The translations under genes were made by a program, and so were the position numbers. Of a stretch of 35,414 nt of DNA, positions 1 to 35,414 are shown one piece after another. Numbering within the stretch: position 1 is the stretch's first letter; every line of letters begins with the position of its first letter. The notes below the pieces were generated by a model. That model was given only the letters and a program-made list of their open reading frames with translations. It was not told where the DNA came from and made no database searches. Source of the DNA: Actinomycetota bacterium (lineage in GTDB: Bacteria > Actinomycetota > Acidimicrobiia > Acidimicrobiales > WLNW01); contig WLNW01000013.1 of assembly GCA_009699605.1 (NCBI GenBank), positions 1 through 35,414 on the forward strand. The letters are read 5' to 3'.

Positions 1-40
1 GCGGCTGGCCCTTCGGCCGCCGAGCGGCAAACCTGTTCGG

Positions 41-2068
41 ATGCACCCCGACGAGCAGCCCGAGCAGCCCGAGCACCACGTGCACCTGTGGGCGCTCGAT
101 GTCGCAGTCGCCGACCTTCGCGACCGTCTCGACGCCCTCGAGAACGCCGTCGTCGATGCCGACGACATCGACGACGACATCGACGCAAAGGACATCGATC
201 TCGACGCCGTCGACGAAGCCGGCGCGTTGCTCGACGAGCTCGAGGATGCTCTCGAAGGACAGCAGGTCCGCGTCGCGTTGCTCGGCGACACCAATGCCGG
301 CAAGAGCACCCTCGTCAACGCGGTGCTCGGGCAACGTCTCCTCCCGAGCAGCAGCAGCGGCCCTGGCACGGCGGTCGTCTCCACGCTTCGCCACCGGCCC
401 GGGCCCACGATCACCGTCGAGATCCTCTTCGCGACCGGTGCGAACCTGCGGCGGGCGTGCCAGGAGTTGCTCGATCAGCTCGCCGCGCTGCGCGACCAAC
501 CCGACGACATCGACATCGACCTCGACATCCTCGATCTCGTCGACGCCTCCCGGCGCCGCCTCGGGCGCGTCTTCGGCGCCACGTTGCGCGACTACCTCGC
601 CACGGGCCGCGTGTCGGTGCTGCACGAGGTGCCCGAAGCTGCGGCCATAGTCGCCGAGGGTCGACGCGTGGTCGACAGCACGAGCGCCGACGACGTCCAC
701 CGCACGTTGCTCGCGCACGCCGACGCGTCGGCCGCGATCGGTTACCTCGTCGAGCGGGTCGACATCGCCGGTGACTTCCCCGCGCTTCGCACCGGTGTGA
801 CCCTGCTCGACCTGCCGGGGCTCAACGATCCCGACGCCCGCCGCACTGCCGCGGCGCGCCAGGCCATCGCCGATGCCGACGTCGTGTGGGTGGTGTACCC
901 CCTCGACACCGGGCTCGGTACGTCGACGATTCGTGCGGTGCAGAGCACGCTCACGGCACACCATCTCCTCCTCGACCGACGGGCCACCCGGCTGCGTTTC
1001 GTGTGCACCAAGAACGAAGGGGTTGCAGACGACACCGCTCACCGCCTCGGACTCTTACCGGAGACCAGCGACACCGAGCGCCGCGCCGTGCGCGACGCCG
1101 CCACGCTCGAGGAGCTCACCGGCAAGGTCGACCTGCTCGTGCGGCCGCTCGGTCGCCGGCTCGGCGACTTGGCCGTCGAGGCAACGCGCATCGTGCGCGA
1201 AGCACCGGTGCATCTGGTGTCCGCGCACGACTCGTTGCGCCACGACGCCGACGCAGGCATCTCGCCTCTCGCCGAGGAACTGGTCGCGATCGGCACGCAG
1301 CTCGTGCCGGCAGACGCATTGCAGGCCCTCGGCGACGCGGTCGATCGGGTCGCCGCGATCGTCTCGGCCATCGAGCGCGGCGACACCATCGAAACAACCG
1401 CGCACGACACCGCCGACGCGATCGAACCCGGCGCCCTCGCGCAGTTGCGCTCCTTCGCGGCCGATCTGCGCGGGCTCACGGCGGCGTTCGTCGACCAGAC
1501 CTCGGCTGCGGCGCACCACAGCTTCGCCGACGATGCTCGTCTACGGAGCAGCTGGGAATCGCTGAGCCCGATCGTGCTGCACTCCATAGCGCTGCGACGC
1601 GGGTTCTTCACCGGTAGCGGCGGCGCGCACTACGACTGCAATGCCGACATCGGGCAGTCGTTCTTCGTTATGGCCCAACACGCGTGGGTGCAGTACTTCC
1701 GCGTCGACCTTCCGGCGATCATGACGCCGATGCTCGAGGAGCTCACATCGCTCACCGGCGCACGTCCCGTGATGCTTTACCGCGAGGCGCAACGGTTTGC
1801 GCGCGAGGTCGAGCCCGATCTGCTCGCCGCCATCGTCGAGACCGTGCGCGAACGACTCGTCCCCCACTATGACCGTCTGGTCAACGGTGTCGAACTGCCG
1901 TCGGGCCATGCACTGGTCGACGGTCTGGTCGGCGCGATCGACACCGAGCGCGACATGTTGCGCTCCGCTGTGGTCGAGTGCGTGCGCACCTGGCTCGCCG
2001 GGGTCGTCGACGACCTCATCGCCGCGGCCTACGCCGACGCGTCGCGCTTCGCTTCCCGCAGCACATAG
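41..2068 (+). CDS. Dynamin-like / Era-type P-loop GTPase
   Basis: A 675-residue GTPase. G1 (GDTNAGKST) is at residues 82-90, G3 (DLPG) at 257-260, G4 (TKNE, in place of the usual NKxD) at 323-326 and a G5-like SAHD at 394-397. A very acidic Asp/Ile-rich stretch (about 38-58) precedes the G domain, and the long, probably helical C-terminal half has no clear membrane segment. Large bacterial GTPases of this layout belong to the dynamin-like superfamily, many of which act at membranes; that role is inferred here. The frame stays open without a stop to base 2 and no promoter box or ribosome site precedes the ATG at 41, so the true start may lie upstream of the window. The stop codon lies inside the -10 box of the next gene. 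Confidence 0.8.
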   Translation: MHPDEQPEQPEHHVHLWALDVAVADLRDRLDALENAVVDADDIDDDIDAKDIDLDAVDEAGALLDELEDALEGQQVRVALLGDTNAGKSTLVNAVLGQRLLPSSSSGPGTAVVSTLRHRPGPTITVEILFATGANLRRACQELLDQLAALRDQPDDIDIDLDILDLVDASRRRLGRVFGATLRDYLATGRVSVLHEVPEAAAIVAEGRRVVDSTSADDVHRTLLAHADASAAIGYLVERVDIAGDFPALRTGVTLLDLPGLNDPDARRTAAARQAIADADVVWVVYPLDTGLGTSTIRAVQSTLTAHHLLLDRRATRLRFVCTKNEGVADDTAHRLGLLPETSDTERRAVRDAATLEELTGKVDLLVRPLGRRLGDLAVEATRIVREAPVHLVSAHDSLRHDADAGISPLAEELVAIGTQLVPADALQALGDAVDRVAAIVSAIERGDTIETTAHDTADAIEPGALAQLRSFAADLRGLTAAFVDQTSAAAHHSFADDARLRSSWESLSPIVLHSIALRRGFFTGSGGAHYDCNADIGQSFFVMAQHAWVQYFRVDLPAIMTPMLEELTSLTGARPVMLYREAQRFAREVEPDLLAAIVETVRERLVPHYDRLVNGVELPSGHALVDGLVGAIDTERDMLRSAVVECVRTWLAGVVDDLIAAAYADASRFASRST

Positions 2069-2071
2069 CGT
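2066..2071 (+). promoter_or_regulatory. -10 box (TAGCGT) for the DapA-like gene, leaderless
   Basis: TAGCGT ends 8 nt before the ATG at 2080, the spacing expected when transcription starts on the start codon. It overlaps the stop codon of the GTPase gene. Confidence 0.5.
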
Positions 2072-2079
2072 CCTGTGCC

Positions 2080-3000
2080 ATGAGCCGTCAGCTGAATGCG
2101 TTCACTTGCACTATCACGCCGTTCGATGACACCGGTGCGCTGGACGAGGGCGCCTGGAAGGCAATGCTGCGCCGCATCGGCGGGACGGGCATGGGCGTCT
2201 ATGCCGGCAGTGCGTCACCGGGTGAGGGTCACTCGCTCACGCTCGCCGAGACCGAGACGCTCTACGGCACCGCGGTCGACACGCTCAAGGGCGTCGCACC
2301 GGTGCGGGCCATGGGCGTCGAGCCGCGCCATGCCCGCCAGCTGCTCGAGATCATCCACATCGCCGAGCGGGCGGGCATGGAGGCGATGCAGATCTACTCC
2401 CTCGACTGCGGCCACGGGAACGTCCCCCGCGAGACCGAGCTCGAGACGTACTTCTGCCAGATCCTCGACACCATCACCATCCCCGCCGTGATCTCCAGCC
2501 ACATCTTCAACGGGTACGTGCTACCCCTCGAGATGGTCGATCGCTTGTTGAAGCGCTACGACAACATCGCGGGGTTCAACGTGACCCACACCGACATCCC
2601 GTACGTCACGCGGTTCGTCGACACCGTCGACGGCCGCTGCGACGTGCACGTGGGCGGTGCCATGCAAGCGCTCACCATTCTGGCGCTTGGTGGTCAGGGG
2701 TTTCTGTGCACCGAAGGAGCGATCATCCCTGCGGTGTGCATGGAGGTGATCAACGCGTTCTCGCGCGGCGACCAAGCTGCCATGTTCGACGCGTACGCCA
2801 CCCAGATGCGGTTCTTCGCGCTCAATCGCTACGCGGGCGGGAGCATGCGCTTCCTCAAGAGCGCCATGCAGCACCTCGGCCTGCCGGGCAGCACCCTGCG
2901 CGACCCGTTCCTCCCGTTGACCGACGCCGAGCACCAGGCGGTAGCCGTGTCGCTCGCGGACTTCACCGCCCGAACCGGCGTGCAACTGCCCCAGGGCTGA
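2080..3000 (+). CDS. DapA-superfamily protein lacking the Schiff-base lysine
   Basis: A 306-residue protein of the dihydrodipicolinate synthase / N-acetylneuraminate lyase TIM-barrel superfamily. It keeps the N-terminal TITPFD motif (11-16) and the family length (about 290-310). The active site is altered. The segment matching the lysine-containing IGIKE motif of E. coli DapA reads AGFNV, placing Asn167 where the Schiff-base lysine belongs, and the YNVP tyrosine region reads SSHIF. It is therefore unlikely to make dihydrodipicolinate. The neighbouring aldehyde dehydrogenase and hydroxyacid dehydrogenase suggest oxo-acid or aldehyde metabolism, but no substrate can be assigned. The ATG at 2080 is chosen over an earlier in-frame start because it follows a -10 box and begins the barrel. 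Confidence 0.85.
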   Translation: MSRQLNAFTCTITPFDDTGALDEGAWKAMLRRIGGTGMGVYAGSASPGEGHSLTLAETETLYGTAVDTLKGVAPVRAMGVEPRHARQLLEIIHIAERAGMEAMQIYSLDCGHGNVPRETELETYFCQILDTITIPAVISSHIFNGYVLPLEMVDRLLKRYDNIAGFNVTHTDIPYVTRFVDTVDGRCDVHVGGAMQALTILALGGQGFLCTEGAIIPAVCMEVINAFSRGDQAAMFDAYATQMRFFALNRYAGGSMRFLKSAMQHLGLPGSTLRDPFLPLTDAEHQAVAVSLADFTARTGVQLPQG

Positions 3001-3074
3001 CCCGATCCGTCGTGCCGGGCCGAAGGAGACGTCACGTCGGGCGGCGGTGACAAGACGCCACACCGTAAGCCGGG

Positions 3075-3080
3075 TACATT
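3075..3080 (+). promoter_or_regulatory. Possible -10 box (TACATT) for the aldehyde dehydrogenase gene
   Basis: TACATT fits the actinobacterial TANNNT -10 pattern. It would give a leader of about 40 nt ending in an AAGGGGA ribosome site (3118-3124) before the GTG at 3129. No good -35 is seen. Confidence 0.35.
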
Positions 3081-3128
3081 TCGGCCTGCGGCGAGCGCAT
3101 GCTCCGGTCCGCGGCGCAAGGGGACGAA

Positions 3129-4592
3129 GTGCACACCTACGACAAGTTCTTCATCGGCGGCGAGTGGGTCGAGCCGGCCGGCTCCGAGACCCTGAAGGTC
3201 ACCTCCCCCACCTCGCAGGAGATCATCGGGTCGGTTCCGGTGGCCACTGCGGCCGACATGGACCGCGCCGTCGCCGCCGCACAGGCCGCGTTCGCCGGCG
3301 AGTGGTCCACCTGGACGCCGTCCCAGCGCGCCGACCTGCTGCAGCGCATCGCCGACGGCATCACGGCCCGCCAGGACGACTTCACCAACCTCATCGTCTC
3401 CGAGGTCGGCGCCCCCTACTACTTCTCGCTGTTCGGCCAGGTGCTCGCCGCGAGCATGGTGTTCGGTGCGTTCGCCCAGCACACCCGGGTGTTCCCCTTC
3501 GAAGAGCAGCGCCCCGGTTCGCTCGGCGGCACCATCCTCGTGCGGCGTGAACCGGTCGGCGTGTGCGCGGGCATCATCCCCTGGAACGTCCCGCTGTTCA
3601 TCACCGCATTGAAGGTGGGCCCCACCATCGCATCGGGGTCCACGATCGTGCTCAAGCCCGCACCCGAGACACCGCTCGATGCCAACATCTTCGCCGAGGT
3701 GCTCATCGACGCCGGCGTACCGGCCGGCGTGGTCAACATCGTCGCCGCCGATCGCGAGGTCGGCGAGCACCTGGTGCGTCACCCCGCTATCGACAAAGTG
3801 AGCTTCACCGGTTCCACTGCGGCGGGGCGCAAGATCGGCGCGATCTGTGGCGAGATGCTGAAGCGCTGCACGCTCGAGCTCGGCGGCAAGTCGGCCGCCA
3901 TCATCTGTGACGACGCCAACCTCGCTGAGGCCATTCCGCACGTCGTCGGCGGCGGCCTCATGAACAACGGTCAGGCATGCGTGGCCCTCACCCGCGTGCT
4001 GGCACCGCGCAGCCGCTACGACGAGATCCGCGACGCGCTCGCCGCCGCGGTCGCCGCGCAAACCGTCGGCGATCCGTCGGTACCCGAGAACATGGTCGGC
4101 CCGCTCATCGCCGAACGCCAGCGAGATCGCGTCGAGGGTTACATCGCGAAGGGCAAGGCCGAGGGTGCGTCGGTCGTCGTGGGTGGCGGCAGCCGGCCCG
4201 ACGGAATCGGCCCCGGCTGGTACGTGGCCCCCACGTTGTTCGCCGACGTCGACAACTCCATGACCATCGCCCGTGAAGAGATCTTCGGGCCGGTGCTGTC
4301 CCTCATCGCCTACGACGACCTCGAGGATGCCATCGCCATCGCCAACGACAGCGACTACGGCCTCGCCGGCGCGGTGTACACCGCCGATGTCGCGAAGGGC
4401 ATCGGCGTCGCCCGCCGCGTGCGTACCGGTACGTTCGCGGTCAACACCATGCAGGGCATGGACTTCAACGGTCCCTTCGGCGGCTTCAAGACCTCCGGTG
4501 TCGGCCGCGAGCTCGGTCCCGAAGGCATCCACGCCTACTGCGAAGACAAGACCATCTCGCTACCCGCCGGCACCGAGATCCCGCCGGGCTGA
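3129..4592 (+). CDS. NAD(P)-dependent aldehyde dehydrogenase
   Basis: A full-length aldehyde dehydrogenase (487 residues from the GTG at 3129) that oxidises an aldehyde to the acid with NAD(P)+. Cofactor-site motifs are IIPWNVP and FTGSTAAGR. The general base is Glu250 in LELGG and the nucleophile is Cys284 in GQACVAL; their 34-residue spacing matches the family. EEIFGPV and the C-terminal FGGFKTSGVGRE motif are also present. The GTG is preferred because an AAGGGGA sequence lies just upstream and the protein then opens directly with the typical KFFIGGEWV segment; an ATG at 3099 would add ten residues. The substrate is unknown. It sits between the DapA-like gene and a hydroxyacid dehydrogenase, so the three may share a pathway. 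Confidence 0.95.
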   Translation: MHTYDKFFIGGEWVEPAGSETLKVTSPTSQEIIGSVPVATAADMDRAVAAAQAAFAGEWSTWTPSQRADLLQRIADGITARQDDFTNLIVSEVGAPYYFSLFGQVLAASMVFGAFAQHTRVFPFEEQRPGSLGGTILVRREPVGVCAGIIPWNVPLFITALKVGPTIASGSTIVLKPAPETPLDANIFAEVLIDAGVPAGVVNIVAADREVGEHLVRHPAIDKVSFTGSTAAGRKIGAICGEMLKRCTLELGGKSAAIICDDANLAEAIPHVVGGGLMNNGQACVALTRVLAPRSRYDEIRDALAAAVAAQTVGDPSVPENMVGPLIAERQRDRVEGYIAKGKAEGASVVVGGGSRPDGIGPGWYVAPTLFADVDNSMTIAREEIFGPVLSLIAYDDLEDAIAIANDSDYGLAGAVYTADVAKGIGVARRVRTGTFAVNTMQGMDFNGPFGGFKTSGVGRELGPEGIHAYCEDKTISLPAGTEIPPG

Positions 4593-4695
4593 GCTCGCGG
4601 CTCGACCGAGGCGCTATGAGTCAACGGCCCGCCGTGTGGACGGTCACGCGCCTCGTAGCGCCCTTGCGCACCTGATGTCTCTATCGCCTGCGACA

Positions 4696-4701
4696 TAAGG
4701 T
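4696..4701 (+). promoter_or_regulatory. -10 box (TAAGGT), leaderless
   Basis: TAAGGT ends 8 nt before the ATG at 4710 of the hydroxyacid dehydrogenase gene, so its mRNA is probably leaderless. Confidence 0.5.
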
Positions 4702-4709
4702 GCGCTGCG

Positions 4710-5690
4710 ATGACTGATCACACGATGGTGTTCATCCCGCTGGCCGGGTACTTCGAGACGCAGATCGACGACTGGGCCCGCGCCGTGGCCGCCGAGGTGC
4801 CCCAGATGCGGGTGGTGGTCGTAGCCCCCGGCGATGACCCGCGACCCACCCTGGCCGAAGCCGACGCGGCGTTCGGCATGCTCACGCCCGACATGCTCGC
4901 CGCGGCGCCCCGGCTGCGGTGGTTGCAAGCGATCGCCGCGGCGCCGCCGCCCGAGTTCTTCTTCCCCGCGCTCGTCGAGCACCCGGTGGTGGTCACCAAC
5001 CTGCGGGGCGTGTACCGCGAGAACCTCACCAATCACATCCTGGCGTTCGTGCTCGCGTTCGCCCGCGGGTTGCCGCGCTACACGGCCCAACAAGCGCGGG
5101 CCGAATGGAACCGGAACCTCGCCGACATCGGGGTCGTCGATCTTGCGGCCACCACCATGTTGGTCGTGGGCGTCGGCGAGGTCGGGGCACTCACCGCGGC
5201 ACGCGCGCGCATGTTCGGTATGCGGGTGGTCGGCGTCGACTCGTTCCCCGAACGGGTCATGGCCGAACTCGACGCGCTGCATCATGTCGACGAACTCGAC
5301 GCTCTGTTGCCCGACGCCGATTGGGTGGTGCTCACCGTACCGCACACGCCGGTAACCGAGGGAATGATGCACGCCGGGCGCTTCACGTCGATGAAGGACA
5401 CCGCGTTCTTCATCAACGTCGGACGGGGCGAAACGGTGAAGCTCGATGATCTCGCGGCGGCACTTTCGAATGGCGCCATCGCCGGAGCCGCGATCGACGT
5501 GAGCGAGATCGAGCCACTACCCCCCGAGCACGCGTTGTGGCAGTGCGAGAACCTGATCGTCACGCCGCACATCGGCAGCTTCGGCAGCGACACCGACATC
5601 GAACGCCAACGGGTCATCGTGGACAACGCCCGGCGGTTCGTACGGGGCGAACCGTTGCGGTACGTCATCGACAAGGCGCTGCGCTACTGA
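4710..5690 (+). CDS. D-isomer-specific 2-hydroxyacid dehydrogenase
   Basis: A 326-residue NAD-dependent oxidoreductase interconverting a D-2-hydroxyacid and its 2-oxoacid. The Rossmann fingerprint GVGEVG is at 154-159. The catalytic trio is visible: Arg239 in NVGRG, Glu268 in DVSEIEPL and His287 in TPHIG. Length and domain order match the family. The N-terminal catalytic half is divergent, so the substrate (glyoxylate, hydroxypyruvate, phosphoglycerate or another) cannot be named; it lacks the C-terminal regulatory extension of long SerA proteins. It probably has its own promoter despite following the aldehyde dehydrogenase gene by 117 nt. The next gene converges from the other strand 44 nt away. 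Confidence 0.93.
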   Translation: MTDHTMVFIPLAGYFETQIDDWARAVAAEVPQMRVVVVAPGDDPRPTLAEADAAFGMLTPDMLAAAPRLRWLQAIAAAPPPEFFFPALVEHPVVVTNLRGVYRENLTNHILAFVLAFARGLPRYTAQQARAEWNRNLADIGVVDLAATTMLVVGVGEVGALTAARARMFGMRVVGVDSFPERVMAELDALHHVDELDALLPDADWVVLTVPHTPVTEGMMHAGRFTSMKDTAFFINVGRGETVKLDDLAAALSNGAIAGAAIDVSEIEPLPPEHALWQCENLIVTPHIGSFGSDTDIERQRVIVDNARRFVRGEPLRYVIDKALRY

Positions 5691-5734
5691 CGAAGCGCCG
5701 GCGACCGCATCCGGAACTTCGCGTAGACCAAGAC

Positions 5735-7324
5735 CTACGTCGCACGCGCCTCGGCGTGGGCCAAGGCGCGTCGCAGGATTCCGGACGAGGGGGTCGTCCG
5801 GAGAAGTGCGTCGAGCCAATCGTCGAGGGGGACGAGCAGCTGCAGTGGCTCGGGCCACGACGCAACAGATACGACCTCGCCGTCGTTTGCCTGAGCCAAG
5901 TGACGATGCAGAGTCGGGATGGTGATCAGCTCAGCGAGCCCGCTATCGGGTGAGGTCAGCATTCGAGCCAAGGCGTCATCGGCACCGACGATCGACGACA
6001 GCGCCTCGCCGGTGAGCCCGTCCCACAATCGCATCGCGCCCGATGCGTCGAACACTTCAGGGCGCCTGAGCGCAAGCGCTCGGAGGAACGCCGGCCGGCC
6101 GGTGTCGTCGACGAACGGCAGCTCGTTGAGGCGTTCGCCCACCAGAACGAGAACACCATCCGAACGGTCGACGATGCAGTCCGCGAGTGTCGCATGGTCG
6201 GCTCCCGACAGCAGCCGGCCCAGCTGCGCCACAAGTTGGTCCCATCCAGCGCGATCGGCGCGGCGTGCCACGTCCACCAGCAAGTTGAGCAATACGACGA
6301 GCGTCTCACTCGTCGGCACGAGCTGGATGGAGCGCACTGCCTCCACCGATTTCGCAGCCCGCGACTCGGAAAGCCGGTCCGCGCCGAGCTGAGTCCGCAA
6401 CGAACCGAGGAGATCGACTGCCGCTCGCTGGGTCACACCCGGCGGGATCGCGCTCACCGCGCGCTCCGCCGCGTCAGCGATCAACTGCGACCGCGACGAG
6501 GTGAGCTGATCGAGAATCCACGGCAAAGCGCCCTGTCGTGCCGCGAGGCCGAAGACCGAGTCGACCAACCCGTCGGGGATCTGGTCGCCGAGCTGCACCG
6601 CCGACCAGTCGATCGAACCGGCGGTGATGGCACTCGCGGCCATTGCCGCCGCAGTCTGGCTGGGGCTGAGCTCGCGCCGGCCATACGCACTTCGAAGCTG
6701 TGCCTTTGCGTCGTCCTTGCGCGATGTGGTCAACCCCGTGGAGGCGACTTGGCGCAGCGCGGCGGCCACGTCAGCGCCAGCCTTGCCCGCGCTCTTCGGG
6801 CCCGCCGATCGGCTTGACATCGAAGCTTTCTCGACGGGCGCGTCCGACCACGCATAGGTCTTCGCGAGCTGATCGAGGACAACATGCACGTCGGCTAGCA
6901 GACCCTTGCGCCCGGTCTTCCAGACGTCCTCCCAACCCGGCAGGTTGGTGGGGCTCCTGGTGCCTTTGGGTGCGATCAGCCGCCACGCCTCGAGCCGGCG
7001 CTTGAGGTCATCGGGCGTGAGCGGCGCTCGCGTTTCGCGGAGCACGTCGGCCAGCAACCGCGCGGGCTGACTACGAACCTGCTCGATGAGGAGTTCATGC
7101 TCGCTCGCGTCCTCGCTCCGCCACTCGAAGGAGCCCGGGGTGATCGGTCGAGCGCTCTTGGGCAACTCCGCCCACTCGAACTCGTCACCACTCTCGAACC
7201 TGACGACGATCCGTCCCGGCTCGTCGCAAAGGACCTGTCCGAGCCGGCGCTCGTTCGGTCCCTGGGTTTGGATGATCCACCGCTCGGCCGAGCGGTGTTG
7301 ATCCGTAGGGGCTTCGAAAGACAT
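5735..7324 (-). CDS. Hypothetical protein, all-helical C-terminal two thirds
   Basis: I do not recognise this 529-residue protein. Residues about 1-65 look like a small beta-rich domain (RLGQVL..GRIVVRFESGDEFEW), perhaps a KOW- or Tudor-like barrel. Residues about 85-150 (PLTPDDLKRRLEAW..LPGWEDVWKTGRKGL) resemble a winged-helix module. A low-complexity Ser/Ala/Gly/Lys linker follows near 165-185, then a long helical, repeat-like C-terminal region rich in Leu, Ala and Asp. There is no signal peptide or membrane segment, so it is probably cytoplasmic. ATG 7324 is preferred over a start 20 codons upstream, which would run into the divergent lipoprotein gene's promoter and start codon. Codon use matches its neighbours. 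Confidence 0.8.
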   Translation of the reverse strand: MSFEAPTDQHRSAERWIIQTQGPNERRLGQVLCDEPGRIVVRFESGDEFEWAELPKSARPITPGSFEWRSEDASEHELLIEQVRSQPARLLADVLRETRAPLTPDDLKRRLEAWRLIAPKGTRSPTNLPGWEDVWKTGRKGLLADVHVVLDQLAKTYAWSDAPVEKASMSSRSAGPKSAGKAGADVAAALRQVASTGLTTSRKDDAKAQLRSAYGRRELSPSQTAAAMAASAITAGSIDWSAVQLGDQIPDGLVDSVFGLAARQGALPWILDQLTSSRSQLIADAAERAVSAIPPGVTQRAAVDLLGSLRTQLGADRLSESRAAKSVEAVRSIQLVPTSETLVVLLNLLVDVARRADRAGWDQLVAQLGRLLSGADHATLADCIVDRSDGVLVLVGERLNELPFVDDTGRPAFLRALALRRPEVFDASGAMRLWDGLTGEALSSIVGADDALARMLTSPDSGLAELITIPTLHRHLAQANDGEVVSVASWPEPLQLLVPLDDWLDALLRTTPSSGILRRALAHAEARAT

Positions 7325-7366
7325 GTCGAGGAGTATGGCCCCGCGGGTTCCGCCTCGCGGTGTGGG

Positions 7367-7372
7367 TAGTCT
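7367..7372 (+). promoter_or_regulatory. -10 box (TAGTCT), leaderless
   Basis: TAGTCT ends 6 nt before the GTG at 7379, supporting that codon as the start of the lipoprotein gene. Confidence 0.5.
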
Positions 7373-7378
7373 GGGCGG

Positions 7379-8134
7379 GTGCACACCCGAGCGCGCACCG
7401 TGTGCTTCCTGGTCGCTTTGGCGGCCTTCGCTACCGCGTGCGGTGGGGGTGACGACACCAGCGGGCCAAAGTTGCCCGGCGCCACCACGACCAGCCGGCC
7501 AAAGTTGCCCGGCGCCACCACGACCAGCTCGGCGGCGACGGGCGCGACGGGTACCGGCACCGGGGTCAGTGGCGTCACCACCAGCAAGGCCGCGGTCCCC
7601 ACAACCACGGGCGTTCCCACGACCCCCACGGTCTTCACCACCACGCCGCCTGGGTCCGTGCCCGGGCCGGCCAAGCTCGTCGACAGTTCAGCGGTCTCCA
7701 CTGCGGGCGTCGGTCCGCTCACCTTCGGCCTCACCGTGCCCAATGCCGAAAAGGCGCTTGGCACACGCCTGCTACCCGACGCGGCGTTCCCCGCCGCCAA
7801 GGAGTGCATCGTCGTCAAACCCGAGTCCGGCGCCGACGCGGTGTGGTTCACGGTGTCGAAGGGCGCCGTCGAACGGCTCGACGTGCGCCCGCCCGGCAAG
7901 GTCAAGACCCGCTCCGGCGCCGGCATCGCCAGCTCCGAGGCGCAGCTCAAGGGGCTCTTCGCCGACCGGCTCACCATCGCGTCCACCGCCACCGGCAAGA
8001 CGGCGACCTACACGCCCCAAGATGCGGCAAACGCGAACTTCCGCATCATTTTCGAGCTCGACCTCGCCGGCAACGTGACCAGCTATCGCGCCGGACGGGT
8101 CGGCGTCGTCGAGCCCTTCGCCCCCTGCGGCTGA
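7379..8134 (+). CDS. Secreted lipoprotein with Thr/Pro-rich linker
   Basis: A 251-residue predicted lipoprotein starting at GTG. A positively charged, hydrophobic signal segment ends in a lipobox-like ATAC (lipidated Cys21), followed by GGG. Residues about 24-95 are a Thr/Pro/Gly-rich linker containing two identical PKLPGATTTS units (33-bp repeat). The folded C-terminal part (about 100-251) starts with a GVGPLTFGLTVPNAEKALG segment of the kind seen at the start of several secreted actinobacterial domains of unknown function, and ends with a cysteine next to the C-terminus. I can assign no function beyond cell-surface attachment. It is transcribed divergently from the 529-residue hypothetical protein. 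Confidence 0.85.
   Translation: MHTRARTVCFLVALAAFATACGGGDDTSGPKLPGATTTSRPKLPGATTTSSAATGATGTGTGVSGVTTSKAAVPTTTGVPTTPTVFTTTPPGSVPGPAKLVDSSAVSTAGVGPLTFGLTVPNAEKALGTRLLPDAAFPAAKECIVVKPESGADAVWFTVSKGAVERLDVRPPGKVKTRSGAGIASSEAQLKGLFADRLTIASTATGKTATYTPQDAANANFRIIFELDLAGNVTSYRAGRVGVVEPFAPCG
7457..7528 (+). repeat. 33-bp in-frame tandem repeat, two copies
   Basis: Copies at 7457-7489 and 7490-7522 differ at one base, with a 6-nt partial third copy (7523-7528). Each encodes 11 residues of the lipoprotein linker, so copy number can vary without shifting the frame. Confidence 0.9.
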
Positions 8135-8152
8135 TCTCCGCTCAGCCGATCC

Positions 8153-8647
8153 TCAGCTGCGGTAGCCCGGCGGGAGGCCGGCGTTGTAGCTCGAGCACGT
8201 CACGGTGACCGAGCCGGTGCCCACCGGCTCGCCCACCCGGGAGGCCAGGTCGAGGTTGCGGACGAACTGGATCGCGTTGCCGCTCACGACGTTGTCCGCG
8301 AAGGACAGGTCGACCGGTTCGGCGAGGGTCGGTTCGAACACCGACTCCTTGTCGCCCACGGTGACCCCGACGTACGGGTCGTCGAAGAAGGCCTGAACCA
8401 ACGCCCGGGTCGGGTGACCCGAGACCGGGTCGATGCCGGCGCCCACCGCGACCACCGCCCCGGTGCCCGGCGAATAACAGGTCATGACGAAGACATAGGT
8501 GTTCGTGCCGATCACGATCGTGCCGTTCGCCACCGCGACCGCGGCGCTCGAAGCGCGGGCATCGAGGGACGGCTTCACGCCACCCCCCGAGCACGCAGCC
8601 AGCGCGAACGCCGCCAGAAGTCCGATCACCCTCGCCGTCCGTCGCAC
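8153..8647 (-). CDS. Small lipoprotein, weakly LpqH-like
   Basis: A 164-residue predicted lipoprotein. From the GTG at 8647 the protein opens with VRRTARVIGLLAAFALAAC, a textbook lipoprotein signal with an LAAC lipobox and a Gly-rich start of the mature chain. A TAAGCT box 8 nt upstream supports this start over an upstream TTG. The mature part is beta-rich and carries two further cysteines (MTCYS and VTCSS) that could form a disulfide. This pattern is faintly like the mycobacterial 19-kDa antigen family, but I hold that with low confidence. No function can be given. It lies downstream of, and in the same direction as, the DUF4031 gene. Confidence 0.8.
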   Translation of the reverse strand: MRRTARVIGLLAAFALAACSGGGVKPSLDARASSAAVAVANGTIVIGTNTYVFVMTCYSPGTGAVVAVGAGIDPVSGHPTRALVQAFFDDPYVGVTVGDKESVFEPTLAEPVDLSFADNVVSGNAIQFVRNLDLASRVGEPVGTGSVTVTCSSYNAGLPPGYRS

Positions 8648-8655
8648 GATGTCAG

Positions 8656-8661
8656 AGCTTA
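8656..8661 (-). promoter_or_regulatory. -10 box (TAAGCT), leaderless
   Basis: On the minus strand TAAGCT ends 8 nt before the GTG at 8647 and helps choose that start for the lipoprotein gene. Confidence 0.45.
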
Positions 8662-8733
8662 CGCATGCCAAAAAATGAAACGAGCCGCAACCGTACGACG
8701 CTCACACCGACGGTTCGGCCAGGGATTCGAGCG

Positions 8734-9255
8734 TTAATCGAGCGGCGGGGCTGCGATCACCACGTCGAGGATCAAGCCTTCGGGGCGCTCGACCGTGAAC
8801 GCAACGTGGGCCACCGCGTGCGGAGGGTTTCGCGCATCGACCAGATCGGTTCGTTGAAGCACCGAGCTCAGGCCGACCGAGCCGTGGCGCCACAACGCGG
8901 TCGTCCAGCCGATCACCTGGCTCGCCGGCCACGCGTCATGGAGCCACGCGAGCGCCCTCACGACGACGAGGTCGTCGAGCAAGGCGTCGTTCCACGCGGC
9001 GCGGCGGCGCACCCGCAGACCTGAGTCGACCAGGGCTTCGACCAGCACCCGGCTGGTCACGGGTCGGGCGCCGAGCTCGATCGCCGCTTCTCGAACCGCG
9101 GCGGGCACGTCGTAGTGATCGTCCTGGAAGGCAAGCCGGCGTATGCCGAGCCGGTTCGCGAACGCGTGCAGCTCGGCAGGCGAGGTGTCGCTCACGAGAT
9201 GGGCCCACCGATCGCCGCGCCACGGCCAGTCGGCCTCGTCGACGAGCACGCTCAT
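8734..9255 (-). CDS. DUF4031 domain protein
   Basis: A 173-residue protein whose N-terminal half matches the DUF4031 pattern: VDEADWPWRG, WAHLVSD, ELHAFA, RLGI and HYDVP all fall within residues 4-50. The family is common in actinobacteria and its biochemical role is not established. The C-terminal half has no motif I recognise. Its ATG overlaps the stop codon of the desaturase gene by 4 nt (ATGA), so the two are very probably co-transcribed and translationally coupled at the end of the dut-desaturase operon. Confidence 0.88.
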   Translation of the reverse strand: MSVLVDEADWPWRGDRWAHLVSDTSPAELHAFANRLGIRRLAFQDDHYDVPAAVREAAIELGARPVTSRVLVEALVDSGLRVRRRAAWNDALLDDLVVVRALAWLHDAWPASQVIGWTTALWRHGSVGLSSVLQRTDLVDARNPPHAVAHVAFTVERPEGLILDVVIAAPPLD

Positions 9256-10157
9256 ACGTCGGTGGGTACCTCAAGGGCGCGCTCGGAAAGACGCGACGCG
9301 ACGCGTCCGACCTTGTCGACGTAGGCCACAATCGACGCCTGGGCACGCTGGCCTTCGGGTGACAGTCCACGCAGGCCCGCGATGCCCCAGTGCCGCAGCA
9401 CCACCGGCACGAGGATCTGTTCGTGGTGCACGCGGAAGTCGTAGATGCCGGCCTTGCTGATGGCTCGCGAGTGCGACGCAAAGTCGGGGATGCCGGTTCC
9501 GGGCATGGCGAACCCGAGCACCTCGGCCTCGAGCGCGACGGTGAGCGCGGACGCGTCGAGCTCGAACGCGGCCGAGGCGAGGTCGCGATAGAAGAGGTAG
9601 TGGAAGTTCTCGTCGAACGCGACGCGCTTCATGACCTCTTGACCCGCCGGGTCGGTGATGAGCTTGCCGGTGTTGTGGTGCGAGATGCGGGTGGCCAGCT
9701 CCTGTAAGGCCAGGTACACGAGGCCCTGCGCGGTGGTCGGCGGATCGGGCACCTGCGCAGTGCTCATCTGCTGCATGCGGCCGCGCTCGAGCTCGATCGG
9801 ATCGATCGCGTTCGACAACGTGAGGTAGTCGCGGATGACCACGGAATGGCGGGCTTCCTCGGCGGTCCAACGGCGGGTCCACTGGCCCCACACGTCGTTG
9901 TCGCCGAACAGCCGCTGCACGTCGCGCAGGTAGTAGGGCAGGTTGTCCTCGGTGAGGAGGTTCACGAACAGTGCGCTGCGCACGGCTTGGGGCAGGCCCG
10001 AATCTTCTGGGCGCCACGGACGGTCGACCACCACCGACGGGCCGCGGTCCCAGGGCACGTACTCGTGCGGGAACCACTCTTTGGTCTGCGCGAGATGGCG
10101 CTCGTAGAGCTTCTCGGCCGTCGGTGTCAGTTCACGAAGGAGCGTGACGTCGTCCAC
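9252..10157 (-). CDS. Acyl-ACP desaturase (soluble diiron type)
   Basis: A 301-residue member of the plant-type soluble acyl-ACP desaturase family, which puts a cis double bond into ACP-bound fatty acids using O2 and reduced ferredoxin. The six diiron ligands can be placed: Glu70 (TEDNLPYY), Glu101 and His104 (EEARH), Glu153 (LQELA), Glu183 and His186 (DENFHY). Length fits the actinobacterial DesA group. The GTG start at 10157 is preceded by a TAGGAT box 6 nt away and lies 22 nt after the dut stop codon, so both operon and independent transcription are possible. The nearby thioesterase gene (16482-17270) also acts on acyl-ACP. Confidence 0.93.
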   Translation of the reverse strand: MDDVTLLRELTPTAEKLYERHLAQTKEWFPHEYVPWDRGPSVVVDRPWRPEDSGLPQAVRSALFVNLLTEDNLPYYLRDVQRLFGDNDVWGQWTRRWTAEEARHSVVIRDYLTLSNAIDPIELERGRMQQMSTAQVPDPPTTAQGLVYLALQELATRISHHNTGKLITDPAGQEVMKRVAFDENFHYLFYRDLASAAFELDASALTVALEAEVLGFAMPGTGIPDFASHSRAISKAGIYDFRVHHEQILVPVVLRHWGIAGLRGLSPEGQRAQASIVAYVDKVGRVASRLSERALEVPTDV

Positions 10158-10163
10158 GCGCGC

Positions 10164-10169
10164 ATCCTA
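10164..10169 (-). promoter_or_regulatory. -10 box (TAGGAT), leaderless
   Basis: On the minus strand TAGGAT ends 6 nt before the desaturase GTG at 10157, in the short gap after dut. Confidence 0.4.
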
Positions 10170-10179
10170 CCGACAAGGT

Positions 10180-10617
10180 TCAACGACCGGTAGAGCCGAA
10201 CCCGCCCTCGCCGCGCGACGAAGGCGGCAACTCGTCGACCAGCGCGAAGCGGCAGTGCTCGACGCGCTGGATGACCAGCTGCGCGATGCGCTCGCCGCGC
10301 ACCACATGAAACGGCGTCTCGGGGTCGGTGTTCACGAGCAGCACCTTGAGCTCGCCGCGATAACCGGAATCGATCAGACCCGGTGTGTTCAGACATGTCA
10401 CGCCGTGGTTGAGCGCGAGACCGCTGCGCGGCTGCACGAATCCTGCGTACCCCTCGGGTATGGCGATGGCCGCGCCGGTGGCCACGAGCGCCCGCCCGCC
10501 ACGAGGTGCGAGCACCACGTTGTCGCGCGCCACGAGGTCGGCACCGGCATCACCTTCGGTGGCATACGCCGGTAGGGGAAGGTCCGGGTCGAGGCGAAGG
10601 ATGGGGATCTCGAGCAC
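10180..10617 (-). CDS. dut: dUTP diphosphatase (dUTPase)
   Basis: A 145-residue trimeric-type dUTPase that hydrolyses dUTP to dUMP and pyrophosphate, keeping uracil out of DNA and feeding dTMP synthesis. All five family motifs are present in order: EGDAGADL (21-28), PRSGLA (63-68), [10 protein letters not shown] (80-89, catalytic Asp83 and Tyr86), RIAQLV (110-115) and the C-terminal arm [10 protein letters not shown] (136-145). The GTG at 10617 is chosen because a TATCGT box ends 6 nt before it and because the protein then begins at the first strand; an in-frame start at 10677 would add 20 unlike residues and run almost into the divergent orn start. First gene of the dut-desaturase-DUF4031 set. 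Confidence 0.95.
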
Positions 10618-10623
10618 CGGGGC

Positions 10624-10629
10624 ACGATA
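10624..10629 (-). promoter_or_regulatory. -10 box (TATCGT), leaderless
   Basis: On the minus strand TATCGT ends 6 nt before the dut GTG at 10617 and helps fix that start. Confidence 0.5.
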
Positions 10630-10671
10630 GATCACCGGCGCCCGACCGCGACACCCACGGTCCGGCATCGG

Positions 10672-10677
10672 TACCAT
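10672..10677 (+). promoter_or_regulatory. -10 box (TACCAT), leaderless
   Basis: TACCAT ends 8 nt before the orn ATG at 10686. With the dut box it forms a compact divergent promoter region. Confidence 0.5.
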
Positions 10678-10685
10678 CGTCGTTC

Positions 10686-11285
10686 ATGCTTGCCTGGATG
10701 GACCTCGAGATGACTGGTCTCGACCCCGATCGTCACGTCATCGTCGAGATCGCGACGCTCATCACCGACGACAACCTCGAGCTAATCGCCGAGGGCCCGG
10801 ATCTCGTCATCCACCAACCGCCCGAAGCAATGGCCCTGATGGACGACTACGTCCGCGAGATGCACACCCGCAACGGACTCCTCGCCCTCATCGAAGGCTC
10901 CACCATCTCGGCGGCGGAGGCCGCAGCCGAGACGCTGAAGTTCCTGCGCACGCACATCCCCGAAGCGGGCACCGTGCCGTTGTGCGGCAACTCCATCGGC
11001 ACCGACCGCCGCTTCCTCGCCAAGTGGTTCCCCGAGATCGAGGACTACCTGCACTACCGCTCGGTCGACGTGTCGACCATCAAGGAGCTCACGAAGCGCT
11101 GGAACCCTGCGGCGCTCACCAAGGCCCCCCGCAAGGCCCGCGGCCACCGCGCCCTCGACGACATCCGCGAGAGCCTCACCGAGCTGCGCTTCTACCGCGA
11201 GTTCGTCTTCCGCACCGCCGCCGATCCCGCACCGGCCTCGGTCACGATGACCCCGCCCATCGACGGGTCGCCGTCCTCCGCCTAG
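10686..11285 (+). CDS. orn: Oligoribonuclease
   Basis: A 199-residue 3'-5' exoribonuclease of the DEDDh family that degrades 2-5-mer RNAs, including the pGpG product of c-di-GMP turnover. Acidic catalytic residues are visible: Asp6 and Glu8 in WMDLEMTGL, Asp107 in GNSIGTDRRFL, and His154 with Asp159 in HRALDDI. VDVSTIKELTKRW is also typical. A poorly conserved Pro/Ala/Ser-rich tail of about 20 residues follows the fold. The start at 10686 opens directly on the first strand, as in other Orn proteins, and follows a -10 box. Confidence 0.96.
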   Translation: MLAWMDLEMTGLDPDRHVIVEIATLITDDNLELIAEGPDLVIHQPPEAMALMDDYVREMHTRNGLLALIEGSTISAAEAAAETLKFLRTHIPEAGTVPLCGNSIGTDRRFLAKWFPEIEDYLHYRSVDVSTIKELTKRWNPAALTKAPRKARGHRALDDIRESLTELRFYREFVFRTAADPAPASVTMTPPIDGSPSSA

Positions 11286-11292
11286 GGCGGCC

Positions 11293-11298
11293 TAGGGT
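11293..11298 (+). promoter_or_regulatory. -10 box (TAGGGT), leaderless
   Basis: TAGGGT ends 7 nt before the ATG at 11306, in the 20-nt gap after orn. Confidence 0.45.
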
Positions 11299-11305
11299 GG
11301 CCCCG

Positions 11306-12385
11306 ATGACGGGCGAGCGGAAAATCACCAAGCAGGAACAAGAGCCGGCCACCGACGAGATCACGGAGGTGGCGCCGGGGGTGTTGCGCACCCAGTTGCC
11401 CGTCGAGCTGCCAGGTCTCGGTCACGTCAACTGCTACCTCCTCGAGGACGAGCGCGGCGTGGCCGTGATCGACCCCGGCCTGCCCGGCCCGGCGTCATGG
11501 AATGCCCTGCTCGACCGGCTCGAACGGGCCGGCTTCGAGCTGCGCCACGTGCACACCGCAGTCGTCACGCACTCGCACTTCGATCACTTCGGCGGCGCAC
11601 CGCGACTGCGCGACGAGGCCGGCGCCGACATCCTCACCCACGAGAGCTTCCGCGACCACTTCGACTCCTCCGAGATATTCGAGAGCCACGACTCGGAGAT
11701 CCTCGAGCTCAACCCCGAGGAAGAGCTCGATCGCATCCGCGAGATGATGCGTCGCCCCAAGCCATGGGGTGGCCGCTGGTCACCGCCGAGCGACGAGGAC
11801 CTGCGCCTCTTCATGAAGATGGGCCGCCGCACGCGCCGGTTCCAGGTCCCCGACCCATCCATCACCGTGGCCGACACGCAGATCGTGAAGCTGGCGCGAC
11901 GCGAGTGGATCGCGGTGCACACCCCGGGCCACACGAGCGATCATCTCTGCCTGTACGACCCCGTCGAGAAGCTGTTCATCTCGGGCGACCACGTGCTGCC
12001 CACCATCACGCCGCACATCGCCGGGCACTCACCGGGCGGGGTCATCACCGATCCGCTCGCCCGGTTCTTCGAGTCGCTGAAGCACATGCACGACTTCGAC
12101 GTCGACCTCGTACTGCCGGCGCACGGTCACCCGTTCCAAGACCTCGCGGGTCGCGCCGACCACATCCTCGAACACCACTACGAGCGGCTCGACATCATCC
12201 GCCACGCGGCCGACGAGCTGCCCGAGGGCACGGTCACCGATTACATGCGCCGGCTTTTCCGCGAACGTTCCTGGGGCGACATGGCCGAGAGCGAGACGTT
12301 CGCCCACCTCGAACACCTACGCATCGCCGGTGAAGCCACCACCACCGAACGCGACGGGATGCTCATCTACCGCGTCGCCCTCTGA
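11306..12385 (+). CDS. MBL-fold metallo-hydrolase
   Basis: A 359-residue metallo-beta-lactamase-fold hydrolase. The metal-binding HSHFDH signature is at 89-94 (His89, His91, Asp93, His94), followed by HTPGHTSDH, SGDHVLP and AHGHPF, which supply the remaining histidines and the bridging Asp. A C-terminal helical segment of about 75 residues after the fold is typical of lactonase-like or thioesterase-like MBL proteins in actinobacteria. The substrate cannot be told. The ATG at 11306 follows a -10 box. The last 69 nt overlap antisense with the 3' end of the convergent membrane-protein gene. Confidence 0.9.
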   Translation: MTGERKITKQEQEPATDEITEVAPGVLRTQLPVELPGLGHVNCYLLEDERGVAVIDPGLPGPASWNALLDRLERAGFELRHVHTAVVTHSHFDHFGGAPRLRDEAGADILTHESFRDHFDSSEIFESHDSEILELNPEEELDRIREMMRRPKPWGGRWSPPSDEDLRLFMKMGRRTRRFQVPDPSITVADTQIVKLARREWIAVHTPGHTSDHLCLYDPVEKLFISGDHVLPTITPHIAGHSPGGVITDPLARFFESLKHMHDFDVDLVLPAHGHPFQDLAGRADHILEHHYERLDIIRHAADELPEGTVTDYMRRLFRERSWGDMAESETFAHLEHLRIAGEATTTERDGMLIYRVAL

Positions 12386-14584
12386 CCCCACGAGCTCTGG
12401 TTCAGGCTCACGGTCGGGGAACATCGGTGGCGTCGCGATCGGCGCGAGGTAACGGCCGCGCCAGCGTCGATCGAGGTACACGAGCGCAGCAACTGCGGCG
12501 AGGCCCGCGAGGAACAGCAGCGCGTAGTTCGGGTACTGCTCGTAGGTGAACGCGATCTCGTGCGTTCCCGCAGGCACCAACACGCCCACGAACGCCGGGG
12601 CGACCATCACCGTCGGTCGCCTCACGCCATCGACCGTGGCCTCCATGCGCGGGTGATACGCAACGCGCAGCATCGTGTAGCCGGGGCGAGCCATCGTGAC
12701 ACGTGCGGTGTATCGACCGGCGTCGCCGTCAGCGGTCTGGTCGATCACCGTGCCGGGCGATGTCATCACCCCGGGCACCACGGTGGATGCGACCGGCTTC
12801 AAGTTCTCGTACGTCACGGCCGCCAGCACGGGCGATGAGCTGGCCGATCGTTCGCCGAGCACCGTCTCGGCGCCGATGCCCACGTTGTCGCGCTCGGCCG
12901 CGTACGAACCTTCGATATCGACCACACCGACGTAGCCCGCGGCGTTCTCGATCCGGTAGAGCGCGTGGCGGCCCTGGGTCTCGACGAGGGTGCCGGTCGG
13001 GGGTCCCGCGCGCTCTGCGGGTTGTATCACCCAGCGCACGTTGAACAGCTCGTAGTGCCACGCGTTGTTCTGGTTGAAGCGCACTTCGACGTCGGCGAGG
13101 AGCGACGGGACGCGCAACGAGTAGCCGAGAACATCGGTCGGACCGGCTTCTTGGATGCGCGTCTGCGTGCGCGAACCACCCACGTAGTACTCGCCGCCGT
13201 TGTCGCCGAGCAGGCCTGCGTATATGCGTCCGCCGCCCTGGGCGAACGAGGTGGCCACGAGCGCATCGACTTGTGCGCCCTCGGTGGCGTCGTACGTCTT
13301 CTGTGCCTCCATCCATCCGGCGGCCTGACGCTCGTGCGAGTCGGTCACGTTGATGGCGGGGAGGAACGCCAGGATGACCACGATGCCGAGCGCCAGCTCG
13401 TACGCCGGCCGTTGGGCGTGCCGCAGCCGGGGCTGCCAGTCGCGCAATCCGCGCCACAGGTAGGTGCTTCCTTCGACCACGCCGATCGCCGCGATCAGCA
13501 CGCCGGCCATGTGCACGCCGCTGATGAAGCGGTGCAACAGGAGCGAGCTGATCCCGGGCAACAACGAGATCACCGGCCCGAACGGGTCCTTGCCGCAGAA
13601 CAAGACCACGCTTCCGATAAAGAACCCGGCGAGCATCCGGCACAACGGATCGCGGCGAGCCTTGAGCAAAACCACGAGCAATCCGAGAAAGACCAGCACG
13701 GTGAGCACCGGCGGATGGTCACGGTCGAACAGCTGCCCACCGAACAGCCACCCCATGACCTTGCGGGCGCCGAACGAGTCGACCCACACGGTGTTGGCGT
13801 TGTACTGCGTGTTCGCACTCCACGCCTGATCGGTGAACACGGGCACCAACAACCAGCTGCTCATGGCCAGCGAGCCGAGGATCACCATCACCATGCGCAG
13901 CACACGACCGCGGAGGTCCACGAACGACACGACGGCCATCGCGCCGATCACCAGCGCGAGCATGTAACCCGTCTGCAGATGCGTGCACATGACGAACGCC
14001 GTGGCCGCCGCGGCGGCCGCAAGGTTGCGCCGTTCGGTGATCGCGCGCCACGCGAATCCCATGGCGATGGGGAACATCCACATGCCCCATTGCTGGGCCC
14101 ACAACCCGAGCCCGCGCCACACGTAGCTGCTGTGCTCGAAGCCGTAGCTCGGGTTACTCGCCACGAGCGGTGCGAGCGCGGCGGCCACGATCGCAGTGCC
14201 CACCGAGAGGCGCATCAACCGGCAACCGAGGTACACCGCGACGGGCCACGTTCCGAGGATGACGAACGTTGTCCAGCGCGACGCGCCCCCTACGCCGATC
14301 ACCTCGGCGAGGAACGCCGACACCAGGTGGGGCAGGGTCTGGTACTGGTGCATCATCGAGAAGCCGAGGCCGATGCGCGGGAACCAGCCATCGATCGGGA
14401 AGTGGCCGGCGTCGAGCCGCCCCACCGCCCAGTCGATCAAGGTGCGATGCACGGTGAGATCGCTGCGGGTGGTCACCGCGGTCAATTCAGGCCGCAGGAT
14501 CCACAGATTCACCGCGGCGACGAGCCCCACGGCGAGCCACGGCCTGCGTACGAATCGGTGCAGGCGCTCGAACACGTCGGTCAC
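12317..14584 (-). CDS. Large multi-pass membrane protein, YfhO / GT-C-like
   Basis: A protein of about 755 residues with roughly a dozen hydrophobic segments in the first 430 residues, a large soluble region (about 430-690) and one membrane helix near residue 700. This is the layout of YfhO and related GT-C-type proteins, which use polyprenyl-linked sugars. An acidic SDLTVHR segment in the first external loop and a jelly-roll-like C-terminal region (PAGTHEIAFTYEQYP) fit that family. A role in cell-surface glycosylation is inferred. I prefer the GTG at 14584. The longer frame starts at a GTG (14611) lying in the loop of a 10-bp hairpin. The 3' end overlaps the convergent hydrolase gene by 69 nt. 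Confidence 0.8.
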   Translation of the reverse strand: MTDVFERLHRFVRRPWLAVGLVAAVNLWILRPELTAVTTRSDLTVHRTLIDWAVGRLDAGHFPIDGWFPRIGLGFSMMHQYQTLPHLVSAFLAEVIGVGGASRWTTFVILGTWPVAVYLGCRLMRLSVGTAIVAAALAPLVASNPSYGFEHSSYVWRGLGLWAQQWGMWMFPIAMGFAWRAITERRNLAAAAAATAFVMCTHLQTGYMLALVIGAMAVVSFVDLRGRVLRMVMVILGSLAMSSWLLVPVFTDQAWSANTQYNANTVWVDSFGARKVMGWLFGGQLFDRDHPPVLTVLVFLGLLVVLLKARRDPLCRMLAGFFIGSVVLFCGKDPFGPVISLLPGISSLLLHRFISGVHMAGVLIAAIGVVEGSTYLWRGLRDWQPRLRHAQRPAYELALGIVVILAFLPAINVTDSHERQAAGWMEAQKTYDATEGAQVDALVATSFAQGGGRIYAGLLGDNGGEYYVGGSRTQTRIQEAGPTDVLGYSLRVPSLLADVEVRFNQNNAWHYELFNVRWVIQPAERAGPPTGTLVETQGRHALYRIENAAGYVGVVDIEGSYAAERDNVGIGAETVLGERSASSSPVLAAVTYENLKPVASTVVPGVMTSPGTVIDQTADGDAGRYTARVTMARPGYTMLRVAYHPRMEATVDGVRRPTVMVAPAFVGVLVPAGTHEIAFTYEQYPNYALLFLAGLAAVAALVYLDRRWRGRYLAPIATPPMFPDREPEPELVGSEGDAVDEHPVAFGGGGFTGDA

Positions 14585-14595
14585 GAGCAGATCAT

Positions 14596-14627
14596 GGCCG
14601 ACCCGCAGCACCTGCCACGGGTCGGCC
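14596..14627 (-). terminator. Perfect 10-bp hairpin downstream of leuA
   Basis: Inverted arms 14596-14605 (GGCCGACCCG) and 14618-14627 enclose a 12-nt loop, 25 nt after the leuA stop codon. No T tract follows on either strand, so it may be a weak or factor-dependent terminator, an RNA 3'-end stabiliser, or a regulator of the membrane-protein gene. Confidence 0.5.
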
Positions 14628-14651
14628 CTGATGAATCACGCAATGGATCAC

Positions 14652-16481
<1,830 letters not shown>

Positions 16482-16485
<4 letters not shown>

Positions 16486-17270
16486 CGCTGACCATTGTGC
16501 GCTTCGGCGCCCGAAAAGGCAACCACCCCACGCGAGAACCAGCCGGCGGCCACTCCCTCGTCGCCGTCGAGCAGCCACCACCCGAAGGCGCCGCGTTCGT
16601 CGGGCGCGTCGGCCGCGAGCTCGACGTTCGCCCCTGGTGCCACGGGTTGGCGGTGCTCGACCACGCCGAACGCCGGGCCTTCGTTAAGCAGCGGTTGCGA
16701 GCCCAGAAGCTCCTCGAGCGCGGCCCAGTACGCGGCATTGTTCACGTGGGCCAACACGTCGTAGTCGGCGTGGCGAAGCGGCCACGGTCGGGTGGTTGCA
16801 CCGGCGTCGGGAACTGCGGGGACGATGAGCTTCGCGTCGGCGCCGCGCCCTTGCGCCGCGTCGGCGTAGCGCTCGGCGAACCCAGGGACGAGTCGAGCCG
16901 GGCGACCCGTGTTCGCATCGACGTGCACCCAGATGGTGACCGCCTCGACGTGACCGCCGTGCTCGCCGTGCACCGACGTGCGACGCTCGGCCCAGCGCGG
17001 GCCGATGCCCGAGCACCACGTGTCGAGCGTGAGCGCTTCTTGGAACTGGGGCCACACATGCACCTGGATCGCGGTGCGGCGCACCACCCATCCCATCGGG
17101 TTCTCGAGCGCGCTGTCGGCACTGTCGTCACGGGCGATGTCTTGGAGGTAACGAGCCAGTGCATCAAAGCGCGCTCGGCCGGACGGCGTGACGTCACCCA
17201 AGCGAACCCGGCGCTCGCGACGGAGCACCCGCCCCCGAGCGGGCGCCGCCACGAACTCGATCCGAACCAT
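16482..17270 (-). CDS. Acyl-ACP thioesterase family protein
   Basis: A 262-residue double-hotdog protein of the acyl-ACP thioesterase family, which releases free fatty acids or related acyl groups from ACP. The opening VRLGDVTPSGRARFDALARYLQD segment and RDDS are typical, and the second hotdog carries RHADYDVLAHVNNAAYW (about residues 166-182), including the Asp and HVNN residues near the active site. The actual acyl substrate in actinobacteria is not settled. A TAGCGT box ends 6 nt before the ATG. The stop codon overlaps the start of the leucine leader peptide, so transcripts from this promoter run into the leuA attenuator. Confidence 0.9.
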
Positions 17271-17276
17271 CCCCGG

Positions 17277-17282
17277 ACGCTA
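17277..17282 (-). promoter_or_regulatory. -10 box (TAGCGT), leaderless
   Basis: On the minus strand TAGCGT ends 6 nt before the thioesterase ATG at 17270. It is the only promoter-like site I can see for the thioesterase / leader peptide / leuA transcript. Confidence 0.5.
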
Positions 17283-17322
17283 ACGGGTGGCCGCGCTCCA
17301 ACCCTGCTGAATGAATCTGCCG

Positions 17323-17337
17323 ATAAATCACTTGACG
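17323..17337 (+). promoter_or_regulatory. Candidate WhiB7-type promoter element: AT-rich box plus -35
   Basis: ATAAAT (17323-17328) lies exactly 3 bp upstream of a TTGACG -35 element (17332-17337). In mycobacteria WhiB7 binds such an AT-rich box 3 bp upstream of -35 through its AT-hook. The -10 region at the expected spacing (about 17355) is poor, so the assignment rests on the upstream part. Confidence 0.5.
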
Positions 17338-17368
17338 ACCTACCGCCAAAGATGATCGGCTAAGTCAC

Positions 17369-17384
17369 GGCCCACCTGTGGGCC
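17369..17384 (+). promoter_or_regulatory. 16-bp palindrome near the expected transcript start
   Basis: GGCCCAC (17369-17375) and GTGGGCC (17378-17384) flank two bases. As DNA it could be an operator; as RNA it would make a small hairpin just before the uORF ribosome site. Confidence 0.4.
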
Positions 17385-17405
17385 ACAAACTCAGGAAGTC
17401 GAACG

Positions 17406-17558
17406 ATGAAGACCGCACGCCACCAACTGAACGGCACGTCGTACCAGTTCGTGGTTGCGGCGCGCCATCGCGCTATTTCCGCTTGGTGTGGTGCCACCAC
17501 CTTCTCGGCCATGCCGAGCACCAAGCACGAGCGGCTGAAGGAGCCGTCGCCGGGGTGA
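17406..17558 (+). CDS. Upstream ORF (50 aa) in the WhiB7-like leader
   Basis: A 50-codon ORF beginning MKTARHQLNG and ending KEPSPG. It has a strong ribosome site, AGGAAG (17393-17398), 7 nt before the ATG, better than those of many genes here. It ends 30 nt before a strong intrinsic terminator that precedes whiB7. In mycobacteria whiB7 is controlled by an upstream ORF and terminator: slowed translation of the uORF lets transcription continue, so ribosome-targeting drugs induce the gene. The same layout here suggests the same job. The last codons contain CGCCGG (17548-17553), which could pair with CCGGCG (17602-17607) in the terminator. Whether the peptide itself has a function is unknown. 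Confidence 0.65.
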   Translation: MKTARHQLNGTSYQFVVAARHRAISAWCGATTFSAMPSTKHERLKEPSPG

Positions 17559-17588
17559 CCACCCCATCCGCGACGTACGAACTCCTGA

Positions 17589-17621
17589 GGCCGCCGGGCA
17601 ACCGGCGGCCTTTGTGGTTTT
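17589..17621 (+). terminator. Strong intrinsic terminator (attenuator) before the WhiB7-like gene
   Basis: A perfect 9-bp stem, GGCCGCCGG (17589-17597) with CCGGCGGCC (17602-17610), closed by a GCAA tetraloop and followed by TTTGTGGTTTT. It lies between the uORF and whiB7, with no gene end other than the uORF to serve. Confidence 0.8.
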
Positions 17622-17648
17622 CGGACCCAGGTTCCCGATCAGAATCCC

Positions 17649-17697
17649 CCCGCCCTCCGGGGCGGGACCCCCACCCGAGGGGCGACCAACGGGTGGA
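17649..17697 (+). promoter_or_regulatory. Two further hairpins in the WhiB7-like leader
   Basis: CCCGCCC (17649-17655) pairs with GGGCGGG (17660-17666). CCACCCG (from about 17671) pairs with CGGGTGG (ending about 17697). Both precede the AAGGAGA ribosome site of whiB7 and could modulate attenuation or access to that site. Confidence 0.45.
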
Positions 17698-17715
17698 CAC
17701 GACAAGGAGAACGCG

Positions 17716-18099
17716 ATGGGCACGCCCGCCCCGCAGAGCACACTGACCACACTCACCAGACCAAGCACCGAAACCACGATCCTGACCACCAACTGGGAAG
17801 CCAAGGCCCGCTGCCGAACCGAAGCGGTGCCATCGGCCCTGTTTTTCTCGGTGGACCTCGGCGAGATCGCCGACGCGAAGCGCGTCTGCGCCGAGTGCCC
17901 GGTCATGGCGTCGTGCCTCGAGCAGGCCATCGTCAACCAGGAGCCGTTCGGTGTGTGGGGCGGCCAGTTGTTCCTCAACGGCCGCATGCTCGCGGTGAAG
18001 CGACGTCGTGGGCGCCCGCGGAAGCACCCCCGTCCCGAGGACCAGGTGCCGATGATCCCCATCCCCGAGCACCTGGTGGCCCTGGTCCGCACCGCCTAG
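17716..18099 (+). CDS. whiB7: WhiB7-like transcriptional regulator
   Basis: A 127-residue WhiB protein, a [4Fe-4S] regulator that binds the principal sigma factor. The cluster cysteines are Cys33, Cys58, Cys61 and Cys67 (C-x2-C-x5-C after the first), then the GVWGG turn (79-83). An AT-hook, RGRPRK (98-103), follows directly, as in WhiB7, the activator of intrinsic antibiotic resistance in mycobacteria and streptomycetes. EPFGVWGG and the KRRRGRPRK stretch are both WhiB7-like. A 30-residue N-terminal extension and a 24-residue tail are unusual. The ATG at 17716 follows an AAGGAGA site. Expression is probably governed by the uORF and terminator upstream. The WhiB7 assignment is by motif only. 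Confidence 0.88.
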   Translation: MGTPAPQSTLTTLTRPSTETTILTTNWEAKARCRTEAVPSALFFSVDLGEIADAKRVCAECPVMASCLEQAIVNQEPFGVWGGQLFLNGRMLAVKRRRGRPRKHPRPEDQVPMIPIPEHLVALVRTA

Positions 18100-18107
18100 G
18101 CCCAACC

Positions 18108-18139
18108 CGGCGCCGGGCCCCACCTGGGGTCCGGCGCCG
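18108..18139 (+). terminator. 14-bp hairpin after the WhiB7-like gene
   Basis: CGGCGCCGG (18108-18116) pairs with CCGGCGCCG (18131-18139); the stem continues inward through one G-U pair and four G-C pairs to a 4-nt loop. It starts 8 nt after the whiB7 stop codon. No T tract follows, so termination would be non-canonical. Confidence 0.55.
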
Positions 18140-18148
18140 ACAACACCG

Positions 18149-18215
18149 ACCATGGGCTGCGAAGGCGAGCGACCGTGACGCTTGACGAGCGGTCGCCTGC
18201 CCGGCAGCCCATGGT
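18149..18215. repeat. Long imperfect inverted repeat upstream of the TlpA-like gene
   Basis: Outer arms ACCATGGGCTGC (18149-18160) and GCAGCCCATGGT (18204-18215) match perfectly over 12 bp. After a short internal loop, GCGACCG (18169-18175) pairs with CGGTCGC (18190-18196) around a 14-nt loop. It could be a cruciform, an operator dyad or a structured RNA 3' end. No second copy is present in the window. Confidence 0.7.
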
Positions 18216-18251
18216 GTGGGGGGGTGCAGCCGCGCCGCACGGGCTCGGCGC

Positions 18252-18257
18252 TACCTT
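18252..18257 (+). promoter_or_regulatory. -10 box (TACCTT), leaderless
   Basis: TACCTT ends 7 nt before the ATG at 18265, so the TlpA-ccdA transcript is probably leaderless and separate from whiB7. Confidence 0.5.
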
Positions 18258-18264
18258 CAACACC

Positions 18265-18765
18265 ATGATTCGGATGCCGCGCCGGGCCGCGGCGGTGCTC
18301 GTAGCCACCGCGATGGCAATCGCCGCGTGCACGGGCAGCGGCGGCGACCGCACCGCCGACAAGAAGCTGATCACCACGCCGTACGAGCTTCTCGACGGCG
18401 GGACCTCCACGCTCACCACGCTCGCCGGCCAACCGGTGCTGGTGAACTTCTTCGCCAAATGGTGTGCCCCCTGCGTGGCCGAGATGCCGGCGCTCGAACA
18501 GCTCCACCAGGAGTACGCCGACCGGGTCACGTTCATCGGGTTCAGCACTCAGGAGTCGCCCGAAGACGCACGCGCCCTCATCGCCCTGACCAAGGTGAGC
18601 TACCCGATCGCCCGCGATCCCGACGGCCAGCTCTCGCTGGCGTTCGGCGCGATCGGCATGCCGTTCACCGCGCTGCTCCGCCCCGACGGCTCGATCGCGG
18701 CGCGGCACACCGGAGCGCTCACCGCCGACTCATTGCGCGACATGATCGACAAGGCGTTCTTCTGA
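18265..18765 (+). CDS. TlpA/ResA-like thiol-disulfide oxidoreductase lipoprotein
   Basis: A 166-residue membrane-anchored thioredoxin-fold protein acting outside the cytoplasmic membrane. A signal segment ends in the lipobox IAAC (Cys22). The redox motif WCAPC gives Cys67 and Cys70, and the cis-proline is Pro133 in GMPFT. Homologues such as ResA and CcsX reduce apocytochrome c cysteines before heme attachment. It overlaps the CcdA gene by 1 nt (TGATG), and CcdA typically supplies it with electrons. The c-type heme domain on CtaC in this window would be a client, which I infer from context. The start at 18265 gives a clean signal peptide; an in-frame start 30 codons upstream falls inside the inverted repeat. 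Confidence 0.92.
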   Translation: MIRMPRRAAAVLVATAMAIAACTGSGGDRTADKKLITTPYELLDGGTSTLTTLAGQPVLVNFFAKWCAPCVAEMPALEQLHQEYADRVTFIGFSTQESPEDARALIALTKVSYPIARDPDGQLSLAFGAIGMPFTALLRPDGSIAARHTGALTADSLRDMIDKAFF

Positions 18766-19676
18766 TGCTCGAGGGCCCGTTCGCATTGGCCTTCGGCGCC
18801 GGCATGGTGGCCACCATCAACCCGTGCGGATTCGCGATGCTGCCCGCCTACCTGTCGTACTTCCTGGGCTCGGAGGATCGCGACCAGCCCGGGCACACTG
18901 CATCCGGCCGGGGGCTCGGGCGCGCGGCCGTGGTTGGGCTGTGCGTCACCGCCGGCTTCGTCGTGGTGTTCGCAATCACCGGCACCATCATCTCGAACCT
19001 GTCGCGCGCGCTCCTCGACTACGTCCCCTATGTCACCGCGATCATCGGCATCGCGCTCATCGCGCTCGCCGTCGCAATGTTGTTCGGCTTCGAGCCGGCG
19101 CTGCGGCTGCCGAAGCTCGAAAAAGGCACCGGGTCGCGCGAACTCGGCTCCATGTTCGTGTTCGGCGTGTCCTATGCCGTGGCCTCGCTCGGGTGCACCA
19201 TCAGTCCCTTCCTCGCAGTCACCGCGACCACGTTCCGCCAGCAGAGCTTCCTCAGCGGCGTGGCCACCTTCGTGATGTACGGCATGGGCATGGGGGTGGT
19301 GGTGATCTCGCTCACCGTGTACACCGCGCTGGCCCGCAACGGTCTGGTGCGCTGGCTGCGACTCGCGATGCCCTACGTGAACCGCGTTGCCGCAGCACTG
19401 TTGCTGCTCTCCGGTGCATACGTGACCTACTACGGCATCTACGAGATCCGGGCCAACCGGTCCGACACGGTGGTCAACGATCCGGTGGTCGAGTACTTCA
19501 CCGAGCTGCAGGGCCGGGCATCAACCTGGGTACAAAACGTGGGCGCCGTGCGCTTGGGGCTGATGCTCGCCTTCGCCACGGTGGCGGTGATCGCCGCTCT
19601 CGTAGCCACGCGGCGCGGCGGTCGTGATCAGGGCGCCAGCCGCGACACGGTCCACTCGCCGGCCGACCGTTCGTAG
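18765..19676 (+). CDS. ccdA: CcdA / DsbD-family thiol reductant transporter
   Basis: A 303-residue integral membrane protein with about seven or eight hydrophobic segments. It passes electrons from cytoplasmic thioredoxin across the membrane to extracytoplasmic thioredoxin-like proteins. The two reactive cysteines are Cys21 in INPCGF and Cys144 in LGCTISPF, each followed by a proline-containing turn as in CcdA. It is translationally coupled to the TlpA-like gene. The hydrophilic C-terminal 40 residues after the last helix are longer than in minimal CcdA proteins. The final 49 nt overlap the convergent pdxH gene. Confidence 0.92.
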   Translation: MLEGPFALAFGAGMVATINPCGFAMLPAYLSYFLGSEDRDQPGHTASGRGLGRAAVVGLCVTAGFVVVFAITGTIISNLSRALLDYVPYVTAIIGIALIALAVAMLFGFEPALRLPKLEKGTGSRELGSMFVFGVSYAVASLGCTISPFLAVTATTFRQQSFLSGVATFVMYGMGMGVVVISLTVYTALARNGLVRWLRLAMPYVNRVAAALLLLSGAYVTYYGIYEIRANRSDTVVNDPVVEYFTELQGRASTWVQNVGAVRLGLMLAFATVAVIAALVATRRGGRDQGASRDTVHSPADRS

Positions 19677-20275
19677 CGCAACCGGTCGTGCAGGCGCGTC
19701 TCGCGTCCCTGCCAGAACTCGATGCGGTCAGGAACGACGCGGTAACCACCCCAATGCGGCGGGCGCGACACCTCGACCCCCGCGAACCGTTCGGCGACGG
19801 CCGCGAACGCTTCGTCGAGCTCGGCGCGCGAACCCACCACGGCCGATTGATCCGAGGCCCACGCCGCGATTTGGCGGCTGCGGGGCCGCGAGGCGAAGTA
19901 CGCGTCGGACTCGTGCACCGTGGTGCGTTGCACCAGACCGTCGACGCGGATCTGGCGCCGCATCGCGGTCCACAGGAAGTGCAACGACGCCACACCGCTC
20001 GCGTCGAGTGCCTCGCCCTTCGCGCTGGTGTAGTTGGTGAAAAACACGAAGCCGTGCTCGTCAAGCCCGCGCAACAGCACGGCGCGCGCCGAAGGCGTGC
20101 CCCCTGCGTCGACGGTGGCCAAGGTCATCGAATCGGGCTCGAACAGACCCGCCTCCCGAGCGGCGCCGATCCACTGGCGGCACGCGGCGATGGGGTCGGT
20201 GTCGAGATTGCGCGGCTCGAGGCCTTGCGCGTCGAACTGTGCGCGCAACGCCGCCAGATCGACGGGTCCGCTCAC
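19628..20275 (-). CDS. pdxH: Pyridoxamine 5'-phosphate oxidase
   Basis: A 215-residue FMN enzyme oxidising pyridoxamine- or pyridoxine-5'-phosphate to pyridoxal 5'-phosphate with O2. Typical segments run in order: ARAVLLRG, GFVFFTNYTSAKG, RRQIRVDG, SRPRSRQIAAWAS, RPPHWGGYRVVPDRIEFWQG and the C-terminal RLHDRLRYER ending WTVSRLAP, the usual family terminus. The GTG at 20275 overlaps the serS stop codon by 4 nt (GTGA), so the two genes are coupled. The 3' end overlaps ccdA antisense by 49 nt. Confidence 0.95.
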   Translation of the reverse strand: MSGPVDLAALRAQFDAQGLEPRNLDTDPIAACRQWIGAAREAGLFEPDSMTLATVDAGGTPSARAVLLRGLDEHGFVFFTNYTSAKGEALDASGVASLHFLWTAMRRQIRVDGLVQRTTVHESDAYFASRPRSRQIAAWASDQSAVVGSRAELDEAFAAVAERFAGVEVSRPPHWGGYRVVPDRIEFWQGRETRLHDRLRYERSAGEWTVSRLAP

Positions 20276-21558
20276 GCCGTCGGGATGATCGCGTCGCCGC
20301 GCAGGTACGGCGCGAGCACGTCGGGCAGCGCGATCGTCCCGTCGGGTTGGCGGTAGGTCTCGACGAGGGCCGCCCAAACCCGCGGCACCGCGAGCGCCGA
20401 ACCGTTCAGCGTGTTCACGAGCTGCGTGCCCTTCTGACCAGCGGGCCGGTAGCGAATGTTGGCGCGACGGGCCTGGTAGTCCGCGAACCACGAGCACGAG
20501 GACACTTCGAGCCAGCGGTCGGCTCCGGGGGCGTACACCTCGATGTCCCACGTGCGCGCCGAGCTGCTGCCGAGGTCGCCGGTACAGATGTCGACGATGC
20601 GGTACGCCAAACCGAGGTCGCGGATGAGTGCCTCGGCCCGGCCGAGGATGTCGTCGTGGGCCGCCGACGCTTGCTCGGGCGTCGTGTACGCCAGGATCTC
20701 GACCTTGTCGAACTCGTGCACGCGCAGCAGCCCGCGTGTATCGCGCCCGGCCGAACCGGCCTCGCGTCGGAAGCACGACGTGTGGGCCATGAGCCGCATG
20801 GGCAAGACCGACTCGTCGAGGATCTCGTCGCGGGCGAGCGAGGTGAGCGGCACCTCGGCCGTGGGAATGGCCCACAGGTCGTCGCGCTCGAGGTAGTACG
20901 CGTCGTCGGCGAACTTGGGCAGATGCCCGGTGGCGATCATCGTGTCCGTGCGCACCAACGTGGGCGGCCGGATCTCCTCGTAGGAATCGGCGTTGCGGTC
21001 GAGGGCGTACTGCACGAGCGCCCGCACGAGCGCTGCGCCCTTGCGGCGATACAGCACGAACATCGAGCCCGACATCTTGGCGCCGCGCTCCACGTCGAGG
21101 ATGCCCAGCGCTTCGCCGATCTCCCAGTGAGGCACACGCTGATGCGGCGCGTAGGAATCGGGGTCGAAGTTCTCGACGCGCAGTACGACGTTGGCGTGCT
21201 CGTCGGCGCCGTCGGGGCACTCGGGTGCCGGGGTGTTCGCGATGCGCAGCAAGTGCTCGCGCACCTCAGTGGCCAAGTCGTCGGCCCGCGCCGTGAGGGT
21301 CCGCTCGTCGTCACCGAGCGCCCGGCTGCGGGCCATGAGCTCGTCGGACTCGGCCGCTGACCCGCTTCGCCGCAACTGCCCAACCTGCTTCGACAAGTTG
21401 CTGATGTCGCGGCGCACGAGGTCGCGTTGCTCGGCGGTGCTGCGCTGGCTGCGGTCGAGTTCGACCACTTCGTCGATGGCCGACGTGTCGTGGCCGCGCC
21501 GCGCGAGCGCAGCCTTCACGGCCTCAGGTTCGGCACGGATGCGGCGGATATCGAGCAT
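20272..21558 (-). CDS. serS: Seryl-tRNA synthetase
   Basis: A 428-residue class II aminoacyl-tRNA synthetase charging tRNA-Ser (and tRNA-Sec where present). The N-terminal 100 or so residues form the long antiparallel coiled coil that grips the tRNA variable arm (RSQRSTAEQRDLVRRDISNL region). Motif 2 is seen in TSCFRREAGSAGRDTRGLLRVHEF and motif 3 in the stretch from NTLNGSALAVPR to the C-terminus. The ATG at 21558 is chosen over a GTG three codons upstream because MLDIRRIR is the usual family start and a TACGGT box ends 7 nt before it. Coupled to pdxH. Confidence 0.97.
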   Translation of the reverse strand: MLDIRRIRAEPEAVKAALARRGHDTSAIDEVVELDRSQRSTAEQRDLVRRDISNLSKQVGQLRRSGSAAESDELMARSRALGDDERTLTARADDLATEVREHLLRIANTPAPECPDGADEHANVVLRVENFDPDSYAPHQRVPHWEIGEALGILDVERGAKMSGSMFVLYRRKGAALVRALVQYALDRNADSYEEIRPPTLVRTDTMIATGHLPKFADDAYYLERDDLWAIPTAEVPLTSLARDEILDESVLPMRLMAHTSCFRREAGSAGRDTRGLLRVHEFDKVEILAYTTPEQASAAHDDILGRAEALIRDLGLAYRIVDICTGDLGSSSARTWDIEVYAPGADRWLEVSSCSWFADYQARRANIRYRPAGQKGTQLVNTLNGSALAVPRVWAALVETYRQPDGTIALPDVLAPYLRGDAIIPTA

Positions 21559-21565
21559 GGCGAGC

Positions 21566-21571
21566 ACCGTA
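21566..21571 (-). promoter_or_regulatory. -10 box (TACGGT), leaderless
   Basis: On the minus strand TACGGT ends 7 nt before the serS ATG at 21558. It separates serS-pdxH from the oxidase genes upstream. Confidence 0.5.
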
Positions 21572-21606
21572 CGCGCCGTGGAATCACCACGTGCGCCATT
21601 TGAGGG

Positions 21607-22566
21607 TCAGACAGGCCCGGGATCGGCTTCGGCTTCGGGCTTCCGAAGACCCGGGACCGGTTCGCGCAGCGCCGGGCCGATGCGTTCGAACTCCTCGGCC
21701 AACTGCTCGTAGGTGAGCTCTTCGGGAACGACGTCGCCGAGGTCGACGATGCGATAGCGATTGCCGTCGTGGCGCTCGGCGTTCACCGCCCAGCGGAAAA
21801 ACAACACGGCGATGATGACCCACAGGTAGAAGCCGCCGAAGATCTTCATGATCGCGCCCGCGGCCTGCTGGTCGTCGATCACGCCGATGTTCCACAGGCG
21901 GTACGGGCGGTCGTAGATGCGATAGACGGGGTTCTGAGCGAACGTGAGCCACGCACCCGGAACGGTGGGCACGACCGACTGCATGAACAGATACACCATG
22001 CGGGCCGGCAGGCTGATGCGCAGTTCGGGTAACGGCCCCACCACCGGCGTCCACATGAGCAGGGCCGTCGCAAACAACAACACGTGCATCGCGAAGTGGA
22101 ACGGTCCGTTACGCACCGACGCGCTCACCGCGCCCTGCCAGTGCAGGAAGATGATGAGACCGTTGAAGATCACGGCCGCGGGCACCGGACGCGCCAGCTT
22201 GCGGATCCACCGCGACACCGGGCCGCCGTCGAGCAGCACGAGGCGGGCCAACCACTCGGGGGTGGCCATCAAGAACATCGGTGGAACCACGAACGACAGC
22301 AACAAGTGCTGGATCATGTGCACCGAATAGAGGTACTGCTCGCCGATGTCGTGCATCGGCCAATCGGCCGAGAACCAGAGCAGGGCGACCGCGCCGAAGA
22401 ACCAGCCCTTCTGCCGGCGCGTGACTGCGACCTGACCGGGCGGCACCACCTTCGGTGCGATCACCCGAACCCCATAGCCCCCCACGATGACGATGCCCGC
22501 GACAAGCACCCACACCTCGGGGTGTGGTTGCCAGCGCCACGGGTCGGTGCCGGCGGCGAGCAGCAT
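21607..22566 (-). CDS. ctaG: CtaG-type cytochrome oxidase assembly protein
   Basis: A 319-residue protein of the Bacillus-type caa3 CtaG family, needed for assembling copper-containing aa3/caa3 oxidases. About seven membrane segments are visible between residues 15 and 260. Family-like conserved residues include the HMIQHLLLSFVVPP segment, NGLIIFLHW and HFAMHVLLF, whose histidines may bind copper. The cytoplasmic tail (about 265-319) is acidic. It is the last gene of the oxidase locus, starting 4 nt after the ctaF stop codon. It is unrelated to the Cox11-type proteins that share the gene name. Confidence 0.92.
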   Translation of the reverse strand: MLLAAGTDPWRWQPHPEVWVLVAGIVIVGGYGVRVIAPKVVPPGQVAVTRRQKGWFFGAVALLWFSADWPMHDIGEQYLYSVHMIQHLLLSFVVPPMFLMATPEWLARLVLLDGGPVSRWIRKLARPVPAAVIFNGLIIFLHWQGAVSASVRNGPFHFAMHVLLFATALLMWTPVVGPLPELRISLPARMVYLFMQSVVPTVPGAWLTFAQNPVYRIYDRPYRLWNIGVIDDQQAAGAIMKIFGGFYLWVIIAVLFFRWAVNAERHDGNRYRIVDLGDVVPEELTYEQLAEEFERIGPALREPVPGLRKPEAEADPGPV

Positions 22567-22570
22567 CGAC

Positions 22571-22909
22571 CTACCAGAACTCGAAAATGGTGAGGAGCAC
22601 GCAGTAGACGGAGACTGCGAACGTGAGCCCAGCCACGAACATCGTGGTGAACATTTTCGAGTCGAACTTCAGATGCATGAAGTAGCCGGCGACGATCGCG
22701 AACTTGACGATCATCATCGGGATCAAGATCGCAACCAGCAGACCACCCGTGATGTCGAACGTGTAGGTCGACACCTCGGCCGCGGTCAGCACGGCCAGGA
22801 TGATCGCGATCTTGACGTACTTGAGATCGGACGGATGGTCGTGCGCTCCCGCGTGCGCGTCACCCGACGCGGCGGGCGACACATCATGCGTCTCGGAGAC
22901 GGTGCTCAT
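22571..22909 (-). CDS. ctaF: Cytochrome c oxidase subunit IV (CtaF-like)
   Basis: A 112-residue small oxidase subunit with three membrane helices. The His/Asp-rich N-terminus (about 1-30) is followed by LKYVKIAIILAVLTAAEV, a helix through VKFAIVAGYFMHLKFD and a final helix. The YFMHLK motif is a hallmark of the prokaryotic COX4 family. It probably stabilises the subunit I/III core. A GAAGGAG ribosome site precedes the ATG. It lies between ctaE and ctaG in the main oxidase operon. Confidence 0.9.
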   Translation of the reverse strand: MSTVSETHDVSPAASGDAHAGAHDHPSDLKYVKIAIILAVLTAAEVSTYTFDITGGLLVAILIPMMIVKFAIVAGYFMHLKFDSKMFTTMFVAGLTFAVSVYCVLLTIFEFW

Positions 22910-22922
22910 CGGGAGCGCTCCT

Positions 22923-23552
22923 TCAGGGGATCAGGTAGACGATCGTGAAGATCACGATCCACACGACATCGACGAAGTGCCAGTACAAGCCGATGATCTC
23001 AACGGTCTCGGCTTGGGCCTGGTGCAGGTGGCCCCGGTAGGACCGCACGAACAACGACATCAACATGATGATGCCGATGCTCACGTGCACCCCGTGGAAT
23101 CCGGTGAGCGTGTAGAAGGCCGAACCGAAGATGTTGGTCGTGTAACCCAACCCCTCACGGTAGAACCCGGTGAACTCGTAGATCTGCCCACCGATGAAGA
23201 TCGAGCCCAGCACCGCAGTGGTGAGCAACCAGACCCGATTCGCGCGCTCGTCGCCCCGCTGGATGGCCGACAACGCGAGCACCATGGTGAGCGAGCTCAT
23301 GAGCAGCACGAACGAACTGGCCGAGGTGAACGGGATGTCGAACACATCCTTCGGACCAATGGAGCCTTCGGCGATGCGGTTCTTGTACAGCAGGTAGGTG
23401 GAGATCAAACCACCGAAGAGCAGACATTCGGAACCCAGGAACAGCCACATCGCCAACTTGGTGTTGGAGATGCCGGTGCTCGCGCCGTGACCGTGACCGT
23501 CATCGCCGGCGTGCTCGGCTGGGGCGTGAGTGGCAACTGCGACGTCAGCCAT
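22923..23552 (-). CDS. ctaE: Cytochrome c oxidase subunit III
   Basis: A 209-residue heme-copper oxidase subunit III with five membrane helices, the short bacterial form. Family residues are intact: the conserved Glu in LFLGSECLLFGG, GFHGVHV with both histidines, and YWHFVDVVW near the C-terminus. Subunit III stabilises subunit I and helps proton uptake. The first 25 residues are His/Gly-rich. The ATG at 23552 overlaps the ctaD stop by 8 nt and has a GAGGAGG ribosome site inside the ctaD coding sequence. A longer in-frame extension into ctaD is not used. Confidence 0.95.
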   Translation of the reverse strand: MADVAVATHAPAEHAGDDGHGHGASTGISNTKLAMWLFLGSECLLFGGLISTYLLYKNRIAEGSIGPKDVFDIPFTSASSFVLLMSSLTMVLALSAIQRGDERANRVWLLTTAVLGSIFIGGQIYEFTGFYREGLGYTTNIFGSAFYTLTGFHGVHVSIGIIMLMSLFVRSYRGHLHQAQAETVEIIGLYWHFVDVVWIVIFTIVYLIP

Positions 23553-25542
23553 TGCCGACCTCCTCGGCGCCGACCGACGCCAGCGCGAGCCCGGGTGACG
23601 GATCGTCGTGATCGTCGTGACCGTGGGCCTTGTTCGGGTCATCGGGTGGTTCCATCACCCAGCCGTACACGCCACCCAGCAGCAAGATCGCGCCCGGAAT
23701 GGTGAGCAGCAGGTTGAAGATCAGGCCGTAGCCGATGAGGGGCAGGCCCAACGCCACGACGAGCGGCCAGTACGACGGTGACGGCAGATGGACGTTCTTG
23801 TTGTCGCCCTTGTGCGCGACCTCTTCACCGGTGGCGATGCGCACCACCTTGTGATCCTTGTCGTAGCCGTACTTGCGATGCCAGAACTCGTCGAGACCGC
23901 GAACTTCGATCTCTTCGTCGAAGTTGTGCTCGGGCACCGGGGACGCGGTCATCCATTCGAGGCTGCGGGCGTCCCACGGGTCGGGCCCGGCGGGCGGTAT
24001 GAGGCCCCGTTTGTAGCGGACCGTGCTCAGCACCACGTTCACGAGGAACGAGGCGACCGACAAGGCGATGATGAACGCACCGATCGACACGATGAGGTTC
24101 CAGAACTCGAAACCGAACCCGGGCGAGTAGTGATCGATCCGGCGGCTCATGCCCTGCAAGCCAAGGATGTGCATCGGCCCGAACGTCATGTTCATGCCGA
24201 TGAGCTGGAGCCAGAAGTTGACCTTGCCCAACTTGCTGTCGAGCTTGTAGCCGAAGATCTTCGGCCACCAGAAATAGAAGCCACCGTAGAAGGCCATGAT
24301 GATCCCGCCGAACACCACGTAGTGGAAGTGGGCGACGATGTAGTAAGTGTCGGTCTGCTGGGTATCCGCCGGCGACACCGAGTGCGTGACGCCCGAGAGC
24401 CCGCCGATGGTGAACATGGCCGGTACGGCGATGGCGTAAAGCATCGGCACTTCGAAGCGCAACCGCCCGCCCCACATCGTGGCGAGCCAGTTGAGGATCT
24501 TCACGCCGGTCGGCACGGCGATGAACATCGTGGACAGCGAGAACGCGGTCACCGAGAGCGGGCCAATGCCCGACACGAACATGTGGTGCGCCCACACGCC
24601 CCAACCCATGAAACCAATCGCGATGCCCGAGCCGACCATGAACGAATAGCCGAAGATGGGCTTGCGGCTGAAGGTCGGGATGATCTCGGACACGATGCCG
24701 AACGCAGGTAACACGAGCACGTAGACCTCGGGATGCCCGAAGATCCAGAAGAGGTGCTGCCACAGCAACGGATCGGCACCCGCTTCGACGCGGAAGAAGT
24801 TGGCCCCGAAGCGCCGGTCGAAGGTGAGCAAGAACAGCGCGACCGTGATGACCGGAATGGCGAACAGCAGCAGGAACTGCGTGACCAACAACATCCAGGT
24901 GAGCACCGGCATGCGCATGAGCGACATGCCCTTGGTGCGCATGTTCAGCACCGTGGTGATGAGGTTGATGGCACCGACCAGTGAGGCGATGCCCGTGATC
25001 TGGAGACCGAGGGCGTAGAAGTCCATGCCATGGCCCGGTGAGTACGCCACGCCGGTGTTCGGGGCGTAGGCGAACCAGCCGCCGTCGGCACCGCCGCCGA
25101 AGATCCACGACGAGCTCAGGAACAGTCCGCCGACGAGGAAGCACCAGAAGCTGAACGCGTTGAGGCGAGGGAACGCCACGTCACGGGCGCCCACCTGCAG
25201 CGGGATGAAGTAGTTCGAGAAGGCCGCGCCGAGGGGCATCGCCACCAGGAAAATCATGGTGACACCGTGCATGGTGTAGATCTGGTTGTAGGTCTCGGCG
25301 CTGAGCAGCGACCCGTCGGGGCGGGCCAACTGGATGCGGATGAGCAGCGCTTCGATGCCACCGACGAGGAAGAACACCAGCCCCGCCGCGCCGTACATGA
25401 TGCCGATCTTCTTGTGGTCGACCGTGGTCACCCACGAGCGCCAGCCGCCTTTGGCGGTCGGCCGTGCAAAGACGCCCAACGGGGATCGCACCTCGGGTGC
25501 GCGGCCAGTGCCGATCGCAAGGGGCTGTTCGATGATGGCCAT
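23545..25542 (-). CDS. ctaD: Cytochrome c oxidase subunit I
   Basis: A 665-residue catalytic subunit that reduces O2 to water and pumps protons. All metal ligands are present: His92 and His407 for heme a, His405 for heme a3, and His270, His319 and His320 for CuB. Tyr274 in GHPEVY is the residue that cross-links to His270, and Glu272 marks an A1-type D channel. Twelve core helices end near residue 520. The C-terminal extension (about 590-650) adds two more hydrophobic segments starting PSYWPLVVALGL, a subunit IV-like module also found in the gene at 26950-27723, then a His/Asp-rich tail. It lies between ctaC and ctaE. Confidence 0.98.
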   Translation of the reverse strand: MAIIEQPLAIGTGRAPEVRSPLGVFARPTAKGGWRSWVTTVDHKKIGIMYGAAGLVFFLVGGIEALLIRIQLARPDGSLLSAETYNQIYTMHGVTMIFLVAMPLGAAFSNYFIPLQVGARDVAFPRLNAFSFWCFLVGGLFLSSSWIFGGGADGGWFAYAPNTGVAYSPGHGMDFYALGLQITGIASLVGAINLITTVLNMRTKGMSLMRMPVLTWMLLVTQFLLLFAIPVITVALFLLTFDRRFGANFFRVEAGADPLLWQHLFWIFGHPEVYVLVLPAFGIVSEIIPTFSRKPIFGYSFMVGSGIAIGFMGWGVWAHHMFVSGIGPLSVTAFSLSTMFIAVPTGVKILNWLATMWGGRLRFEVPMLYAIAVPAMFTIGGLSGVTHSVSPADTQQTDTYYIVAHFHYVVFGGIIMAFYGGFYFWWPKIFGYKLDSKLGKVNFWLQLIGMNMTFGPMHILGLQGMSRRIDHYSPGFGFEFWNLIVSIGAFIIALSVASFLVNVVLSTVRYKRGLIPPAGPDPWDARSLEWMTASPVPEHNFDEEIEVRGLDEFWHRKYGYDKDHKVVRIATGEEVAHKGDNKNVHLPSPSYWPLVVALGLPLIGYGLIFNLLLTIPGAILLLGGVYGWVMEPPDDPNKAHGHDDHDDPSPGLALASVGAEEVGNG

Positions 25543-25600
25543 CAGAGGTCACTCCCGAGATGGGGGGCGGATGGATCGATGATGCAGACGCATTGCGACA

Positions 25601-26947
25601 TCACTCGACCTCGGTCTTGGTGATGATCTCGGCCGCCGGCTTGGTGCCCGTGGACAGCAGGTATTCGACGAGATCGTTGATCTGGGGCTCGCTCAACTGA
25701 AGGTTCGGCATGCCGCGTTCGCCCACGGCGTAGGCGGGTTTCTCCTTGGGCGGGTTGCGGAGCCACGCCTCGAGCTGGGGCCGGTTGACCGTACCGTCAG
25801 GGTTGTACAGGTTGAAGATGCCACCGGCGTAGGTGGTGCGCGACGAGAAGTGCGTGAGGTTGGGCGCCGCCTTTGACACTTGCTGCGCCTCGCCGGTGTA
25901 GATGTCCTCGTTGATGCCCGTGGCCAGGTGGCAGCGCGTGCACTGGCCGCGGAAGATCGCCATGCCCCGGTCGGCCGCGCTGGCGGTCGGCGCAGCCAGC
26001 ACCTTGGAGGGATCGACCTTCGAGTTGAAGGTGCCGGCGGTGATGGCCTTTTGCTGATCGAGCCACGCCTGACCTTCGGGGGTAGTCGCGGTCGCAGGGG
26101 CCTTCTGCTGGGCCCACCACGTCTGGAAGTCGGCGTCGGTCATGGCGACGACCTGCATGCGCATGCGCGAGTGCGACAATCCGCAGAACTCGGTGCACTG
26201 ACCGAAGTACACGCCCGGATCGTCGGCTTCGATCTTCCATGGCTGGATGCGACCGGGGATCGCGTCGCGCTTGCCGTTCAGCGCGGGGATCCAGTGCGAG
26301 TGATTGACGTCGCGCGACGTGATGTAGAGATCGATCTCGGTGCCGACCGGGACCACCAACTGCGTGGCCGTGACGATCACCGGGTGCTTTTCGGTCTTGC
26401 CTTTGTGGTTCTGGATCTCGTTGAGCCGGACGTCGATGCCCAGGTCGTAATTCTTGGCCGGATCGAACCCGCCGTCGTAGTAGCGGTACTCCCACCACCA
26501 CTGCTGCCCGACCACCACGACCGATAGTGCTTGGTCCTTGTGGTACTTGTTCTGCGTCTGCAGCACCGACACGGTGAAGACCGCGACGACCGCGAGGATC
26601 ATGGCGGGGACGATGGTCCAGCCGATCTCGAGGCGCGTGTTGCCGTGGATCTGCTCGGGGAAGTCGACCTCGGTGTACTCCTTGACCCCGAACTTGCGGA
26701 TCATGAGGATCGTGCCGCCGATCACCAACGCGAGCACGACGCCGGCCACGATGAACACCGGCACGATCAGATTGTGCAGGTCGTCGGCGGTGGGGCCCTT
26801 GGGCTTCATGGTGTCGAGTTCGGCACCACTCGCGCACGAGGTCACGAAGGCGGAGACCCCGAGGGTGCCCACCAGCGCGAGCGCACGGCGTGGCCCACGA
26901 CGGAACGCGCCGATCGAACCGGTGTGCGGCGAACTGATCCGCTTCAC
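25601..26947 (-). CDS. ctaC: Cytochrome c oxidase subunit II fused to cytochrome c (caa3 type)
   Basis: A 448-residue electron-entry subunit. A signal segment ends in a lipobox-like VTSC (Cys38). Two membrane helices follow (about 58-84 and 107-128), then the cupredoxin domain with the CuA site Cys251, Glu253, Cys255, His259 and Met262, the remaining His being in VNHSH (about 216-218). A C-terminal c-type heme domain has CTRCH (336-340) and an axial Met413 in RGMPNL. Such fusions define caa3 oxidases. The GTG at 26947 has the best-spaced ribosome site (AAGGG); a GTG at 26953 overlaps the upstream stop codon and would add two residues. Confidence 0.96.
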   Translation of the reverse strand: MKRISSPHTGSIGAFRRGPRRALALVGTLGVSAFVTSCASGAELDTMKPKGPTADDLHNLIVPVFIVAGVVLALVIGGTILMIRKFGVKEYTEVDFPEQIHGNTRLEIGWTIVPAMILAVVAVFTVSVLQTQNKYHKDQALSVVVVGQQWWWEYRYYDGGFDPAKNYDLGIDVRLNEIQNHKGKTEKHPVIVTATQLVVPVGTEIDLYITSRDVNHSHWIPALNGKRDAIPGRIQPWKIEADDPGVYFGQCTEFCGLSHSRMRMQVVAMTDADFQTWWAQQKAPATATTPEGQAWLDQQKAITAGTFNSKVDPSKVLAAPTASAADRGMAIFRGQCTRCHLATGINEDIYTGEAQQVSKAAPNLTHFSSRTTYAGGIFNLYNPDGTVNRPQLEAWLRNPPKEKPAYAVGERGMPNLQLSEPQINDLVEYLLSTGTKPAAEIITKTEVE

Positions 26948-26949
26948 AG

Positions 26950-27723
26950 TCACTTCCCTTCGGCCGGGTGCTCGGTGCCGCCGTGATGTTCGAAGTCGCG
27001 CTCGCCGATCACGGCGGCGGTGACACCGGCGGCGATGAAGGCGAGCCCACCGAACAGGACGATTGTGGCCACGATGTTTTTCGAGATGCGAGGCTTCAAT
27101 GCGACGAGCACCGCGACGCCGAGCACGACCGCGGCGATGACGGACGCGACCCACACGGCGCCGATGCGACTCGACGACAACAGGACCCGGGAGGCGCCGA
27201 GCGGCACGGCGGCGATGGCCAGCGCGGCGACCACCGGCACTTCGATCGGGTGCATGACCCGGTCGCGCAGCTCGCGGTTGGTCTGGGGGTCGCCCGTTGC
27301 ACGGTCGGCCCAGGCCTGCATGGCCCACTCGATGGCGACGACGGTCAGCAGGCCGACGCCGACGAGGAAGATCGCGCTCGACAGGACGAGGCCGAGGGCC
27401 AGGGCGGCAACACCGAACATGGCGATGAGCGGCCAGTAGCTCGGCTGGGTGGGCAGCTGCGCCGGTGGCTGATCGACCCCGAGGGCTGCGGCAGCCGCCG
27501 TGGGGTCGGCGTCTCGGAAGGAGACGAAGAGCAGGCCGAGGAAGCCACACGTCATGGCCACGCCGATGAGGATGAGGTAGCCGGTCTGATTGCCGACCGC
27601 GCCCTTCCACCCGAGCGACAGCGGACCGGTGTTGTTCCCGCCGGTGGTGTAGCCGAAAGTGACCGCGGCCACGAGGGCCCCGACCGCCATCCCGAAATAC
27701 AGTTTGAAACTCGTGGTGAGCAT
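26950..27723 (-). CDS. Membrane protein with two subunit IV-like modules
   Basis: A 257-residue protein with about eight hydrophobic segments. Its middle part reads PSYWPLIAMFGVAALALGL and continues into a second helix, closely resembling the C-terminal extension of CtaD (PSYWPLVVALGLPLIGYGL). I take both to be the actinobacterial subunit IV-type two-helix module. The first 60 residues contain another helix pair, and the C-terminal third two or three more, ending in a His-rich tail. It has no metal-ligand motif I can see. It sits between the inactive oxidase-like pair and ctaC, is probably co-transcribed with both, and may join them structurally; that is inference. Confidence 0.8.
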   Translation of the reverse strand: MLTTSFKLYFGMAVGALVAAVTFGYTTGGNNTGPLSLGWKGAVGNQTGYLILIGVAMTCGFLGLLFVSFRDADPTAAAAALGVDQPPAQLPTQPSYWPLIAMFGVAALALGLVLSSAIFLVGVGLLTVVAIEWAMQAWADRATGDPQTNRELRDRVMHPIEVPVVAALAIAAVPLGASRVLLSSSRIGAVWVASVIAAVVLGVAVLVALKPRISKNIVATIVLFGGLAFIAAGVTAAVIGERDFEHHGGTEHPAEGK

Positions 27724-27732
27724 GAGGGCGTC

Positions 27733-28353
27733 CTACTTCGCGACGTAGATGCCGAAATAGATGACCGTGTACACGGCAACCGTGGCGTACCAGAAGATCG
27801 ATGCCGCAACGATGCCGTCGGCCTGGCGGCTGGAGTACTGACCGGCCAACGCACGGAAGGCCATGAGCAGCAGGAACACCACGGCTGCACCGACCATGAC
27901 CAGGTGGGCGCCGGTGATGACGAAGATCAGGAGGCCCTGGAGGCTGGCATCGGCGCCGGAGATCGTGAGGCCCATGCTGTTGTAGTAGTAGATCGTCTGG
28001 TTGATGACCGCGATGCCGAACAGGGCGGTGAGCGCCAGTGCCAAGTAGGCCCGGGGCCGATCATCCCGGCGGATCGAGTGCACCGCCCAGGCCATGGTGA
28101 CCACCGACATGGCCATGGTGCCGAGCATCATGCCGCCCGGGACGAGTGAGATCGTGCCGGTCTCGATCCAGGCCGTGCCGCGGCCGGCTGGCGGGGCGGC
28201 CTTGATGGTCGCGGTGCGCTCGGCGAAGTAGAGCCCGAGGAGGCCGATGAACACCATCACCGAGGCGACGGTGGCATACGCGGTGCCTACGAGGAGCGTG
28301 TGCGGTCGAGGTAGGACCTCGGCCGAGAGCAGTTGATCGGATTGGGTGGCCAT
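27733..28353 (-). CDS. Degenerate subunit III (CtaE-like) paralogue
   Basis: A 206-residue membrane protein with five helices that aligns with subunit III over its length. ITGAHLVMVGAAVVF corresponds to LTGFHGVHVSIGIIM of the functional CtaE, and SIFWYATVAVYTVIYFGIYV to GLYWHFVDVVWIVIFTIVYL. Hallmark residues are gone: the second His is Met, YWHFVD reads FWYATV, and the conserved Glu of helix III is Ser. It overlaps the preceding subunit I-like gene by 1 nt (TGATG), so the two are coupled and probably form a complex. The start at 28353 is fixed by that overlap. Confidence 0.82.
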   Translation of the reverse strand: MATQSDQLLSAEVLPRPHTLLVGTAYATVASVMVFIGLLGLYFAERTATIKAAPPAGRGTAWIETGTISLVPGGMMLGTMAMSVVTMAWAVHSIRRDDRPRAYLALALTALFGIAVINQTIYYYNSMGLTISGADASLQGLLIFVITGAHLVMVGAAVVFLLLMAFRALAGQYSSRQADGIVAASIFWYATVAVYTVIYFGIYVAK

Positions 28354-29972
28354 CAGACGGCACCTCCGTTCTCGGCGGCGTCGAGCAGTGGACGCTCGGA
28401 GCGCACGACAGGCAGCGGCCCGCGGAAGTTGCCCACGGGAGGCGGTGAGCTCGAGGCCCATTCGAGGGTGTGGCCCTGCCACGGATTCGCCGGGGCGTAG
28501 GAGCCGCTGGGCAGGAACGTTCGCACGACGGCGCCGACCGCAACGAGCGCACCGAGCGCGAACAGGCCGTAACCGACGAGGCCGATCGCGTTCATGATCT
28601 CGGCGCCGTCCTTGACCGCGGAGGTGACGAGACCGGCCGGCTGATCGTAGAAGCCGGCCGCGAAGTCACCGAGTCCGGCGAGGAAGGCCCCGCCGACGAG
28701 GGGCAGGACGGCGAGCCGGGCCAAGCCCTCGGGCACCGCCCGGCCAGTGAGCTTGGACGACCAGTATACGACGCCGGCGAAGCCGACCGTGGCGCTGGCC
28801 AAGAGCACCATCGCCATCTGTCCGTCGACCGCCGACGTGTTGCGCAGATCGAACGGGACGAACACGTACATTACGCCGGCCAACACACCGCCAAACAGCA
28901 CCAAGGCGCCGAGCAGGGCGAGCCCGAGCGCCCCGAGCGGGCCGGAGGACGCCGGCTTGCCCTGGCGAAGCGTGTCGGCCCAGGCGCCGAAGAGCGCAAG
29001 CACGGGAAGCGCGATGGCGTAGCCGACCGCCAGGAACACGAACTTGTCCTGGACGTTGGGGGCCGAAGCAAACGAACCGACGCTGAGTAGCCCGAACAGG
29101 GCGATGGCACCGAGCACGACGTCGTAGGAGCGCTGGCGGGCGCGGGCGGCGACCGGGATGATCTCGCTCACGATGCCGAGCGCCGGGATGGCGTAGGCAT
29201 AGACCATCGGCTGGCCGAACGACCAGCGGATCTGGTTGTAGAGCGCGTTCTCGGCGCCATACAGGGTCTGGGCGTGGGTGTAGTCGACGTAGGCCAGGAG
29301 GATGCGCCCGAGCAACACCGGCAACGTGAGGAACCACACCGACGACGCCACGAGCATCGACCAGGAAAAGACCGGCACGCGGCGGAGGGTCAGGCCGGGT
29401 GCCCGGAGCGTAAGGACTGTGGTGGCCACGCAGACCGCGGCGAGCAGCAGTGCGACAACGAGCACGCCGATGGCCAGCAGGGTGAGCGCCACCCCGTCCT
29501 GGTGGGTGCCCGCGGTGAGCCCGGGGGCCTCGCCGAGGCCACCGTCGGCTGCGAAGCCGCCGATGAGCAGGCCCACGCCAAGGAGCCAGACCCAGAAGGC
29601 GGCGGCCGCCGCACGGGGGAACGCGATGGCCGGCGAACCGACCTGCAATGGGACGACCGCAGTGGCAAGCCCGATGAACAACGGGAGGACGCCGCACAGC
29701 AACAGGCCGATGCGGTACGCCGCAAAGGTCTGCCAGGCGGACGTGACGCCGCCGAACAGGTCGATCGAGGTGGTGTCGAGCTTCTCGGCACCCGACAGGA
29801 CGCCGAACACCCCAGCGCCCAGGATGAACACCGCGCTCGCCAGCACGTACAACCGACCAAGGGTGGTGTGGTCGCCGGTGGTGATCAGCTCGTACAGCCC
29901 CTGGGGTTGTACGGCGGTCGTCACGGACGGCGCGGTCGTGGTGGCCGCCGCGTCTGACTCGGTGATCGTCAT
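28353..29972 (-). CDS. Degenerate cytochrome oxidase subunit I paralogue without metal ligands
   Basis: A 539-residue protein with about twelve membrane helices that aligns with CtaD from TTGDHTTLGRLYV (31-43) to HTLEWASSSP near the C-terminus. Every metal ligand is replaced. The heme a His92 position is Tyr86; the CuB motif FGHPEVY reads FGQPMVY (Gln254, Met256); the HH pair aligns with Ser/Phe near 300; and AHFHYV reads GQMAMV (Gln385, Ala387). It can bind neither heme nor CuB in the usual way and should not reduce oxygen. The frame is intact with normal codon use, so it is not a pseudogene. An AGAGGTC ribosome site precedes the ATG. First gene of the oxidase locus. Confidence 0.85.
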   Translation of the reverse strand: MTITESDAAATTTAPSVTTAVQPQGLYELITTGDHTTLGRLYVLASAVFILGAGVFGVLSGAEKLDTTSIDLFGGVTSAWQTFAAYRIGLLLCGVLPLFIGLATAVVPLQVGSPAIAFPRAAAAAFWVWLLGVGLLIGGFAADGGLGEAPGLTAGTHQDGVALTLLAIGVLVVALLLAAVCVATTVLTLRAPGLTLRRVPVFSWSMLVASSVWFLTLPVLLGRILLAYVDYTHAQTLYGAENALYNQIRWSFGQPMVYAYAIPALGIVSEIIPVAARARQRSYDVVLGAIALFGLLSVGSFASAPNVQDKFVFLAVGYAIALPVLALFGAWADTLRQGKPASSGPLGALGLALLGALVLFGGVLAGVMYVFVPFDLRNTSAVDGQMAMVLLASATVGFAGVVYWSSKLTGRAVPEGLARLAVLPLVGGAFLAGLGDFAAGFYDQPAGLVTSAVKDGAEIMNAIGLVGYGLFALGALVAVGAVVRTFLPSGSYAPANPWQGHTLEWASSSPPPVGNFRGPLPVVRSERPLLDAAENGGAV

Positions 29973-30150
29973 GAGTGAACGTGACCTCTGGCGTTGAGTG
30001 CTCTGAACGAGTCGCGCGGAGCCGGGCCGCGGCCTGCGCCGCCTGATCGTAGGTGGCGATCGGCGGTCACTGGCGAACCGTGCCCCGGCGGGACTCTACA
30101 CAGGCGGTGTTGGCGCTTTGCATTGGGCGGAACGACGCCCGTCGGTAGGT

Positions 30151-31047
30151 TCACAACCCGCTCCGCACGAGCTGGTCGGCCGCCATCGCGGCGAACAGCA
30201 GGGTGAGGTACGTGATGGAGAATCCGAACAGTTTCATGGCCTTGGCCGGCGTGGGAGTGCGGAGGAGCCCGACGGCCATGGCCGTGAAGGCGCCACCGAG
30301 CACGACTGCCGAGACGACGTAGATCGCGCCCATGTCGCCGATCGGAGCGAACAACAAGGTGAGGCCCCACAGCAGCACCGTGTAGGCCAGGATGCGCACG
30401 GCCACCGTGTGCAGGCTGGCCACGACAGGCAGCATCGGCACGTCGGCTGCGGCGTAGTCGTCGCGGTAACGGATGGCGAGCGCCCAGAAGTGCGGCGGGG
30501 TCCAGTAGAAGATGATGGCGAAGAGCACGACGGGGGCCCAGCTCAGGCTGTTGGTCACCGCCGACCAGCCGATGAGCACCGGCGCGGCGCCCGCCGCACC
30601 ACCGACAACGATGTTGCTCTTCGAGGTGCGCTTCAGCCACAGCGTGTAGACGAACACGTAAAACAAGCAGGCCGCAACGGCGAGCACCGCCGACAGCAGG
30701 TTGACGAGCGCCCACAGCCAGACAAAGGCCACGGCCTCAATGGCGATCGCGAAGATCAGCGCGTTGCGGGGCTCGATCAGGCCCGTGACGAGCGGCCGGT
30801 TCTGGGTGCGCTTCATCAGGCGGTCGATATCGCGATCGACGTACATGTTGATCGCGTTGGCCCCGCCCGCGGACAAGGTGCCGCCGAGCACGGTGGCCAC
30901 CATGAGCCACACCGACGGCATGCCCCGCTCGGCCACAACCATCGTGGGCACCGTGGTCACGAGGAGGAGTTCGATGATGCGGGGCTTGGTGAGCGCGATG
31001 TACCCGCGTACGCGCCGATGCAGGGTGGGCGGAGCGGGCGAAAGCAC
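30151..31047 (-). CDS. ctaB: Protoheme IX farnesyltransferase (heme O synthase)
   Basis: A 298-residue UbiA-family prenyltransferase that attaches farnesyl to heme B, giving heme O for heme A synthesis. The first Asp-rich motif is NMYVDRDID (Asn67, Asp71, Asp75) followed by RTQNRP, and the second region reads [18 protein letters not shown], both diagnostic. Eight or nine membrane helices. The GTG start at 31047 follows a TAACGT box by 6 nt. It is divergent from ctaA, the next enzyme of the pathway, and 178 nt upstream of the oxidase structural genes in the same direction. Confidence 0.96.
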
Positions 31048-31053
31048 GACGAT

Positions 31054-31059
31054 ACGTTA
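31054..31059 (-). promoter_or_regulatory. -10 box (TAACGT), leaderless
   Basis: On the minus strand TAACGT ends 6 nt before the ctaB GTG at 31047. Confidence 0.5.
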
Positions 31060-31129
31060 GGTCCGCGCCCGCGTGGCCGCCAAGACCGGAAGAAGGTCGC
31101 CCGCCACGCCGCGCGGGGTCATCGCGCCC

Positions 31130-31135
31130 TAGATT
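31130..31135 (+). promoter_or_regulatory. -10 box (TAGATT), leaderless
   Basis: TAGATT ends 7 nt before the ctaA GTG at 31143. It forms a divergent promoter pair with ctaB inside 95 nt. Confidence 0.5.
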
Positions 31136-31142
31136 GCGTTGA

Positions 31143-32087
31143 GTGTGCGCACGTCGTGGCCTGACCCCTGAGGCCTACCGCCGCATCACGTCGCTCGCGC
31201 TTGCGGCGCTGGCCGTGATCATCGTGTCCGGCGCGGCCGTTCGGCTCACCGGATCCGGGCTTGGCTGCACCGACTGGCCCAATTGCCGCCAGAACCGGCT
31301 CGTCGCCGACCTCGAGTTCCACCCCATGGTCGAGTTCGTGAACCGCGTGTTCACCGGCGTCGTCTCCGTGGCGGTCATTCTCGCCGTGCTCGGGTCGCGC
31401 TTGCGACGCCCGCGGCGCGGCGATCTCACCTGGTGGTCGTTCGGCCTCGTGGCAGGCGTGCTCGGCCAGATCATCCTCGGTGCGCTGGTCGTCGTGTTCG
31501 AGCTCTCCCCCTGGCTGGTCATCGGCCACTTCCTCACCTCGATGGTGCTGGTGTGGAACGCCGTGGTGCTGCATCACCGCGCGGGGCTCCCGACCGATCC
31601 TCACGGGCACGCCGTGGTCGGCCCGCGCAACGTCGCACCCCGACTGCTCGCGCTGATCGGGCTCTGGTTCGTCGGCGCCATAGCCGTGATCTTCACCGGC
31701 ACCATCGTCACGGGTTCGGGCCCCCACGGTGGGGACGCCAAGGTCGAGCGCCTCCCCCTCCTCTTCGCGAGCGCCGCCCGCGTGCACGGCAGCACCGTCA
31801 TGGGGTTCCTCGCGCTCACGCTGCTCATCGCATGGCTGCTGCGGCAGGCAACGGCCCCGCGGTCGCTGCAAGTGCGCATGTGGCAGGCCATCGGCGTGCT
31901 CGTCGTGCAGGCCACCATCGGCTACGTGCAGTACTTCACCAAGGTTCCGGTCGTGCTGGTGGGCTTTCACATCGCGGGCGCGACGTCGTTGTGGATCGCC
32001 GTGGTGCGCTTCGCGCTCGCCACCCGCGAACCAATGGCCCCCGATGTCCGTCCCGCGCCACACGTCGCCGAGGTGGTGCACGCGTGA
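31143..32087 (+). CDS. ctaA: Heme A synthase (COX15/CtaA family)
   Basis: A 314-residue membrane enzyme oxidising the heme O C8 methyl group to give heme A. Eight helices are expected. The extracytoplasmic Cys pair is Cys42 and Cys48 in GCTDWPNC, followed by the essential Glu58 and His60 in LEFHPMVEFVNR. Further heme-binding histidines fall in VIGHF, RVHGST and VGFHIAG. The GTG start is supported by the TAGATT box. Its stop codon overlaps the clpS start by 4 nt (GTGA), so the ctaA, clpS and DUF2017 genes form one coupled operon. Confidence 0.95.
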   Translation: MCARRGLTPEAYRRITSLALAALAVIIVSGAAVRLTGSGLGCTDWPNCRQNRLVADLEFHPMVEFVNRVFTGVVSVAVILAVLGSRLRRPRRGDLTWWSFGLVAGVLGQIILGALVVVFELSPWLVIGHFLTSMVLVWNAVVLHHRAGLPTDPHGHAVVGPRNVAPRLLALIGLWFVGAIAVIFTGTIVTGSGPHGGDAKVERLPLLFASAARVHGSTVMGFLALTLLIAWLLRQATAPRSLQVRMWQAIGVLVVQATIGYVQYFTKVPVVLVGFHIAGATSLWIAVVRFALATREPMAPDVRPAPHVAEVVHA

Positions 32088-32383
32088 CCGCGCCACTGGC
32101 CGCGCCCGTCGAGGTCGACGATCCCGAGGTGGGCACGGTTCCCACATCCGACGTGCCCTGGATCGTGCTCGTGTGGAACGACCCGATCAACCTGATGTCG
32201 TATGTGACCCTCGTGTTGCAGAAGGTGTTCGGGTACAGCAAGGAGAAGGCCACCAACCTCATGCTCGACGTACATCAGAAGGGCCGGGCCGTCGTGTCGA
32301 CCGGAGCACGCGAGAAGGCCGAGCTCGACGTGTACCGCCTCCACGAGCACGGGTTGTGGGCCACGATGCAGCAGGACAAGTAG
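32084..32383 (+). CDS. clpS: ATP-dependent Clp protease adaptor ClpS
   Basis: A 99-residue adaptor that delivers N-degron substrates (bulky N-terminal residues) to ClpA- or ClpC-type unfoldases with ClpP. The core starts WIVLVWNDPINLMSYV (26-41), with the Asn32-Asp33 pair of the N-degron pocket, and continues through LQKVFGYSKEKATNLMLDVH and GREKAELDVYRLH-like segments. The first 25 residues are the disordered, acidic extension expected. The GTG start overlaps the ctaA stop codon; the gene ends overlapping the DUF2017 start by 1 nt. clpS next to DUF2017 is a common actinobacterial pair. Confidence 0.95.
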   Translation: MTAPLAAPVEVDDPEVGTVPTSDVPWIVLVWNDPINLMSYVTLVLQKVFGYSKEKATNLMLDVHQKGRAVVSTGAREKAELDVYRLHEHGLWATMQQDK

Positions 32384-32859
32384 TGGGCCGTCGCATCCGC
32401 AGGCATCGCAAGGGGCACGTGATCGTCGACCTCGACGAGCACGAGCGTCGCATCCTGCGCGATCTCGCCGAGCAGCTCCGGGCCCTGCTGCTCGACGGCT
32501 CCGAGCCGTCGTTGCGACGCCTCTTTCCCACGGCGCACCCCGACGACGAAGTCAAAGAGCGCGAGTACCAGTCGCTCGTGCACGACAACCTGCTCGAGCA
32601 TCGCCTCGCCACGCTCGACGAGTTCGAGGCCACCCTCGACGCGGCCACTCTCACCGTGGCCCAAACCGAGCGCTGGATGACCGCCCTCAACGACCTGCGC
32701 CTGGTGCTCGGCACGCTGCTCGACGTCAGCGAGGACTCCGTCGAGTTCGATCCCGACGCCGAAGATGCGTTCAGCCAAGCCGTGTACCACTTCCTCGGCG
32801 GCCTCCTCGAACAGGTCGTCGACGTGCTGTTCAGCACCCTCCCACCCCCGGCGAAGTAA
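32383..32859 (+). CDS. DUF2017 family protein
   Basis: A 158-residue, mostly helical, acidic protein of the DUF2017 family, usually found beside clpS in actinobacteria and without a proven role. Visible family features are the basic start (RRIRRHRKGHVIVDLDEHERRILRDL), the RRLFPTAHPDD turn and the C-terminal segment FSQAVYHFLGGLLEQVVDVL. The GTG start at 32383 overlaps the clpS stop codon (TAGTG), so it is translated by coupling. A role in ClpS or Clp function is suggested only by that neighbourhood. Confidence 0.9.
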   Translation: MGRRIRRHRKGHVIVDLDEHERRILRDLAEQLRALLLDGSEPSLRRLFPTAHPDDEVKEREYQSLVHDNLLEHRLATLDEFEATLDAATLTVAQTERWMTALNDLRLVLGTLLDVSEDSVEFDPDAEDAFSQAVYHFLGGLLEQVVDVLFSTLPPPAK

Positions 32860-32902
32860 CCGAGCGAGGAACCGCACCCGGCACCCGGAACGACCATTCG
32901 GC

Positions 32903-32933
32903 TTGCACGATCCTGAAGCCCTCCTGCTATCGT
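32903..32933 (+). promoter_or_regulatory. Candidate promoter of the tRNA cluster
   Basis: TTGCAC (32903-32908) and TATCGT (32928-32933) are separated by 19 nt, and the tRNA-Glu gene begins 21 nt after the -10 box. The spacing is slightly long. Confidence 0.5.
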
Positions 32934-32954
32934 GACCGAGCCCTCAACGGCCGA

Positions 32955-33027
<73 letters not shown>

Positions 33028-33041
33028 CGTAGCAATACCAA

Positions 33042-33116
33042 GGTCCCGTGGTGCAGTTTGGAGTGCACGCCGCCCTGTCAAGGCGGAGGCCGCGGGTTCA
33101 AATCCCGTCGGGACCG
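33042..33116 (+). tRNA. tRNA-Asp (GTC)
   Basis: A complete cloverleaf. The anticodon loop is CTGTCAA (anticodon GTC), the T loop TTCAAAT, and the acceptor GGTCCCG pairs with CGGGACC, followed by discriminator G73 as expected for tRNA-Asp. CCA is not encoded. Confidence 0.95.
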
Positions 33117-33129
33117 CAACACGAGTTCT

Positions 33130-33146
33130 GCCGAGCATCGCTCGGC
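33130..33146 (+). other. Small hairpin between tRNA-Asp and tRNA-Phe
   Basis: GCCGAG (33130-33135) pairs with CTCGGC (33141-33146) around a 5-nt loop in the spacer. It may guide processing of the shared precursor. Confidence 0.4.
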
Positions 33147-33151
33147 ATCTC

Positions 33152-33227
33152 GGTCGGGTAGCTCAGTAGGCAGAGCGACCGCCTGAAAAGCGGTAGGTCA
33201 CCGGATCGACGCCGGTCCCGACCACCA
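33152..33227 (+). tRNA. tRNA-Phe (GAA), CCA encoded
   Basis: The anticodon loop CTGAAAA (GAA) sits on an ACCGC/GCGGT stem. The acceptor GGTCGGG pairs with CCCGACC, followed by A73 and an encoded CCA. The T loop reads ATCGACG, so position 54, almost always T, is A; this is unusual. Confidence 0.92.
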
Positions 33228-33279
33228 GTCTTGCCAAGGTCCGTTGCTGCTCAGTTCGGCCCGGCCTTCAGGCCCGGCG

Positions 33280-34002
33280 TCAGAGCTCGAGCAGCAGGCG
33301 CAGGTCGTCGATCACGAGCGGCGCGTCTTCAATGGTGGGGTCATCGTCGTCGGCCACGCCGCTATAGCGCACCGCCCGCATGCCCGCGGCCCGGGCGCCG
33401 GCCACATCCGTGCGGCGAATGTCGCCGATGTGGAGCGCTTCGGCGGCCGACGATCCGAGCCCGGCGAGCGCATGGTCGAAGATCTCGCGGCGCGGCTTGT
33501 AGACACCGACCTCGTCGGAGAAGGACCAGTGCGAGAAGTGCTGGAGCACCCCGTGCGACTCGAGGAAGCCGCGCAACAGCACCGACGGCGTGAGGCCCAC
33601 GTCGCACACGATGCCGAGCCGCACCCCGCGTGCTGCCAGGGTCGCGACCACCGTCTCGCAGTGCGGGGTGAGCTGCACATCAGCGCGGCGGCTCGCGTCG
33701 AACCACGCGTCGCGCAACGCGTCGGCATCGCCTTCACCGAGCACCGAATCGAGCAACACGGTCGCCGTATCGATCGCGTGCTCGGCCGTGAACTGCACGT
33801 TGGTGATCCAGCCCTCGTGATGCAGGGCGGACACGTGCTCGAGCACGGAGTCGAGCACCTCGACCTCGACGTCGAGCGATCGCTCCCGTGCGACCTTGTG
33901 CCAGGCCTGCTTGCGCCGGGCGAGCGTCGCCGCAGGATCCGCACGACACAGCGTGTTCCAGTAGTCGAAGGTGACCGCGACCAATGGGGGCGAGCCAGGC
34001 AT
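33280..34002 (-). CDS. HAD-superfamily hydrolase with altered motif I
   Basis: A 240-residue haloacid dehalogenase-like hydrolase with a helical cap (about 20-105). Motif I is FDYWNTL: the nucleophile Asp13 is present but the second, acid/base Asp of DxD is Trp15, as in subgroups that are not ordinary phosphatases. Motif II reads IVCDVG (Cys133 instead of Ser/Thr). Motif III lysine is Lys169 in GVYKPR, and motif IV is GDIRRTD (Asp194, Asp199). Dehalogenase-like or other non-phosphatase activity is possible; the substrate is unknown. It follows the malic enzyme gene by 17 nt in the same direction and is probably co-transcribed. Confidence 0.9.
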   Translation of the reverse strand: MPGSPPLVAVTFDYWNTLCRADPAATLARRKQAWHKVARERSLDVEVEVLDSVLEHVSALHHEGWITNVQFTAEHAIDTATVLLDSVLGEGDADALRDAWFDASRRADVQLTPHCETVVATLAARGVRLGIVCDVGLTPSVLLRGFLESHGVLQHFSHWSFSDEVGVYKPRREIFDHALAGLGSSAAEALHIGDIRRTDVAGARAAGMRAVRYSGVADDDDPTIEDAPLVIDDLRLLLEL

Positions 34003-34019
34003 CGCGTCGCCCGTGCGGT

Positions 34020-35414
<1,395 letters not shown>

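Follow-up and report, generated by a model that had tools for sequence, protein, structure and literature searches.

The window, by which we mean the whole stretch of 35,414 nucleotides that was analyzed, carries a caa3-type cytochrome oxidase locus comprising the genes below.

21607..22566, minus strand: CtaG (caa3_CtaG type), copper assembly
22571..22909, minus strand: CoxIV-like small subunit
22923..23552, minus strand: CtaE, active subunit III
23545..25542, minus strand: CtaD, active caa3 subunit I, with all six His and the Tyr
25601..26947, minus strand: CtaC, subunit II of the active caa3, with a lipobox, a CuA motif, and a C-terminal CxxCH
26950..27723, minus strand: subunit IV' (TMx, P0005, 257 aa), with a CtaF/subunit-IV-like N-terminal half (residues ~1-144), a 3-TM domain (residues ~146-245), and a short tail
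27733..28353, minus strand: CtaE-like subunit III' (CtaEx, P0002, 206 aa), matching PF00510
28353..29972, minus strand: CtaD-like subunit I' (CtaDx, P0001, 539 aa), with the six heme/Cu ligand His lost and the 12-TM fold kept
30151..31047, minus strand: CtaB, heme O synthase, 178 bp upstream of CtaDx
31143..32087, plus strand: CtaA, heme A synthase, divergent

The genes from CtaDx to ctaC are tightly spaced: the stop of CtaDx overlaps the start of CtaEx by 1 nt (TGATG), and gaps of 9 and 2 bp separate CtaEx from TMx and TMx from ctaC, respectively. The locus holds a single ctaC, which adjoins the active ctaD. As far as the sequence can tell, a cofactor-less set of subunits I', III', and IV', with no subunit II', is sandwiched between ctaB and a normal caa3 operon. 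The initial annotation singled out the two ORFs of 539 and 206 residues as an intact, coupled pair resembling CtaD and CtaE; their lengths, strand, and overlap are as it described, but the "pair" is a part of at least three genes, the third being TMx.

P0001 matched PF00115 over residues 38-450 (E 3.8e-42) in the profile search and TIGR02891 over residues 30-518, the latter with a score far under the model cut-off, and was 32% identical to the active CtaD of its own locus in the alignment. The AlphaFold model of P0001 displayed a confident 12-TM COX1 fold (pLDDT 91.9, pTM 0.93), of which the top PDB matches were actinobacterial CtaD chains from supercomplexes (TM-score 0.85). Thus, P0001 is a homologue of the A-type heme-copper oxidase subunit I by both fold and profile, and the end-to-end homology to CtaD claimed previously was confirmed by the COX1 profile and the alignment. 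The replacement of all six ligand His was confirmed as well. In the alignment with the neighboring CtaD and 57 relatives, P0001 has His at none of the six ligand columns, at all of which the active CtaD of the locus has His. The columns for the heme a pair are occupied by Tyr86 and Ala387, that for heme a3 by Gln385, and those for CuB by Gln254, Ser, and a gap. The position of the CuB-crosslinking Tyr is retained (Tyr258), albeit neither the K-channel Lys nor Glu286 nor the heme-propionate Arg pair is present. No extra domain was found in the window CtaDx by profile search, and no His is invariant in the CtaDx alignment. Being devoid of the ligands, the proton-channel residues, the Arg pair, and a cognate CuA subunit II, P0001 has no catalytic site. 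Sequence conservation in CtaDx is concentrated in the cytoplasmic loops II-III and IV-V, as well as the C-terminal motif PW-G-TLEW-SPP, and drift in the outer loops and TM8-12. In the aa3 structure, loop II-III faces the subunit III side, and the outer face and the late helices face the subunit II side. The drift on the subunit II side of CtaDx would fit the missing subunit II'.

P0002 matched PF00510 at 2e-10 in the profile search, and in the alignment the Glu, His, and YWHFVD residues that mark CtaE are gone, in agreement with the earlier description of a subunit III homologue without its signature residues. No significant Pfam match, including PF12270, was obtained for P0005. The TMx profile matched a subunit-IV-like ORF at 2e-10, and the first half of TMx matched the C-terminal extension of the active CtaD as well as a subunit-IV-like protein whose gene adjoins one for COX3. 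TMx also showed a weak sequence match to 6adq_H (E 0.18), and its best fold match, likewise weak (E 0.35), was corynebacterial subunit IV (7q21_F). The second half of TMx, its 3-TM domain, follows ctaG in other orders of the class, where it bears a cupredoxin; a cupredoxin is also found on this domain in the deep-branching relatives of TMx. The tails of TMx are often rich in His, Asp, and Glu among the relatives, albeit the tail of the window TMx is short with few His. Regarding the gene at 26950-27723 as a subunit IV' fusion, the module amounts to I'-III'-IV' without subunit II'. The TMx proteins of one family (f7; L077, L080, and L087; ~376 aa) bear an extended outer domain resembling a degenerate cupredoxin that lacks the usual Cu ligands.

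We searched for P0001 in 148 genomes of Acidimicrobiales, and a 6-row alignment was used in a wider scan for relatives; 60 loci were inspected first and ~100 more later. The gene order ctaB-CtaDx-CtaEx-TMx-ctaC-ctaD-ctaE-coxIV-ctaG, with ctaA divergent, is kept in ~150 loci, and CtaB is directly upstream of CtaDx in 144 of the 150 loci that extend that far. A ligand-poor gene of this kind recurs at this position in ~150 other loci, and the observation is thus not due to chance. By their record titles, the carriers belong to Acidimicrobiales, Candidatus Microthrix parvicella RN1 (L244) being one of them. Among the 148 genomes, caa3 CtaD was detected in 89, TMx in 96, and both in 88 (Fisher p 6e-30, with the reservation that genomes are not independent). 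The sole genome with caa3 but no module has its locus at a contig end, and the 8 genomes with TMx alone have cut or broken caa3 loci where inspected. The module-free families of the order, where inspected, possess instead a canonical actinobacterial aa3 CtaD whose ligands are all present (14 loci). Outside the order, the best-matching loci of the phylum sample showed no CtaD free of ligands. Similar caa3 operons in other orders of the class do without the module, implying that caa3 as such does not need it, which speaks against a role dedicated to caa3. SURF1 was detected in 74 of the 148 genomes, all of which carry both caa3 and the module, and was absent from the families with canonical aa3 alone; the idea that the module replaces Surf1 was thus rejected. 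In one genome (G040), the active caa3 ctaD occupies two separate frames (L292:5641-7820), due to either sequencing error or decay.

The frames of the module are intact in nearly all of the ~150 loci, across tens of families. The dN/dS values of CtaDx in six close pairs were 0.16, 0.21, 0.24, 0.20, 0.20, and 0.16, in line with the earlier supposition that the frames are under selection. In the closest pairs, the values were 0.09-0.25 for CtaEx and TMx, 0.03-0.18 for CtaD, and 0.02-0.22 for the active subunits overall. In the tree, CtaDx evolves several-fold faster than CtaD, with end branches of ~0.9 versus 0.2. No clear partner of CtaDx emerged from rate covariation, in which some CtaE rows were possibly misassigned.

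All of the CtaDx sequences grouped into one clade (100) that is placed outside the caa3 CtaD clade. As the caa3 clade of the class excludes CtaDx (100), we rejected CtaDx as a recent duplicate of the neighboring caa3 CtaD. By similarity, CtaDx is likely sister to the canonical aa3 CtaD, the three-clade tree without an outgroup being a trifurcation. The best matches of CtaDx in both sequence and fold are indeed the canonical actinobacterial aa3 proteins (CtaD/CtaE/CtaF of Mycobacterium and Corynebacterium III2IV2), with which the module shares the C-terminal motif and the I/III/IV subunit set. In contrast to canonical aa3, the module lacks the ligands and subunit II, has subunit IV fused to the 3-TM domain, and resides inside a caa3 operon. 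With the caa3 oxidase (ctaCDE-coxIV-ctaG), the module shares the operon and homologous subunits, but CtaDx is devoid of every residue needed for O2 reduction.

Among 146 distinct CtaDx sequences, the number of His over the six ligand columns was none in 98, one in 20, two in 18, and three in 10, and no sequence retains more than one of the three CuB His. The description "ligand-free" holds for the window CtaDx, which falls among the fully stripped members, and for 98 of the 146 sequences, but not for the 24 that keep the heme-a pair or the 12 that keep the heme-a3 His. TMx bears a cupredoxin in 17 cases, 15 of which co-occur with the heme-a pair. This association is strong (15/9/2/116), albeit the independent-pairs test had too few contrasts, and a strict rule that cupredoxin occurs only with the heme-a pair was rejected due to two exceptions (L292 and L294). 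Each of the three deepest CtaDx lineages includes species with both the heme-a pair and cupredoxin. On the tree built without the ligand columns, from which the history of the ligand states was read, the state of the heme-a pair changes at least 7 times. As regain of both His is unlikely, we regard these changes as repeated loss. The order of loss reads as CuB first, already in the ancestor, followed by heme a3 and cupredoxin, and last by heme a. If so, the series would span from a predicted heme-binding, copper-linked complex to a bare scaffold, and the ligand-free state would be its end.

The single origin, the fixed place in the caa3 locus, the near-obligate co-occurrence, the purifying selection, the kept fold, the ligand series, and the absence of subunit II' lead us to lean slightly toward CtaDx, CtaEx, and TMx being an old aa3-type core (subunits I, III, and IV) that lost its cofactors and now serves the adjacent caa3 in a structural or assembly role, without catalysis. 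The ancestor probably held heme a together with a cupredoxin and took part in electron transfer, and the scaffold alone would remain in the lineage of the window. The three proteins may still assemble together and dock on CtaC/CtaD/CtaE, either as the permanently inactive half of a heterodimer or as an assembly platform. Alternative complex III was rejected as a partner, as NrfD is absent from genome G000, in which cytochrome b is present. The cytochrome b (PF13631) match of this genome, at G000:C201:4867-5286 (L211), is interrupted within its scored part by two in-frame stops, perhaps due to an assembly error or a broken gene. A further-reaching proposal, which we put forward only tentatively, is that Acidimicrobiales possess a heterodimeric oxidase with a cofactor-free former oxidase as its obligate half, that the intermediates (heme a, heme a3, and cupredoxin without CuB; heme a only; nothing) are found in living species, and that the same class did the like independently with a cbb3-type subunit I beside a bc complex.

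The main rival to the module as a structural partner of caa3 is that CtaDx, CtaEx, and TMx bind CtaB and/or CtaA and keep heme O/A synthesis beside nascent CtaD, serving heme delivery outside the mature oxidase. The adjacency to ctaB, with ctaA divergent beside it, fits a role in heme synthesis equally well, and a ligand-free COX1-like protein of Acetobacter, also encoded in a ctaB cluster, has been proposed to stabilize CtaB (PMC10715153). The rates of CtaDx and CtaB also covary, albeit weakly (0.30). On the other hand, the other flank of the module is tied to ctaC/D/E just as firmly, the usual heme-insertion factor, Surf1, is not replaced in the carriers, and most lineages conserve no residue that could hold heme. 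We thus rate the heme-delivery role as rather unlikely. The deep-branching homologues with the heme-a pair and cupredoxin, together with the tails of TMx rich in His, Asp, and Glu, could hint at unorthodox cofactor binding, with heme held by other residues or copper by the TMx tail, by which the module would act as an electron relay or a copper store for CuA/CuB. Such binding seems improbable given that neither the six ligands nor the propionate Arg pair nor the proton-channel residues are left in the window CtaDx, that no His is invariant in CtaDx, and that the tail of the window TMx is short and poor in His.

Two readings detach the module from the oxidase or from any function. The initial annotation raised a sensor or a quinone-linked scaffold, for which our analysis found no support. 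A sensor, a regulator, or a binder of quinones with no relation to oxidase structure is conceivable for any orphan membrane fold, and nothing direct speaks for it; the strict linkage to caa3 and to two further oxidase-subunit homologues in ~150 loci, and the window protein being free of any added domain, render it highly doubtful. A functionless relic decaying in the operon would account for the long end branches of CtaDx and the ligands lost many times, but it is already largely refuted, and in our view scarcely credible, by the intact frames, the dN/dS values of CtaDx, CtaEx, and TMx that stay far under 1, and the retention of invariant residues and the fold.

Pseudoenzymes are well known among kinases and proteases. 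In the module of Acidimicrobiales, a retired multi-subunit respiratory core appears to be kept beside a working one throughout an order and in graded stages, as if these soil and water bacteria held on to a defunct respiratory enzyme as a component still in use. We found no paper on the module in Acidimicrobiia. The earlier statement that no described system matches it needs some correction, in that a lone ligand-free COX1 by ctaB has a precedent: according to Degli Esposti et al. (2023; PMC10715153), who cite earlier work, Acetobacter, a member of Alphaproteobacteria, possesses a "deranged" COX1-like protein that misses all metal ligands, clusters with ctaB, was proposed to have a structural role, and occurs in genomes without COX genes. 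We liken this protein to CtaDx by its described features, and the same text reports no matching III'/IV' set, fixed link to an active oxidase, or staged loss for it (PMC10715153). New here are the complete set of I', III', and IV', its nearly obligate tie to a working oxidase, and the graded loss. The series offers natural examples of what an oxidase fold may do once redox chemistry is gone, be it docking, assembly, the ordering of supercomplexes, or the handling of heme, and the order of cofactor loss can be tested directly in purified proteins along it. The annotation of COX1/CtaD or CcoN in these abundant environmental bacteria need not mean a terminal oxidase.

We encountered a second family of ligand-free subunit I, which is CcoN-like and occurs in many families of other orders of Acidimicrobiia (L171-L190, L192, L202, and L206; for example, L192:9256-10704, minus strand). 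His was found at none of the six ligand columns in all 20 sequences first examined. The CcoN-like genes are followed by those for CcoO- and CcoP-like cytochromes c with CxxCH, and these loci are divergent from an operon encoding a b6-type cytochrome b, a ferredoxin, and a diheme cytochrome. Like CtaDx, the CcoN-like proteins are heme-copper oxidase subunit I homologues without the six His and are kept across many families. Unlike CtaDx, they are of C-type (cbb3-like) and lie beside the CcoO/CcoP-like genes and the bc/b6-type operon, not caa3. We thus treat this family as a lead separate from the caa3-linked module. A 715-aa protein of another order, encoded just upstream of ctaC (L111:9093-11237, minus strand), joins three parts: a CcoN-like domain with no ligand His, the 3-TM domain found in TMx, and a cupredoxin. 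In addition, a short N-terminal domain (LVERSAxARAEATGTSVEEVLAAWxGG) recurs on the CcoO-like, CcoP-like, cytochrome b C-terminal, and 3-TM-domain proteins of these orders (L192:7467-8474, 8465-9331, and 12806-13939; L104:8981-10123; likewise in L202 and L206), and is possibly a common docking tag of one respiratory complex.
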